From: Psychrobacillus sp. INOP01
Lineage (GTDB): Bacteria; Bacillota; Bacilli; Bacillales_A; Planococcaceae
Direction: 5' to 3'
Length of the DNA stretch: 64,000 nt
NCBI RefSeq assembly: GCF_018140925.1
Contig: NZ_CP073315.1
Coordinates: 3,286,001-3,350,000, forward strand
The notes under the pieces were generated by a model. It was not told the origin of the DNA, made no database searches, and saw only the letters and a list, made by a program, of their open reading frames with translations. Positions 1-64,000 of the stretch are shown here, one piece after another. The translations under genes were made by a program, and so were the position numbers. The number at the start of each line of letters is the position of its first letter. Positions within the stretch are counted from its first letter, which is position 1.

Positions 1-1
1 A

Positions 2-325
2 ATGATAGATACATCACTAGAAGTGTTTCAAGCAGCAATTCGACTTGTCAAACACGCAGGTCATGTACTTGTTGGCTCGGGGATTCTTCTTGTATGGCAG
101 GGAAATTGGCCATGGACAACCTCGTGGGTGATTATGACGATTGTAGTGATGGCGAGTTCTATTGTGTTTCTAGCAAGAGCATTTAAACCAAATATACGGG
201 AATTCCAAGCAGGATCGATTGATCTAGTTACACTCATAAAAAAATTAAAGTCTGCCGTGTGGAAATATATTATATTATTACTAATCATGCTTTGGTTCAT
301 GGTTGCAAAACCTAATTTGTGGTAA
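2..325 (+). CDS. membrane protein, C-terminal part (5' end outside window)
   Basis: The frame is open from the first bases of the window, so the listed start is probably an internal Met and the gene begins upstream. The visible 107 residues hold hydrophobic stretches at about 17-32, 41-58 and 88-104 and a polar loop at about 60-85. The segment resembles the C-terminal half of small DUF2269-like integral membrane proteins, but the match is weak and I assign no function. A terminator follows directly, so this is the last gene of its transcript. Confidence 0.55.
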   Translation: MIDTSLEVFQAAIRLVKHAGHVLVGSGILLVWQGNWPWTTSWVIMTIVVMASSIVFLARAFKPNIREFQAGSIDLVTLIKKLKSAVWKYIILLLIMLWFMVAKPNLW

Positions 326-330
326 TAGAT

Positions 331-361
331 ACCCCTTTCTCTTAGTTGAGAATGGGGTTTT
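331..361 (+). terminator. rho-independent terminator
   Basis: Inverted repeat ACCCCTTTCTC / GAGAATGGGGT with one mismatch, followed by TTTT. It closes the upstream membrane-protein gene. Confidence 0.7.
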
Positions 362-371
362 ACATTTCAAT

Positions 372-455
372 TTGCAATTCTAGCCGAGTAACTTGCGATT
401 CGTGAAATCAGATTTGCGATTTGCCCCAAACAAATTGCGATTCCCCGTTCAGGGA
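372..455. repeat. 21-bp degenerate tandem array, core TTGCGATT (4 units)
   Basis: Four consecutive units start at 372, 393, 414 and 435, exactly 21 bp apart. Each begins TTGC(A/G)ATT; the remaining 13 bp differ. There is no coding frame with a ribosome binding site. The array lies between the terminator at 331-361 and the ilvD control region. Confidence 0.75.
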
Positions 456-567
456 TACATAATCACCACGTAAGATTCTTCCTCTTCACTTCCTCAACCA
501 CTCACATATCTTCCATACTCACGTCATTTTAACAAAAAGTTCAAATTTATTTTTCATTCCTGCAAAA

Positions 568-581
568 TGCGATATATCGCA
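568..581. other. 14-bp perfect palindrome TGCGATATATCGCA
   Basis: Perfect dyad just upstream of the cre of ilvD. It could be an operator or part of the upstream activating region; no regulator is recognised. Confidence 0.4.
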
Positions 582-582
582 G

Positions 583-598
583 ATGTAAGCGATTACAA
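583..598 (+). promoter_or_regulatory. CcpA cre site upstream of ilvD
   Basis: ATGTAAGCGATTACAA fits the cre consensus WTGNAANCGNWNNCAW at every defined position. It is centred about 88 bp upstream of the transcription start predicted from the -10 at 667-672. In B. subtilis the ilv-leu operon is activated by CcpA from a cre at a similar upstream distance, so activation is the likely sign (inference). Confidence 0.7.
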
Positions 599-643
599 AC
601 AAAAAGAATATTCAAAAATAACTGACAATTAACAAAAAGGGTG

Positions 644-672
644 TTGACGCGGCATTTCAAAGGCGATATGAT
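644..672 (+). promoter_or_regulatory. sigma-A promoter of ilvD
   Basis: TTGACG at 644-649, a 17-bp spacer and TATGAT at 667-672. The predicted start is near 679, which gives an untranslated leader of about 70 nt before the TTG at 752. Confidence 0.7.
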
Positions 673-689
673 ATCAACAATATATTAAA

Positions 690-710
690 TATTGTGAGAA
701 AATTCACAAT
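690..710. promoter_or_regulatory. overlapping CodY-like box and FNR/CRP-type palindrome
   Basis: 690-704 matches the CodY consensus AATTTTCWGAAAATT with three mismatches. 691-710 is a dyad containing TGTGA (693-697), six spacer bases and TCACA (704-708), the form bound by CRP and by Bacillus FNR. Both lie just downstream of the predicted transcription start, a position that fits repression. Confidence 0.55.
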
Positions 711-751
711 AGCTAAACGCTACATAAGCGGTAAGTATAGGAGCGATTGAA

Positions 752-2419
752 TTGAGAAGTGACATGATTAAAAAAGGCGTCGATCGCGCCCCACACAGAA
801 GCTTGCTTTACGCAACTGGGGTCAAGACGAAAGATTTAGATAAACCGTTTATCGGTGTCTGTAACTCCTATATAGATATTATTCCTGGCCATATGCATTT
901 AAACAAATTCGCGGAGGTCGTGAAAGAAGCAATTCGTGAAGCTGGAGGAATTCCATTTGAGTTCAACACAATTGGTGTAGACGATGGAATAGCGATGGGT
1001 CACATCGGGATGAGATATTCACTTCCGAGCCGTGAGCTTATAGCGGATTCAGCTGAAACAGTGATTAATGCCCACTGGTTCGATGGAGTGTTCTATATTC
1101 CAAACTGTGACAAAATTACACCAGGAATGCTAATGGCAGCAGTAAGAACGAATGTCCCATCTGTGTTTGTTTCAGGTGGTCCGATGGAAGCTGGTACTTC
1201 AGCCGATGGGAAACAACTTTCACTCACATCAGTGTTTGAAGGGGTAGGGTCTTATAAGTCTGGTGGCATGACAGCGGAGCAACTACTTGATATTGAACAA
1301 AATGCATGTCCAACATGTGGTTCATGTTCAGGAATGTTCACAGCTAACTCCATGAACTCATTAATGGAAATGCTGGGAATGACGCCTCCAGGTAATGGAA
1401 CGATTATTGCAACATCTGACGAACGTCATCGCCTTATTAAAGAAGCGGCACATCATCTAGTACGTATGATTAAAGAAGATGTGAAGCCTAGAGATTTAAT
1501 AACAAAAGAAACAATCGATGATGCATTTGCGCTTGATATGGCAATGGGTGGTTCAACAAACACTGTTCTCCACACATTAGCAATTGCACACGAAGCTGAA
1601 ATTGAATACGACGTGAGAGAGATCAATGAAGTCGCTAAGCGTATTCCTTACTTATCAAAAATTATGCCAGCATCTGATTACTCCATGCATGATGTACATC
1701 TAGCAGGAGGAGTTAGTGCCATTATAAAAGAACTTTGTGAGATTCCTGGAGCTGTTCATCCAGATCGTCTAACGATTACTGGTAAATCACTCTATGAGAA
1801 TGTAAAAGAAGCAGAGATTACTAATGATAAAGTCATACGCCGAAAAGAAAACCCATATAGTCCTGTAGGAGGATTATCCGTATTATTCGGAAATATTGCT
1901 CCAGAGGGTGGAGTTATCAAAGTAGGTGCGGTGGATCCTTCTATTAAAGAATTCACTGGAAAAGCGATTGTGTTTGATTCACAGGAAGCTGCGCAAGAGG
2001 CAATTGATGAAGGTACTGTTCAAGCAGGTCATGTAGTGGTTATCCGCTATGAAGGTCCAAAAGGTGGACCAGGGATGCCAGAAATGCTTGCACCAACTTC
2101 TGCAATTCAAGGTCGTGGATTAGGAACAAAAGTGGCTCTTATAACGGATGGTCGTTTCTCAGGAGCATCTCGAGGAATTTCTATAGGACATATTTCTCCG
2201 GAAGCTGCAGATGGTGGTCCGATTGCTTTAGTACAAAATGATGATGTTATCGCTATTGATTTAACAAATAGAACGATAGATTTACAAGTTAATGATGAGG
2301 AATTAGCTTCCAGACAAGCAAACTTAAAACCGTTTGAACCTAAGATTAAAAAAGGCTATTTAGCAAGATATTCGAAGCTAGTAACATCAGCAAGTACTGG
2401 TGGAGTAATGAAAATCTAA
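752..2419 (+). CDS. ilvD: dihydroxy-acid dehydratase
   Basis: Converts 2,3-dihydroxy-isovalerate and -methylvalerate to the 2-keto acids, the common third step of valine and isoleucine synthesis. The 555 residues are full length for the IlvD/Edd family. Fe-S cluster cysteines are visible in CNSYID (C37), NCDKIT (C119) and CPTCGSC (186-192). The C-terminus carries the conserved GRFSGASRG motif. The TTG at 752 is preferred because GGAG ends about 8 nt upstream; the next ATG (764) would cut the conserved start. ilvD lies upstream of the T-box and so is not controlled by it. Its own promoter carries cre, CodY-like and FNR-like sites. Confidence 0.97.
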
Positions 2420-2457
2420 CTGAATTCAGCAATAAAAGATTTGCTGAATTAAGTTAG
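2416..2457 (+). other. stem-loop across the ilvD stop codon
   Basis: CTAACT-g-AATTCAGCAA pairs with TTGCTGAATT-a-AGTTAG, a 16-bp stem with one bulge mismatch that includes the ilvD stop codon. There is no U-tract, so it is more likely an mRNA 3'-end or processing structure than an intrinsic terminator. Confidence 0.55.
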
Positions 2458-2460
2458 GCC

Positions 2461-2545
2461 ACCGGCGGATGTTACAGATTTCTTAAAGGAATTTATCGAA
2501 TAAGTTCGATAAAAATCTGAACGCAAATACGCCAAGGCGAATTTG
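2461..2545. repeat. structured intergenic element (likely dispersed repeat)
   Basis: The core TTATCGAA-taag-TTCGATAA is nested within AGATTT / AAATCT (2480-2520 region). The flanks GCCACCGGCGGATGTTACAG and ACGCAAATACGCCAAGGCG are much more GC-rich than their surroundings. The layout looks like a dispersed palindromic element inserted between ilvD and the T-box. That it recurs in related genomes is my recollection, not something seen here. Confidence 0.45.
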
Positions 2546-2565
2546 ATTTAAAAACCAAATATATA

Positions 2566-2862
2566 AATCATTGATGAGGCAAAAGTTAAAGGAATCTTGT
2601 ATTTACAGAGAGCCAGTGTGGTGGGAACCGGCAATACAACCTTTAGCGACATCCCCTCGGAGTGAAGTGTTGAACGGGAAACCTTTTAGATACTTCCGGG
2701 TGTAGTTTAGCTACTCTCGTTATAAATAGATAGTGGGCGATTGCCTGTTATCTGCGAGGTAGCGGTTGCGCTACGAACTAGGGTGGTACCATGAAAAGAA
2801 TTTCATCCCTATACAAAAGAACGAAGGTTTCTTTGTGTGGGGTGAAATTCTTTTCTTTTTTA
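2566..2862 (+). promoter_or_regulatory. T-box riboswitch controlling ilvBNC-leuABCD
   Basis: Stem I is recognisable from the distal AGAGAGCCAG...GAACCGG segment (2607-2630). Its base pairs CATT/GAGG (2569-2572, 2576-2579) with CCTC/AGTG (2655-2658, 2661-2664). The specifier position just 5' of that helix reads AUC (2651-2653), an isoleucine codon. The T-box sequence GGGTGGTACC is at 2781-2790. The competing terminator follows at 2793-2862. The out-of-loop CUC at 2656-2658 (leucine, as in the B. subtilis operon) is the alternative, but here it is paired. Uncharged tRNA should favour readthrough into ilvB. Confidence 0.9.
2793..2862 (+). terminator. T-box terminator
   Basis: A 17-bp stem, GAAAAGAATTTCATCCC / GGGGTGAAATTCTTTTC, with one G-U pair, followed by TTTTTTAT. 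Its 5' arm adjoins the T-box sequence, so antiterminator and terminator are mutually exclusive. Confidence 0.88.
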
Positions 2863-2945
2863 TAAATTATACTTCAGTAATTTAAAGCGCCAATTCAACA
2901 AAGCTTTTCAGGAAAACTGGACGATTTGAATAAAAGGAGGAATTA

Positions 2946-4700
2946 ATGATGAAGTTGACGGTTGAGGAAACTGAGCAAGTTTATGAAGAGCCAATAACCG
3001 CGGAGGCTCCTATGCAATTGAATGGTGCGGATGTGTTTATTGAAACGCTCCATAAACATCAGGTAGAAGTAATATTTGGTTATCCAGGTGGTGCGGTTTT
3101 ACCTATTTATGACGCATTGTACAAAAATCCGATTAAGCATATTCTTGCGAGACATGAGCAAGGTGCTATTCACGCAGCTGAAGGGTATGCACGTGTTTCT
3201 GGGAAGGTTGGGGTAGTAATTGCCACTTCTGGACCAGGTGCAACAAATTTAGTTACTGGAATTGCCGATGCGATGATGGATTCAATTCCACTTGTCGTGT
3301 TTACAGGGCAGGTTGCTACAACCGTGATTGGTACAGATGCATTTCAAGAAGCAGATATTATCGGTATTACCCAGCCTATTACAAAACATAATTACCAAGT
3401 AAAGGATGTAGCCGATTTTCCAAGAATCATTAACGAAGCTTTTCATATTGCTTCTACAGGTCGTCCAGGACCAGTTGTCGTAGATATACCTAAAAATATG
3501 GCTACGAGTATGTTCGTAACATCGAAGGAAGAATCGCAGGAAGTAAATCTTCCAGGGTATCAGCCAACGACAACGCCAAACTTTTTACAAATTCAAAAAG
3601 CAGCGCAAGCAATTTCTACTGCAAAACAGCCGTTAATCCTAGCAGGAGCAGGTGTATTATTCGCAAAAGCATCAGACGAACTAGCTGCATTTGCTGAAAA
3701 ATATCAAATTCCGATTACGAACACGCTTCTAGGGTTAGGGAGTATCGAAGGAAATCATCCACTTTTCCTAGGAATGGCGGGCATGCATGGAACGTATACA
3801 GCCAATATGGCAATTCAAACATGTGATTTACTCATAAATGTCGGTGCAAGGTTCGATGACCGACTAACAGGAAATTTAAACTACTTTGCGCCAAACGCTA
3901 AAGTCGTTCATATCGATATAGATCCAGCAGAGATTGGTAAAAATGTTCCAACAGAAATTCCAATCGTAGCAGACGCAAAAGAAGCTTTAGAAGCACTACT
4001 TGCTCAAGATTCACCAAATGGCAACACGGCAGCATGGTTGGAAAGCTTGAATGTTTCAAAAGAGCAATACCCGTTCCATTATCAAGCGAGCGAGGAACGT
4101 GGGTTGCTCCCACAGCAAGTATTAGAGCTAGTACATGAGTATACAAATGGAGATGCCATTGTAACAACGGACGTTGGACAGCATCAAATGTGGACAGCAC
4201 AGTATTATAAATTTAGGTCTCCACATAACTGGGTAACATCTGGTGGACTAGGAACGATGGGGTTTGGTTTCCCAGCAGCAATCGGAGCTCAACTAGCAAA
4301 ACCGACCGCGAAGGTAGTTTCTATTGTTGGAGATGCCGGTTTCCAAATGACGTTACAGGAGTTATCACTATTACAAGAGCTGAGAATTCCAGTAAAAGTG
4401 ATTATCTTAAACAACCAAGCACTTGGAATGGTTCGCCAATGGCAGGAGACATTCCATGGGGAAAGATTCTCACAATCACTTATTCCGGTTCAACCAGATT
4501 TCGTGAAACTAGCGGCTGCCTACGATATTAAAGGCTACAAGATTGAAACGTTCGAGGATGCGAAGCTTCAATTAAAAGAAGCGCTAGAATCCGATGAGCC
4601 AGTATTGATCGATTGCCGAGTAGTGCAAAAGGAATGTGTCTATCCAATGGTTGCTCCAGGTAAAGGGCTACATGAAATGATTGGAGTGAAGCCAGAATGA
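2946..4700 (+). CDS. ilvB: acetolactate synthase, large (catalytic) subunit
   Basis: TPP/FAD enzyme that joins pyruvate with pyruvate or 2-ketobutyrate, the first common step of valine, leucine and isoleucine synthesis. 584 residues. The TPP-activating Glu is in [10 protein letters not shown] (E71), the substrate/FAD region follows SGPGATN, and the C-terminal TPP motif runs GDAGFQ...ILNN. ATG at 2946 follows AAAGGAGG by 5 nt; a second ATG at 2949 is equally possible. First gene after the T-box. Its stop overlaps the ilvN start (ATGA), indicating translational coupling of the two subunits. Confidence 0.97.
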
Positions 4701-5212
4701 AACGAATCATAACAGTAACCGTGTTAAATCAAAGTGGCGTTCTCAATCGTGTTACTGGCCTACTCATGAAGCGTCAGTTCAACATAGAAAGCATCACGGT
4801 TGGGCATACAATTCAACCGGATATATCCAAAATGACATTTGTCGTAAATGTTGAAGATGAACAGAAACTGGAGCAGCTATTAAAACAGCTACAAAAACAA
4901 GTAGATGTACTGAAAGTAAATGATATTACGGAAAAACAAATTGTCGTAAGAGAGCTGGCGCTCGTGAAAGTCGTGTCGCCACCAGCTGTAAGAGCAGAGA
5001 TTAATAGCATCGTTGAACCTTTCCGAGCTTCCATAATCGATACAGGGAAAAATGTTGTCACATTCCAAGTAACAGGTAGCCCAGAAAAAATTGATGCATT
5101 TATTGATTTGATTAAGCCTTATGGCATTAAAGAGCTTACTAGAACAGGCGTAACTGCTTTTGTCCGTGAGACTCAAAAAGTAAATACACCACAGTTATCC
5201 ATTTTGAAATAA
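4697..5212 (+). CDS. ilvN: acetolactate synthase, small regulatory subunit
   Basis: 171 residues. The N-terminal ACT domain (about 1-75, [20 protein letters not shown]) binds valine and feeds back on the IlvB subunit. The C-terminal half (about 80-160) matches the activating ALS_ss_C domain (VRAEI...FRA...D...FQVTG). Overlaps ilvB by 4 bp, so production is probably coupled to the large subunit. Confidence 0.96.
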
Positions 5213-5220
5213 TGACTTAG

Positions 5221-7868
<2,648 letters not shown>

Positions 7869-7901
7869 ACGAATGTAAATAAAAAAATGGGAGTGAATGA
7901 G

Positions 7902-9002
7902 ATGGAAAAAACGATAACGGTATTACCGGGAGATGGAATCGGTCAGGAAGTAACAGAGGCAGCGGTAAAGGTGCTTCAAGCTATTGCAAAGCGTTATAAC
8001 CATAAGTTTAACTTGCAATACGGATTGATCGGTGGAGCAGCAATCGATGCTCGTGAGAACCCACTTCCTGAAGAAACTATAAATGCATGTAGTCAAAGTG
8101 ATGCCATCCTTTTAGGTGCAGTAGGTGGGCCAAAATGGGATCAAAATCCATCTCATTTACGTCCGGAAAAAGGGTTGCTAGCTATTCGTAAGCATTTTGG
8201 ATTGTATGCGAATATACGACCAGTAAAAGCAATTCCTGCCTTACTAGAAGCTTCTCCTCTTAAAAAGGAAATAGCAGAATCAGTAGATTTAGTTATTGTT
8301 CGTGAATTAACTGGTGGCTTATATTTTGCTGAGCCTCGTAAGAAAACAAATGATTATGCAGTGGATACTTTAGTTTATACACGGGGTGAAATTGAACGAA
8401 TCGTGGATACTGCTTTCCAATTAGCAAGAAGTCGTCGTGGCAAGCTTGCTTCTGTGGATAAAGCGAACGTACTAGATTCTAGTAAATTGTGGCGTCAAAT
8501 CGTCGAAGAGAAAAAACAAGGCTATCCGGATGTAGAAGTAGAGCATATGCTTGTGGATTCAACTGCGATGAAGCTGATCACTAAACCAGATTCATTTGAC
8601 GTAATTGTAACGGAAAATATGTTTGGTGACATTTTAAGTGATGAGGCTTCCGTTATCACTGGTTCCCTAGGAATGCTTCCTTCGGCAAGTACACGTGAGG
8701 ATGGCTTTGGTCTATACGAACCAGTCCATGGCTCTGCACCGGATATTGCTGGTCAAAACAAAGCAAACCCAGCTGCAACTATTCTTTCAACAGCCATGAT
8801 GCTACGTGAAGCGTTCCAAATGGAAACAGAGGCGGCAGCTATTGAAGAAGCAGTAATTAATGTATTGAATGACGGTAACTTCACAAGTGACCTTCAAATA
8901 AAAGGGAAACGAGTGCTTTCTACAACGGAATGGACTGCAAAAGTAATAGAAGAATTAGACTCAGAATTTGTATCAGATAGTATTATGTTTTCTTATGTCT
9001 AA
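7902..9002 (+). CDS. leuB: 3-isopropylmalate dehydrogenase
   Basis: NAD-dependent oxidative decarboxylation of 3-isopropylmalate. 366 residues from the ATG at 7902. That start is preferred over the in-frame ATG at 7887 because GGGAGTG (7889-7895) sits 6 nt before it and the protein then begins MEKTITVLPGDGIGQEV as in the family. Conserved metal-binding region VDSTAMKLI...TENMFGDILSDE and C-terminal HGSAPDIAG are visible. Confidence 0.96.
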   Translation: MEKTITVLPGDGIGQEVTEAAVKVLQAIAKRYNHKFNLQYGLIGGAAIDARENPLPEETINACSQSDAILLGAVGGPKWDQNPSHLRPEKGLLAIRKHFGLYANIRPVKAIPALLEASPLKKEIAESVDLVIVRELTGGLYFAEPRKKTNDYAVDTLVYTRGEIERIVDTAFQLARSRRGKLASVDKANVLDSSKLWRQIVEEKKQGYPDVEVEHMLVDSTAMKLITKPDSFDVIVTENMFGDILSDEASVITGSLGMLPSASTREDGFGLYEPVHGSAPDIAGQNKANPAATILSTAMMLREAFQMETEAAAIEEAVINVLNDGNFTSDLQIKGKRVLSTTEWTAKVIEELDSEFVSDSIMFSYV

Positions 9003-9021
9003 CCAAAAGGAGAGGGACTAA

Positions 9022-10431
9022 ATGGCAAAAACGATTATTGAGAAAATTTGGGATGAACATATTGTGTACGAGGAAGAAGGTAAACCAGACCTTCTCTATA
9101 TCGATTTACACTTACTCCATGAGGTGACATCTCCGCAAGCTTTTGAAGGGTTACGACTAAATAATCGCAAGGTTCGCCGGCCGGATCTATGTTATGCAAC
9201 GATGGATCATAACGTACCGACTCGAAATAGAGAACAGATTAAAGACGTTATCGCCCGTAAGCAAATCTCTACACTTCAACAAAACTGTGAAGAGTTTGGC
9301 GTGCCGCTTGCCAATATGGACCATCCTGATCAAGGGATTGTACACATTATCGGACCAGAGCTTGGTCTAACTCAGCCTGGTAAAACGATTGTTTGTGGAG
9401 ACAGTCACACTTCTACACATGGTGCGTTTGGTGCAATTGCTTTTGGTATCGGAACTAGTGAAGTAGAGCATGTTCTTTCTACACAAACACTTTGGCAGGC
9501 TAAACCGAAAACAATGCAAATTAAAGTGACAGGTGAGCTTGGATATGGTGTAGCTGCAAAAGATATTATTTTAGCTATCATTTCGAAGTTTGGTATCGAT
9601 ATGGGTACAGGTTACATCGTGGAATATACTGGAGAAGCAATTCGTAAGCTATCAATGGAAGAGCGTATGACCATTTGTAATATGTCGATTGAAGCAGGTG
9701 CTCGTGCAGGTTTGATCAGTCCGGATGAAACGACTGTTGAATTCCTTCGAGGTCGTGAGCATGTACCTTCAGGAGAAGTTTTTGAAAAAGAAGCAGCGCG
9801 TTGGTTAGCTTTAGCAACTGACGAAGGTGCTACCTACGATAAAACTGTAGAAATATCTACAGATGAAATCGAACCTTTTGTAACATGGGGTACAAATCCA
9901 TCTATGGGTTCAGGTGTATCACAAAATATTCCGTTCACATCCGATTTCGTGGAAACAAGTGACCAGCAAGCACATGAAAAAGCACTTGCTTACATGGGTC
10001 TAGAACAAGGTATGCCGTTAGAGGATATTGCTATATCAAATGTATTTATCGGTTCTTGTACAAATGCTCGTTTAAGTGATCTTCGTACAGCAGCAAACGT
10101 AATTGCTGGTCGCAAGGTACACCCTAACGTAACCGCAATTGTCGTTCCGGGATCACAAACGGTTAAAAAACAAGCAGAGCAAGAAGGCATCGACCAAGTA
10201 TTCCTTGAAGCAGGATTTGAATGGCGTGAATCAGGCTGTAGTATGTGCCTAGCGATGAATGATGATATCGTTCCAGCAGGAGAGCACTGCGCATCTACTT
10301 CCAACCGAAACTTTGAAGGTCGTCAAGGGGCTGGTTCAAGAACGCATCTGATGAGCCCAGCAATGGCAGCAGCTGCCGCAATCGAAGGTCATATTGTTGA
10401 CATTAGAAAATTTGGACTAGTAAATGCATAA
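9022..10431 (+). CDS. leuC: 3-isopropylmalate dehydratase, large subunit
   Basis: Aconitase-family isomerase of 2- to 3-isopropylmalate, acting as a LeuC-LeuD heterodimer. 469 residues. [4Fe-4S] ligands are in [13 protein letters not shown] and [11 protein letters not shown]; the family signature [12 protein letters not shown] is near residue 130. AAAGGAGAGG precedes the ATG. leuD follows 12 bp downstream. Confidence 0.97.
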
Positions 10432-10443
10432 GGAGGTAAACCA

Positions 10444-11025
10444 ATGGAGCCTATCAATGAAATCAAAAGTGTCTTAACCCCTTTGAATCAAAAAAATGTC
10501 GACACCGATCAAATTATTTCAAAAGAATTTCTAAAACGTATTGAACGCACTGGATTCGGTAAATACCTATTTTACCACTGGCGCTTTGATGCAAATGATG
10601 AGCCAATTAAAGACTTTGTATTAAATGATGAACGCTATAAAGATTCTACTATTTTAGTAGCACATGACAATTTTGGCTGTGGCTCCTCTCGAGAGCATGC
10701 ACCTTGGTCCATTTTGGATTACGGCTTTCGAGTAGTCATTGCACCGAGCTTTGCAGATATCTTCTATAATAACTGCATGAAAAATGGTATTTTACCGATT
10801 AAGCTAGCGGTGGATGAAGTGGAATCGATGCTAGGCAAAGAAGTATATAATGTGGCAGTTAATCTAGAAGCACAAACGGTAACAGGTGCTGATGGTATTG
10901 TATATTCATTTGACATTGATCCGTACCAAAAGAAAATGCTTCTAAATGGATGGGACGAAATTTCGTTAACCTTCCAATACGAGGATAAAATAAAAGCTTA
11001 TGAAGACAAAGTAGCTCTAGCATAA
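10444..11025 (+). CDS. leuD: 3-isopropylmalate dehydratase, small subunit
   Basis: 193 residues, the swivelling domain partner of LeuC. The substrate-binding loop GCGSSREHAPW is near residue 78. The ATG follows AAGGAGG closely after the leuC stop, consistent with coupled translation. Confidence 0.97.
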   Translation: MEPINEIKSVLTPLNQKNVDTDQIISKEFLKRIERTGFGKYLFYHWRFDANDEPIKDFVLNDERYKDSTILVAHDNFGCGSSREHAPWSILDYGFRVVIAPSFADIFYNNCMKNGILPIKLAVDEVESMLGKEVYNVAVNLEAQTVTGADGIVYSFDIDPYQKKMLLNGWDEISLTFQYEDKIKAYEDKVALA

Positions 11026-11134
11026 ACAATGCACTATAGAGCTACAAAAAATTAGCTAATTAGGAGATGGTTTTGTTGGGAATTCATACGACACTGTAGG
11101 TTTATATCGTGCATCTGAAAAAGTAGCGGAGTTC

Positions 11135-12064
11135 GTGCATCGCACACCGTGTAAAAAATCGGCCACATTCAATAAAATCACCGAGAAAAATGTGTTTTTG
11201 AAATTAGAAAACCTGCAAAAAACTGGGTCATTTAAAATTAGAGGTGCTATGAATAAAGTATCACAGCTAAGTGAGGCAGAGTGTACCAAAGGATTAATCG
11301 CTGCCTCTGCCGGTAATCATGCACAAGGTGTTGCATTTGCTGGAAAAGCACGAAATGTGCCAGTCACGATTTTCATGCCACTTGGAACACCCGTTTCGAA
11401 AGTAAATGCTACGAAAGGGTATGGAGCAACTGTCAAATTAATCGGTCAAAATTTTGATGAAGCGTATATTGCTGCTCGTGAGGAGCAACTCCGAACAGGA
11501 GCAACATTCATCCATCCTTTTGACGATATAGCGGTTATCGAAGGGCAAGCAACCGTTGCAATGGAAATGCTTCAGCAGCGTCCAGAGCTAGACACGATTG
11601 TTGTGCCAGCAGGCGGAGGAGGCTTACTCGCTGGAACACTCATTGCAGTCAAATCAATCCGTCCTAATACCCGCGTTATCGGCGTCCAATCCAGCAATGC
11701 CTCGGCAATTGCCTTAGCATATAAAGGAAAAGGAGACGGTCTGTTACCTTTCCAAGGCAAAACAATCGCAGAAGGCATCAACGTGAAAACGCCAGGAAAT
11801 CTGACCATGAACATTATTCAAGCACTCGTGGACGATGTGGTCACCGTGAGCGAACAAGAAATCGCATCTGCCATTCTCTTCATGCTAGAACGCGAAAAAA
11901 CGCTTATCGAAGGTGCCGCAGCCGCAGCTGTATCGGCAGTATTGAATCACCGCATTCCAGGTTCCTCCCAAAATATCGGCATAATCGTAAGCGGAGGCAA
12001 CTTCGATGTTAGTAAACTAGTCGAATGCCAACAATTATGTACAAATATGCCATTAGCTAAATAA
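11135..12064 (+). CDS. ilvA: threonine dehydratase (ACT-less), 5' end apparently frameshifted
   Basis: PLP enzyme that deaminates threonine to 2-ketobutyrate, feeding isoleucine synthesis. PLP lysine in TGSFKIRGAMNK, glycine loop in VVPAGGGGLLAG. There is no C-terminal ACT domain, so feedback inhibition by isoleucine is not expected; the length is close to short catabolic-type enzymes. Family homology (VGLYRASEKVAEF) continues in frame upstream of the GTG at 11135 but finds no start codon. A TAGGAGA site with TTG at 11073 or 11076 lies in another frame that stops at 11097-11099. One missing base near 11094-11097 would join them. Last gene of the operon. Confidence 0.85.
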   Translation: MHRTPCKKSATFNKITEKNVFLKLENLQKTGSFKIRGAMNKVSQLSEAECTKGLIAASAGNHAQGVAFAGKARNVPVTIFMPLGTPVSKVNATKGYGATVKLIGQNFDEAYIAAREEQLRTGATFIHPFDDIAVIEGQATVAMEMLQQRPELDTIVVPAGGGGLLAGTLIAVKSIRPNTRVIGVQSSNASAIALAYKGKGDGLLPFQGKTIAEGINVKTPGNLTMNIIQALVDDVVTVSEQEIASAILFMLEREKTLIEGAAAAAVSAVLNHRIPGSSQNIGIIVSGGNFDVSKLVECQQLCTNMPLAK

Positions 12065-12072
12065 TGCCTCTT

Positions 12073-12108
12073 AAAACACCACTAGCCGATTGAGGATAGT
12101 GGTGTTTT
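12073..12108 (+). terminator. terminator of the ilv-leu operon
   Basis: Perfect 12-bp stem AAAACACCACTA / TAGTGGTGTTTT with a 12-nt loop. The arms supply A and T runs on both strands. Confidence 0.8.
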
Positions 12109-12135
12109 GATGTACAGAAATGGAAAAACTGTAAT

Positions 12136-12324
12136 GGTGCGAGAATGTTTACGAAAGTTGCGTAAAAGAGCTACGATGTTGCGCATACGTCTCCTGATGT
12201 TGCGAAAACAGGGGACATTGTTGTGTATATGGCATAGTAAGTTGCGCAAACCAAAAACGTTGTGCATATGCGACTTTATGTTGCACAAAATGATAATGCT
12301 GCGCCAATGTGTTTAAATGTGGCG
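12136..12324. repeat. 21-bp degenerate tandem array, core GTTGCG (about 9 units)
   Basis: Unit starts at 12136, 12157, 12178, 12199, 12220, 12241, 12262, 12280, 12298 and 12319. Spacing is 21 bp except two units of 18 bp. Only the first 5-6 bases (GTTGCG/GTTGTG/GCTGCG) are conserved. Because 21 and 18 are multiples of three, the stretch stays open as a heptad-repeat peptide frame (MLRxxxx), but the only start lies in the operon terminator with no ribosome binding site, so I treat it as non-coding repeat. Confidence 0.75.
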
Positions 12325-12402
12325 ATTCTATACCATCTATTCATGAGTCCATACGCTGAATTTGCGATTCGAACTTCTCCATATATAACTTAAACTCATC
12401 CC

Positions 12403-12431
12403 TTGACTTTATTAGGTAACTAAAATATAAT
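12403..12431 (+). promoter_or_regulatory. sigma-A promoter of the VOC dioxygenase gene
   Basis: TTGACT at 12403-12408, 17-bp spacer, TATAAT at 12426-12431. Confidence 0.75.
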
Positions 12432-12447
12432 TACTTACGAAAAGTAA
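12431..12447. promoter_or_regulatory. dyad operator TTACTT-N5-AAGTAA
   Basis: Overlaps the last base of the -10 and covers the start-site region. It resembles the TTAC...GTAA dyads bound by DUF24/MarR-family repressors such as YodB and CatR, which control catE-type genes in B. subtilis. The specific regulator is inferred. Confidence 0.5.
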
Positions 12448-12473
12448 CCAAAGAATCAAATGGAGGAATTCAA

Positions 12474-13322
12474 ATGAAATATCATAATAAACCGTACACA
12501 TTTATTGAATTAGTAGAGTTAAAAGTGGTGGATCTTCAACGTTCATTAGACTTTTATGAAAACATCATAGGCTTCAAAGTACTGGAGCAGCAAGCTGGCA
12601 AAATTTATCTTACTGCTGATGGAGAGACAGCACTACTTTCTATTGAACAACCAGCAGATATTATGCTGACACAACAAAAAACAACTGGGTTATATCACTT
12701 CGCTTTATTGTTACCGACACGTGCCGATTTAGGTGCTGTTTTAAGACACTTCGCAGATATTAATATTCGCATTGGAGCGGGAGATCACTTAGTTAGTGAA
12801 GCACTATACTTAAATGATCCAGATGGAAATGGAATTGAGATTTATAGTGATCGTCCAGATTCTGAGTGGAAATGGGAAAATGACTACGTTGAGATGGCTA
12901 CACTACAAATCGATGCGCAAAGTATTTTAGAAGAAGGTGCAAGCACCCCGTGGAATGGACTACCAAACGGGACAGTAATGGGACATATTCATTTACATGT
13001 TTCTGAACTGGATACAACGAAGGAATTTTATCATGCTTTAGGTTTTGATGTTATGACCCCTAATTATCCTGGAGCATTATTTATGGGGTCAGGTAAATAT
13101 CATCACCATATTGGTTTAAATACATGGGCTGGAGTGGGCGCTCCTCCTACACCAGAAAATGTAGTTGGACTAAAAGCATTCACAGTAGTTTATCCAACAA
13201 ACGAAGAGCTACAAACTGCAATTACTAATGTCAAAGAAATCGGATCTGATGTCACGGAAGAAAATAGAGTATTTATTGTACAAGATCCATCTCAAAATAA
13301 AATTAAATTAACTTTAAATTAA
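12474..13322 (+). CDS. catE: VOC-family catechol 2,3-dioxygenase-like protein
   Basis: 282 residues with two vicinal-oxygen-chelate modules (about 8-125 and 165-280). Putative metal ligands are the His in GLYHFALLL, the His in GHIHLHVSEL and the Glu in the GNGIEIYSDRP segment, and GKYHHHIGLN is conserved in the second module. It closely follows the layout of B. subtilis CatE, which cleaves catechol extradiol. ATG follows TGGAGG by 8 nt. It stands alone between a promoter with a DUF24-like operator and a terminator, consistent with induction by catechols or quinones. The true substrate is not settled by sequence. Confidence 0.82.
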   Translation: MKYHNKPYTFIELVELKVVDLQRSLDFYENIIGFKVLEQQAGKIYLTADGETALLSIEQPADIMLTQQKTTGLYHFALLLPTRADLGAVLRHFADINIRIGAGDHLVSEALYLNDPDGNGIEIYSDRPDSEWKWENDYVEMATLQIDAQSILEEGASTPWNGLPNGTVMGHIHLHVSELDTTKEFYHALGFDVMTPNYPGALFMGSGKYHHHIGLNTWAGVGAPPTPENVVGLKAFTVVYPTNEELQTAITNVKEIGSDVTEENRVFIVQDPSQNKIKLTLN

Positions 13323-13326
13323 AGCA

Positions 13327-13358
13327 ATGACTCCGACCAAATCGGAGTCATTTTTTTC
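13327..13358 (+). terminator. bidirectional-type terminator
   Basis: Perfect 10-bp stem ATGACTCCGA / TCGGAGTCAT, 5-nt loop, then TTTTTTT. Lies between convergent genes. Confidence 0.85.
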
Positions 13359-13366
13359 TTCCTCTA

Positions 13367-14158
13367 TTATAATGCCTTCAGCATACCGCCATCGACTACT
13401 AAACTTTGGCCAGTCATATACGTATTTGCTTCGGAACATAGAAATGCGATGATATTCGCAAATTCTGCTGGTTCTCCGTATCTTCCAATCGGAATTAATT
13501 GCTTGAATCCTTCCCTAACTTCCTCTATGGATACTTCTTTTTTATCAGCAGCTATTTGGTCTAACTCTGTGACACGATCTGTTTGGATTCGACCTGGACC
13601 TACTGTATTGATTAATATGTTGTTTCCTGCGTATTCTCTAGCAATACTTTTCGACAATCCAACCATCCCTGATCTGAATGTATTCGACAGGATTAGACCG
13701 TCAAGCACCTCTTTAGTGGATGACGAAGAAATATTGACGATTCTTCCGAAATTTTGTTGTTTCATATGTGGAAGAGCCAGTCGAATTGTGCGAATATAGC
13801 TAAGCAGATTTTTTTCAAATGCTACTCCCCAGTCTTCATCAGTCACCTGTGCAAATCCACCAGCTACTGGGCCGCCAACATTATTCACTAAAATATCAAT
13901 GCCACCAAGCTTTTCTTTTGCCTCGTTAAATAGCTGTTCAATATCGCTATTTTTTGTCATATCACAAATTGTGTAATACACTTCCTGGTTTCCGCTATTT
14001 GATTTTATTTCCTCAAGAGTTACTTGAAGTTCTTCTTCATTTCTACTAGATATCATTACTTTTGCGCCTTCTTTTGCAAATTGAAGGGCGGTTGCTTTCC
14101 CTAATCCTTTACTAGATGCTGTCACAATTACTCGTTTATTTTTTAAGCCTAAGTCCAT
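13367..14158 (-). CDS. short-chain dehydrogenase/reductase
   Basis: 263 residues. The NAD(P) motif is degenerate near residue 12 (TASSKGLGKA in place of TGxxxGxG). NNVGGP is the NNAG equivalent. The catalytic Ser is in ISSSSTKEVL. The usual Tyr of YxxxK is not present: the segment reads NTFRSGMVGLSKSIAREY, with Phe in the Tyr position and the Lys position changed. SDRs of this subgroup (B. subtilis YkvO/YtkK-like) are poorly characterised. The start at 14158 (MDLGLKNKR) is chosen for its AAGGAAGG site; the longer frame has none. Substrate unknown. Confidence 0.85.
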   Translation of the reverse strand: MDLGLKNKRVIVTASSKGLGKATALQFAKEGAKVMISSRNEEELQVTLEEIKSNSGNQEVYYTICDMTKNSDIEQLFNEAKEKLGGIDILVNNVGGPVAGGFAQVTDEDWGVAFEKNLLSYIRTIRLALPHMKQQNFGRIVNISSSSTKEVLDGLILSNTFRSGMVGLSKSIAREYAGNNILINTVGPGRIQTDRVTELDQIAADKKEVSIEEVREGFKQLIPIGRYGEPAEFANIIAFLCSEANTYMTGQSLVVDGGMLKAL

Positions 14159-14303
14159 GTTCCGCTTCCTTCCTTTATGTATTACTCTTATCGTACATCG
14201 AATTTTCAGATTTGTCTTTGTAAAATTCATGTAAAGTTTCAGAAAACAACCTCATTTCTTTGGGAGATTATGCTATATTTCAAAGTGGGAGGTCGGAATA
14301 CCT

Positions 14304-15992
14304 ATGAAAAAATGGTCTGCAATTCCGCTGCGAATGAAGTATTTAATAGCAATTTTTAGTTCCTTTATCTTATTTGGAATGATGACTGTTTTATTGATCA
14401 TCCAAGTAGTTCACAACCAAGAAATAGCTGATGATATGGAAATTTCATCACAAAATGTCGAAAGTGCAGATATTATGCGATCGCAGGTAGCGAGTTTATA
14501 CATTGCCATTTCTCATTTCGCAGGAGACCCGTTAGAAGAATTCGACAAAGATTATGAATTGACAAGGGATAGTCTTGCAAATCTACTAAACTCTGCAAGT
14601 GCGCAAATGCCCTATGTAGATTGGGAAACCTTCTCAGGAACCTTACAGTCAATTCAAATTACATACGAGAATAATTTAAAAGAATCAGTTATCAATAAAG
14701 AAAATGTCGCAAAACGAAGACAACTTCAGTCGATCAATGAAAAATATACTAGCTTGACTCAAATGCTAGAAGAAACTAGACAACTTGAATCTGATAAAAG
14801 ACAGCTTTTAATAGAAGAAATGTCTAAGAGCCAGAAAAATACAATTGGAATGGTAGTTGCTGCTTTTCTAATAGCGGGTTTACTATCACTTGCTTTAGTG
14901 TTAATGACAAATCGACAAATTAAGACTCAGTTAGCGCAAGTAGTTTTATCTGCAAAAGATATATCTCAAGGGAATTTGAATAGTCAACCATTACAAATTT
15001 TAACGAATGATGAAATTGGGGAAGTATCACGTGCGATGAATGAGATGCGAGGAAATCTAATAGACATCGTAAAAACGATTAAACATACTGCGGAGAATCT
15101 AAGTGGAAATAGCGCGGAGCTAAAAGAATATTCCACAAATACGGTAGAAAGCACAAATAACGTCAAGTTAGCTATTCATGAAACGAGTGGAAGCATGCTG
15201 AAGCAAAAAGAAGCATCTATCGGTATCCGCTCCTTTTTAGATGAATTCTCTCGTACTTTTGGTGAAGTGACAGTAAAGGTAATTGAACTGAACGAGTATT
15301 CAACTATTGCTGTACAAATGGCTGATGAAAGTACATTGGCATTGAAAAATGCCGCTGGTGAATCAGCAAAATTACGGACATTATTTAAAGAAGCGGATCA
15401 AGAAAGAAAATTACTCCAAGACCGGACTGAGGAAATTGCGCGAATGACAACAATCGTTCAAACGATCTCAAAGCAAACAAACCTATTGGCACTGAATGCT
15501 GGTATTGAGGCCGCACGTTCAGGTGAACATGGCAAAGGATTCGCAGTTGTAGCAGAAGAGGTAAAAAAACTTGCAGATGAAGTGTCTGGAACAGCTAATA
15601 CAATTCACCAAATATCAAATTCCATTACTCAACAAGGTACTCAGATGGCGAGTGTATTTGCTGACGGCCTTGCTACATCCAAAAATAATGCATCGACGTT
15701 TGAGATGTTGCAACATAAAATGGATAAAATAGTATCGTATATACGAGATTCCAAAAATCAAAATGATCATATGAAAGATTCCATTTTAACTATTGAAGAA
15801 GAAAAGAATACTTCTGAGAGACTCATTTTTGCATTAATAGAATCAATTGAATCTAACACGGCGCAAATGGAGTACACAGAAGACATGCTTTTATCTAATG
15901 TTCAAACAATCGAAATGCTGTCTAAATTGATAAATGATGTAAGTGAAGAGGCAATTATTTTGGAAAAATCAAGCACGAGATTTGTCATATAA
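14304..15992 (+). CDS. methyl-accepting chemotaxis protein
   Basis: 562 residues: TM1 about 12-34, an extracytoplasmic helical sensor of about 140 residues, TM2 about 178-200, HAMP about 200-255, then the cytoplasmic coiled coil. The signalling tip [30 protein letters not shown] is at about 390-420. Signals to CheA/CheW. The sensor has no PAS or Cache signature and resembles a four-helix bundle; the ligand is unknown. GGGAGG lies about 11 nt upstream of the ATG. Single-gene transcript. Confidence 0.92.
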
Positions 15993-15998
15993 ACTATG

Positions 15999-16037
15999 CC
16001 TAACAAGTAATTTTTTAGATACTTGTTAGGTTTTTTT
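15999..16037 (+). terminator. terminator after the chemoreceptor gene
   Basis: Perfect 11-bp stem CCTAACAAGTA / TACTTGTTAGG followed by TTTTTTT. Confidence 0.88.
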
Positions 16038-16070
16038 ATGTGTAAACCCTTGAAAACACTCAGTTTTCTT

Positions 16071-16098
16071 TGTAACAAAATTGTTACATAACTGTAAA
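16071..16098 (+). promoter_or_regulatory. three phased WalR-type hexamers
   Basis: TGTAAC (16071), TGTTAC (16082) and TGTAAA (16093) are spaced exactly 11 bp apart. Each adjacent pair fits the WalR/YycF consensus TGTWAH-N5-TGTWAH. They precede a secreted NlpC/P60 hydrolase, the classic type of WalR target (yocH, lytE, cwlO). Confidence 0.7.
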
Positions 16099-16172
16099 AT
16101 TAAAAAGGTTTAAAGAGTGGTAAGATGATTTTAGAGAAATTATCAGAAAACTTTAGACCTTGGGGGAACACG

Positions 16173-16667
16173 ATGAATTTAAAATCTATGTCGCAAAAAG
16201 TCATGGCTATATTACTATTATCCGTTCTCTTAGTAACAGCTCCATTCGCAGGAAATACGGAAGCAGCAAGCTCTGTAAATTCATCTGAATTAGTAGCAAC
16301 TGCTAAAGATTTGATAGGAACAAAATATCGTGGTGGTGGGACAACAAAAGCAGGATTTGATTGTTCAGGATTTGTAAATTATGTGTACAATGATGTAGGA
16401 GTAAGTCTTCCAAGAACCTCTTCAGGATTGTATGCTTCAGGATCTAAAGTTGACAAAAGTGATTTAGCTTCTGGAGACTTAGTATTCTTCAATACATCTG
16501 GTAAAGGTGTTTCACATGTTGGAATATACTTAGGTGACGGGAAATTTATCCATTCATCCACTTCAAAAGGTGTGAAAATCGATAAATTAAGTGACCCATA
16601 TTATTGGGGAGATCGCTATGTTGGAGCTAAACGGATTGCTGATGTAACAGTAGCAGTAAACAAATAA
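16173..16667 (+). CDS. secreted NlpC/P60 cell-wall endopeptidase
   Basis: 164 residues: signal peptide about 1-33 (KVMAILLLSVLLVTAPFAGNTEA), then a bare NlpC/P60 domain about 38-155 without LysM or SH3 modules. The catalytic Cys is in FDCSGFVNYVY, the His in VSHVGIYLGDG, and a second polar residue in the HSSTSKGV segment. It should cleave the gamma-D-Glu-diamino acid bond of peptidoglycan peptides. The ATG at 16173 is chosen because GGGGGA lies 8 nt upstream; the longer frame from 16125 lacks a site. It has the strongest WalR signature in the window just upstream. Confidence 0.9.
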   Translation: MNLKSMSQKVMAILLLSVLLVTAPFAGNTEAASSVNSSELVATAKDLIGTKYRGGGTTKAGFDCSGFVNYVYNDVGVSLPRTSSGLYASGSKVDKSDLASGDLVFFNTSGKGVSHVGIYLGDGKFIHSSTSKGVKIDKLSDPYYWGDRYVGAKRIADVTVAVNK

Positions 16668-16682
16668 AACATATACATGTCG

Positions 16683-16716
16683 GTTCTATCGTATAATTTA
16701 CGGTAGAACTTTTTTG
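16683..16716 (+). terminator. terminator after NlpC/P60 gene
   Basis: GTTCTATCG / CGGTAGAAC (one G-U) followed by TTTTTTTG. Confidence 0.8.
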
Positions 16717-16749
16717 TATTCAAAGTATTTTCAATAGTTCTCATATCGT

Positions 16750-16778
16750 TTGATAATTCTTAGTAAATTCTGCATAAT
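16750..16778 (+). promoter_or_regulatory. sigma-A promoter of the PilZ gene
   Basis: TTGATA at 16750-16755, 17-bp spacer, CATAAT at 16773-16778. It lies inside the apparent 5' extension of the PilZ reading frame, which supports the later TTG start. Confidence 0.6.
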
Positions 16779-16821
16779 GAAAAAAAAGATAATAAAAGTA
16801 AACATCGAAAGGAGGAGGGAT

Positions 16822-17202
16822 TTGAAATACAATCGTAATGAGTATTTTCGTTATACATTTGGAGAACCTTGTGATGCAACATTTCGGCTGATCAAACAAC
16901 GTGATGGTAATGCGGAAGTGGAATTGTCTAAAAAGGGTGTATGCAAAATTATAGATATTAGCCCAAATGGTTTGAAGATGTTTAGCGAATTATTTATATC
17001 CATAGATCAATTAAACCATGTGGAATTGAATTTCACATTAGATACAAATCCTATTTCGATGGTTGGCGAATTTGTATGGTCCCACCGAAAAGCGTTCGGT
17101 CATGAATATGGCGTAAAGTTAGTTGGGGACAGTGAAAGTGAAAGCATGATTATTGAAGAGCTAAAAAAACGTAGTCGTAAAGAGATGGAGCTCAAAAAGT
17201 AA
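16822..17202 (+). CDS. PilZ-domain protein (putative c-di-GMP receptor)
   Basis: 126 residues, a single PilZ domain. The second c-di-GMP motif is visible as DISPNGLKM (D-x-S-x-x-G). The first, normally RxxxR, is degenerate (YNRNEYFRY). The TTG at 16822 is preferred because AAAGGAGGAGG precedes it and the promoter lies upstream of it; the frame remains open to 16750 only by chance. Stand-alone PilZ proteins of this size in Bacillus can act on motility or exopolysaccharide; the target here is unknown. Confidence 0.8.
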   Translation: MKYNRNEYFRYTFGEPCDATFRLIKQRDGNAEVELSKKGVCKIIDISPNGLKMFSELFISIDQLNHVELNFTLDTNPISMVGEFVWSHRKAFGHEYGVKLVGDSESESMIIEELKKRSRKEMELKK

Positions 17203-17249
17203 AGATTATTACAAGTTTCGACAAAAAATAAATAAAAACTTTAAAATAA

Positions 17250-17279
17250 GAAGGATATTTTAAAGGTGGTGTTGAAATA
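17250..17279 (+). promoter_or_regulatory. sigma-H-like promoter of hpf
   Basis: GAAGGATAT (17250-17258) matches the sigma-H -35 RNAGGAWWW. After 12 bp, GTTGAAATA (17271-17279) matches the -10 RNNGAATWW with one mismatch. B. subtilis hpf (yvyD) is known to be sigma-H- and sigma-B-dependent, which supports the call. Confidence 0.5.
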
Positions 17280-17312
17280 TATATATAGAGTTAAATTAAA
17301 GGAGGAGTTTAC

Positions 17313-17876
17313 ATGCTAAACTTTAACATTCGTGGAGAAAACATTGAGGTGACTCCTGCAATACGTGAATACGTTGAAGGGAAGATTGAGAAAGTAGACC
17401 GTTACTTCAACGAAGAAATTCAAGCAACTGCAAACGTTAATTTAAAAGTGTATAACGACAAGCAAACAAAAGTAGAAGTAACAATTCCTATGAAAAATTT
17501 AACACTGAGAGCAGAAGAGCGTAATGCAGATATGTATGCTGCAGTCGACTTAATCGTTGATAAACTAGAACGTCAAATTAGAAAGTATAAAACAAAAGTA
17601 AATCGTAAGTTCCGTGAGCGTGAAGGTGTAGCAACATTTTTTGCAACAATCGATCCACCAGATGCTGGGCCAGATCATACGGAAGAAGATGAATATAATA
17701 TCGTTCGTACAAAACAGTTTGACCTAAAACCAATGGACCAAGAAGAAGCAGTACTACAAATGAACATGCTTGGTCATAATTTCTTCATCTTCACAGATGC
17801 AGAATCTAATGGTACAAATATTGTGTACAAACGTAGAGACGGAAAATACGGCTTAATCGAAACTGAAACAAACTAA
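17313..17876 (+). CDS. hpf: ribosome hibernation promoting factor, long form
   Basis: 187 residues. The N-terminal S30AE/RaiA domain (about 1-100) binds the 30S decoding region. The C-terminal domain (about 125-185, IVRTKQFDLKPMDQEEAVLQMNMLGHNFFIF) drives 100S dimer formation in Gram-positive long HPFs. ATG follows AAAGGAGGAG by 6 nt. Monocistronic: preceded by a sigma-H-like promoter and followed by a terminator before secA, the same order as in B. subtilis. Confidence 0.95.
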   Translation: MLNFNIRGENIEVTPAIREYVEGKIEKVDRYFNEEIQATANVNLKVYNDKQTKVEVTIPMKNLTLRAEERNADMYAAVDLIVDKLERQIRKYKTKVNRKFREREGVATFFATIDPPDAGPDHTEEDEYNIVRTKQFDLKPMDQEEAVLQMNMLGHNFFIFTDAESNGTNIVYKRRDGKYGLIETETN

Positions 17877-17897
17877 GTAACTAAATGCAAATATCCA

Positions 17898-17929
17898 ACT
17901 CTCCTCGTAATTACGAGGAGAGTTTTTTA
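17898..17929 (+). terminator. terminator of hpf
   Basis: A 26-nt perfect palindrome ACTCTCCTCGTAA / TTACGAGGAGAGT followed by TTTTTT. Confidence 0.88.
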
Positions 17930-17950
17930 TGATTTAATAGTGGACCTTAT

Positions 17951-17979
17951 TTGCGTGCCTTTAGAACGAATGGTAAAAT
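17951..17979 (+). promoter_or_regulatory. probable sigma-A promoter of secA
   Basis: TTGCGT at 17951-17956, 17-bp spacer, TAAAAT at 17974-17979, about 33 bp before the secA ATG. Confidence 0.5.
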
Positions 17980-18011
17980 GGAGAGTAAGACTAAATGGGA
18001 AGTGAAAATAG

Positions 18012-20522
18012 ATGCTAGGTGTATTAAATAAAGTGTTCGATTTAAATAAACGTGATCTAAAACGCTTAGAAAAAATTGCGGATAAAGTAGAAGCATTAGA
18101 AAGTACAATGGAAGCATTGTCTGATGATGAGCTCCGCTCGAAAACAGATGATTTCCGTGGACGTTATACTAAAGGAGAGAGCTTAGATAGTTTATTGCCA
18201 GAGGCATTTGCAGTAGCACGTGAAGGATCTAGACGTGTACTTGGAATGTTCCCTTTCCGTGTTCAAATTATGGGGGCAGCAGCTCTTCACGAAGGTAATA
18301 TTGCAGAGATGAAAACAGGGGAAGGTAAAACGCTAACTTCTACCTTGTCCATTTATTTAAATGCAATTACTGGCCTTGGGGCGCATGTCGTGACGGTTAA
18401 TGAATACTTGTCTAGCCGTGATGCTGCAGAGATGGGACAATTATATAATTTCCTAGGTTTAAGTGTTGGATTGAACTTAAATTCATTGTCAAAAGAAGAA
18501 AAACGTGAAGCTTATGCGGCGGATGTTACATATTCGACGAACAACGAGCTTGGGTTCGATTATTTACGAGATAATATGGTTTTGTACAAGGAAGATAAAG
18601 TTCAACGTCCGCTTCACTATGCGGTAATAGATGAAGTTGACTCCATCTTAATCGATGAAGCAAGAACGCCTTTAATCATTTCAGGACAAGCGAACAAAGC
18701 AGCACTTCTTTATAAACAAGCAAATGCATTCGTCCGTACATTAACAAAAGACGTAGATTATTCTTACGAGGAATCTACAAAAGGTGTAACTCTAACGGAT
18801 ACTGGTGTAGAAAAAGTAGAAAAAGCTTTCAACATAGATAATTTATTTGATTTGACTCATGTTCGTTTAAATCATGCAGTCAATCAATCACTAAAAGCTC
18901 ATGCTTCCATGCATCTAGATATCGACTATGTCGTTCAAGAGGGCGATGTTGTTATAGTCGATTCGTTTACTGGTCGACTAATGAAAGGTCGTCGTTATAG
19001 TGATGGTCTTCATCAAGCAATCGAAGCAAAAGAAGGATTAGAAGTCCAAAATGAATCAATGACGATGGCAACGATTACTTTCCAAAACTTTTTCCGTATG
19101 TACGATAAGCTATCAGGTATGACTGGTACAGCAAAAACGGAAGAAGAGGAATTCCGTAATATCTACAACATGAATGTAATTGCGATTCCAACAAACCGAC
19201 CAATTGCGAGGGATGACCGTGCAGATTTAATCTATGCTTCCATGAATGGTAAATACGAAGCGGCGGCGGCTGATATTGCTGAACGCAATAAAAATGGTCA
19301 ACCAGTTCTAATTGGTACAGTTGCTATCGAAACCTCTGAAATTATTTCTAAATTGTTAACTAAACATGGCATTAAGCATAATGTATTAAATGCCAAAAAC
19401 CATGAACATGAGGCAGAAATTATTGCAACTGCTGGACATTTAGGTTCTGTTACGATTGCAACAAATATGGCTGGTCGTGGAACAGATATTAAATTAGGCG
19501 ATGGTGTCATTGAAGTCGGTGGTTTAGCAGTTATCGGTACAGAGCGACATGAATCTCGTCGTATAGACAACCAATTACGTGGACGTTCCGGTCGTCAAGG
19601 AGACCCTGGGGTAACTCAGTTCTATCTATCAATGGAAGATGAATTGATGCGTCGATTTGGCTCTGATAACATGCGTGCGATGATGTCGAAACTTGGTATG
19701 GATGACTCACAACCAATTCAATCGAAGATGGTGTCGCGTGCAGTGGAATCAGCGCAAAAACGTGTAGAAGGAAATAACTTCGATTCACGTAAGCGTCTAT
19801 TACAATATGATGATGTACTACGTCAGCAACGTGAAATCATTTATAAAGAGCGTAACGAAGTATTAGAAACAGAGAACATGCGTGTACTTGTAGAGTCTAT
19901 GCTATTCAGCGCAATTGAACGTTTAGTTGCTTCCCATACAAGCTCTGAGAATAAGGCTGACTGGAGTTTGAAAGGAATTGAAGATTACATTCAAGCGAAT
20001 TTATTGCCTGAAGGGGTAATTACACAGTCGGAACTAGAAAATTTATCTTCTGAAGAAATGATAGAAAAAATCAAAGAAGAAGTACTTCGCTTCTATAATG
20101 CGAAGGAAGAAGAAATGACTGCTGAACGTATGCGTGAGTTTGAAAAAGTGGTATTACTTCGTTCTATTGACTCCAAGTGGATCGACCATATCGATGCAAT
20201 GGATCAACTTCGCCAAGGAATCCATTTGCGTGCATACGGACAAACCGATCCACTTCGCGAATACCAAAGTGAAGGATTTGCAATGTTCGAAGCAATGGTC
20301 GACTCAGTCCAGGAAGACGTTGCGAAATATGCGATGAAAGCAGAAATTCGAAATAACCTAGAACGCGAAGAAGTAGCAAAAGGGCAAGCTGTAAATCCTA
20401 AAGAAGAAAGCGGCCCAGTGAAGAAAAAACCAGTGCGCAAAGAAGTTTCCATAGGACGTAACGATCCATGTCCATGCGGAAGCGGCGAAAAATATAAAAA
20501 CTGCCATGGTGCTGTGCAATAA
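18012..20522 (+). CDS. secA: preprotein translocase ATPase SecA
   Basis: 836 residues. The motor of Sec export: it binds preproteins and drives them through SecYEG with ATP. Walker A MKTGEGKT (about 100-107), DEAD-type motif in [21 protein letters not shown], helicase motif [26 protein letters not shown]-type motif ([13 protein letters not shown]), and the C-terminal zinc site [13 protein letters not shown] (C820, C822, C831, H832) that also binds SecB or ribosomes. Synteny hpf-secA-prfB as in B. subtilis. Confidence 0.98.
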
Positions 20523-20630
20523 AGAAAAGCGAAAGCACCTATGTCTGCCCCGAGCTTAGCGCAGGAGCAAGGTGCTGGAGCTGGACATAAAGAAAAGCGC
20601 AAGACACCCGGAGTATAGACAAAAGAAAGT
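20523..20630. repeat. intergenic repeat-like element between secA and prfB
   Basis: AAAGAAAAGCG occurs twice (about 20523 and 20590). AGCACCT (about 20534) pairs with AGGTGCT (about 20570), and the interior is GC-rich (CTGCCCCGAGC...GCGCAGGAGC). The composition differs from the flanking genes. The 'aaagaaaagcgcaag...' wording recalls dispersed elements of Bacillales, from memory only. Confidence 0.45.
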
Positions 20631-20644
20631 CGGAGGAACAACAA

Positions 20645-21749
20645 ATGATAGAAATAGCAACAGTACGTAATGAATTAGATAGAACTTCTGGAAAGTTAAA
20701 AGACTTTAGGGGGTCTCTTTGACTTAGAAAACAAAGAGGTTCGTATTCAAGAATTAGAAGAGCTGATGACATTTCCTGATTTTTGGGATGATGCACAGGG
20801 AGCTCAAAAAGTGATTAATGAAACCAATGCATTAAAAGCAATAGTAGAAGAGTATCGTAATCTTGAGTCTACACAAGAAGACTTAGAGATGACTTTGGAA
20901 TTGATCAAAGAAATGCCCGATGAAGAGTTACAGGAAGATCTCGGTAATGAATTAAAAGAGTTTACAAATAAGCTTAGTGATTTTGAATTGCAAATGCTAC
21001 TCAGCGAGGAATACGATAAACATAATGCAATTTTAGAGTTGCACCCTGGTGCTGGCGGTACAGAGTCCCAAGACTGGGGTTCTATTTTGTTACGTATGTA
21101 CCAGCGATGGGCAGATAAACGAGGCTTTAAAGTAGAAACGATTGATTATTTACCTGGAGATGAAGCTGGTATCAAGTCAGTAACTCTACTGATCAAAGGT
21201 CATAATGCATACGGCTATTTAAAAGCGGAAAAAGGCGTTCATCGTCTTGTTCGTATTTCTCCTTTCGACTCATCAGGACGCCGTCATACTTCATTTGTTT
21301 CATGTGAAGTAATGCCTGAATTTACGGATGAAATTGAAATCGATATTCGCACAGAAGATTTGAAAATTGATACGTACCGTGCAACTGGTGCTGGTGGTCA
21401 GCATATTAATACGACTGACTCAGCAGTTCGTATTACACATTTACCTACAAATACAGTTGTTACTTGTCAATCAGAGCGTTCACAGATTAAAAACCGGGAA
21501 CATGCGATGAAATTATTAAAATCAAAACTTTATCAGCTGAAAATTGAAGAACAAGAAGCACAATTATTGGAAATCCGTGGAGAACAAAAAGAAATCGGAT
21601 GGGGAAGTCAAATACGTTCATATGTATTCCATCCATATTCCATGGTAAAAGACCATCGTACAAATGAAGAAAGCGGTAATGTTCATGCAGTTGTAGATGG
21701 TGAAATTGATCCGTTTATTCACGCTTACTTACGTTCAAAAATAAATTAA
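20645..21749 (+). CDS. prfB: peptide chain release factor 2 (programmed +1 frameshift)
   Basis: Reads UAA and UGA stops. The first 25 codons start at ATG 20645 (AGTCGGAGGA upstream) and end at an in-frame TGA at 20720-20722. The context AGGGGGTCTCTTTGAC contains the internal Shine-Dalgarno AGGGGG and the CTT-TGA slip site of the autoregulatory frameshift. The main frame resumes at GAC (20721) and runs to 21749. The class motif [10 protein letters not shown] and the [13 protein letters not shown] segment are intact. Low RF2 stalls at TGA and shifts, raising synthesis. Not a broken gene. Confidence 0.97.
20708..20723 (+). promoter_or_regulatory. RF2 +1 frameshift site
   Basis: AGGGGG (20708-20713), three spacer bases, then CTTTGAC. 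The ribosome slips from CTT to TTT at the UGA codon 20720-20722. Confidence 0.95.
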
Positions 21750-21763
21750 TAGACGTTTTACAC

Positions 21764-21796
21764 ACCGATGTTATAATTATATAACATCGGTTTTTT
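21764..21796 (+). terminator. terminator of secA-prfB
   Basis: ACCGATGTTAT / ATAACATCGGT with a short AATT loop, followed by TTTTT. Confidence 0.87.
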
Positions 21797-21830
21797 AATT
21801 TTTCAGAATATATAGATAGGGGAAAGAGCA

Positions 21831-23297
21831 ATGAATATCAATGAGTTGAAAAACGAAGATTTAAAGAGAAAAAACTTCATTTTATTTTTAGCTTATGGTT
21901 TAGCTGCGGGTCTTGGATTACTAGTACAAATTATTATTCAACAGGCAGTGGTTGTCATTATTTCTATTGGAATTCCTTTTGTTGTATCGATTATTATGTA
22001 TTTTGTTGCTAGAAAATCAATACATATCGCTCGTATTTTTCCTTATTTTGTTGTGCTTGCAGGAGCGATAACAGCAGTAAGCATGAGTTATTTTAATGAA
22101 GTAAGTATTGCCACAATTGTATTAGCACTATTCATCCTAATTTTAAGTAGCTTACATTCTAAACAGAGTATTTTTGTGTTCGGTTACCTGCTATGCGTAG
22201 CCGCTATGATTTTAAATGTGTTGATGGATAATTCAGGTATATTTGAAGGACGAACTGTGAATATTTTCTTTATCCAATTCATCATGGCACTCGGAATTTT
22301 CTTACAGGTGAGACAAAGTAAAAAGTTATTCTCCAATGTTGAGAAACTTATAGAAGATGCAAAAGTTAAATCAGATGAAGATGCTTTTCTACATCAAAAA
22401 TTAGAAACTGCTGTATCTGTCATTACGACTAACTTGGAGCAAATTCGCACAAATACATTTAATACGAACAATGCGCAACAGGAAATGCTTGTTGCTGTAA
22501 GTGAAGTTAGTATTGGTTCTCAAAAACAAGCAGACCACGTAGTGGATATTGTAAAAAATACAGAGGCAACTTCTGATTCAGTTAAAGAAATGGCAGGACA
22601 TTTGCATGAGATTGTTAAACAAGCAGAATTAGCAGAACAGAATGCTTCGGATGGTTCCACGGTAATGGAGAAGATGAAAAATGAAATTGATCAATTTACA
22701 GTCTTTTTTGTAGAACTAAATAAAACGTTCAATGGACTTTCTGAAAAAATTAATGAAACAAATAATTTTGCAAGTGATATTCGACAAATTACAGCACAAA
22801 CTAATCTCCTAGCCTTGAACGCCTCAATAGAAGCTGCAAGAGCGGGAGAATTAGGGAAAGGATTTGCTGTTGTTGCAGAAGAAATCCGAAAACTAGCAGG
22901 TGTAACTGATCAGTCACTGGAAAAAATAGACGATAATCTAAATCAATTAAATAAATTCAATCAAGAAGCTCTTAACAAAATAGAAAATGGTGTAAATCAA
23001 ATTTACGCTCAAGTAGCAACAGCTGATAAATCCAATAAATCATTTAATAAACTTCATGAAACAATGAGGAATTTGCAAAACGAGTTAGCTAAATTCTTAA
23101 AAGATGTAGATATCATTTCAAATAATACAGAATCCATTAATATTAGTACAAACGAGTTCGCCGCAATTATTGAAGAAAGCACGGCGACTGTAGAAGAATT
23201 CAACGCAACGCTTATTCAAATAACCGAAGATCAACAGGCAATTGCCAAATATATCGATGAAACATACATGGAAGCACAAACCATCAACAAAAAATAA
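21831..23297 (+). CDS. methyl-accepting chemotaxis protein with multi-span membrane sensor
   Basis: 488 residues. The first ~165 residues are almost entirely hydrophobic (about five or six spans, no extracytoplasmic domain). No HAMP is visible; the coiled coil follows directly, with the signalling tip [35 protein letters not shown] at about 323-357. This architecture suggests sensing within or near the membrane rather than of an external ligand (inference). GGGGAAAG precedes the ATG by 7 nt. Flanked by terminators, so transcribed alone. Confidence 0.88.
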
Positions 23298-23307
23298 CTA
23301 TCACTTA

Positions 23308-23338
23308 AAGAGCGTGTCCGAGAGGCATGCTCTTTTTC
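23308..23338 (+). terminator. terminator after second chemoreceptor gene
   Basis: AAAGAGCGTG / CATGCTCTTT (one G-U) followed by TTTTTC. Confidence 0.75.
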
Positions 23339-23375
23339 AAAAACAACAACCACGAAATAAAATCTATCCAATAAT

Positions 23376-23547
23376 ACTGCTGATTTCCGTTTCAACGCAC
23401 TTTCATGTACGAAGCTAGCGCAGCGATGCAGAAACAGGCGGACGCTTTCCGCCCAGCACGGCTTCAAACTCCTCGTCCTACGTTCCTGCGTGGCTTTCAG
23501 CTCGCTCTATTCCTGCTGGAGTCCGTCGCCTTCCACTTCAATCAATT
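23376..23547. repeat. GC-rich dispersed intergenic element (copy A)
   Basis: Starts CTGATTTCCGTTTC, contains GGCGGACGCTTTCCGC and CTCCTCG, and ends TGGAGTCCGTCGCCTTCCACTTCAATCAAT. The same ordered blocks occur at 28446-28800, 50858-50992 and, inverted, at 36494-37060. This copy carries extra sequence between its first two blocks. It is the main content of the 580-bp gap before the YitT-family gene; 23560-23800 is otherwise AT-rich with nothing I recognise. Confidence 0.65.
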
Positions 23548-23808
23548 AAGTGTGTAGTACCCAACAATATGATTTAGACAGCCTATCGCTTAGATGACAG
23601 TATTAGTTTAATTTAATGCAGTGATAATAACATTCTTTTATCGTTGCTGACTTAGGGATAACAATTCTCTTTTTTTATCTGCTACTGATCTATTCTTATC
23701 AGCTGTTATGTATAACTATCTAATGTTGAGGGATAACATTTATATATAACAATCCACAACTCTCCAATTCCATTCACTTTACCTCGTCAACACGCTATCT
23801 TGATGAAG

Positions 23809-23837
23809 TTCACAAATTACTTTTCACTTGTTATACT
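23809..23837 (+). promoter_or_regulatory. promoter of the YitT-family gene
   Basis: TTCACA at 23809-23814, 17-bp spacer, TATACT at 23832-23837 with an extended TG (TTGTTATACT). Confidence 0.6.
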
Positions 23838-23878
23838 AGTGCAGGCAAACACAAGTATTTGTATGAAAGAGGAATGAA

Positions 23879-24754
23879 ATGGAAACTAATATTAATCGTA
23901 GACAATATAAAGAACCGCATCCCATAGTAAAAAACTCGAAAGATTATATTTATGTAATTATCGGTGCAGCCATTATTGCTATTGCATTTAACGTCTTTTT
24001 ATTACCAAACCAAGTAGCTTCTGGTGGAGTTAGCGGAATTAGTACAATTTTAAAAGGAGTTTTTGGTTGGGAGCCAGGACTCGTGCAATATGCTTTTAAT
24101 ATTCCATTGTTTATAGCAGGACTTATCTTTTTAGGGGCGAAATTTGGTATTAAATCCTTAGTAGGTACATTAGTTCTACCAGCAGTAGTACTAGTATCTG
24201 CTAACTGGGAACCTTGGACGATGAATCCATTGCTTGGAGCTTTATTTGGCGGAATTTCTGTTGGTTTAGGCTTAGGTCTCGTTTTTAGAGGTGGCGCGTC
24301 CACAGGTGGAACCGATTTAGCTGCACAAATTATTACGAAGTATACAGGATTTTCACTTGGGACAAGCGTACTCTTGTTAGATGGATTGATAGTACTTAGC
24401 GCCGCGGTCGTTTTCGACATTGAGAAGGCTCTATATGCGCTAATCGGTTTATTTGTTACGACAAAAACGATTGATCTTGTTCAATTAGGATTTAGCCAAT
24501 CCAAAATGATTTATATTATCACGAATAAACAAGATGAAATTAGAGATGCTATATATACCGAGATAGATCGCGGTGTAACAAAACTTCCAGCTTATGGTGG
24601 GTACACGAATGTAGAACGACCAATTTTAATGGTTGTGGCATATCAGACAGAGTTCACAAAGTTGAAACATATCATTAAAACTATTGACCCTGCTGCTTTT
24701 GTCATAGTTTCGGATGCCTATGAGGTACTGGGAGAAGGTTTCAAAAGATCATAA
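23879..24754 (+). CDS. YitT/DUF161-family membrane protein (YvjA-like)
   Basis: 291 residues. Five to six hydrophobic spans between about 25 and 205 with the family signature GGVSGIS and RGGASTGGTDLAAQI. A C-terminal cytoplasmic DUF2179 domain (about 210-285, MIYIITNKQDEIRDAIY...DRGVTKLPAYGGYT). Position between prfB and cccB corresponds to B. subtilis yvjA. Function of the family is unknown. AGAGGAATGAA precedes the ATG. Confidence 0.88.
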   Translation: METNINRRQYKEPHPIVKNSKDYIYVIIGAAIIAIAFNVFLLPNQVASGGVSGISTILKGVFGWEPGLVQYAFNIPLFIAGLIFLGAKFGIKSLVGTLVLPAVVLVSANWEPWTMNPLLGALFGGISVGLGLGLVFRGGASTGGTDLAAQIITKYTGFSLGTSVLLLDGLIVLSAAVVFDIEKALYALIGLFVTTKTIDLVQLGFSQSKMIYIITNKQDEIRDAIYTEIDRGVTKLPAYGGYTNVERPILMVVAYQTEFTKLKHIIKTIDPAAFVIVSDAYEVLGEGFKRS

Positions 24755-24804
24755 GTTAGGTATAATAATTATGCAAACTAAATTCTATTTAGGGAGGTAG
24801 TAAC

Positions 24805-25155
24805 ATGAACAAAAAACTATTAGCTTTAATATTTGGAGCAGGGCTAGTACTAGCTGCATGTGGTGGCGGTGATGATAATGCCGATAAAGATACGGATACA
24901 TCAACTGACTCTGGTACTACCACTGAAACAACCTCAGTGGATGCAGAAAAAATCGTTAGTGCAAAATGTATTAGCTGTCATGGTCAAAATTTAGAGGGGC
25001 AAGGTAACTTCCCAGCTCTAAACAACGTAGGCTCACGCTTATCACAAGATGAAATTTTAAATGTTATTGAAAACGGTAAAGGCGCAATGCCTCCAGGAAT
25101 TATTTCTGGTGATGACGCTCAAGCGGTAGCTGAGTGGTTAGCAGCTAAGAAATAA
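24805..25155 (+). CDS. cccB: cytochrome c-551-type lipoprotein
   Basis: 116 residues. Lipoprotein signal MNKKLLALIFGAGLVLAACGGG with lipobox Cys at 19. An Asp/Thr/Ser-rich linker (about 23-50), then a small class I cytochrome c: haem motif CISCHG with the Met ligand likely in GAMPPGI near residue 95. Anchored outside the membrane, it should pass electrons to a terminal oxidase. Same position as B. subtilis cccB upstream of ftsEX. GGGAGG precedes the ATG. Confidence 0.93.
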   Translation: MNKKLLALIFGAGLVLAACGGGDDNADKDTDTSTDSGTTTETTSVDAEKIVSAKCISCHGQNLEGQGNFPALNNVGSRLSQDEILNVIENGKGAMPPGIISGDDAQAVAEWLAAKK

Positions 25156-25178
25156 TTTTAGAACTAAACATTCAGATG

Positions 25179-25215
25179 AAATCAGCTGCTCTTTTTGAGT
25201 AGCTGATTTTTTATT
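25179..25215 (+). terminator. terminator of cccB
   Basis: AAATCAGCT / AGCTGATTT with TTTTTATT after the stem. Confidence 0.8.
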
Positions 25216-25435
25216 GATAAAAGAAGGATTCTCCTCGAATAGTGTAGAATGTTTGGTGAGTAGGTATAAGGCAGTTAAGTGTAATTGACTAGTTAGGATA
25301 AAACATAGATTCGTTTTTAAAATATCTATCCTTTTTTACCTATAAATTGAAATCTAATTGTAACAAAAAAACCCGCTTCTAATGTTATAATAGGCGTGTT
25401 GCATTTTATGACGAATCTAATTAGGTGGTTTATAA

Positions 25436-26122
25436 ATGATAGAAATGATAAATGTCTACAAAAAATATCCAAACGGTATTGTTGCCGCAAACGGTATTGA
25501 TGTAAAGATTGAACAAGGTGATTTTGTCTATGTAGTAGGACCAAGTGGAGCAGGGAAGTCAACGTTCATCAAAATGATGTATCGAGAAGAACGTCCAACC
25601 ACTGGAGATATTTTGATAAATGGTGTCAATTTAGCAACTCTCAAAAACAATAAAGTACCATATTTAAGACGCCAAATCGGTGTAGTATTCCAAGACTTTA
25701 AATTGTTACCACGTTTGAATGTATATGAAAATGTGGCGTTTGCATTAGAAGTTATAGAAGAAACACCTAAAGTAATACGAAAAAAAGTAATGGATGTATT
25801 AGAGCTAGTTGGACTGAAACACAAAGCAAGAATGTTCCCAACCGAACTTTCAGGGGGAGAACAGCAACGTGTGTCTATTGCTAGGTCCATCGTGAATACA
25901 CCAAAGCTTGTTATTGCGGATGAACCTACGGGAAACTTGGATCCAGAAACTTCATGGGAAATTATGAATATATTCGAAGAAATCAATGCTCGAGGAACAA
26001 CTATTATAATGGCAACTCATAATAGAGAAATTGTTAATACTATTAGACACCGTGTTATAGCAGTTGAGGGTGGATTAATCACTCGAGACGAATACGGAGG
26101 AGAATACGGTTATGAAGGGTAG
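25436..26122 (+). CDS. ftsE: cell-division ABC ATPase FtsE
   Basis: 228 residues. Walker A GPSGAGKST (about 38-46), signature LSGGEQQR, Walker B LVIADEPTGNLD. With FtsX it forms an ABC-type transmission complex that activates peptidoglycan hydrolases rather than a pump. The last 11 bp overlap ftsX. ATG follows TTAGGTGG. Confidence 0.97.
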   Translation: MIEMINVYKKYPNGIVAANGIDVKIEQGDFVYVVGPSGAGKSTFIKMMYREERPTTGDILINGVNLATLKNNKVPYLRRQIGVVFQDFKLLPRLNVYENVAFALEVIEETPKVIRKKVMDVLELVGLKHKARMFPTELSGGEQQRVSIARSIVNTPKLVIADEPTGNLDPETSWEIMNIFEEINARGTTIIMATHNREIVNTIRHRVIAVEGGLITRDEYGGEYGYEG

Positions 26123-26999
26123 AACATTAGGTAGACACTTCAGAGAAAGTATAAAGAGCATCAGTCGTAATGGATGGATGACATTTGCTTCGGTAAGTGC
26201 AGTAACAGTTACATTGTTACTTGTCGGAGTGTTCGTTATGATCATGATGAACTTGAATAAGGTAGCAGATGACTTGGAAAAAGACGTAGAGATTAAAGTC
26301 TATGTCGAGTTAACATCAGATGAAGCTTCTATAACAAAACTAGAACAAGAGATTAAAGAAACAAAAGGAGTAGAAGAAGTTAAATATTCTCCAAAAGGAG
26401 ACGAGTTAAATAAATTAGTAGTTGATTTTGGAGAAGATTTACGATTATTTGAACAACAGAATCCATTACATAATGTATTTTATGCTAAAGCTACCAATCC
26501 TCAAGAAACTGAAGCAGTAGCTGAGAAATTAGATCGTCTCGATAATACGTTTGAAGTAAAGTATGGAGAAGGTAAAATAGAAAAGCTATTCTCGTTCTTG
26601 AATACCGGTAGAAATGTTGGACTAGTATTGATTTTGGCGTTGTTATTTACGGCAATGTTCCTTATCTCTAACACGATTCGTATTACAATTGTTGCAAGAA
26701 GAAGAGATATTGAAATTATGAAGCTAGTCGGAGCAACGAATTGGTTTATTCGTATTCCATTCATCTTAGAAGGTATGTGGCTTGGAATTTTAGGTGCCAT
26801 CGTTCCTATAACGTTAGTAACAGTACTCTACTATAATATCTATAATTTGCTAGCTCCAAAGCTAGAACAAGGAAAATTATTTGAACTACTTGAGTTCTCA
26901 CCATTTATATATCAAGTAAACGGCTTGATCTTATTAATGGGGATACTTATAGGCGTTTGGGGAAGTTTCATGTCAGTTCGCAAATTTCTACGTGTGTAG
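26112..26999 (+). CDS. ftsX: cell-division membrane protein FtsX
   Basis: 295 residues with four spans (about 22-46, 170-192, 220-245, 268-288) and the large extracellular loop between TM1 and TM2 (about 47-165) that contacts the wall-hydrolase partner. Conserved ARRRDIEIMKLVGATNWFIRIPF follows TM2. Coupled to ftsE by overlap. Confidence 0.96.
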   Translation: MKGRTLGRHFRESIKSISRNGWMTFASVSAVTVTLLLVGVFVMIMMNLNKVADDLEKDVEIKVYVELTSDEASITKLEQEIKETKGVEEVKYSPKGDELNKLVVDFGEDLRLFEQQNPLHNVFYAKATNPQETEAVAEKLDRLDNTFEVKYGEGKIEKLFSFLNTGRNVGLVLILALLFTAMFLISNTIRITIVARRRDIEIMKLVGATNWFIRIPFILEGMWLGILGAIVPITLVTVLYYNIYNLLAPKLEQGKLFELLEFSPFIYQVNGLILLMGILIGVWGSFMSVRKFLRV

Positions 27000-27026
27000 T
27001 TGGTAAATTGAAGGGAGCAAGAAATT

Positions 27027-28337
27027 TTGAGAAAACAGTCTAAATGGATGCTACGAATTATGGCGATAGCTACTACAGGAGCACTTTTAATAACGACTCC
27101 AAGTGCTTTTGCGAATACCTTAGATGATTTAAAAAACGAACAAAAACAATTAGAGCAAAAGAAAAACACTATTGACTCAACTATTAAAGAAACAAAAGGT
27201 AAGATTGATCAAAATGTATCAAAAATTGATCAAATTATGGCGCAAATTAAAGAGTTAGATACTAAAATTATTAACACTGAAGCACAGATTTCTGAAGTGT
27301 TAAATCAAATAAAATTAACAACAACTGAAATTGAAAAGTTACGTGCTTCTATAAACGAGCTTGAGAGAAAAATTGAAGAACGTGATGAACTATTAAAAGA
27401 ACGTATTCGTGCGGTTCAAGTAAGTGGAGGTTCTGTTAGTTACTTAGATGTATTATTAGGGGCAAATAGCTTCATCGATTTCATCGACCGCTTTTCTGCT
27501 GTTAATACATTGATGGAGGCAGACCGTACCATCTTAAAAGAACAAGCAGATGATAAAGAAAAATTAGAAGAGCAACAGGCTAGCCTAGAGAAAAAACTAC
27601 AACAGCAGGAAGATAGTAAAGATGAGCTTGTTAGTTTAAAAGCATCTTTAGATACTCAAAAGGCATCAAAAGGTAATTTAGTGGATCAGTTAGAAGTAGA
27701 ACAAGCAAAATTGATCAATCAAAAAGAAGTATTAGAAACGGAATATGACGAAATTCTAAACTTAAGTCAAGAAACGCAAAATAAAATTGTTGCTGAACAA
27801 AAAAGATTAGCCGAAGTTGCTAGAAAAGCAGCAGAAGAAAAGAAACGTAAAGAAGAGGAAGAAAGAAAACGTCAGCAAGCAGCGAGTGGTGGTTCTTCTT
27901 CATCCATTCCAAATGTTTCTGCTGGTTCTTGGACAAAACCCGCCTCTGGACGATTCACTTCTGGATACGGTAGTAGAACTCATCCGATTCATGGGGTAGT
28001 AAAAACCCATTATGGTATTGATATAGCTAATAGTACTGGTACACCAGTATTATCTGCTGCCGATGGTGTAATTTCTTATGCTGCTCCGCTTAGCACATAC
28101 GGAAATGTTATCATGGTGACACATTCCATTGATGGTCAAATCTTCACTTCTTTATATGCGCATCTAAGCAGTATTAAAGTAAGTGTTGGACAAGTTGTAT
28201 CGAAAGGGCAGATTATCGGTGCCATTGGTACTACTGGTAATTCGACTGGACCTCATTTACATTTTGAGATACATGTTGGAAACTGGGAAGGTATGGCCAA
28301 AAACTCTGTTAACCCATTGAGATATATTTCCCTATAA
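27027..28337 (+). CDS. EnvC-like coiled-coil M23 peptidoglycan hydrolase
   Basis: 436 residues from TTG at 27027 (GAAGGGAGC upstream). Signal peptide about 1-30 ending SAFANT. A long coiled coil covers about 32-255, then a Lys/Glu/Arg-rich linker and a Ser/Gly tract. A LytM/M23 domain covers about 300-430 with zinc ligands in the HYGID motif (about 330) and GPHLHFEIH (about 408). Immediately downstream of ftsEX, so probably the hydrolase partner it activates. B. subtilis uses the NlpC/P60 protein CwlO encoded elsewhere. All M23 metal ligands seem present, so unlike E. coli EnvC it may itself be catalytic. Confidence 0.9.
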   Translation: MRKQSKWMLRIMAIATTGALLITTPSAFANTLDDLKNEQKQLEQKKNTIDSTIKETKGKIDQNVSKIDQIMAQIKELDTKIINTEAQISEVLNQIKLTTTEIEKLRASINELERKIEERDELLKERIRAVQVSGGSVSYLDVLLGANSFIDFIDRFSAVNTLMEADRTILKEQADDKEKLEEQQASLEKKLQQQEDSKDELVSLKASLDTQKASKGNLVDQLEVEQAKLINQKEVLETEYDEILNLSQETQNKIVAEQKRLAEVARKAAEEKKRKEEEERKRQQAASGGSSSSIPNVSAGSWTKPASGRFTSGYGSRTHPIHGVVKTHYGIDIANSTGTPVLSAADGVISYAAPLSTYGNVIMVTHSIDGQIFTSLYAHLSSIKVSVGQVVSKGQIIGAIGTTGNSTGPHLHFEIHVGNWEGMAKNSVNPLRYISL

Positions 28338-28345
28338 CTTTTATA

Positions 28346-28384
28346 CAACGCTTTTCCATTCGTGGAGAAGCGTTGTTTTTTTCA
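28346..28384 (+). terminator. terminator of ftsEX operon
   Basis: CAACGCTT / AAGCGTTG stem with an additional partly paired loop and TTTTTTTTT tail. Confidence 0.85.
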
Positions 28385-28445
28385 TTAGTAAGAGTTTCGA
28401 TTATAATGCATAATAAAAACCTAGATAATAGTAGAGGGTAATACT

Positions 28446-28860
28446 ATGATTTCCGTTTTACGCGGACGCTTTCCGTGGACAAGGCCGAGCCTCCTCGCTT
28501 TGCTGCGGGGTCTCGACTTTCTCGCTGTTCCCGCAGGAGTCACCGCGTTACACTTCAATCAATGGGTGAGCAGATCTTAACTTTATAATTGAACTGGTTT
28601 AGTATTTAATAAACGATGATTAAAAAGAGTTAATCAAAGTGGAAGGTAATTAAAGAGTGGCAGTAATACTATGATTTCCGTTTCACGCGGACGAGGCCGA
28701 GCCTCCTCGCTTTGCTGCGGGATCTCGACTTTCTCGCTGCTCCCGCAGGAGTCGCCGCGTTACACTCCAATCAATGAGTGAGTAGATCTTAATTTTATAA
28801 TTGAACTGGTTTAGTATTTTAAAAACGATGATTAAAAAGAGCTAATAAAGATTGAAGTAA
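28446..28860. repeat. two tandem 225-bp units of the GC-rich element (copies B and C)
   Basis: Both units begin ATGATTTCCGTTT (28446 and 28671, 225 bp apart). They contain GCCGAGCCTCCTCGCTTTGCTGCGGG and CCCGCAGGAGTC, and end CAATCAATG(A/G)GTGAG followed by an AT-rich tail with AACGATGATTAAAAAGAG. The second copy lacks about 13 bp of the first block. The unit length equals that at 36494-36943, which lies in the opposite orientation. Confidence 0.8.
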
Positions 28861-29099
28861 CACATTCGATAAACTAATCTGTAGGGTGAGGCAAGCACAT
28901 ATTCGTATAGATAGTACCTCAATGGAGAAATCTATACCTTAATTACTAGTTTCTTGCTTTGTCACGACCAATACTTGCGCTTACTGGTCGTTTGCTTGCG
29001 GAACGGAAAATTTGCTCATTAATTGTTGGCAACTTATCTACTACCAAATTAAGGACACATAACTTTAGAAATTCAATTCTGTGTCATCGGCGGTAAATA

Positions 29100-29213
29100 G
29101 GATGCGCGCCTTCCAAGCCGCATGAGCGCGAAGAATGAGACTTCAAAAGGGATGAAGGAGCACAAGCGATCATCCTTGAAGGCTCGTGCGTAGCGTGCGG
29201 CAAGCGCACATCC
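29100..29213. repeat. long hairpin element, copy 1
   Basis: GGATGCGCGC at 29100-29109 pairs with GCGCACATCC at 29204-29213 (one mismatch), with inner pairing CGCATGAGC / GCTCGTGCG. Further copies are at 29429-29543 and 29737-29851. Confidence 0.7.
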
Positions 29214-29428
29214 GATTAGAAAGTTTCTATATGGAGAAATCTTTGCCTTATGATCGGTTTCTTGCTGTGGTACGACCGATACTTGCGCTTACTAGTCGTT
29301 TACTTGCTCTCAATGCAGAATTACTTGCGGAAAGGAAAATTTACCTATTTATTTTTGGCATCTTATCTACTACCAATGTAAGGACACATAATTTTAGAAA
29401 TTCAATTCTGTGTCATCGGCGGTAAATA

Positions 29429-29543
29429 GGATGTGCGCCTTCCAAGCCGCATGAGCGCGAAGAAGGAGACTTCAAAAGGGATGAAGGAGCGATTGCGACA
29501 CATCCTTGAAGGCTCATGCGTAGCGTGAGGCAAGCGCACATCC
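29429..29543. repeat. long hairpin element, copy 2
   Basis: GGATGTGCGC (29429-29438) pairs perfectly with GCGCACATCC (29534-29543). Inner CGCATGAGC / GCTCATGCG also pairs. The loop region carries GACTTCAAAAGGGATGAAGG. Confidence 0.75.
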
Positions 29544-29736
29544 GATTTGAAAGTTTTAATATGGAGAAATCTTTGCCTTATGATTAGTTACTTACTTTGG
29601 TACGTTGGATATTTGCGTTTATGCAGAATTACTTGCGGAACGGAAAATTTGTCTATTAATTGTTGGCATCTTATCTACTAACAATGTAAGGACACATAAT
29701 TTTAGAAATTCAATTCTGTGTTATCTACTGTAAATA

Positions 29737-29851
29737 GGATGTGTGCCTTCCATGCCGCTAGATCGCGAAGAATGAGACTTCAAAAGGGATGAAGGAGCAC
29801 AAGCGACACATCCTTGAAGGCTCATGCGTAGCGTGCGGCAAGCGCACATCC
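29737..29851. repeat. long hairpin element, copy 3
   Basis: GGATGTGTGC (29737-29746) pairs with GCGCACATCC (29842-29851) with a G-U pair. The inner left arm is diverged (CCGCTAGATC), so this copy is decaying. Confidence 0.65.
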
Positions 29852-29895
29852 GATTAGAAAGTACCTCAATGAATAAATCTCTACCTTATAATCAG

Positions 29896-30000
29896 TTACT
29901 TGCTTTGGTAGAATGGATATATGCGTTCATGCCGATTTTACTTGCCATACTATATTAATTATTTCCGCTTATTCTTCATTTACTTGCTCAAGTTAATAAT
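29896..30000. repeat. 21-bp array, core TTACTTGC (5 units), in the partial fourth unit
   Basis: Units at 29896, 29917, 29938, 29959 and 29980, exactly 21 bp each. Units 1, 3 and 5 begin TTACTTGC; the even ones begin ATATATGC and TTATTTCC. No hairpin follows, so the fourth large repeat is truncated. Confidence 0.7.
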
Positions 30001-30175
30001 GTATGTGTCTAAAGGAATATTTCACCATTTTTCATTAACTAGTATCGATTTCAATTTCAAAGTTTCCTTAAGTCACTACATAGCCACATTTTTAGCTCAT
30101 TTAATTCGTATTTAATGCAATAGATAACATATAATAAGGGCAGTGAAATATTATAGTACCAGTAGGAGGTATAAT

Positions 30176-30754
30176 ATGAAGAAAAAAATTATTGGGCTGT
30201 TAGTTATAGCTGCATTAGTAGCAATCGCAACAATATCCTTTGTAAGAGATAATATTGATGAGCAAGAAGCATTTGCAGGTGAGCAAATGGGTACAGATCT
30301 TGCGAACAATCCTGCGAATGAAGGTTTAGGTCAAGGAAATACCGCACCTAACTTTACACTAACTACTTTAGAAGGTGAGGAAGTCACACTCGCTGATTAT
30401 AAAGGAAAGAAAGTAGTGTTAAATTTCTGGGCAACCTGGTGTCCTCCTTGTAAGGCAGAGATGCCACACATGCAAAACTATTACGAAGATATGGCAGAAA
30501 AAGAAAATGTAGAAATTCTAGCTGTCAATTTGACAAGTACTGATGTTGGACTGGACAAAGTGAAAGCGTTTCAAGAAGATTATGCCCTTAGTTTTCCTAT
30601 TCCTTTAGATGAGGAAGGGATTGTTGGGGAGACCTATCAGGCGATTACGATACCTACTACTTATATGATAGATACGACAGGAACTATTCAAAATAAGATT
30701 GTTGGACCGATGGATGAGCAAATGTTAACAGACTATATTAGTAATTTAAAATAA
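30176..30754 (+). CDS. TlpA/ResA-like membrane-anchored thiol-disulfide oxidoreductase
   Basis: 192 residues. Signal-anchor about 3-24, then a thioredoxin-fold domain about 55-190 with active site WCPPC in NFWATWCPPCKAEMPH and the cis-Pro region TIPTTYMID. ResA-type proteins reduce apo-cytochrome c or sporulation proteins on the outer face of the membrane; cccB lies in the same window but is not linked transcriptionally. ATG at 30176 is chosen for AGTAGGAGG 5-6 nt upstream; the frame is open to 30143 without a site. Confidence 0.87.
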   Translation: MKKKIIGLLVIAALVAIATISFVRDNIDEQEAFAGEQMGTDLANNPANEGLGQGNTAPNFTLTTLEGEEVTLADYKGKKVVLNFWATWCPPCKAEMPHMQNYYEDMAEKENVEILAVNLTSTDVGLDKVKAFQEDYALSFPIPLDEEGIVGETYQAITIPTTYMIDTTGTIQNKIVGPMDEQMLTDYISNLK

Positions 30755-30825
30755 GAATCGATTTTTGGGCAAGTATTAAACTCCTCTTACCACACATATA
30801 TTAGTGGAAAAGTAGGAGGTTGAAC

Positions 30826-32241
30826 TTGCGCAAAAGTCGGTTTTTTCTTTATGGATTGTTGGTTGTTGTTATTTTAGGTATCGGGTATCTGTGGTTGATG
30901 AAGCCTTCAGCGACAGAACAAAAAAATGTAAGCAATAGTCAAGTAATTGATGAAGCGTTTCAATTGATAAAAAAAGAGGCAGTGTTCTCTAAAAATGAAA
31001 ATCTGCTCGTTGAAGGTGCAATTCGTGGGATGGCAGATGCATTAGAGGATCCACATAGTACGTATTTAACAAAGGAAGAAGCAGCGAACCAAGAGGCATC
31101 ACTTGCGGAAGAAAGGGTTGGAATTGGGGCGGAGATTATGCTGTCCGCGGGGAAATTCGTCGTGGTGGCACCTTTAAAGGATTCACCCGCCTTTAAAGCA
31201 GGCTTAAAATCTCAGGATGAAATTGTTCGAGTGAACGAAGAAAGAGTAGAAGGCAAGTCTATGACGGAGTTAATACAGCTGTTAAGTGGTAAAAAAGGAT
31301 CTAGTCTAAAAATGACTGTGTATCGATCTAGTGAAAATCGCCATGTCGAATTACATATGAAACGTGACACGATTGCGATGCATACGGTTTCTAGTGATGT
31401 TTATGAAGTAGAAGACTATTCTATCGGTATTGTGAATATCACATTATTTGGTGAGAAGACTGGGGAAGAGTGGGAGAAACAAACGAAAGCCCTGGTGGAA
31501 CGAGGAATAGATGGACTTTTAATTGATGTAAGAGGAAATCCAGGCGGGTACTTATATAGTGTTTCTACTATTATTGGGACTTTATTGCCAAATGGCTCCA
31601 CTTTCGCTTATATGCAAGATGCAAAAGGTGTGTTGGAAATGCTCAATACCGAAAAGCAAGACAACCAGTATTTAAACAAGCTTCCTGTTGTGCTGTTACA
31701 AAATGGTGGTAGTGCTTCTGCGAGTGAAGTACTAGCTGGAGCTCTAAAGGATAACAAGCGTGCGATGATTGTCGGAGAAACGAGTTTTGGTAAGGGGACT
31801 GTTCAGGAAACACATCCACTGCAGAATGGAGGAAAGCTTAAAATCTCTACTCATAAATGGCTCACTCCAAAACAAGAGTGGATACATCATAAAGGAATCC
31901 AAGCAGATTTACAGGTTGAACCTGATGAATTATATACAATGGACATAAAATATTATCAAGGTAATTTTCGTGTTGGTGACTTTGGGGAAGAGATAAAGTA
32001 TGTTCAACAAGTTTTAGGAGCACTTGGTTATAATATAAGTCGTCAAGATGGATACTTTGATGAAGATACGGAAGATGCTGTTGAAAAATATCGACAAGAG
32101 AGAAGCTTAGACGAATTTAATGAGATAGATGATGCACTCTTTCAGTCATTAACTAAAACTATTCTCGACTATAAAACTAGTAGAGAAAACGATAAACAGT
32201 TCCAAATGGGAATAAGTTATTTACTTCATGATATGAAATAA
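30826..32241 (+). CDS. carboxy-terminal processing protease (S41, CtpB-like)
   Basis: 471 residues. N-terminal membrane anchor about 5-25, PDZ domain about 93-165, S41 protease domain about 195-370 with the catalytic Ser in NGGSASASEVLAG and the Lys in SFGKGTVQ, and a C-terminal peptidoglycan-binding fold about 385-445 (GEEIKYVQQVLGALGYN). In B. subtilis CtpB lies next to minJ and cleaves SpoIVFA to trigger sigma-K. TTG at 30826 is preferred because AGGAGG ends 6 nt before it; the TTG at 30820 abuts the site. Confidence 0.9.
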   Translation: MRKSRFFLYGLLVVVILGIGYLWLMKPSATEQKNVSNSQVIDEAFQLIKKEAVFSKNENLLVEGAIRGMADALEDPHSTYLTKEEAANQEASLAEERVGIGAEIMLSAGKFVVVAPLKDSPAFKAGLKSQDEIVRVNEERVEGKSMTELIQLLSGKKGSSLKMTVYRSSENRHVELHMKRDTIAMHTVSSDVYEVEDYSIGIVNITLFGEKTGEEWEKQTKALVERGIDGLLIDVRGNPGGYLYSVSTIIGTLLPNGSTFAYMQDAKGVLEMLNTEKQDNQYLNKLPVVLLQNGGSASASEVLAGALKDNKRAMIVGETSFGKGTVQETHPLQNGGKLKISTHKWLTPKQEWIHHKGIQADLQVEPDELYTMDIKYYQGNFRVGDFGEEIKYVQQVLGALGYNISRQDGYFDEDTEDAVEKYRQERSLDEFNEIDDALFQSLTKTILDYKTSRENDKQFQMGISYLLHDMK

Positions 32242-32327
32242 CAAAGTAAATACGAAAATCCTATACGCAAAGCCCTCTCCGTTTGTTACAATAATAGGAA
32301 GTATAGTTGCAAGTGAGGGGGATGCGT

Positions 32328-33497
32328 ATGGTGCAAGAAATATTAATCGAATTGGTTAAAGGAATTGGACGTTTTTTCCTTCATCCAGCAGTATATATTA
32401 CGCTTCTCTTCTCGATATTGATCGGATATGTTCGAGTGAAAAGAGAAAGAAGGCAATTTCGCACAAGATTATTGTGGGGATGGACCGAAACCAAGAGATT
32501 CTTGCTAGATGGTATAGTTTGGGCACTTATTTTATCTGTTATCAGTGTAGCTATCGGATTAGTTATTCCTAATTCTTGGCTATGGATATATAGCATGTGG
32601 ATGATATTATTTGTACTATTATTTACGTACCAGTTTGGTTCTGCAGTTTATACAATTGCATTAGCTACGATAACAATCTATGCCATGTCTACATTTAGCT
32701 GGTCATTTGACGTATTTTCGTGGACTGTGTCTGGACTGGATATTATGCAGAATGGAATTGTTCCAATAGCTATAATAGCCGGACTTTTGCTTATCGTAGA
32801 AGGCGTACTTATTCAAAAACATGGTGCTACACAAGCCTCTCCAAAACTAGTGACAACTGCTAGAGGTATGGAAGCGATTGTTTATCATGTAAAAAGGCTA
32901 TGGTTATTACCTATATTACTTATAATTCCAGGGGATATAATTCCGACGTATTTACCGTATTGGCCACAGTTTTCGCTTGGAGAAACTACCTTTTCTTTGG
33001 TTTTATTTCCATTTGTAATTGGCTTTCAACAAAAATCTCAACATTCTCTACCTATTCATTTTTTTACTGGATACGGAAAAATTGTTTGGCAATTAGGGAT
33101 TGTTATTACACTAATTGCGGCGATCGGCTATTTTGAGCCACTAGTTAGTGCAATTGCTCTACTAATTGGTGTAATTGCAAGATTGCTTATTACGATTATA
33201 AAATACCAACAAGAAAAAACAGGAAATTATGCTGTCTCACCACAATCGAATGGTGTCATGATTGCTGGTGTTCTGTCCGGTTCTCCAGCAGAGAAAATGG
33301 GTCTTTTAATAGGAGAGCGTATTGTAAAAGTGAACGGCCAGAAAGTTGAAAACGAACAGGAATTATATGAAGCGGTCCAAATAAATGCTGCTCATTGTCG
33401 GCTAGAAGTGTTGGATTCAAATGGAGAATTACGTCTTCGTCAGCACATATTATTTAGACATGATCATTATCGACTTGGTCTAATCTTAGTTAGATAG
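32328..33497 (+). CDS. minJ: MinJ-like polytopic PDZ protein (division-site topology)
   Basis: 389 residues: six to eight membrane spans between about 12 and 290 and a single C-terminal PDZ domain (about 298-385, VLSGSPAEKMGLLIGERIVKVNGQKVENEQELYEAV). Size, architecture and position between the CtpB-like gene and csbA match B. subtilis MinJ, which bridges DivIVA and MinD. ATG at 32328 is chosen because AGGGGG ends 6 nt before it; the more upstream TTG and ATG have no usable spacing. Confidence 0.8.
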   Translation: MVQEILIELVKGIGRFFLHPAVYITLLFSILIGYVRVKRERRQFRTRLLWGWTETKRFLLDGIVWALILSVISVAIGLVIPNSWLWIYSMWMILFVLLFTYQFGSAVYTIALATITIYAMSTFSWSFDVFSWTVSGLDIMQNGIVPIAIIAGLLLIVEGVLIQKHGATQASPKLVTTARGMEAIVYHVKRLWLLPILLIIPGDIIPTYLPYWPQFSLGETTFSLVLFPFVIGFQQKSQHSLPIHFFTGYGKIVWQLGIVITLIAAIGYFEPLVSAIALLIGVIARLLITIIKYQQEKTGNYAVSPQSNGVMIAGVLSGSPAEKMGLLIGERIVKVNGQKVENEQELYEAVQINAAHCRLEVLDSNGELRLRQHILFRHDHYRLGLILVR

Positions 33498-33505
33498 GAG
33501 AAGCT

Positions 33506-33763
33506 ATGGAATCACTATCACTCACAACTCAAATAATATTGGCTATCTTTGCTCCTGCATCACTCGTCGTATTATTTACACGTATCACATTCAATCATTA
33601 TGTTGCGTTAATATTGACAGTCGCATTATTTGCCGCATCGGTCTACGCAGGTTACACACATCGATGGTGGATTTATATGATCGACGCTGCATCACTTACA
33701 CTCGGTTTTTGGTATAGTACCCATATGAAAACTAGTAATAATAAAAAAAATCCGCCTCTTTAA
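33506..33763 (+). CDS. csbA: CsbA-family small membrane protein
   Basis: 85 residues with three hydrophobic spans and the CsbA hallmark VVLFTRITFNHYVALILT. In B. subtilis csbA is a sigma-B general-stress gene upstream of uvrBA. Here it sits 8 bp behind minJ and is followed by a terminator and azlDC, so uvrBA are not adjacent. TAGGAG precedes the ATG. Confidence 0.85.
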   Translation: MESLSLTTQIILAIFAPASLVVLFTRITFNHYVALILTVALFAASVYAGYTHRWWIYMIDAASLTLGFWYSTHMKTSNNKKNPPL

Positions 33764-33786
33764 TGAGAGTTGCGGATTTTTTGTTT
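33745..33786. terminator. bidirectional terminator csbA / azlD
   Basis: AAAAATCCGC / GCGGATTTTTT, overlapping the csbA stop codon; A and T runs on both sides serve both convergent genes. Confidence 0.78.
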
Positions 33787-33808
33787 TAAAAATTATGTAA
33801 ATAAACTA

Positions 33809-34117
33809 TTAAAATATCAAACTATATACAGCTAAAACTCCAATTGTACCAAGAACTACAACCATCACATTTGAAAATAGGAAAGCTAAGCTAAATGCAA
33901 CAACCGTTCCTATTAAACCAAATAGAAGATTATCCTGTTGTACATATAAAATAGCTGGGAAGATTAAAGCGCCCAAGACTGCAAAAGGAATATTGCGTAA
34001 TACACCTGACACGACTGGAGGCAATTCTTTTCCCTCTAAAAAGGTGAGAGGAAATGCCCTTGGAATATAAGTAACAAGAGCCATTCCAAGTAGTGTCCAC
34101 CAATACCACATACCCAT
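33809..34117 (-). CDS. azlD: branched-chain amino acid exporter, small subunit AzlD
   Basis: 102 residues, three to four spans, with the family start MWYWWTLLGMALVTYIPRAFPL. Works with AzlC to export branched-chain amino acids and analogues such as azaleucine. Start at 34117 chosen for AAAGGGG 9 nt upstream; it lies 4 bp after the azlC stop, so translation is coupled. Confidence 0.88.
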   Translation of the reverse strand: MGMWYWWTLLGMALVTYIPRAFPLTFLEGKELPPVVSGVLRNIPFAVLGALIFPAILYVQQDNLLFGLIGTVVAFSLAFLFSNVMVVVLGTIGVLAVYSLIF

Positions 34118-34121
34118 TAAG

Positions 34122-34829
34122 TTATGCCCCTTTCGGTAAATTTTTCCCGCGTTTTGCATAAATTATTTCGATAAAAATAGAAGAAGCCACGGTTGCGACT
34201 AAAATGGACCAGCCCGTGGACAACAGCTGAGTCCAATAAAAGAACCCATTAATCATAGCTGCCACAAGTGCTAGCATCACTACCTTTCTATTTCCACGCA
34301 TAGAAGGTACTAACAGTCCAACAAACATTGCATACAAAGCAATGGACATCGCTGCTTGTAAAAATGCCGGAAGATTTGCGCCAATGACATGACCAACTGC
34401 AGTAAAAACAACCCAGCTGCTATAAGCTATTAAGGCTACGCCAAAAGCAAAAGGTGTAGCTATTTTTTTTTCTTTTTGGGTAGCTAGTACAGAAAAACTC
34501 TCATCTGTGATCCCAAAAGCATAAATCCCTTTGATCCATCTTTTTTCACTTTGCATCTTTTCGTTAAGTGCAGCCGTCATTAAGAAGTGACGAATATTAA
34601 CGACAAACGTATTTAAAACGATTAAAATAGGGTCAACACCTTTTGAAATGAGTGTGAGGGACATATATTGAGCTGCTCCTGCATAAACGAAAATACTCAT
34701 AGCTGTGGCCTCCCAAATCGAAAGACCAGTCGTTTTAGCAAGCAAGCCAAATGTCAGGGCAACTGGAAAGTAACCGATAGCAATACTGATTCCAGCTTTC
34801 AATCCTGAAAAAAATGAATTATTATTCAC
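34122..34829 (-). CDS. azlC: branched-chain amino acid exporter, large subunit AzlC
   Basis: 235 residues with about six or seven spans and family motifs KAGISIAIGYFPVALTFGLLA, YAGAAQYM and NIRHFLMTAAL. GTG at 34829 is preferred because AGGTGGTG precedes it by about 7 nt; the frame continues to 34862. First gene of a two-gene azlCD operon. The same window holds the whole ilv-leu pathway, so export of its products is a plausible role, but there is no shared regulatory site that I can see. Confidence 0.87.
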   Translation of the reverse strand: MNNNSFFSGLKAGISIAIGYFPVALTFGLLAKTTGLSIWEATAMSIFVYAGAAQYMSLTLISKGVDPILIVLNTFVVNIRHFLMTAALNEKMQSEKRWIKGIYAFGITDESFSVLATQKEKKIATPFAFGVALIAYSSWVVFTAVGHVIGANLPAFLQAAMSIALYAMFVGLLVPSMRGNRKVVMLALVAAMINGFFYWTQLLSTGWSILVATVASSIFIEIIYAKRGKNLPKGA

Positions 34830-34939
34830 AAAATGTTCACCACCTATATACATAATCAACAAATTATACTATAAGAAGTGAGTTTTATGTACAGTAATAT
34901 TGGGAATAGTATAAATATACATATTTGGAGGAGAGCCAA

Positions 34940-35581
34940 ATGCCTGAATGGTTTTCAATAGAAACATTAACAAATTTAACACATGATTATCGAGCACTTG
35001 GACCACTAATTGGAATCCTATTGCCCTTTTTGGAGGCATTTCTCCCATTTTTGCCATTAGTTGTTTTTATCGTAGCCAACGTCAATGCATATGGCTTGCT
35101 GATTGGTTTTCTTATATCCTGGATAGGTTCGGTTGCCGGTTCCTATGCTGTATTCTTAGTGATTCGAAAATATGGACGAGCTCGTGCATTAGGTTTTATT
35201 ACAAGGCATGTGAAAATTCAAAAACTTATAAAATGGGTAGAGAGAAATGGGTTTGGACCTCTTTTTTTACTCGTTTGTTTCCCATTTACACCTTCTGCTT
35301 TAGTCAATATTGTTGCAGGTCTTTCGGATATGAAGAAAAACACTTATTTCTGGACGCTAGCATTAGGAAAGCTCATTATGATTTTCGTTGTTAGCTTCAT
35401 CGGATCTGACATTAAAGCATTAATCACTCAACCGATTAGAACTGCTATTGTCGTTTTACTAATTGCTATTCTATGGTTTGTAGGTAAAGCAATTGAAAGA
35501 AGGATAAATGAAAAAGTAGAAGCAGATTTTAGATTGATCAGCAGCGATAGAAAAAACAAAAGAGGAGAAAGACTTGAATAG
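34940..35581 (+). CDS. TVP38/TMEM64 (VTT-domain) membrane protein
   Basis: 213 residues with a VTT/DedA-superfamily domain: hydrophobic segments at about 18-60, 68-92 and 120-200, with the family patterns PFLEAFLPFLPL and SWIGSVAGSYAVFLVIRKYGR. Prokaryotic members are implicated in lipid scrambling or transport; no substrate can be given. ATG at 34940 follows TTTGGAGGAG by 8 nt. Overlaps the lepB start by 8 bp. Confidence 0.85.
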   Translation: MPEWFSIETLTNLTHDYRALGPLIGILLPFLEAFLPFLPLVVFIVANVNAYGLLIGFLISWIGSVAGSYAVFLVIRKYGRARALGFITRHVKIQKLIKWVERNGFGPLFLLVCFPFTPSALVNIVAGLSDMKKNTYFWTLALGKLIMIFVVSFIGSDIKALITQPIRTAIVVLLIAILWFVGKAIERRINEKVEADFRLISSDRKNKRGERLE

Positions 35582-36125
35582 TTTAAAAAAAGAATTGTTG
35601 GAATGGTTAATGGCATTAGTAATTGGTATTTTAATCGTGATGTTCGTCAGAATGTTCCTTGTGACAAATTATGAAGTAGTGGGACAGTCAATGATGCCAA
35701 CATTGCATAACAAAGATAAGGTGATTGTTAATAAGCTTTCTAAAATTGATCGGATGGACATAGTGATTTTCCATGGAGATCAGCGTGAAGATTATGTGAA
35801 ACGTGTAATTGGTCTACCAGGTGATAAGATTAGCTATGAGAACGATGAGTTATTTATTAATAATAAGAAAGTAGAAGAGCCTTATCTACAATCTTTTAGT
35901 GCATACGAAAATCCAAATGATAACTTCACTGGAGATTTTGAATTGGAAGAACTGACCGGAAGTAAACAGGTTCCACCAGATAAGTTGTTTGTTTTAGGAG
36001 ATAATCGTATTTCCAGTATGGATAGTAGATATTTTCACTTTGTAGATACGAAAGAAATTGTTGGTGAGGTGCAGGTGCGCTACTGGCCCATCAGGCAGGC
36101 AACAACCGAATTCTATTCCGAATAA
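35574..36125 (+). CDS. lepB: type I signal peptidase
   Basis: 183 residues. One N-terminal span (about 9-30), then the catalytic Ser in VGQSMMPTL (S39) and the Lys in DYVKRVIGLPGD (K76), and the conserved GDNRISSMDSR box near the C-terminus. Cleaves Sec and Tat signal peptides at the outer membrane face. TTG start at 35574 follows AGAGGAGAAAG and overlaps the preceding gene. Confidence 0.95.
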   Translation: MNSLKKELLEWLMALVIGILIVMFVRMFLVTNYEVVGQSMMPTLHNKDKVIVNKLSKIDRMDIVIFHGDQREDYVKRVIGLPGDKISYENDELFINNKKVEEPYLQSFSAYENPNDNFTGDFELEELTGSKQVPPDKLFVLGDNRISSMDSRYFHFVDTKEIVGEVQVRYWPIRQATTEFYSE

Positions 36126-36182
36126 TTTCCCTCTACGTAGTATGTTTTGTACAATAGAGATAGGAGATTATTCGGTTTTTTT
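36118..36182 (+). terminator. terminator of lepB transcript
   Basis: CCGAATAAT / ATTATTCGG enclosing an imperfect inner stem, followed by TTTTTTT. The 5' arm overlaps the lepB stop. Confidence 0.75.
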
Positions 36183-36493
36183 GATACTATTAGACTTATT
36201 ACTAGTTAGCGTTCAATAGAGCAATTATCAATAGTGGATATCTATACGGTGATAGGCTCGTCGTAGCAAAAGCGGCCCGCTCCTGCGGTTGGAATGCGTA
36301 TATCCTATAGACACTTTGGAGAAATAATTTACTTTCTAAAAATCAGTGATGTGTGACTAAACTACAGGGTTGTGCCAACTTGGATGATCATGAACCCTAG
36401 AATATGACGATGAACTTCTTATTTGCTTTTTTTATTCATCGTTTTTATCATACTGATTATGCTCATCCTTCTAGTTTATACCTACACACATTA

Positions 36494-36718
36494 TGATTGA
36501 AGTGAAAGGCGGCGACTCCAGCGGGAACAACGAGTCCAGGTGAGAATCCTTAGGAGGCTCACGGACCGCCCGCGGAAAGCGTCCGGCTGTAACGGAAATC
36601 ACAGAGTTAATTCTCTATAATAATTTTAGATTTATTATTACGATTTAAACTTTTCATAATCATCGTTTTTATAATACAAAATCTAGTCAATATAAAAGTT
36701 AATATCTACTCACTCAAT
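36494..36718. repeat. 225-bp unit (copy D), inverted relative to copies B/C
   Basis: Starts TGATTGAAGTGAAAGGCGGC, contains GCGGAAAGCGTCC and AACGGAAATC, and ends in an AT-rich tail with CATAATCATCG. By eye identical base for base to the next unit. The remaining 36183-36493 holds degraded pieces of the same tail and nothing else I recognise. Confidence 0.9.
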
Positions 36719-36943
36719 TGATTGAAGTGAAAGGCGGCGACTCCAGCGGGAACAACGAGTCCAGGTGAGAATCCTTAGGAGGCTCACGGACCGCCCGCGG
36801 AAAGCGTCCGGCTGTAACGGAAATCACAGAGTTAATTCTCTATAATAATTTTAGATTTATTATTACGATTTAAACTTTTCATAATCATCGTTTTTATAAT
36901 ACAAAATCTAGTCAATATAAAAGTTAATATCTACTCACTCAAT
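36719..36943. repeat. 225-bp unit (copy E), identical to copy D
   Basis: Exact direct repeat of 36494-36718 with no spacer. Perfect identity indicates a recent duplication or gene conversion. Confidence 0.9.
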
Positions 36944-37065
36944 TGATTGAAGTGAAAGGCGGCGACTCCAGCGGGAACAGCGTGTCCAGGTGAGACTCCT
37001 TAGGAGGCTCACGGACCACCCGCGGAAAGCGTCCGCCTGCAACGGAAATCACAGAGTTAATTCAC
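36944..37065. repeat. partial third unit (copy F), diverged
   Basis: Repeats the first ~120 bp of the unit with scattered substitutions (AGCGTGTCC for AACGAGTCC, CCACCC for CCGCCC, CGCCTGCAAC for CGGCTGTAAC), then ends shortly before addB. Confidence 0.85.
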
Positions 37066-37116
37066 ATTCACTAAGATATTAAAAGAAAAAGCTCAATAGA
37101 AAGGAGATTGAAACCA

Positions 37117-40100
37117 TTGTCGTTACGTATAATTAGTGGTCGATCAGGCTCTGGAAAAACAACCTTTATCCACCAAGAAATAATCACAGAACTACAAAAA
37201 GCTCCTATAGGAGACCCAATATTCTACATAGTACCCGACCAAATGTCATTTTCCAGTGAATATGACCTTGCAGCAGAATCGGGACTTCCTGGACTAATTC
37301 GGGCACAAGTAACGACATTTAAACGATTAGCATGGCGTGTCCTTCAGGAAACAGGTGGAATCGCTAAAGAAGAAATAAGTGGCTTCGGTTACCGTATGCT
37401 CATTCGTAGCCTACTTGAAAACCATAAAGACGAATTTACTCTGTTCAAACGAGCAGCTACCAAAAGAGGATTTACAGATCAAATCGAAGTATTACTCAAA
37501 GAGTTTAGTAGATACTGTATGGATTACTCTACAATGGCAAATGCCCTAAGCAATTTAGAAAATGTGAATGCACCCAAAACACTTTTAGATAAATCCTCCG
37601 ACATAATGCTAATGCTAGAAAAGATAGAGCAAAAACTAGGGGTCAGCTATATTGACGGGGAAGGTTACTTAACATTATTAGCAACGAAAATAAAAGACTC
37701 AACACTACTTGCAAAAACAAATTTATACATCGATGGATTCACTTCATTTACGCCGAGAGAATTAGAAATTATCGAGGAATTAATGAAACAAGTGAAGCGC
37801 ATTACAATTGCTCTACCAATGGAATCATTGCAGGATGCTATAGATGAACAATCTCTGTTTTATCAGCCAGCAAATACATGTGCAAGATTGATAGAAATAG
37901 CTCAAATAGAAAAACTGGAAATAGAAGAGACTGTTCATCAGCATGAACAGAAACGATTTATGTCTCAAGAAATTGCTCATATTGAGGCTAATTTGGATCA
38001 GCTTCCTCCCCTGCAAACAAAGTCAGAGGGGAATATTCGCATAACGGAAGCTGCCAATCGTCGTGCGGAAATGCATGCTGTAGCAAGACAAATACGTGAA
38101 TTGATGCAACAGAAAAGTATTCGTTATAACGAAATGGCTATTTTGCATAGAGATGCAGATACATACGAAGGGTTAATCGAGACTATTTTCCCGCAATATG
38201 ATATTCCCGTTTTCATTAGTAAAAAGAAACCGATGTTACACCATCCATTAATCGAACTTAGTCGGACTATTTTAGAGATAATTCGAACAGACTGGAAATA
38301 CGAACCGGTTTTTCGTGCGGTGAAGACTGATCTATTTTTTCCATTAGATGCACCGAAAAAAACATGGAGAGAGCGTGCGGATCGATTAGAGAATTTTGTA
38401 CTGGCATTCGGAATTTATGGAGATAGATGGTTGGATGAAAGACGCTGGGTTTATAAAAAATATCGAGGCTTAGAATTTTACTCCAAAGTGCAAACAGATG
38501 AAGAATTGAGTATTCAAGCAGACATTCATACAGTAAGAGATTTGATCGTCGAACCCATTAAAATCCTTTCGGAACAGTTGAAACAAAGTAAAACGGGAAA
38601 GGATTATGCAATAGCTATCTATACCTTTATAGAAGCGCTAAACGTCTATGAAAAACTACAAAGCTTGAAGCAAGCTGAAGAGGAAAACGGTCAATTACTT
38701 CTAGCTTCTGAGCATGAACAAGTATGGAACGAGTGGGTAAATGTAATCGACCAGTTTGTATTGATGTTTGGCGAAAAGGAAATGTCCTTAGAAGAAGTGG
38801 CAAAAATTTTAGACGAAGGATACGATCAACTTGCTTTTTCAAGCATTCCGCCAACGATTGACCAAGTGATTGTTGGGAACGTTGATATCATTCGTTTAAC
38901 GAATATAAAAGCAGCATTTGTGCTTGGCGTAAATGATGGAGCTTATCCAAAACGGATGGATCATGAGGGGCTGCTAACTGATACAGAGCGGGAATGGTTC
39001 ACACAAATTGGATTTGAACTAGCCCCAACGTCCAAAATGCGCTTGATGGATGAAAATTATTTAATATATAAAGCTCTCGTAACGGCATCTCATTTCTTAT
39101 ATGTATCCTATCCAATGGCAGATAATGAGGGAAAAGCACTGTTACCATCTATGTATATTAAAAAGCTACATCAAATGGTGAGTGATTTACCTGTTGAAGT
39201 AGCTGTAGTGGATCCAAGCGATATGTTAACAGAAGAATTTGATTTGACTTCCATCAGCCACCCGCGTCCTACATTGCCATATGTTATCATGCAGCTAAGA
39301 GGAGCACTGGAAACTGGAGAATTATCGCAAGTTTGGCAATCGGTTTACCAATATTATTTAGAGGATCCATATTGGTCAAAATTATTGAAGAGAATTACGA
39401 AACCACTAACTCATGGCAACAAAACCGAAAGATTAAATGAAGAGATGACTGCAGCCTTATACGGAGAAACGATACTATCGAGTGTGTCTCGTGTAGAGAA
39501 ATATTATAGCTGTCCATTTGCACATTACGCGTCTTATGGTCTAAAGCTAGAAGAACGTGAGGAGTATAAATTGGAAGCTCCGCAAATGGGAGACTTGTTC
39601 CATGCGGCGTTAAAATGGATTGCTGATGAGACGAAGCGTTTAGATTTACTTTGGTCTCAGTTAACTCGTCCGCAATGCTACCAGCTTGCTAGACAAGCGG
39701 TCGATTATATTGTGCCAGTTTTTGTTCACCAATTATTATTAAGTACAAATCGCTATCGTTATATCCAACGGAAATTGGAGCAAATCGTTGCTAATACTTT
39801 AATAGCATTAAGCAGGCATTCTAAAGGTTCGGGGTTTGTTCCAATTGCTATAGAAGCTGGATTCGGTCCTGGAGAAGCATTGCCAGCACTAGATATTCCC
39901 CTGAAGCGTAATCGGAAAATGCAATTACGCGGCAGAATAGATAGAGTGGATGCAGCTAATATTAACGGCAATATGTTTGTCCGTATTGTCGATTATAAAT
40001 CTTCAAAAAAAGGGATTGATTTGAATGAGGTTTACCATGGTATTTCTCTTCAAATGTTAACTTATTTAGACGTCGCTGTTGAAAATGCTGATATATGGCT

Positions 40101-40611
40101 GCACGAGGAAGCTGATCCAGCAGGAGTTTTATATGTGCATATGCATAATCCTTTTATTCAATCTCAAAAAGAGATGGGGGATGAAGAATTGCAGGATGCC
40201 ATTTATAAATCATATAAAATGAATGGTCTACTGCTTGATGATCCAGAGGTTATTATGGAGATGGACGATCAGATTTCAGGATTTTCTAAAGTAATTCCGG
40301 TACGTATGAATAAAGATGGAAACTTGTCTAAATCATCCTCCAAGGTAGTAGAGCCGGAACAAATGAGATTATTGCAATCATTTGTACGTAAAAAGCATGA
40401 GCAAGCAGGTAACGGGATGAGTGCTGGAGATACGCGAGTTCTACCTTATCGAATAAAAGATAAAATGCCATGTAATTATTGCTCATATCGTAGTGTTTGC
40501 CAATTCGATCCGCAAGATCCTGCACAACAAGTGCGTACATTAAAAGTGGAGCAGCCAGAAATAGTAGCAAAAAAAATTCGAGAGGAGATGAGTTCAAATG
40601 AACATTCCTAA
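37117..40611 (+). CDS. addB: ATP-dependent helicase/nuclease subunit B
   Basis: 1164 residues. With AddA it forms the RecBCD-equivalent that resects double-strand breaks to Chi. N-terminal Walker A GRSGSGKTT (about 8-16). A C-terminal RecB-type nuclease (RIVDYKSSKK near 960). An Fe-S staple formed by the Cys in YSCPFAHYASYG near 800 and the cluster CNYCSYRSVC near 1125. TTG at 37117 is chosen because AAGGAG ends 10 nt upstream; the TTG at 37108 is too close. Overlaps addA by 14 bp. Identical repeats lie just upstream. Confidence 0.96.
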   Translation: MSLRIISGRSGSGKTTFIHQEIITELQKAPIGDPIFYIVPDQMSFSSEYDLAAESGLPGLIRAQVTTFKRLAWRVLQETGGIAKEEISGFGYRMLIRSLLENHKDEFTLFKRAATKRGFTDQIEVLLKEFSRYCMDYSTMANALSNLENVNAPKTLLDKSSDIMLMLEKIEQKLGVSYIDGEGYLTLLATKIKDSTLLAKTNLYIDGFTSFTPRELEIIEELMKQVKRITIALPMESLQDAIDEQSLFYQPANTCARLIEIAQIEKLEIEETVHQHEQKRFMSQEIAHIEANLDQLPPLQTKSEGNIRITEAANRRAEMHAVARQIRELMQQKSIRYNEMAILHRDADTYEGLIETIFPQYDIPVFISKKKPMLHHPLIELSRTILEIIRTDWKYEPVFRAVKTDLFFPLDAPKKTWRERADRLENFVLAFGIYGDRWLDERRWVYKKYRGLEFYSKVQTDEELSIQADIHTVRDLIVEPIKILSEQLKQSKTGKDYAIAIYTFIEALNVYEKLQSLKQAEEENGQLLLASEHEQVWNEWVNVIDQFVLMFGEKEMSLEEVAKILDEGYDQLAFSSIPPTIDQVIVGNVDIIRLTNIKAAFVLGVNDGAYPKRMDHEGLLTDTEREWFTQIGFELAPTSKMRLMDENYLIYKALVTASHFLYVSYPMADNEGKALLPSMYIKKLHQMVSDLPVEVAVVDPSDMLTEEFDLTSISHPRPTLPYVIMQLRGALETGELSQVWQSVYQYYLEDPYWSKLLKRITKPLTHGNKTERLNEEMTAALYGETILSSVSRVEKYYSCPFAHYASYGLKLEEREEYKLEAPQMGDLFHAALKWIADETKRLDLLWSQLTRPQCYQLARQAVDYIVPVFVHQLLLSTNRYRYIQRKLEQIVANTLIALSRHSKGSGFVPIAIEAGFGPGEALPALDIPLKRNRKMQLRGRIDRVDAANINGNMFVRIVDYKSSKKGIDLNEVYHGISLQMLTYLDVAVENADIWLHEEADPAGVLYVHMHNPFIQSQKEMGDEELQDAIYKSYKMNGLLLDDPEVIMEMDDQISGFSKVIPVRMNKDGNLSKSSSKVVEPEQMRLLQSFVRKKHEQAGNGMSAGDTRVLPYRIKDKMPCNYCSYRSVCQFDPQDPAQQVRTLKVEQPEIVAKKIREEMSSNEHS

Positions 40612-43600
40612 TATGCCAGCAGAGCTAACGTGGACACCTGCACAATGGAAGGCAATCTGGGCAACGGGTTCAGATGTGCTCGTTTCCGCTGCTGCAGGCT
40701 CTGGGAAAACGGCTGTCCTCATTGACCGACTCATTCAAAAAGTCATTGCCAAAGAACAACCTATCAATGTAGATGAGCTATTAGTCGTTACCTTTACCAA
40801 TGCATCTGCTGCAGAAATGCGACATCGTATGGGAGAGGCGCTAGAGAAGGCTATTGCAAAAGATCCAACATCAAATCATTTACGAAAACAACTAAGTCTG
40901 TTAAACAAGGCACAAATTTCTACACTACATTCGTTTTGTTTAAATATTGTTCGGCAATATGCGTATATGCTAACGATAGATCCAGGTTTCCGTATTGCAA
41001 ATGAAACAGAAGCAGCAATCATGCGTGATGATATGTTAGCAGAAGTGCTAGAAGAAGCTTACCATGTCGACAATCCAGAGGCGATGTACCGATTATCGGA
41101 CAGTTTCACATCCGATCGTGACGATCAATCGATTGAAGTGATGATTGAAAAACTATATTCCTACTCGCGCGTACATCCAGAACCCCAAAAATGGTTGCTG
41201 GCAATTCCAGAAGCGTATAACCTGCCGGAAGATATGACCATAGACGAGCTATCATTTATTGGTCCATTGAAGCTTGCGATTATTCATCATTTAGAAGAGG
41301 CAATTGCAGTAACCGAGGAGATTCGTAGACTTGCAAATGAACCAAATGGGCCAGCACCTCTTGCAGAAACTGCTATAATCGATCAGCAAATGATTCAAGA
41401 GGCAGTGGATTTGATGAAGAATAGCTCGTGGCAAAGTGTTTATCATTACTTCCAAGGTATTAAATGGGGAAGAGCGGCAGCTATAAAAAAAGACTCCTGT
41501 GATGAAGGATTGAAAAATCAAGCGACCAACAAACGGTCGAAAGTGAAGAAAATCGTTAATGACTTAAAGGATAATTATTTTACTCGAACACCAGAACGAT
41601 TGCTAGGGGAAATGCGCCTAATGGCTCCGCAGTTGCAGAAGCTAGTGGAGCTGACTATAGCGTATGGAGAACGTTATACCACGGCTAAAAATGAAAAGGG
41701 GCTTGTCGACTTTTCTGATTTAGAGCATTATGCATTGGAGATTCTATCTGAGCAGGATGAAAATGGTTCACTTATCCCCTCTGATATAGCGAAGGAATAT
41801 AAGGCTCGTTTTAAAGAAGTGTTAGTTGATGAATATCAAGATACTAATCTACTGCAAGAGACCATTTTACAGTTTGTGAAAAGTGGTGATGAAAACACAG
41901 GGAATATGTTCATGGTAGGAGACGTCAAACAGTCCATCTATCGATTTCGTTTAGCAGAACCAATGCTATTTTTAGGGAAATACCTGGCATTCAATGACAT
42001 TCCAATCGATTCAGGCATCAAAATAGATTTAAATGCCAACTTTCGCAGTAGAAAAGAAGTACTGCATGCGACGAACTATATTTTTAGTCAAATTATGGGC
42101 GAGCAGGTAGGAGAAATTGAATATGATGAAGCTGCTTCGTTAAAGCCCGGTGCACCCTACGAAGAAACCGAAACACCTGTAGAGCTTGCGCTGTTATATG
42201 AAGTAGAAGATGGCAGTGCGGAACCGACAGAGGAAGAGGAAGAAACTGTAGAAGCTATGGCAGAAGATGAGTTGAAAAAATCGCAGGCAGAAGCACGTTA
42301 TATTATTTCGAAAATAAACGAGATGATTCATTCCGAAGCGACTGTCTATGATCCCTGGAAAAAAGCTCATCGTCCTGTCGGGTACAGTGACATTGTAATA
42401 TTGATGCGTTCAATGACTTGGTCTGGAGAAGTTACAGAACAATTTAAAGAAGCCGGTATCCCATTGTATGCAGAGCTTTCGAAGGGATATTTTGAAGCAA
42501 TTGAAGTATTAATAATGCTACATACGCTTCGTACAATAGATAATCCTTATCAAGATATATCACTTGCATCTGTTCTTCGATCACCATTTGTAGGGCTAAC
42601 AGAGTCAGAGCTCGCACTTATTCGTTTATCTGCTCCAAAAGAACCTTTCTACGATGCATTGAAAACATTTGTATCTAGTGGAGGAGCTGGACTATCGTCA
42701 GATACCGCTGAGAAACTACAAAGGTTCTTACTTCAATATGAAGATTGGCGTGATTTAAGTAGAAGAGGCTCGCTCGCGGATTTAATATGGCAAATTTACT
42801 TAGATACCCATTACTACGAAATAGTAGGTGCCATGCCAAATGGTAAGCAAAGACAAGCAAACCTTCGTATTCTTCATGACCGAGCAATTGATTATGAAAA
42901 AACTTCATTCCGAGGTTTGTTCCGCTTCTTACGATTTATCGATCGGATGCGTAAAAGAGGCGATGATTTAGGAGCTGCACGCGCTATAGGAGAAAAAGAA
43001 AATGTCGTTCGTTTAATGACTATTCATTCATCTAAAGGGCTGGAATTTCCAGTTGTATTCTTAGCTGGAATGGGTAGACCTTTTAACCAAATGGATTTTA
43101 ATGAGTCGTACCTTTTTGACCAATCGTTTGGGCTTGCAGTAAAAGCTATTGATCCTGAAAAACGAATTTCATTTATTTCATTGCCATTTTTGTCTATGAA
43201 GGAAAAAAAACAAATGGAATTGAAGGCGGAGGAAATGCGTGTTTTATATGTAGCAATGACACGTGCCAAAGAGCATCTATATCTCATTGGATCTATAAAG
43301 GATTTAGCAAAAACATTAGAAAAATGGGAAGATGCTCAGAACGTATTGAGTGATGAAATGCTGCCAGGCTATATGCGTGCGAAAGCAAAAGGTTATTTAG
43401 ACTGGGTTGGACCAGCTTTAGCAAGGCATACAAATTTCCGCCAGTTATCGGCAGTGAATGAAGCTAATATAGTGGATAGTGAATCTCGATGGAAAATCGT
43501 TGCTACATGTGTGGATGATTTAAAACACATAGCTCAAGAGGAAGAAAAAGAGGCTATTGTATTAGAAGAACTGATAGATCCTATAAAGAGTACTTGTTTT

Positions 43601-44311
43601 AAGGAAATTCAGGATCGTTTTGATACACCATACGCTCATGAAATATCAACTCATAAACGTTCAAAGCAAACAGTCAGCGAGATGAAGAAAATTCAGCAGC
43701 TTATGGAACGGTCGGACGATGACTATTTTCAATTGTCGAGTGCTACTAGCCTGAAAAAGATTGCGAAGCGTCCTTTTTTCCTTCAGCAAGAAACTATATT
43801 GACAGGTGCAGAAGCAGGTACTGCAGTCCATGCTTTTATGCAAAACGTCGATCTCCAGGAGGAAAAAAGTGAGGAGCAGGTTCTGCTTTTTGCAGAAAGA
43901 CTTGCGGAACGTGAAATTTTAACGAAAGCTGAACAGGCTGCCATAGATCCTAACAAAATGGTTCCCTTCTTCCATTCAGATATTGCTGTACGTCTGCGGA
44001 ACGCTAAGGATGTGATGCGAGAGTTTCCTTTTACGTATGCACTAGAGGATGATGATGGCGACAAACAAATTATCCAAGGGGTCGTCGATTGCTTATTTTT
44101 AGAGGATGATGGACGTTGGGTTTTATTGGACTATAAAACGGACAAAGTAAAACACCTAGTTAACAACGAATCGTTACTACAGCAAGAAATGCAAAAACGC
44201 TACCAACTTCAATTGTCACTTTATACACAGGCAATCGAAGCAATTTTACAAGTAGAGATAAAAGAAAAAGTACTATACTTATTTGACATTAATAGAACAG
44301 TGTCATTTTAG
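40598..44311 (+). CDS. addA: ATP-dependent helicase/nuclease subunit A
   Basis: 1237 residues. UvrD-type helicase: Q motif/Walker A WTPAQWKAI...SAAAGSGKTAVL (about 11-41), Walker B region VDEYQDTN near 412, motif IV-VI RLMTIHSSKGLEFPVVFLAG and VLYVAMTRAKEHLYL, and the C-terminal nuclease VLLDYKTDKV near 1180. ATG follows CGAGAGGAG inside addB, so synthesis is coupled. sbcDC, next to addAB in B. subtilis, is absent here. Confidence 0.97.
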   Translation: MNIPNMPAELTWTPAQWKAIWATGSDVLVSAAAGSGKTAVLIDRLIQKVIAKEQPINVDELLVVTFTNASAAEMRHRMGEALEKAIAKDPTSNHLRKQLSLLNKAQISTLHSFCLNIVRQYAYMLTIDPGFRIANETEAAIMRDDMLAEVLEEAYHVDNPEAMYRLSDSFTSDRDDQSIEVMIEKLYSYSRVHPEPQKWLLAIPEAYNLPEDMTIDELSFIGPLKLAIIHHLEEAIAVTEEIRRLANEPNGPAPLAETAIIDQQMIQEAVDLMKNSSWQSVYHYFQGIKWGRAAAIKKDSCDEGLKNQATNKRSKVKKIVNDLKDNYFTRTPERLLGEMRLMAPQLQKLVELTIAYGERYTTAKNEKGLVDFSDLEHYALEILSEQDENGSLIPSDIAKEYKARFKEVLVDEYQDTNLLQETILQFVKSGDENTGNMFMVGDVKQSIYRFRLAEPMLFLGKYLAFNDIPIDSGIKIDLNANFRSRKEVLHATNYIFSQIMGEQVGEIEYDEAASLKPGAPYEETETPVELALLYEVEDGSAEPTEEEEETVEAMAEDELKKSQAEARYIISKINEMIHSEATVYDPWKKAHRPVGYSDIVILMRSMTWSGEVTEQFKEAGIPLYAELSKGYFEAIEVLIMLHTLRTIDNPYQDISLASVLRSPFVGLTESELALIRLSAPKEPFYDALKTFVSSGGAGLSSDTAEKLQRFLLQYEDWRDLSRRGSLADLIWQIYLDTHYYEIVGAMPNGKQRQANLRILHDRAIDYEKTSFRGLFRFLRFIDRMRKRGDDLGAARAIGEKENVVRLMTIHSSKGLEFPVVFLAGMGRPFNQMDFNESYLFDQSFGLAVKAIDPEKRISFISLPFLSMKEKKQMELKAEEMRVLYVAMTRAKEHLYLIGSIKDLAKTLEKWEDAQNVLSDEMLPGYMRAKAKGYLDWVGPALARHTNFRQLSAVNEANIVDSESRWKIVATCVDDLKHIAQEEEKEAIVLEELIDPIKSTCFKEIQDRFDTPYAHEISTHKRSKQTVSEMKKIQQLMERSDDDYFQLSSATSLKKIAKRPFFLQQETILTGAEAGTAVHAFMQNVDLQEEKSEEQVLLFAERLAEREILTKAEQAAIDPNKMVPFFHSDIAVRLRNAKDVMREFPFTYALEDDDGDKQIIQGVVDCLFLEDDGRWVLLDYKTDKVKHLVNNESLLQQEMQKRYQLQLSLYTQAIEAILQVEIKEKVLYLFDINRTVSF

Positions 44312-44322
44312 GGGGAGAAAGC

Positions 44323-45519
44323 TTGCTAATCAAACCAACAGGAGTAAATGAACGCATCATTTCAATAGATGTCATGAGAGGGTTCGCCCTTTTAGGGATA
44401 TTTGTCGTGAATATGTTGTTTTTCCATACTCCATATATTTATATTAATCCATATACTTGGTATCAAAATCCAAGTGATTACGAGACGTTTAAAATGATTG
44501 ACATTTTTGTACAAGGAAGTGTGTATCCATTATTTTCCATGTTATTTGGATATGGTTTGGCTATGCAATTTATGAAGTCTGAGGCAAATGGCGGTGCTTT
44601 TTCCAAATTTGCTGTTCGACGATTAACTGTTTTACTTTTAATCGGATGTATTCATGCTTTTCTTATTTGGGCAGGAGACATTTTAATAACGTATGCATTA
44701 GCAGGATTTGTTTTAATACTCATGATTAGATTGAAGCCAATTTGGTTACTTCTAATTAGTATTTTCTTATTCTTAATACCAAATGGTTTACTTAATGGCT
44801 TAATTTACTTGGGGTCCTTAATAGAGCCAGATGCCATGACTATTTATACTGGAATACAGGAAATCGAATCATCTGTTCTTGCCTACGGTCAAGGATCATG
44901 GGGCGATATATTCGGGCAACGATTAAATGATTGGCTTTATATGAGTGGAAATGGTGCAATACTTATAGTGATGTTCATTACTATTATTCCATTCCTACTA
45001 TTAGGTGCAGCAGCAGCAAAATGGAGGCTTATCGAAAGAGCGAGAGAACTAAAAGTTTTTTGGATTGTTACAATAGTTATTGCATTCGCTATAGGAACAG
45101 CGATTAAGTGGATTCCGTATCAAAGGGGAGCAGATATGTTCACCATGAATATTCAAGATACTTTTGGAGGACCACTACAAGCAATTGCTTACGCAGGTGT
45201 AATAGCTATGGTTTGTTCGATTCCGATTGCAGCAAAAATACTATCTCCAATCTCCAAGGTCGGTAGAATGTCCATGACAATATATTTAATGCAATCGATT
45301 ATTGCAACCACTATTTTTTATTCCTACGGATTCGGGTTGTACGGAAAGATTGATATAAGCACAGGTACTTTGATGGCTGTCGGTATTTATGTTTTACAAA
45401 TAGTTTTTGCAGAGATTTGGTTTATGAAATTAAAGCAAGGTCCTGTAGAAATATTGTGGAGAAAACTGACTTATTCGAATAGTTTATCGAAAAAGGATGA
45501 AAAGGAACTCAATTTGTAA
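44323..45519 (+). CDS. DUF418-family membrane protein
   Basis: 398 residues with about nine or ten hydrophobic spans. Starts with the typical ERIISIDVMRGFALLGIFVVNM and ends with the DUF418 region (about 225-385, GPLQAIAYAGVIAM...GRMSMTIYLMQS). Related to the acyltransferase-like YeiB/DUF1624 group, function not established. TTG start at 44323 follows GGGGGAGAAAG, 11 bp after addA, so it may be in the same transcript. Confidence 0.85.
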   Translation: MLIKPTGVNERIISIDVMRGFALLGIFVVNMLFFHTPYIYINPYTWYQNPSDYETFKMIDIFVQGSVYPLFSMLFGYGLAMQFMKSEANGGAFSKFAVRRLTVLLLIGCIHAFLIWAGDILITYALAGFVLILMIRLKPIWLLLISIFLFLIPNGLLNGLIYLGSLIEPDAMTIYTGIQEIESSVLAYGQGSWGDIFGQRLNDWLYMSGNGAILIVMFITIIPFLLLGAAAAKWRLIERARELKVFWIVTIVIAFAIGTAIKWIPYQRGADMFTMNIQDTFGGPLQAIAYAGVIAMVCSIPIAAKILSPISKVGRMSMTIYLMQSIIATTIFYSYGFGLYGKIDISTGTLMAVGIYVLQIVFAEIWFMKLKQGPVEILWRKLTYSNSLSKKDEKELNL

Positions 45520-45563
45520 TAGACTAAGAGATAGATTAAAACTATTAAGGGAGTGTCCATTAG

Positions 45564-46460
45564 ATGAAACTATTATCATACCGTTTAAACGACAAAATTT
45601 GCTTCGGGCCAAAAGTCAAAAAAGAAGAGGCAGTATGGGATGTTTTTCACATTCAGGAGACGCTCCAAATATTACCCGAATTTCCCACTACCATTGTAGA
45701 AGGTGTGCGTTTAGGTATGGATTTTGTCGAACAAATCCGTAAATTAGTAGAAGCTGCTTTAAAGGCTGAAAATCCAAATAGTTTTAAACGTTCTTTTACG
45801 GAAATCGAGTGGCTTTCACCAATTCCACGTACTCCAAAAAATATTATGGCAGTCGGTAAAAACTATGCTGATCATGCGAAAGAAATGGGCGGTATAGCAA
45901 GTGATTTTGTTGTATTTACAAAGTCTCCAACTTCAATTGCAGCTGATGAACAAATTCTTTCACTACATGCAGATATAACAAACTCCTACGATTACGAAGG
46001 CGAGCTAGCAATCGTTATTGGTAAACAAGGAAAAAATATTCCTGAAAAATTAGCTTATGATTATATATTTGGGTACACAATTGCTAACGATTTAACTGCG
46101 CGTGATTTACAAACGAAACATCAGCAATATTTTTTAGGGAAAAGTCTAGATGGATCTTGTCCAATGGGACCATATTTAGTGACTAAAGATGAGTTGCCAA
46201 ATCCACAGGAACTAGCAGTCGTGACTAAAGTGAATGATGAAATTCGTCAAAACGGGAAAACTTCCGATATGGTATTTTCAGTTGAACAAATTATTGCTGA
46301 AATTTCAAAATCGGTTACGCTAGAACCAGGTGATGTTATATTAACAGGAACCCCTGCAGGTGTGGGGAAAGGATTTAATCCACCACGCTTCCTAAAATCA
46401 GGAGATATAGTCAAAATTTCGATTGAAGGAATAGGTACATTAGTGAACAAATTCGAGTAA
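45564..46460 (+). CDS. fumarylacetoacetate hydrolase-family protein (YisK-like)
   Basis: 298 residues. N-terminal ~90 residues, then the FAH fold with metal-site motifs in IMAVGKNYADHAKEMG, YDYEGELAIVIGK and GYTIANDLTARDLQ. The likely active-site pattern includes the Glu-x-Glu of YDYEGELA. In B. subtilis the neighbour pair is YisK-YisL; YisK is an oxaloacetate decarboxylase of this fold. Activity here is inferred from that. ATG follows AAGGGAGTG. Confidence 0.85.
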   Translation: MKLLSYRLNDKICFGPKVKKEEAVWDVFHIQETLQILPEFPTTIVEGVRLGMDFVEQIRKLVEAALKAENPNSFKRSFTEIEWLSPIPRTPKNIMAVGKNYADHAKEMGGIASDFVVFTKSPTSIAADEQILSLHADITNSYDYEGELAIVIGKQGKNIPEKLAYDYIFGYTIANDLTARDLQTKHQQYFLGKSLDGSCPMGPYLVTKDELPNPQELAVVTKVNDEIRQNGKTSDMVFSVEQIIAEISKSVTLEPGDVILTGTPAGVGKGFNPPRFLKSGDIVKISIEGIGTLVNKFE

Positions 46461-46514
46461 CATGGTACACTAAATAGGATAGTAGTAAACTACAAGTATA
46501 ATTGAGGTGGAAAA

Positions 46515-46877
46515 ATGGATTTCTTAGCATCAACACATTTACACATTACCACTTGGGTAGTCGCACTAATCCTATTTTTTGTAGCATTAGCGATTGCAAA
46601 GCCGAAAGTAGTTCATATGATTTTACGTTTGTTCTACATCCTAATCATTATTACTGGAGTTGCTTTGTTCATCAAAGGTATGGACTTCGGTGAAGGAATG
46701 CTTTACGGATTAAAATTCCTAGCAGGCATATTAGTAATTGGTATGATGGAAATGACTTTAGTGAAAAAGGCAAAAGGAAAACCATACACAACGTTTTTAG
46801 TATTAGTATTTGTTTTCTTCTTCATCGCACTTTTCCTTGGGTTCAAATTACCAATGGGTGAAAATTTCTTAGCATAA
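46515..46877 (+). CDS. yisL: YisL (DUF1516) membrane protein
   Basis: 120 residues, four predicted spans, the family pattern THLHITTWVVALILFF at the start and KMxxR-free loops after. Position right after the YisK-like gene matches B. subtilis. Function unknown. ATG at 46515 follows TTGAGGTGG by 4-5 nt. Confidence 0.85.
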   Translation: MDFLASTHLHITTWVVALILFFVALAIAKPKVVHMILRLFYILIIITGVALFIKGMDFGEGMLYGLKFLAGILVIGMMEMTLVKKAKGKPYTTFLVLVFVFFFIALFLGFKLPMGENFLA

Positions 46878-46884
46878 GTACGGG

Positions 46885-46914
46885 GAAGCTTTCACTTAGT
46901 GGAAGCTTCTTTTC
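46885..46914 (+). terminator. terminator of yisL
   Basis: GAAGCTTTCAC / GTGGAAGCTTC (one G-U pair), 3-nt loop, TTTTC tail. Confidence 0.75.
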
Positions 46915-46967
46915 AATCCATTGATATTATGCTATTTTGAGAGGTAAGAAGAGAGGAGCAGCAGCTT

Positions 46968-47129
46968 ATGGGAATATCATTGCTAATATTAGTAATTGTC
47001 CTAATGATTGCATTTGTAGGCACATCATTTATCATTGCCAACCTACAAAAAAATAACACCGATTCTCCAGGTGAACTCCAATCGCATATCCTTCAAGAAT
47101 TCCATAAAACCCAAAAGCCACCTGAATGA
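46968..47129 (+). CDS. small single-span membrane protein (53 aa)
   Basis: ATG at 46968 preceded by AGAGGAG 10 nt upstream. The frame encodes one strong N-terminal hydrophobic span (about residues 3-25) and a polar tail ending HKTQKPPE. It has a terminator before it and one overlapping its 3' end, so it forms its own unit. No family recognised; small proteins of this shape occur next to yisL in relatives as far as I recall. Confidence 0.6.
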   Translation: MGISLLILVIVLMIAFVGTSFIIANLQKNNTDSPGELQSHILQEFHKTQKPPE

Positions 47130-47141
47130 TTGGTGGTTTTT
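47113..47141 (+). terminator. terminator of the small membrane-protein gene
   Basis: AAAAGCCACC / GGTGGTTTTT with a 9-nt loop that contains the stop codon, then TGTTTT. The remaining gap to 47423 shows only a short duplication (AACACATGAAT twice) and no clear promoter. Confidence 0.7.
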
Positions 47142-47423
47142 GTTTTGGAAGAAAAAGCAAGTCATCAACATACGAGAGCAAGTTTAAGCCTACTAGGAAG
47201 TGGTTCTCGATAAACATTTAAAGAACTAGAAACAAACTCGCCCCAACAATTTCAGGAATGACAAAGAAAGTTAACACATGAATAACACATGAATAACTAC
47301 TTTGCGACCTGTCACAGTTTGGACGAAATATTATAGATATTTATTGCTTTAATTGCGAAACGATAGCGATTAAAACTTAGCTTTGATAAAATGAAATGTA
47401 TATGCGTCAAAGGAGGATTTACC

Positions 47424-48875
47424 TTGAAGTTAACAAAATGGATTGTAACTGGATTGCTTATGAGTAGTCTTTGCCTATCGACAACTCTAGTGAGCAATGC
47501 AGAAACGAATAACTCTATACATAACGAAAGTATTTACGATCTATATGTAGATCGTTACTTCAATAAAATAGGAACGAACGATTATGATGTCAATCCAAAA
47601 GATCCTAATGCATTCGCAGGTGGAGATTTTCTCGGTGTTATGGAAAAAATGACACATATTAGTGATATGGGCTTCACTACTATCTCGATAGGACCTGTTT
47701 TTGCAACAGAATCCTATGATGGAAAGCGAATTTTAGATTTCGATGAATTGGAAAGACACTTTGGGACAACGGAAGAATTTAACGAGTTGTTAGACAAATC
47801 TCACGAAAAAGATTTAAAGATCATGGTTGAATTTCCTCTAAATAATTATAGTGAGAACCATATTTGGGCTAAAAATAACGAAAAGAGTGATTGGATACTT
47901 TCAAAAGAAAATGGTCAATTGCATTTGGATTTGACTAATCCTGATGTACAACAAGCCCTTATTGATACAATTGTTAAATTTGCAGAAACCTACAAAATTG
48001 ATGGAGTTAAATTGTCAGAGTTGGAGGGCGCACCAACTCCATTTATAAATGAGTTAATTGAAGCAGTAAAAGAAGTACGTAATCCTATGTATGTTATTGC
48101 CCTCGAAGAGTCAGAGGCTGATTTTGATCTGGACTATTCAGAACAGCTAATGCTAGATTTCCGGGACACTTTCAAAAATACAGATTTACCTTCGGAGTCT
48201 ATTTCTTCAGCAAATGAAAATAATCTTTTAATGGTGGATCATTTGTTGACGGAGAGAATTACCTATCATAGTGCCTTAGAGAATATGTTCCCACCTACTC
48301 GTATTAAAATGGCGATTGGTACTTTGCTTACATTACCAGGTGTGCCTTATATGACATATGGTACAGAAATAGCGATGAATGGTCAAAATGCTAAAGATAG
48401 CCACCAAATCATGAATTTCCGTGTAGATGAAGAGCTAATTGAATATTTAAAAGACATGGCCTCCATTCGTACAAAATCAGAAACGATGCGAACCGGTAAA
48501 ATGGAATTGCTAGAAAATAAAGATGGATATGCCGTGTACAAACGATATTCTGATGAAGAAACATTTATTGTAGTCATTAATAATACAAGTGAGACAAAGA
48601 GAATAGACATTTCTAGCGAGGAAATAGGAGAAGATAAAGAATTACGTGGTTTATTTGAATCCGATACAGTCCGTGCTTCCGATGACGGTTCATACCGTTT
48701 AGTGTTGGACAGAGAGATAGTCGAAGTATATCAAGTTAAAGAAGACAATGGGTTAAATAGCGCCTACATTGCGGCAATGGCCATCGCATATTTATTGTTT
48801 ATGTTATTCCTGATCATTGTTTGGAAAAAAGGGAAGCAACGCAGATTGGATGAAGAGAAAAAAGTGAAGAAGTAA
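47424..48875 (+). CDS. membrane-anchored GH13 (alpha-amylase)-like protein with degenerate active site
   Basis: 483 residues. Signal peptide about 1-26 (ends VSNAETNN), a GH13 barrel about 32-370, a C-terminal beta domain, then one TM span (about 445-468) and a Lys/Glu/Arg tail. The fold markers are present (IYDLYVDRYFNKIG, GGDFLGVMEKM, LPGVPYMTYGTEIAM), but each catalytic region is altered: region I reads EFPLNNYSENH where D...NH is expected, region II reads GVKLSELEG where G-x-R-x-D is expected, and region IV lacks the NHD. TTG at 47424 chosen for AAAGGAGG. It may bind rather than cleave glycans (inference). Confidence 0.82.
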   Translation: MKLTKWIVTGLLMSSLCLSTTLVSNAETNNSIHNESIYDLYVDRYFNKIGTNDYDVNPKDPNAFAGGDFLGVMEKMTHISDMGFTTISIGPVFATESYDGKRILDFDELERHFGTTEEFNELLDKSHEKDLKIMVEFPLNNYSENHIWAKNNEKSDWILSKENGQLHLDLTNPDVQQALIDTIVKFAETYKIDGVKLSELEGAPTPFINELIEAVKEVRNPMYVIALEESEADFDLDYSEQLMLDFRDTFKNTDLPSESISSANENNLLMVDHLLTERITYHSALENMFPPTRIKMAIGTLLTLPGVPYMTYGTEIAMNGQNAKDSHQIMNFRVDEELIEYLKDMASIRTKSETMRTGKMELLENKDGYAVYKRYSDEETFIVVINNTSETKRIDISSEEIGEDKELRGLFESDTVRASDDGSYRLVLDREIVEVYQVKEDNGLNSAYIAAMAIAYLLFMLFLIIVWKKGKQRRLDEEKKVKK

Positions 48876-48877
48876 GA

Positions 48878-48916
48878 AAAGATTGGCCACTGATATAAGG
48901 TGGCCAATCTTTTTTA
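48878..48916. terminator. bidirectional terminator
   Basis: Perfect 14-bp stem AAAAGATTGGCCAC / GTGGCCAATCTTTT between convergent genes, with A and T runs on both sides. Confidence 0.88.
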
Positions 48917-49768
48917 ATGGCGCATAATTGGCAATGAACAACATCGGAATGATCCACCTGATTTAATGATTTCTGAGAAATCGACCTCCAACACTTGATA
49001 TCCATGCTCTCTCATCTGATGATTAACTTCATGATTTATTGGCAAACTAAGCACTCGATTATGACCAATAGACAATACATTCGTACCCATTGAGAACTGC
49101 TCACTTTCGCTCACTTCTATTAAATGATACATGCTCGACAAACGATCCACGATTTTTGGATCGAGCGCATCAGGATAAATCAACGCATCATTAGAGGAAA
49201 GAATATTGAACACACAATCTAGATGCAAATATTTTGGGTTAAAAGGAATAGGTAGAATCTCAAAATCCGGTAATTCTCTTTGCAAAGCTTGAACAGCGTT
49301 CTTACATGTACGGTCGCTAACTCCAACAAAAACACGATTGCCATCAATGATTACATCGCCACCTTCAATGGAATGTGTTGAGAGCTTCTTATACGAAATG
49401 TCATGTTCATTCATCCACTGAGCTAATATTTTTTCTTCGCCTTGACGAATCGGATTCGCCATTTTGGAAATAAATAAGCAATTGCCCAAAGTAAAACCAA
49501 TATCTCTAGTGAAAACTTGTTCAGGGTGTTCTTTACTTGGTCGTAGTTTAATCACTTCCACACCCGCATTCCGTAAAGTTTGTTCAAATATCTGATGCTG
49601 TGAAATCGCAAGTGAACGGTCAATATTATTATTTACATACTTTTTTTGAACATCATTAATCACTTCTTTAATTTCCATGTATTGAGGTTCACATAAAAAG
49701 ACTTTTTGAAGTGTTCCATATTCACTTTGACATTGTATTTGAGATTGATCTTGAATTATTTTCACCAT
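48914..49768 (-). CDS. amidinotransferase/DDAH-family hydrolase (YkgA-like)
   Basis: 284 residues of the guanidino-group modifying (pentein) superfamily. Conserved FTRDIGFTLGN (Asp for guanidinium binding), EGGD near residue 135, catalytic His in LHLDCVFN and catalytic Cys in SGGSFRCCSLPI near the C-terminus. Dimethylarginine dimethylaminohydrolase is the closest general type; the physiological substrate is not determined. Start preceded by GGAGGGTGACTT. Single gene. Confidence 0.85.
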   Translation of the reverse strand: MVKIIQDQSQIQCQSEYGTLQKVFLCEPQYMEIKEVINDVQKKYVNNNIDRSLAISQHQIFEQTLRNAGVEVIKLRPSKEHPEQVFTRDIGFTLGNCLFISKMANPIRQGEEKILAQWMNEHDISYKKLSTHSIEGGDVIIDGNRVFVGVSDRTCKNAVQALQRELPDFEILPIPFNPKYLHLDCVFNILSSNDALIYPDALDPKIVDRLSSMYHLIEVSESEQFSMGTNVLSIGHNRVLSLPINHEVNHQMREHGYQVLEVDFSEIIKSGGSFRCCSLPIMRH

Positions 49769-49938
49769 AAGTCACCCTCCAATTTCTTATTCATTCCCTT
49801 TATATTCCCTTGATTTTTCATTTCATAACCTATTTGTGAAAATTATTTTCATTTGAATATCGCCGTTTCAGGAAATTTAGGATGGGGTAGAGAATAGATA
49901 TATAGAGATGCTTGAATAAAGATAGTGGAGGCGATTGT

Positions 49939-50673
49939 ATGATTACGAAGGAACAAGCTTTATTAACAAAAGAAGATTTTCATACTAGAACAGACTTGCC
50001 GAGTTGGCTCTATAAAGAATACGAAACTTTTCATAAAACTGTAACGGATAAAACGTTTCCATGTTTTTTTGGAATGAGTGGCGAACTGAAAGGCGAGCTC
50101 CGCTATGCTTATATCAATCAAGATGACTGGAGTAATCTACCGTCTGCAGTTGTAGGCTTTCTAGATTTATTTAAATTACCAAAATACAAGAGACACGGTC
50201 TTTTTGTATTTGTAGAGCCTTTTGAGCAAGAGGGTTCTATTGAAGACTACCGAAAGCAATTTTGGGATATTCTCCAATACTTACATGAAGTTGATGAAGT
50301 TGAATGGCCAAAAGACAGTCCTCGAGATCCTGAACACTATTTATGGGATTTCCGGTTCAATGGAGAGCCAATCTTTGTGTTCGGAAATGCTCCTGCTTAT
50401 AAGAAACGAAAGACACGTCATCTAGGAAATTCGATGGTTCTTGGATTCCAGCCTCGCAAAATATTTGAAGGTTTAGAAGGAACTGAAAAAGGTGGTATTA
50501 TGTCACGTGAAAAAGTTCGTAAACGTGTAGAAGCTTGGGATCAGCTTCCTAAGCATCCAGATATCGGCCACTTTGGCGATCCTACGCATAATGAATGGAA
50601 GCAATCCTTTATTGGTGATGATATTGAGCCAATTCAAGGCAAATGTCCATTCCACCATAAATCACAAGCATAA
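49939..50673 (+). CDS. YqcI/YcgG-family protein
   Basis: 244 residues. Family features FPCFFGMSGELKGELRYAYI at about 35-55, a central RKQFWDILQYLH segment, GNSMVLGFQPRKIFEG and the C-terminal tail CPFHHK. Cytoplasmic, no signal or membrane span. Members have no established role. ATG at 49939 is chosen for GTGGAGGCG 7-8 nt upstream over an unsupported ATG at 49912. Confidence 0.85.
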   Translation: MITKEQALLTKEDFHTRTDLPSWLYKEYETFHKTVTDKTFPCFFGMSGELKGELRYAYINQDDWSNLPSAVVGFLDLFKLPKYKRHGLFVFVEPFEQEGSIEDYRKQFWDILQYLHEVDEVEWPKDSPRDPEHYLWDFRFNGEPIFVFGNAPAYKKRKTRHLGNSMVLGFQPRKIFEGLEGTEKGGIMSREKVRKRVEAWDQLPKHPDIGHFGDPTHNEWKQSFIGDDIEPIQGKCPFHHKSQA

Positions 50674-50806
50674 AATCAAGTCCCTATTTTCATAGGAGAC
50701 TAAACCCCCATTTAAGTTTCTCGTTAATGGTGTAGCCTAAGTTTTACCAAAGACAGATCTTTTTTTAAAGGGGCGTTTACACTTTTCTTATAAGAAAGTA
50801 TCTAAA

Positions 50807-50839
50807 AAAGTACCGTGAACACGGGGTTCATGGTACTTT
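50807..50839 (-). terminator. orphan hairpin, terminator-like on the minus strand
   Basis: AAAGTACCGTGAAC / GTTCATGGTACTTT (one G-U) with a 5-nt loop. Read on the minus strand it is followed by TTTTTT. No minus-strand gene ends here, and degV has its own terminator at 51295-51336. Confidence 0.5.
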
Positions 50840-50857
50840 AAAGAATGAAAAATACTA

Positions 50858-50992
50858 CTGATTTCCGTTTCAGGTGGACGCCTTCCGCGGGGGGGAGCGA
50901 TAAGCCATCACCACCGCTTCGCGTTCGTTGTGATGGCTTATCTGTTTCACTCATCCCGCTGGAGTCGCCACCTTCCACTTCAACAATGAAGG
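50858..50992. repeat. GC-rich dispersed intergenic element (copy G)
   Basis: Starts CTGATTTCCGTTTCAGGTGG and ends CTGGAGTCGCCACCTTCCACTTCAACAATG. The interior GATAAGCCATCAC / GTGATGGCTTATC is a perfect 13-bp stem not present in the other copies. The rest of 50993-51294 contains an imperfect hairpin at 51154-51190 and no gene. Confidence 0.7.
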
Positions 50993-51294
50993 GTGTAGTA
51001 CTCAAAAGTGATATTTCGGGCAGCATCTTTAACATTTAAGATTATTATGTCTAGTGTCATTTAACTAAAGTTTAAATAGCAATTCAGGAAGTAGATTAAA
51101 TTTAGTAATAGTGGAAATACAGAGAAATAGTAAGTGTTTACTCAACGAGAAGGAGGAATGCGACCGAAATTGTATCTTCGGGCGCTTCCTTTATGAATAA
51201 GAAAGCATTTTTTCTCTATATATCCACAAAGAACTTAATCTTTTTCTTACAGTTGTAGGGGAGCGATGGACAGGTATATGCCACAAGATGAACG

Positions 51295-51336
51295 AAAAAA
51301 GAGGGCTGGTCGTGACGTCAGTCACGACCAGCCTCT
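51295..51336 (-). terminator. terminator of degV
   Basis: Perfect 13-bp stem GGCTGGTCGTGAC / GTCACGACCAGCC with a 4-nt loop, followed on the minus strand by CTCTTTTTT. Confidence 0.88.
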
Positions 51337-51353
51337 GGGCGCTTGCACTTTTC

Positions 51354-52205
51354 TTAAGACAATTTATTTAAAAAGAATAATCCCATTGTCCCGGGACCAA
51401 CATGTGCGCCAACAGTAGAACCAATGGAGTGTATCTCAATACTCTTCGGATGAAATCTTTCCTCGATCATTTGTTTTAATTCTAATGCTGTAGGTTCATC
51501 ATCACTGTGACAAAGTGCGATGGACTGTTCACCAATAGTATCACCACGTTCGCCCATCATATCAATCATTCGCTTCAATACTTTTTTGCGTCCACGAATT
51601 TTTTCAAGGGGAACTAGCTTGCCATCCTCCACATGAAGAAGTGGTTTAATATTAAGTAATCCACCAACAAAAGCACTTGCCTTCGAAACTCTCCCACCGC
51701 GTGCTAAGTAATCCAAATCCTCCACGGTGAATAAATGCTCCATATGCTCTGCATGAAATCGTACTTTTTCAATAATTTGAGCATTGTCCATTCCTTCATC
51801 ACGTAATTTAACTGCTTCTTTTAGTACTAAACCATATCCTAGCGATGCACATTGTGAATCGATGATCGTTAGCTTTAAATCAGGATATGTTTCTAATAAT
51901 TGCTCACGCATCATCATAGCTGTACTATAGGTTCCAGAAAGAGCTGACGAAAATGCGATATATAATCCTTCTTCTCCAGATTTTGCAAGATCCTCAAATA
52001 AGCGTAAAAATAATTCTGGTGAAACTTGTGAAGTTTTTGGATGCTTTCCTGCACGGATTGCCGCGTAAACTTCAGAAGAATCAATACCAATAATGTCCTC
52101 ATATTCATCCTCATCAATATGAACTCTAAGTGGCGCTAAAAGAACGTTGTTATCTTCAAAAAAAGCTTTTGGTAAATCTGTAGCACTATCAGCAAATATT
52201 CTCAT
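51354..52205 (-). CDS. DegV-family fatty-acid-binding protein
   Basis: 283 residues covering both DegV domains: N-terminal IFADSATDLP with the conserved Ser/Asp loop, TSQVSPE at about 55, and AFSSALSGTYSTAM, C-terminal LARGGRVSKASAFVGGLLNIKPLL and GAHVGPGTMGL. DegV/FakB proteins present fatty acids to the kinase FakA for incorporation into phospholipid. Corresponds to B. subtilis yitS by context. ATG follows GCAGGAGGATGG. Second gene of a pair with the HAD phosphatase. Confidence 0.9.
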   Translation of the reverse strand: MRIFADSATDLPKAFFEDNNVLLAPLRVHIDEDEYEDIIGIDSSEVYAAIRAGKHPKTSQVSPELFLRLFEDLAKSGEEGLYIAFSSALSGTYSTAMMMREQLLETYPDLKLTIIDSQCASLGYGLVLKEAVKLRDEGMDNAQIIEKVRFHAEHMEHLFTVEDLDYLARGGRVSKASAFVGGLLNIKPLLHVEDGKLVPLEKIRGRKKVLKRMIDMMGERGDTIGEQSIALCHSDDEPTALELKQMIEERFHPKSIEIHSIGSTVGAHVGPGTMGLFFLNKLS

Positions 52206-52227
52206 TTCCCATCCTCCTGCATCTCTA

Positions 52228-53040
52228 TTATTTAGTTAAGTTTAATCTTTCTATTAAGAATTCTGCAATACCATCTTCGTTATTTGTTAAAGTTACTTCA
52301 TTAGCAATAGTTTGAAGAGGAATTATCGCATTTCCCATTGCTACCCCAATACCAGCATACTCTATCATTTCTAAATCATTATCTTCATCACCAAATGCAA
52401 TGATTCGTTCCTGTGGAATATTTAAAAACTCCGATACTTGTGATAATCCAACTGCCTTATTTAAACCATGGCGTACAATCTCAATAACATCCCATGGTGC
52501 ACCCCAACGGCGATGATCGATTACTTCCGCGTGTACATCTCTTAAGTGCTGACGAACTAAGTCAACTGAATCATCTTCTGCATGGATAAGTAAACTAGTT
52601 GGATCAGTTTTCAAAAGAGTTCGTAAATCTCCAGTTGTTACTTGCGGGTTCCCTAGTGAAAACGCAGAAAGTATTTTTTCATCGTGATAATGTAAATACA
52701 CATCATCTAGTACCTCAGCGAGCATATTTTTGATGGAATAACTTTCTACAGCCTCTACTACTTGTTTAACAACCTTTAAATCTATCGGTGTATGTACAGT
52801 TTTCCAAGAAGAACTTCCAGGATGATGAACAAATGCCCCGTTGAAGTTAACAATTGGTGTACTCAAACCAAGCTCTTTATAATACATTTCACTAGATCTA
52901 TAAGGTCTACCAGTCGCAATCATAACTTGATGTCCATCATTTTTTGCTTGTTGAAGTATATGTTTAGTTTTTGTTGAAATTACTTTTTCATCGGTCAATA
53001 AAGTCCCATCTAAATCTAACACGATTAAATGTGGTTTCAT
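52228..53040 (-). CDS. Cof-type HAD phosphatase (YitU-like)
   Basis: 270 residues. HAD motif I VLDLDGTLL at residues 7-15, motif II near ATGRP (41-45), motif III Lys in HGLNKAVGL, motif IV FGDEDNDLEMI, with a C2-type cap between about 85 and 190. Cytoplasmic sugar- or flavin-phosphate phosphatase; substrate not deducible. Upstream of degV by 22 bp and probably cotranscribed with it. Confidence 0.9.
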   Translation of the reverse strand: MKPHLIVLDLDGTLLTDEKVISTKTKHILQQAKNDGHQVMIATGRPYRSSEMYYKELGLSTPIVNFNGAFVHHPGSSSWKTVHTPIDLKVVKQVVEAVESYSIKNMLAEVLDDVYLHYHDEKILSAFSLGNPQVTTGDLRTLLKTDPTSLLIHAEDDSVDLVRQHLRDVHAEVIDHRRWGAPWDVIEIVRHGLNKAVGLSQVSEFLNIPQERIIAFGDEDNDLEMIEYAGIGVAMGNAIIPLQTIANEVTLTNNEDGIAEFLIERLNLTK

Positions 53041-53094
53041 AAAAAAACTCCCTTCTATCTTACTTTAAAGTGTATCGTTTTCAATGAATAACGT

Positions 53095-53280
53095 CAAAAT
53101 GTAAAAAGTGAAACTTCAATCAATGGGTTATCTTGCACTCACTGATTGAAAATAAAACTTTGGCAAAAAACTCCTCGTTCTGCGGCAATGCCGTAGTCTT
53201 ACGACGTACAGGACATACTAGTATCGATGTAGCCACAGGACATTTCGATTTTAATCGGCCTGCTCGTTAATGCATGGTAG
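53095..53280. repeat. fragments of dispersed intergenic repeats
   Basis: AGTGAAACTTCAATCAATGGGT (split across 53107-53128) matches the end of the 225-bp elements. It is followed by a GC-richer stretch ACGACGTACAGGACATACTAG...GTAGCCACAGGACAT that looks like another dispersed element. No gene in 53041-53345. Confidence 0.4.
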
Positions 53281-53345
53281 GTCAGTCTCTTTGTACTCAT
53301 GAAATTACTTTGGTAGAATAATAAAAGAAGAAAGGCGGGATATCA

Positions 53346-54104
53346 ATGATAGTCACTAATGAGGCATGGGGAAACATTCCGTTACTACATATCTATAAAG
53401 AAGAAATAAAAAAGGATTCTCCAATTGTCATCTTTTTACACGGATTTGAAAGTGCGAAAGAGCATAACTTACATTACGCATATCAGCTTGTTCAACAAGG
53501 ATGCCGCGTCATTTTACCAGATGCACATTTACATGGAGAACGAGATGAAAAATTAGATGAAGTGGAAATAAGTTTACGCTTTTGGGAAATTGTTTTAACT
53601 TCAATTGAAGAAGTTGGACAGATTAAACATGAATTAGACAAACGTGGCTATTTCAACGGTCAAAAAGTTGGTATAGCCGGAACTTCTATGGGTGGGATAA
53701 CTACTTTAGGTTGTTTAACGGCATATCCTTGGATTGATGCTGCTGCTATTATGATGGGAACGCCTGGTTATGTAGAGCTTGCAAAAGCACAAATTGCTTC
53801 CGTAGAGCAAAAAGGATTCAAAGTACCATTGAACGCAGATGAGAGAAAAAATATGTTCGACACCCTATCCAAATTTGACGCATCAAATCATCCAGATAAT
53901 CTTATTGAAACACCATTATTTTTCTGGCATGGAGAAAAGGATCCTGTAGTACCATATGAACCAACTGCGCAATTCATAGCTTCTCTAAGAAAACAATATG
54001 ATAAACAGAATATAGTCCTGATGAATGAAAAATCAGCAGGACATGCAGTATCAAGAAAAGGATTGCTGGCTTCTATGCAGTGGCTTGCAAACAGTTTGGC
54101 ATAA
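53346..54104 (+). CDS. alpha/beta hydrolase (YitV-like)
   Basis: 252 residues, an alpha/beta-hydrolase fold with oxyanion region FLHGFESAKEHN, nucleophile Ser in GIAGTSMGGITTLG, acid in GEKDPVVPYEP and His in SAGHAVSRKG. Likely an esterase or peptidase-like hydrolase; substrate unknown. Context (degV, HAD, this gene, MIP18) matches the yitS/yitU/yitV/yitW group. ATG follows AAAGGCGGG. Confidence 0.88.
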   Translation: MIVTNEAWGNIPLLHIYKEEIKKDSPIVIFLHGFESAKEHNLHYAYQLVQQGCRVILPDAHLHGERDEKLDEVEISLRFWEIVLTSIEEVGQIKHELDKRGYFNGQKVGIAGTSMGGITTLGCLTAYPWIDAAAIMMGTPGYVELAKAQIASVEQKGFKVPLNADERKNMFDTLSKFDASNHPDNLIETPLFFWHGEKDPVVPYEPTAQFIASLRKQYDKQNIVLMNEKSAGHAVSRKGLLASMQWLANSLA

Positions 54105-54203
54105 ACTGACGAGTTTGATATGATTGAGATATAAAGTGAAACTTCCATCAGTGGGGATTTTCTTCATCCCCGATGATGGTTAGTTGAACCAATCGGGGAT
54201 TTA

Positions 54204-54273
54204 CAGGCTGTTTATCCCCACCTATTCTTCTTGATTTTCTCTTAAAAAGTTGAGGTGGGGGTATTACAGCCTG
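54204..54273 (+). other. long imperfect inverted repeat upstream of the MIP18 gene
   Basis: CAGGCTG (54204-54210) and CCCCACCT (54216-54223) pair with AGGTGGGG (54253-54260) and CAGCCTG (54267-54273). A separate stem, CCATCA-TGGGGAT / ATCCCC-TGATGG, lies just before it. No U-tract follows. Confidence 0.5.
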
Positions 54274-54306
54274 TTTAACCGGGATAAAATAGAGGAGGTT
54301 TTCAAA

Positions 54307-54627
54307 ATGAGTCAAGATGCAGAACAAGATATGAAGGATAGTATGATGGCCGCTCTTGAGAACGTTATCGACCCTGAATTAGGTATTGATATTGTCAATT
54401 TAGGTTTAGTATATGATGTACAATTAGCAGATGAAGATATCGCAAAAGTTACGATGACATTAACATCTATGGGTTGTCCAATGGGTCCACAGATTGTTGA
54501 TCAAGTAAAAACAGCACTTGGTGAACTACCTGAAGTAAAAGATACAGATGTAAATATTGTCTTCAATCCACCATGGTCAAAAGATAATATGTCTCGCTAC
54601 GCTAAAATAGCACTGGGAGTAAGATAA
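54307..54627 (+). CDS. MIP18/DUF59 Fe-S assembly protein (YitW-like)
   Basis: 106 residues. Family motif VIDPELGIDIVNLGLVYDV and the conserved Cys in TLTSMGCPMGPQI; C-terminal PPWSKDNMS. SufT-type proteins help maturation of Fe-S clusters. ATG at 54307 is chosen for GAGGAGG 7 nt upstream. Its divergent neighbour, an Fe-S FNR, may be a client (inference). Confidence 0.9.
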   Translation: MSQDAEQDMKDSMMAALENVIDPELGIDIVNLGLVYDVQLADEDIAKVTMTLTSMGCPMGPQIVDQVKTALGELPEVKDTDVNIVFNPPWSKDNMSRYAKIALGVR

Positions 54628-54645
54628 TAGCAATATACGAAAGAA

Positions 54646-54682
54646 TAAAAAGTCGAATCCGTAAAAGGTTCGACTTTTTATT
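54646..54682. terminator. bidirectional terminator
   Basis: AAAAAGTCGAA / TTCGACTTTTT between convergent genes. Confidence 0.85.
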
Positions 54683-54714
54683 ATGGTGAAATTTAAAATT
54701 GAGTTCCATTCATA

Positions 54715-55410
54715 CTAGTCAATCCGACAAATATGCAGTGGACAATCATCACACTCTACTTCAGTGCGTAAAAAATGTAAATCATGAATCGTAATCATTC
54801 CTTTATCTAACGAAAGTACATCTTTTTTCTTTAGATCATTTAGAATTCGGTTTACGACCTCTCTACTGGTTGCACAGAAGTTGGCCAGTTCCTGATTGGT
54901 CATAGCATAATCAATGAGAATACTGCCATCCTCCTGTTTTACCCCGTAAGTATTAGTTAATCGTATCAATGTGGACAATAACGCTCCTTTTTTACCGTGA
55001 AGCAGTAAATCTCTAAAGCGAGTCTCGTTTTTCAAATTATGCATTTGCATAACTTGAATCCATTCCATCATGAGAGACGAACAATCTGATAAATACTTTT
55101 CCAACGTTGCACGTGGTAATACTAATAATTGAGTAGGTTCTATTGCATTAGCTGAGACAGAATGATAAACAGTTTCGCAAAAAATAGATGTTTCTCCTAT
55201 AAATGAATCATTTCCCGTAATTCGTAAAGTCAATATTTTGCCGCTTTCTGTATCCTTACTAATACGAACGGTACCTGTCTTGATGAGGTAGACGTCTTCT
55301 GCACTTTCACCTTCTAAGAAAACAGGGCGATCCTTATCTACTTTTAAGCTAGCTCCAAATTGTTCAAACAGTGCATGTATACCTTGTGAATTGGAACTTT
55401 GTTCATTCAT
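54715..55410 (-). CDS. fnr: FNR-type [4Fe-4S] transcription regulator
   Basis: 231 residues. Cyclic-nucleotide-binding fold about 25-140, Crp-type helix-turn-helix about 165-215 with TNQELANFCATSREVVNRIL; the R-E-x-x-x-R recognition residues are those that read TGTGA half-sites. The C-terminus ends in ECDDCPLHICRID: C220-x2-C223-x4-C228, the same spacing as the C-terminal cluster ligands of B. subtilis Fnr. So it should be an oxygen sensor. Start at 55410 chosen for AAAGGAAG upstream. A matching TGTGA-N6-TCACA site lies before ilvD. Confidence 0.85.
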   Translation of the reverse strand: MNEQSSNSQGIHALFEQFGASLKVDKDRPVFLEGESAEDVYLIKTGTVRISKDTESGKILTLRITGNDSFIGETSIFCETVYHSVSANAIEPTQLLVLPRATLEKYLSDCSSLMMEWIQVMQMHNLKNETRFRDLLLHGKKGALLSTLIRLTNTYGVKQEDGSILIDYAMTNQELANFCATSREVVNRILNDLKKKDVLSLDKGMITIHDLHFLRTEVECDDCPLHICRID

Positions 55411-55517
55411 AATTATTACTTCCTTTCCGTCATTCACATTCGTTTTTCATGTGCGCACTTTCTTTTATAATAGCATATTTAAATGATTTGTTTAGTGAAA
55501 ATCAATAGTCATATTTC

Positions 55518-55547
55518 TTTACAAAGTTATTAGGAAGGTCGTATACT
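55518..55547 (+). promoter_or_regulatory. promoter of the ClpB-type gene
   Basis: TTTACA at 55518-55523, 18-bp spacer, TATACT at 55542-55547. Confidence 0.55.
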
Positions 55548-55553
55548 TATATT

Positions 55554-55570
55554 AGTCAAAAAAGGTCAAA
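55554..55570 (+). promoter_or_regulatory. CtsR operator
   Basis: AGTCAAA-AAA-GGTCAAA, a perfect match to the tandem heptad RGTCAAA-NAN-RGTCAAA, located just after the -10 so that binding would block initiation. Confidence 0.88.
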
Positions 55571-55595
55571 CTATTTCATAAGGAGAGGTTTGCAT

Positions 55596-57731
55596 ATGCA
55601 AATGAAGCAACAAGATGAAAAAAGTCCTTTAGAAACGTACGGTAGAAACTTAGTAACTGCAGTGAAAGAAGGGAAAATGGATCCTGTTATTGGACGTGAT
55701 CAGGAAATTAGGGATGTTATACGTATTCTTTCAAGAAAAACGAAAAATAATCCAGTACTGATAGGAGAGCCAGGGGTAGGGAAGACTGCCATAGTTGAAG
55801 GGCTGGCGCAGCGTATTGTACGTAAGGATGTACCAGAAGGATTAAAGGAGAAGGAAATTTTTGAACTGGATATGAGCTCCTTAATCGCTGGTGCAAAATA
55901 TCGTGGGGAATTTGAAGAACGTCTTCAAGCGGTTTTAAAGCAAGTGAAAGATAGTGAAGGACAAATTATTTTGTTTATCGATGAAATTCACACGATAGTT
56001 GGAGCTGGAAAATCTGACGGTGCAATGGATGCTGGAAATATGCTTAAACCAATGCTAGCACGGGGTGAGCTGCATTGTATTGGAGCAACAACACTTGATG
56101 AATATCGTATGTATATCGAGAAAGATCCAGCTCTTGAAAGACGCTTTCAACAAGTAATGGTGAGAGAACCTTCTATTGAAGATACTGTATCTATTTTACG
56201 TGGCCTCAAAGAACGCTTTGAGCTACATCACGGTGTGAGAATTCATGACCGAGCAATCGTTGCAGCTGCTGAGCTTTCTAATCGATATATCACAGAACGA
56301 TTTTTGCCAGACAAAGCAATCGATTTAGTTGATGAGGCATGTGCGATGATTCGAACAGAGATCGATTCAATGCCACAAGAACTCGATGAAGTTACAAGAA
56401 AAATGATGCAGCTTCAAATTGAAGAACAAGCATTAATGAAAGAAAAAGATGCTGCAAGTCAAAAAAGACTAGAGCAGCTGCGTAAAGATTTGAAAGAATT
56501 AGAGGCTTCAACTAGTGAAATGCGAAATAAATGGCAACAAGAAAAAGAGGCCATTCAAGTAATACAGCAAAAACGGGAAGTATTGGATCGCTATCGTCGA
56601 GAATTAGAAGAAGCTGAAAATCAATATGACTTAAACAAAGCAGCTGAACTTCGACACGGGAAAATTCCAACATTAGAAAAGGAACTCCAAGTGTATGAAA
56701 ACCAAGTAATTGAAGATCCAGAAACTCGTCTATTACGTGAAGAAGTAACAGCAGAAGAAATTGCCTCCATCGTATCAAGATGGACTGGCATTCCTGTAAC
56801 TAAACTGGTCGAAGGTGAAAGAGAAAAACTTTTACGCTTAAAAGAAACATTAGGAGAGCGTGTAGTTGGACAAGATCAAGCTGTCCAGTTAGTTACAGAA
56901 GCTGTTTGGCGTGCAAGAGCAGGTATTAAAGATCCAAATAAACCAATTGGTTCTTTCTTATTTTTAGGACCAACCGGTGTAGGGAAAACAGAGCTAGCTA
57001 AATCTTTAGCGGCAAATTTATTTGATTCTGAGGAGCATTTTATTCGTATCGATATGTCTGAATATATGGAAAAGCATAGTGTGTCTCGTTTAGTCGGTGC
57101 ACCTCCGGGATATATTGGGTATGAAGAAGGTGGTCAGTTAACGGAGGCAGTTCGAAGAAATCCATATTCAGTTGTGTTGTTAGATGAAATAGAAAAGGCA
57201 CACCCAGATGTAGCAAATATTTTATTGCAATTGATGGATGATGGGCGTATTACAGACAGTCAAGGTAGAATCGTGAACTTCACAAATACGATTGTTATTT
57301 TGACTTCAAATATTGGCTCGGGATATTTAGCGAATACAACGGGGGAAGTAACTGAACAAGAAGAAAGCCTTGTCCTGAGTGCATTACATGAACATTTTAA
57401 ACCGGAATTGTTGAATCGCTTAGATGACATCATTATGTTCCACTCATTGACAACGGAACACTTTGTTAAGATTACAGAAAAATACGTGAAACAGCTTCAA
57501 AAACGATTAACTGAACAAGAAATTGATTTACAAGTGGATGAGTCGGTAGTCCAGTGGATTGTTGAGGAAGGTACAGATGCTGCATTTGGTGCAAGACCAT
57601 TGAAACGTTATATCCAACGCTATTTAGAAACAGCAGTGGCGAAACTTCTAATCGGCGGCACCGTTCTACCAGGCAGCAAGGTAGTGGCTAAAATGGAAGA
57701 GAATGAACTAAAAATCTTAAGTGAAAGTTAA
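55596..57731 (+). CDS. ClpB-type AAA+ disaggregase lacking the N-terminal domain
   Basis: 711 residues. The protein starts almost at AAA-1: Walker [10 protein letters not shown] (about 55-63), Walker [10 protein letters not shown] ~120-residue middle coiled coil follows (about 270-390, the ClpB M-domain pattern). AAA-2 has Walker [10 protein letters not shown], Walker [13 protein letters not shown] and the C-terminal GARPLKR. The Clp-N repeats (about 145 residues) are absent, matching the short ClpB isoform in length. No ClpP-docking (V/L/I)GF loop is visible after TSNIGSGYL, so proteolysis is unlikely. ATG at 55596 follows AAGGAGAGG. Controlled by CtsR. Confidence 0.88.
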
Positions 57732-57752
57732 TAAAGTTTAGTGAAAATTTAA

Positions 57753-57799
57753 CCATAGATAAACCACATAGAATCCGTGGTTTATCTATGGCTTTTTTT
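57753..57799 (+). terminator. terminator of the ClpB-type gene
   Basis: Perfect 15-bp stem CCATAGATAAACCAC / GTGGTTTATCTATGG followed by CTTTTTTT. Confidence 0.9.
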
Positions 57800-57825
57800 A
57801 AAGAGTTCAATCAGAACAGCAAGCT

Positions 57826-58067
57826 CTCTCGTATAGCGGTGGATGCCTCTCGTATATGTGCGATTCTCTCTCGGATAGCCAGTAATCACTCTCGTACAAG
57901 GCGAGCTATCTCGTATAGCCGTGGATGCCTCTTGTATATGTGCGATTCTCTCTCGGATAGCCAGTAATCACTCTCGTACAAGGCAAGCTCTCTCGTATAG
58001 CAGTCGATGTCTCTTGTATATGTGCGATTTTCTCTCGGATAGCCTGTAATCGCTCTCGCGCAAGAGA
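57826..58067. repeat. 21-bp tandem array, core CTCTCGTATA (12 units in 3 super-repeats)
   Basis: Units start at 57826, 57847, 57868, 57889, 57910, 57929, 57950, 57971, 57990, 58011, 58032 and 58053. Spacing is 21 bp apart from two 19-bp units. Each starts CTC(T)(C/T)(C/T)G. Groups of four distinct units repeat three times (84, 80 and about 78 bp), the groups being far more alike than units within a group. No ribosome binding site or stable frame; non-coding. Confidence 0.88.
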
Positions 58068-58103
58068 CTAGCCTAGCAAAATCCCGAAGAATATCAGGGA
58101 CAT

Positions 58104-58137
58104 AAAAACAGCCTCCCAGTTGGAAGGCTGTTTTTTA
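58104..58137. terminator. terminator of the DUF2929 gene (minus), usable both ways
   Basis: AAAAACAGCCT / AGGCTGTTTTTT with a 9-nt loop. Confidence 0.8.
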
Positions 58138-58323
58138 GTGATGTGCTTTAGCTACTGGTTCATCAGGAATGATTGCAGCGATGATCAGAACTAAAATTGC
58201 AACTGGAATGGACATGAAGATACCATCCATGAATACAAACTCAACGTTTTGAACGGAGCTTACTACGTAATTTAACATAGAAACTAAAAGTACTGACCAA
58301 AATACCGTCATTATATATTGCAT
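58135..58323 (-). CDS. DUF2929 (YjzD-like) small membrane protein
   Basis: 62 residues with two hydrophobic spans (about 5-24 and 32-52) and the C-terminal PDEPVAKAHH resembling YjzD-type proteins. Function unknown. GAGGTG lies 6 nt before the ATG on the minus strand. Divergent from fabH. Confidence 0.75.
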   Translation of the reverse strand: MQYIMTVFWSVLLVSMLNYVVSSVQNVEFVFMDGIFMSIPVAILVLIIAAIIPDEPVAKAHH

Positions 58324-58413
58324 GTAATTTCACCTCGTGCGCTAATTTTATATATGTATCATACCATAGCATAGCATATTACAAAAGAATATTTGGTAAA
58401 ACAAACTCTGTTG

Positions 58414-58442
58414 TTGAAAAATATACATATATTCGTTATTAT
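58414..58442 (+). promoter_or_regulatory. sigma-A promoter of fabH-fabF
   Basis: TTGAAA at 58414-58419, 17-bp spacer, TATTAT at 58437-58442. Confidence 0.65.
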
Positions 58443-58458
58443 TAATACCAGGTACTAA
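58442..58458 (+). promoter_or_regulatory. FapR operator
   Basis: TTAATACCAGGTACTAA, nearly perfect dyad matching the FapR consensus around TACC-AGGTA. It overlaps the end of the -10 and the start site. FapR represses fatty-acid genes until malonyl-CoA rises. Confidence 0.85.
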
Positions 58459-58487
58459 TAATAGATTATAAGAAAAGAGGAACATTC

Positions 58488-59423
58488 ATGAATGCAGGAA
58501 TAATTGGTTTAGGTACATATGCACCTGAACATATTTTGACAAATGAAGACCTTGAAAAAAGAATGGATACATCTGACGAATGGATAAGAACGATGACTGG
58601 TATAGAAGAACGTAGGATTGCAGGACCAGAAGAAAATACATCTCATATGGCTGTGAAAGCCGCAAAAGAAGCAATAAAAGATGCAGGAATTACTGCAGAT
58701 CAAATTGGCTTGATAATTGTAGCAACAGTAACTCCAGACCGCCCATTTCCAAGTGTTTCAACAATGCTCCAAGAACAACTTGGTGCAACAAATGCGGCTG
58801 CAATGGATTTATCGGCAGCATGTGCAGGATTTATATATGGTCTAGTAACAGCGAAGCAATTTGTTGAAGCCAATACATACTCTCACGTCCTTGTAGTGGG
58901 AGTAGAAAAACTATCTAAAATTACTAATTGGGAAGATAGAAACACTGCAGTTTTATTTGGTGATGGTGCTGGTGCTGCAGTAGTAAGTGAAGTTTCTGCA
59001 GGACGGGGAATTTTATCCTTCGAGCTTGGTGCAGATGGTAGTGGTGGTAAGCATTTATCGCAAGAAGGTCCGCATCTTCATATGAACGGAAGAGAGGTTT
59101 TTAAATTTGCTGTAAGACAAATGGGTGAATCTGCGGTAAATGTAATAGAAAAAGCTGGATTAAATAAAGAAGAAATTGATATGCTAATTCCACATCAAGC
59201 TAATATCCGTATAATGGAATCATCAAGAGAAAGACTAGGGTTACCTATTGAGAAAATGTCTAAAACCATTCATAAGTATGGTAATACATCCTCTGCTTCC
59301 ATACCTCTCTCTTTAAATGAAGAAGTGAAAAATGGCAAAGTAAAAGACGATGATACCATTGTAATGGTTGGTTTTGGTGGAGGTTTAACATGGGGTGCAA
59401 TTGCATTAAAATGGGGAAAATAA
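58488..59423 (+). CDS. fabH: beta-ketoacyl-ACP synthase III
   Basis: 311 residues. Starts fatty-acid synthesis by condensing acyl-CoA with malonyl-ACP. Catalytic Cys in [13 protein letters not shown] (near 112), His in [10 protein letters not shown] and Asn in [10 protein letters not shown]. In Bacillales FabH selects branched primers made from Ile, Val and Leu, linking it to the ilv-leu operon metabolically. AGAGGAAC precedes the ATG. First gene of a FapR-controlled operon. Confidence 0.97.
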
Positions 59424-59451
59424 ACGTACAATTTGGAAGGATGAATAATTC

Positions 59452-60687
59452 ATGACAAAACGTAGAGTAGTAGTAACAGGCTTAGGTGCTGTTACACCAC
59501 TAGGAAATGATATCGAAACAACATGGTCGGGAATAAAAGAAGGTAAATCTGGTGTAGGTATGCTGACAAGACTAGATGCATCACAGTTTGCAGCTAAGGT
59601 TGCAGCTGAAGTAAAAGATTTTGATATTGAAAAGTATATTGAAAGAAAAGAAGCACGTAAAATGGATCGCTTTACCCATTATGCATTAGCTGCTTCTATC
59701 ATGGCTGTGGAAGATGCAGATCTTACAATTACAGAAGAAGTGGGCCTCCGTACTGGAGTGTGGATTGGTTCTGGTATAGGTGGTATGGAGACGTATGAGG
59801 CACAATTCCGTGTCTTTTTAGAAAAAGGCGCACGCCGAGTAAGCCCATTTTTTGTTCCGATGATGATTCCAGATATGGCAGCAGGGCAAGTATCTATTCA
59901 TTTTGGTGCCAAGGCTATAAATTCATGTTCGGTAACAGCTTGTGCTTCTGGAACAAACTCTATTGGAGATGCATTTAAGGTAATTGAACGTGGAGATGCA
60001 GACGTAATGATTACAGGAGGAGCAGAGTCTCCAATTACTCATATGTCTGTAGCAGGATTTGTATCAAATACTGCCCTTACGTTAAATACAGATCCTGAAA
60101 AAGCTTCTCGCCCATTCGATGCGAATCGTGATGGATTTGTCATTGGAGAAGGTGCAGGGATTATTATTTTGGAGGAGTATGAACATGCTGTAGCACGTGG
60201 AGCAAAAATATATGCCGAAATTATCGGATATGGTTCCACAGGTGATGCGCATCATATTACTGCTCCAGCTCCAGGTGGAGAAGGTGCCGCGCGTGCGATG
60301 AAACAAGCGCTAGATGATGCCACAATTTCACCTGAGCAAGTCGATTATATTAATGCGCATGGAACAAGCACACCATATAATGATCATTTTGAAACAATGG
60401 CTGTGAAAACTGTCTTTGGAGAACATGCATATAAACTTGCTATGAGTTCTACAAAGTCAATGACGGGTCATCTTTTAGGAGCTGCAGGTGGAGTTGAAGC
60501 AATCTTCACCGTATTAGCATTAAAAGAGGGTATCTTACCGCCGACGATGAATTTAGAGACACCAGATCCAGAATGTGATTTGGATTATGTGCCGAATGCT
60601 GCAAGACAAGCAGATATCGAATTCGCTATGAGTAATTCATTAGGTTTTGGTGGACATAATGCAAGTATTTTATTCAAAAAAATATAA
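59452..60687 (+). CDS. fabF: beta-ketoacyl-ACP synthase II
   Basis: 411 residues. Elongates acyl-ACP with malonyl-ACP. Cys in [16 protein letters not shown] (near 164), the two His in [11 protein letters not shown] and [12 protein letters not shown], and the gating GFGGHNAS near the C-terminus. 28 bp after fabH, ATG preceded by GGAAGGATG. Ends with its own terminator. Confidence 0.97.
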
Positions 60688-60700
60688 AGCTTTTCTGATT

Positions 60701-60738
60701 AAGCATTTCCAAGTTAAAACTTGGAAATGCTTTTTTTA
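60701..60738 (+). terminator. terminator of fabH-fabF
   Basis: Perfect 15-bp stem AAGCATTTCCAAGTT / AACTTGGAAATGCTT followed by TTTTTT. Confidence 0.9.
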
Positions 60739-60768
60739 TACTAAAAATTTTAATGCTTTAAAGTGTTG

Positions 60769-60782
60769 AAACACTAGTGTTT
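60769..60782. other. 14-bp palindrome AAACACTAGTGTTT
   Basis: Perfect dyad in the AT-rich gap between the fab terminator and the oligopeptide transporter genes; possible operator, regulator unknown. Confidence 0.35.
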
Positions 60783-60965
60783 TAGAGGATAGAATGACAC
60801 TTTATTGATATTATTTGTTGAAATTTGACGGATGATTAATATTTCAAAAAAATATTTCTTACTATTAAAAGTGCTTATAATGTCTTGATATTACTAGTTT
60901 TGTAACATATCCCAATTTTTGAAAAAGAGTAAATTAATCAAATAATGAAAAAATATTATTGCGAT

Positions 60966-61004
60966 TGTAACAGAACTGTAATAGACTTTAACAATAAGGT
61001 AACA
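60966..61004 (+). promoter_or_regulatory. 11-bp phased direct repeats upstream of opp/app genes
   Basis: TGTAAC (60966), TGTAAT (60977), TTAACA (60988) and GTAACA (60999) are spaced exactly 11 bp. The first pair fits the WalR consensus TGTWAH-N5-TGTWAH; the last two resemble PhoP-type TTAACA boxes. An OmpR-family response regulator is the likely ligand (inference). No convincing -35/-10 pair was found. Confidence 0.5.
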
Positions 61005-61090
61005 ATAAACAGAAAAATATAAATATTTAATAAGCTAGTATCATTCTAAATTAATAGTTTAAGCGAGCGATGGCCGAAAGGGGTAATAAT

Positions 61091-62104
61091 GTGAACAACT
61101 TAGATCAGCTTTTAACGATAAACGACTTACATACAGGTTTTCGCATAAAAGATACATATTATGATGCGGTTGATGGTGTATCCGTAACCTTGAATAAAAA
61201 TGAAATACTTGCAGTTGTTGGTGAGTCGGGCTGTGGAAAATCTACTTTAGCAACTTCTATTATCGGATTATACGATCATAACAAAACAAGAGTTCAAGGA
61301 GAAATTCTTTATAAAGGGCAAAACCTTGCACTATTGGAAGAGGAAAAGTTAAATAATGTTCGTGGGGAAGAAATAGGAATGATTTTCCAAGATCCATTAT
61401 CAGCTTTAAACCCGTTAATGAGAATTGGTGAGCAGATTGAAGAAGGTCTTCTATATCATACTAAAATGACAAAACAAGAACGAGGTACCCGTGTTTTAGA
61501 ACTGTTAAAACAAGTCGGAATACCTAACCCAGAGCGAATTTCTAGACAGTTTCCACATCAGCTTTCAGGTGGGATGAGACAACGCGTTATTATTGCGATT
61601 GCCATTTCTTGTAAACCGAATATTATTATTGCCGATGAACCAACAACTGCACTAGATGTAACTATTCAAGCTCAGATTCTTGATTTGCTAAAAGAACTTC
61701 AAAAAGAAACTGGAGCAGGTATCGTATTAATCACACATGACTTAGGTGTAGTAGCCGAAACAGCTGACCGTGTAGCGGTTATGTATGCTGGTCAAATTAT
61801 TGAAGAGGCTCCTGTGGAAGAGTTGTTTGCAAACCCTAGACATCCATACACACGTTCTCTACTAAATTCTATACCTCAAATGAATAGTGAAAATGAAAAA
61901 CTCCAAGTAATACAAGGGATGGTCCCATCGTTAGTGAAATTACCTAGAGTAGGATGTAGATTCGCAGATCGTATTTCATGGATTCCATCTGAGGCACATG
62001 AGGAAAATCCAACATTGCATGAAGTATCTCCAGGTCATCTAGTTAGATGTACTTGCTGGCAACATTTTCACTTTGAAAGTGAAAAAGGAGGTAATTCCCT
62101 ATGA
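61091..62104 (+). CDS. oppD: oligopeptide ABC transporter ATPase (OppD/AppD)
   Basis: 337 residues. Walker A GESGCGKST near 48, signature LSGGMRQR, Walker B IIADEPTTALD, and the C-terminal oligopeptide/dipeptide extension with Cys in VGCRF and VRCTCW, a likely Fe-S or structural site in this family. GTG at 61091 is preferred because AAAGGGG lies 7 nt upstream; the ATG at 61070 has no site. Position after fabF corresponds to the B. subtilis app operon. Stop overlaps the oppF start. Confidence 0.9.
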   Translation: MNNLDQLLTINDLHTGFRIKDTYYDAVDGVSVTLNKNEILAVVGESGCGKSTLATSIIGLYDHNKTRVQGEILYKGQNLALLEEEKLNNVRGEEIGMIFQDPLSALNPLMRIGEQIEEGLLYHTKMTKQERGTRVLELLKQVGIPNPERISRQFPHQLSGGMRQRVIIAIAISCKPNIIIADEPTTALDVTIQAQILDLLKELQKETGAGIVLITHDLGVVAETADRVAVMYAGQIIEEAPVEELFANPRHPYTRSLLNSIPQMNSENEKLQVIQGMVPSLVKLPRVGCRFADRISWIPSEAHEENPTLHEVSPGHLVRCTCWQHFHFESEKGGNSL

Positions 62105-63048
62105 GTTTCATGCAAATTAATGACTTAAAAGTGCATTACCCAATACGTGGAGGATTTTTCAATACAGTAGTGGACAATGTTCACGCTGTAGATGGTATAA
62201 ATCTAGAATTTGAAAAAGGTAAAGCTTACGGATTAGTAGGTGAATCAGGTTGTGGAAAATCCACAACAGGAAAATCTATTATCGGATTAGAAAAAATTAC
62301 ATCTGGAAGCATTATTTATGAAGGTGAGAATGTTACTAACAAAGTTAGAGGTCGAAATTCGGCTTATAATCGTGACATCCAAATGATTTTCCAAGATGCA
62401 CATTCAAGTTTGAACCCTCGTAAACGAGTGCAGGATATCATCGCAGAGCCTATTAGGAACTTCTTAAAACTTTCTCCTGGTGAAGAAAGAAAAAGAATTA
62501 ATGAATTACTAGCGATTGTAGGCATGAGCGAGGAAGCAAGATTTAAATATCCACATGAATTTTCCGGTGGACAAAAACAGCGTATCGGTATTGCGAGAGC
62601 GATTGCTAGTAATCCTAAACTAATCATTGCAGATGAACCAGTATCGGCACTCGATTTATCGGTTCAAGCACAGGTTCTTAATTTCCTGAAAGATATCCAA
62701 GATGAGTTTGGCTTAAGTTACTTATTTATTTCCCATGATCTTGGAGTAGTTAAACATATGTGTGATAATATCTCGATTATGTACAAGGGGCGTTTTGTAG
62801 AGTCCGGTAGTCGGAAAGACATCTATACGAATCCTCAACATATATATACAAAGAGATTACTTTCAGCAATTCCAGAAGTAAATCCAACAGACCGCGAAGA
62901 GCGAAAGAAAATTCGAAGAGCGGTAGAAGTAGATTATTTAACGAATCACCATAATTATTATGATGAAAATGGAAGAGTATATGATTTACAAACTATTTCC
63001 GAATCACATCAAGTAGCAACAAGTGCTCAAAACAAAGGGGGCATGTAA
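62101..63048 (+). CDS. oppF: oligopeptide ABC transporter ATPase (OppF/AppF)
   Basis: 315 residues. Walker A GESGCGKST near 44, signature FSGGQKQR, Walker B IIADEPVSALD, C-terminal oligopeptide extension with NPQHIYTKRLLSAIPE. Partner of the preceding ATPase; 4-bp ATGA overlap implies equimolar synthesis. Confidence 0.92.
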   Translation: MSFMQINDLKVHYPIRGGFFNTVVDNVHAVDGINLEFEKGKAYGLVGESGCGKSTTGKSIIGLEKITSGSIIYEGENVTNKVRGRNSAYNRDIQMIFQDAHSSLNPRKRVQDIIAEPIRNFLKLSPGEERKRINELLAIVGMSEEARFKYPHEFSGGQKQRIGIARAIASNPKLIIADEPVSALDLSVQAQVLNFLKDIQDEFGLSYLFISHDLGVVKHMCDNISIMYKGRFVESGSRKDIYTNPQHIYTKRLLSAIPEVNPTDREERKKIRRAVEVDYLTNHHNYYDENGRVYDLQTISESHQVATSAQNKGGM

Positions 63049-63049
63049 T

Positions 63050-64000
63050 ATGTGGAAAACAATTGTTAGACGTGTTCTTGTTATGATTCCACAATTATTT
63101 GTACTTAGTCTTTTGATATTCATTATGGCGAAGTTTATGCCAGGTGACCCTTTTACGGGACTAATTACTCCAGAAACAGATCCTGCTAGAGTAGAAGAGT
63201 TACGTATTAAGGCAGGTTTTTATGATCCTTGGTACATACAATATGTGAACTGGATTGGAAATGCCTTTCAAGGAGATTTTGGACGCAGTTACACATTTAA
63301 TGTACCAGTATCGAATTTAATCGGGGACCGTGCGTTGAATACATTATGGTTATCGTTATTAAGTGTCTTTTTATTATATTTAATCGCAATCCCATTAGGA
63401 GTATTGTCTGGTAGATTCCATGATTCCTTCTTAGATAAATCGATTGTGTTCTATAGCTTTATTGTATATGCCATACCAACATTTGTATTAGGACTGATCA
63501 ATCTGTTTTTCTTCGGCTACGAACTAGGTTGGTTCCCGACTAGTGGGACGGTAGATATTAAATACGACTCAGGAACAGCTGGTTACCTCTGGAGTAAGTT
63601 TTATCATATCTTATTACCAGCGATTACGTATGCTTTGCTTGCGACTACTGGAATAATTCAGTATTTACGTACGGAAATTATCGATTCTAAGTCGATGGAT
63701 TATGTACGTACCGCGAAAAGTAAGGGTATTCCGATCAATAAAGTATACTCTCGTCATATATTCCGTAACTCATTGTTACCGATTGCAGCATTTTTAGGTT
63801 TCACGATAACAGGACTTTTAAGTGGATCTATTTTTATTGAAACCATTTTTGGATATCCTGGTATGGGACAATTGTTCATTCAGGCTATAAACGGGCGTGA
63901 TTATAGTGTAATTACAGCACTTGTTATGCTTTTTGGATTCTTAACATTATTAGGAAGTCTATTATCCGATATCATCATGAGCATTGTTGACCCTCGAATT
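63050..64000 (+). CDS. oppB: oligopeptide ABC transporter permease (OppB-type), truncated by window end
   Basis: ATG at 63050 directly after oppF (AAAGGGGG upstream). The frame stays open for 317 codons to the last base. It begins with the typical RRVLVMIPQLFVLSLLIFIMAKFMPGDPF (written across residues 7-35) and holds the BPD permease domain with the EAA loop DYVRTAKSKGI. About six spans are visible. Only the last few residues should be missing. A second permease and the binding protein are expected beyond the window. Confidence 0.9.
   Translation, partial: MWKTIVRRVLVMIPQLFVLSLLIFIMAKFMPGDPFTGLITPETDPARVEELRIKAGFYDPWYIQYVNWIGNAFQGDFGRSYTFNVPVSNLIGDRALNTLWLSLLSVFLLYLIAIPLGVLSGRFHDSFLDKSIVFYSFIVYAIPTFVLGLINLFFFGYELGWFPTSGTVDIKYDSGTAGYLWSKFYHILLPAITYALLATTGIIQYLRTEIIDSKSMDYVRTAKSKGIPINKVYSRHIFRNSLLPIAAFLGFTITGLLSGSIFIETIFGYPGMGQLFIQAINGRDYSVITALVMLFGFLTLLGSLLSDIIMSIVDPRI

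Follow-up and report, generated by a model that had tools for sequence, protein, structure and literature searches.

The window analysed here is the whole stretch of 64,000 nucleotides of Psychrobacillus sp. INOP01 at G000:C1:3286001-3350000, on a chromosome of 4.30 Mb represented by a single contig; genomes are given below as G numbers, G000 being INOP01, and loci as L numbers. A gap of 1.8 kb, extending from the gene of a putative EnvC-like peptidase (27027-28337) to a putative ResA-like gene (30176-30754), houses a nested repeat. The putative CtpA-like gene at 30820-32241 matches its orthologs at 96% (P. psychrodurans) and 94% (P. psychrotolerans), which places the window in Psychrobacillus; all three gene labels come from inspection of the sequence. 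The first-pass annotation of this DNA gave unit lengths of 309, 330 and 308 bp; three units of these lengths do stand in tandem, and a partial fourth unit begins at 29873. That annotation placed the repeat at 28923-30000, where it is indeed present, but its 3' limit lies at about 30028. TRF independently found a period of 308 bp with 3.0 copies and 84% matches over 28995-29946. The features are as follows.

28926-29234, plus strand: unit 1, 309 bp, two modules, tail, link and hairpin
28950-29018, plus strand: array of unit 1, octamer starts 28950, 28971 and 28992 (tail)
29054-29085, no strand: inverted repeat GACACA...TGTGTC of unit 1
29099-29217, plus strand: hairpin copy 1
29235-29564, plus strand: unit 2, 330 bp, three modules, tail, link and hairpin
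29258-29347, plus strand: array of unit 2, octamer starts 29258, 29279, 29300 ("extra" module) and 29321 (tail)
29383-29414, no strand: inverted repeat of unit 2
29428-29547, plus strand: hairpin copy 2
29565-29872, plus strand: unit 3, 308 bp, a 21-bp module, a 20-bp hybrid module, tail, link and hairpin
29588-29655, plus strand: array of unit 3, octamer starts 29588, 29609 (20 bp, hybrid) and 29629 (tail)
29691-29722, no strand: inverted repeat of unit 3, ending in TGTGTT
29736-29855, plus strand: hairpin copy 3
29873-30028, plus strand: partial unit 4, five modules (29896-30000) and a degenerate tail (30001-30028), no hairpin
Array of unit 4: module starts 29896, 29917, 29938, 29959 and 29980, tail at 30001

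The two levels of duplication that had been proposed, namely 21-bp modules nested in units of ~309 bp, are both real. Unit 2 equals unit 1 plus exactly one in-register module (TTACTTGCTCTCAATGCAGAA), the distance from the first module to the tail being 63 bp in unit 2 and 42 bp in unit 1, and alignment of the units showed its extra length to be a discrete 21-bp step. The net difference of 21 bp masks two mutually cancelling 1-bp indels elsewhere in the units, which is why MAFFT shows a 22-base gap together with a 1-base gap. In each of the three full units, 107 bp separate the tail from the hairpin. The local 309-bp tandem is most likely ordinary repeat amplification and decay, assembled from two element types. 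(Separately, G+C-rich repeats with CGGACGCTTTCCGCGGGC-like sequence lie at about 28440-28580, 28670-28780 and 36494-37063 of the window, with a 225-bp tandem unit at 36494; by eye, P. psychrodurans, P. psychrotolerans, OK028 and P. antarcticus have similar stretches in their ortholog gaps).

Each unit had also been credited with a hairpin of ~115 nt and a GACACA/TGTGTC inverted repeat. The hairpin is present in units 1 to 3, but measures 119-120 nt; the stretch 29085-29213 has a predicted fold of -52.8 kcal/mol (z = -4.3). The loci searched contain 31 de-duplicated matches to it, several of them adjoining 21-bp arrays, and the 25 near-full distinct copies among them were aligned. In this alignment, standard pairs fill 592 of the 613 cells of the consensus pairs, and a two-sided change is seen in 5 of the 25 pairs, counts that refer to a consensus predicted from the same alignment and having an energy of only -15.1 kcal/mol. 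Recurrent copies that keep their stem-loop are what characterizes a dispersed stem-loop repeat family, and the hairpin fits that description; Rfam searches at gathering thresholds returned no match within the 64-kb window. The inverted repeat is complete in units 1 and 2 but reads GACACA/TGTGTT in unit 3. We rejected it as a functional part because, by eye, it is absent from the orthologs of P. psychrodurans and P. antarcticus.

The first-pass annotation also held that the repeat directly records the gain of 21-bp modules, a direction that is probably to be reversed, since unit 4 and the units of P. psychrodurans are richer in modules. The P. psychrodurans ortholog (L125) has five units, the first two with five modules plus tail and units 3 to 5 with four plus tail, and a counterpart of the "extra" module, as judged by eye, is found in all five. 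The 20-bp module of unit 3 keeps ATGCAGAA, the 3' half of the "extra" module, and looks like a fusion of two modules. Module loss is simpler because unit 4 has five modules, units 1 to 3 have two, three and two, and the hybrid of unit 3 keeps the end of the "extra" module; units 1 and 3 would thus most simply have lost modules, in-register loss probably being more parsimonious than gain. Gain was set aside as the less parsimonious history on the alignments of units and orthologs. Aligned units differ by gaps of about 21, 42 and 63 bp. Erosion of arrays also fits another site, inspected by eye, since a solo tail occurs there in G000 and G004 and one module plus tail in G008. Arrays with eight and nine octamers exist in G005 and G008, leaving room for gain.

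Identity is 85-88% among the units of the window and 88-94% among units 2 to 5 of P. psychrodurans (77-80% between its unit 1 and the sibling units), against 73-80% between the species. Because units are more alike within than between species, each set was probably amplified or homogenised within its own species. The same gap of P. antarcticus, OK028 and P. psychrotolerans contains arrays and hairpins that differ in order and number, and in six other Psychrobacillus loci (L127, L128, L130, L131, L132 and L134) it measures merely ~140-190 bp. We also observed that the G008 ortholog (L186:13480-14300) of the array at G000:2926574 has grown to some four or five super-units in tandem; growth at two levels, as seen in the window, recurs there at a different locus and in a different species.

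The array is a dispersed element. It consists of the octamer TTACTTGC repeated every 21 bp, typically four to six times, with poorly conserved spacers and a mostly intergenic location. Exact TTACTTGC-N13-TTACTTGC pairs number 38 in the G000 genome and the reversed control pattern none, so that these pairs are not due to chance. A logo was built from the distinct modules in a list of 152 modules out of 36 fetched stretches: octamer positions 2-6 and 8 have 1.6-1.8 bits, values inflated by the use of the octamer to locate the modules, there is a weak K at position 9 and a weak T at position 11, and the information of the spacer is 0.03-0.09 bit at positions 13-16 and 0.03-0.31 bit at positions 17-20. 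Arrays frequently end in TTACTTGCGgAAcGGaAtAtTTTtccA and share the tail form TTACTTGCGgAAcGG..TTtccA; TTTATCCAT, which we take to resemble a DnaA box, is present in some tails. Among the 24 arrays of at least four octamers in fetched G000 DNA, 12 have six octamers, six have five and six have four. Successive exact TACTTGC words within 60 bp of each other in this DNA are spaced by 21 bp (57 times), 42 bp (10 times) or one of six other values (once each), so that 67 of the 73 pairs lie 21 or 42 bp apart; fetched DNA of G004, G007 and G008 gave 21 bp 61 times, 42 bp six times and 20 bp five times (n = 72). A three-module TACTNNC pattern with one mismatch was matched 84 times in G000, 144 in G004, 122 in G005, 162 in G007, 297 in G008 and 40 in G014, compared with 0-11 matches in the other 13 genomes of the genus and 0-7 for the reversed control.

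Coding heptads (21 bp equalling seven codons) were rejected as the source of the period, because 28 of the 35 arrays detected lie clear of any ORF of at least 80 aa. The other seven overlap ORFs of 83-121 aa (five arrays), 253 aa and 600 aa, the last array probably being a false detection. At least one of the six frames is open throughout 22 of 24 arrays, little evidence either way at such short length. Many arrays are located beyond the 3' ends of genes. No fixed relation was found between the orientations of genes and arrays, and thus no target gene or process is indicated. A strand bias with respect to replication, hinted at by the strands of exact pairs, was abandoned since the skew signs of the fetched stretches combined with array strands give no consistent rule. 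The window array had no blastn matches in plasmid and phage collections. A pattern search of viral sequences returned at least 120 stretches, and among the 80 listed 79 had a single pair and one had two pairs on opposite strands; with blastn empty and these pairs taken, without a control run, as chance in a large collection, we rejected an origin from phages or plasmids.

Octamers are more conserved than spacers in one set of orthologs. At the array G000:2926574, 7 of 48 octamer columns are variable versus 41 of 78 spacer columns (Fisher p 2e-5), for a chosen subset of modules set in register by hand. This subset leaves out the tail of G004, which is spaced at 20 bp, the whole of G005, whose module homology is unclear, and G014; G000 modules 1-2 and G004 module 1 are absent, and G008 module 5 is taken from a later tandem copy. 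Comparison by eye of the array G000:2916868 with G004 gave 6 differences of 48 in octamers and 12 of 65 in spacers, a weak contrast indicating that some arrays are decaying.

The octamer is spelled differently by species, as TTACTTGC, TTACTCTC or, less sharply, TTACT[GC]GC. Genome-wide, exact TACTTGC pairs number 58 in G000, 116 in G004, 64 in G007 and 308 in G008; elsewhere in the genus there are two in G014, one each in G005 and G016, and none in the other 12 genomes. TACTCTC pairs are concentrated in G005 (53, with one in G013 and none in the other 17 of 19 genomes). TACTSGC pairs are spread over G014 (10), G015 (7), G005 (6), G007 and G011 (4 each) and G002, G004, G009 and G012 (1 each), with none in the other ten genomes, and thus the G014 word TTACT[GC]GC has no sharp link to a single species. 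The reversed control of the last pattern, CGSTCAT-N14-CGSTCAT, which has the same 21-bp period, gave one match each in G004, G013 and G015 and, unexpectedly, 49 in G001, where CGSTCAT is probably the core of another lineage-specific 21-bp array.

How the word changes could be followed at two adjacent gaps (G000 ~2933.7 and ~2935.4 kb), in each of which G000 and G005 have a tandem pair of six-octamer arrays inside syntenic alignments. G014 has a pair of this kind at the first gap, the second lying beyond its contig end, and G008 has a single site with three arrays, the G000 sequence between the two gaps finding no alignment there. The comparison used all four arrays of G000, four of six from G005, two of three from G008 and both from G014, leaving out two five-octamer arrays of G005 and the nine-octamer array of G008; the eight-octamer array of G005 at 13590 belongs to a different site outside the comparison. 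At most positions of these homologous arrays the species-specific octamer differs while the spacers remain alignable. Between G000 and G005, spacer identity is 0.71 for corresponding module positions and 0.35 for non-corresponding ones, and octamer identity is 0.95 at positions 1-5 and 8 versus 0.10 at positions 6-7. The latter positions read TG in 22 of 24 modules of G000, CT in 18 of 24 of G005, GG or CG in 10 of 12 of G014 and TG in 12 of 12 of G008; G000 and G008, which use the same word, are 96% identical at positions 6-7 and 68% in the spacers. Permutations of the register gave 2 in 2000, close to the share expected from the true order alone (1 in 720).

Besides such change in place there is replacement, because the matching interval of G004 and G007 is without the G000 sequence between the two sites and holds CTCTCG-class arrays instead of any TACT-class array. 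The G000:2926574 site has a CGACAAA array in G011, and so one interval can host different classes. Homology of CTCTCG-class with TACT-class arrays of the same interval was rejected, since five of six cross-class comparisons did not exceed the best of 200 shuffles; the exception (G004a vs G005a) scored 32, above the best shuffle of 18, an excess that may come from a terminator-like flank included in both. The two array sites of G000 (L111:3381-4634) appear merged in G008 (L187:1543-2106), leaving ~1.25 kb between them unaligned, as if the arrays had recombined and deleted the intervening sequence.

We scanned noncoding DNA at all periods from 14 to 30 for 7-base cores preserved in four or more modules whose spacers have diverged, and of the 20 arrays found 19 have period 21 and one has period 20. 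Psychrobacillus DNA sampled by coordinate (400 kb, 68 kb noncoding) contributed five arrays, all of period 21, at four places in 3 of 19 genomes; ortholog loci (173 kb) contributed ten of period 21, four of these coming from this same locus in P. psychrodurans, and the one of period 20. Other genera (654 kb, 97 kb noncoding) had four arrays of period 21 and none of another period: three belong to genomes classified in the same family, the fourth to Sporosarcina, presumably a member of it as well; other families (542 kb, 83 kb noncoding) had no array at periods 14-30. A looser scan that included coding DNA found, in the first 400 kb, five arrays at period 21 and four at all other periods together. 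It showed no excess of period 21 in 174 kb of other genera (one at 21, three at others) or in 142 kb of other families (one at 21, in an ORF, and five at others). Both scans are less biased than the earlier 54-58 clusters of period 21, many of which lie in loci fetched because they carry arrays, but several of the sampled contigs were already known for pattern matches elsewhere on them. The cores comprise TACTTGC, CTCTCG, CGACAA, GGTTGC, AATCGC, GCAACAC, GGAACTC, CGCCAA, CGGTCG and others; what is special is the period of 21 bp, not the core sequence. Three further classes occur in the window itself:

57819-58058, plus strand: second-class array with CTCTCG core, in turn tandemly repeated in units of 82 bp
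12134-12260, plus strand: third-class array with GTTGCG core, six modules, intergenic, ends approximate
370-455, plus strand: fourth-class array with TTGCGA core, four modules, intergenic, ends approximate

The 82-bp unit contains 21-bp modules with core CTCTCGTATAG and has five other partial matches in the genome. (At L137:9540, a contig of Filibacter tadaridae, we also noted 16 modules of 21 bp in alternating near-identical units, inside an ORF of 222 aa).

The nested repeat is one example of a widespread type of noncoding, 21-bp-phased array in these cold-soil bacteria. The local structure is a pile-up of two dispersed noncoding elements, the phased octamer array and the ~120-nt hairpin, which have been tandemly co-amplified in this gap; the commonest full copies of the array have five modules plus tail, and single arrays appear to lose 21-bp modules via in-register deletion. 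The octamers may be read by a sequence-specific factor on double-stranded DNA, with one site per two helical turns and hence all sites on one helix face; as the specificity of the reader drifts, resident sites would be selected to follow. Arrays would then function as multi-site binding platforms, whether architectural, silencing or titrating. We hold with moderate confidence that they are such putative phased platforms for a co-evolving DNA-binding factor, on the basis of their strict two-turn spacing, their multi-site architecture and the octamer switch at homologous arrays. Change of the reader with sites following it would be the simplest account, because positions 6-7 switch together while the spacers are kept. 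For gene conversion to do this, it would need to work on tracts of 8 bp yet spare the 13 bp next to each; recombination from array to array could contribute to homogenisation. Several findings count against the binding-platform reading: the presence of several unrelated-looking cores, which would require several factors, the weak contrast at G000:2916868, the variable orientation relative to genes, the replacement of arrays in G004 and G007, and the loose species link of TTACT[GC]GC.

The arrays may instead be remnants of mobile elements, non-autonomous ones whose octamers are sites for a transposase or recombinase and whose species words reflect bursts of different subfamilies. Dispersed copies sharing the tail described above, subfamilies with homologous flanks and the composite formed with the hairpin element would all follow. 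We nevertheless consider this origin unlikely: syntenic alignments of G000 with G005 (two sites) and with G014 (one site) either enclose the arrays or end in them, and the different octamers with alignable spacers found there point to change at resident copies, no clean insertion boundary is seen at the one other site examined, and the window array remains without match in plasmid or phage collections.

Neutral minisatellites, in which slippage makes the 21-bp repeats and mutation erodes them until the octamer is the part still uneroded, would account for solo tails and for the variable number of modules and units. They would hardly produce conserved octamers between diverged spacers with the spacing still at 21 bp, octamers changing together between species at homologous arrays, or a noncoding scan over periods 14-30 in which no other period is enriched; this explanation is accordingly quite improbable. 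Little probability also attaches to a platform acting in RNA, with transcribed arrays whose octamers are paired by a small RNA or bound by an RNA-binding protein. Change of one small RNA could shift all targets, and the position of many arrays beyond gene 3' ends would suit it, but an exact spacing of 21 nt has no reason in RNA, orientation relative to genes is not fixed and Rfam, as stated, matches nothing in the window.

To return to the phased binding platforms, a short word that changes in concert across homologous arrays, with the spacers kept, is a mark of sites co-evolving with their reader. Confirmation would make the arrays a natural system in which to follow how a DNA-binding protein shifts specificity together with its many sites in the genome, and the arrays would then point to a chromosome-associated factor in a whole bacterial family. 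A broader and rather doubtful extension is chromosome-wide addressing in the family of Psychrobacillus, whereby arrays of two-turn-phased sites serve rapidly evolving DNA-binding readers, the word is re-spelled per lineage at resident sites, and several classes coexist per genome and can take up the same intergenic interval in different species. Even if the arrays are the ends of mobile elements, they explain a notable share of the intergenic repeats seen here.

Openly accessible papers contain no description that we found of 21-bp-phased arrays in these bacteria. REP, BIME and REPIN elements come in lineage-specific classes, with RAYT denoting the REP-associated tyrosine transposase. Two reports describe them as short intergenic repeats with many copies per genome and composite arrangements (PMC2817692, PMC3116915). 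The array is also short, intergenic, many-copy and composite, but its octamer TTACTTGC is non-palindromic and runs head to tail on one strand at 21 bp, unlike a palindromic unit of 20-40 bp in paired inverted copies. Dispersed stem-loop families and bcr repeats of Bacillus are treated in the literature (PMC2267715, PMC3446304). The ~120-nt hairpin looks like an ordinary dispersed member of this kind, whereas the 21-bp array has no stem-loop.

Iterons of plasmid replication origins are several direct repeats of ~20-22 bp, phased with the helix and bound by one protein, with specificity differing between replicons; they adjoin a rep gene and an AT-rich region with DnaA boxes. Direct repetition at helix-phased spacing is common to both, but the array has many chromosomal copies and the window array is unmatched in the plasmid collection. 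With minisatellites and VNTRs the array shares tandem repeats of changing copy number; it differs in that its constant positions number only about 8 of 21, spacers having near-zero information where a minisatellite unit is alike over its whole length, and in that the period of 21 persists across different cores. CRISPR loci combine a long constant repeat with unique acquired spacers, whereas the constant part of the array is 8 bp and its spacers at the same module position are common to syntenic arrays of different species.
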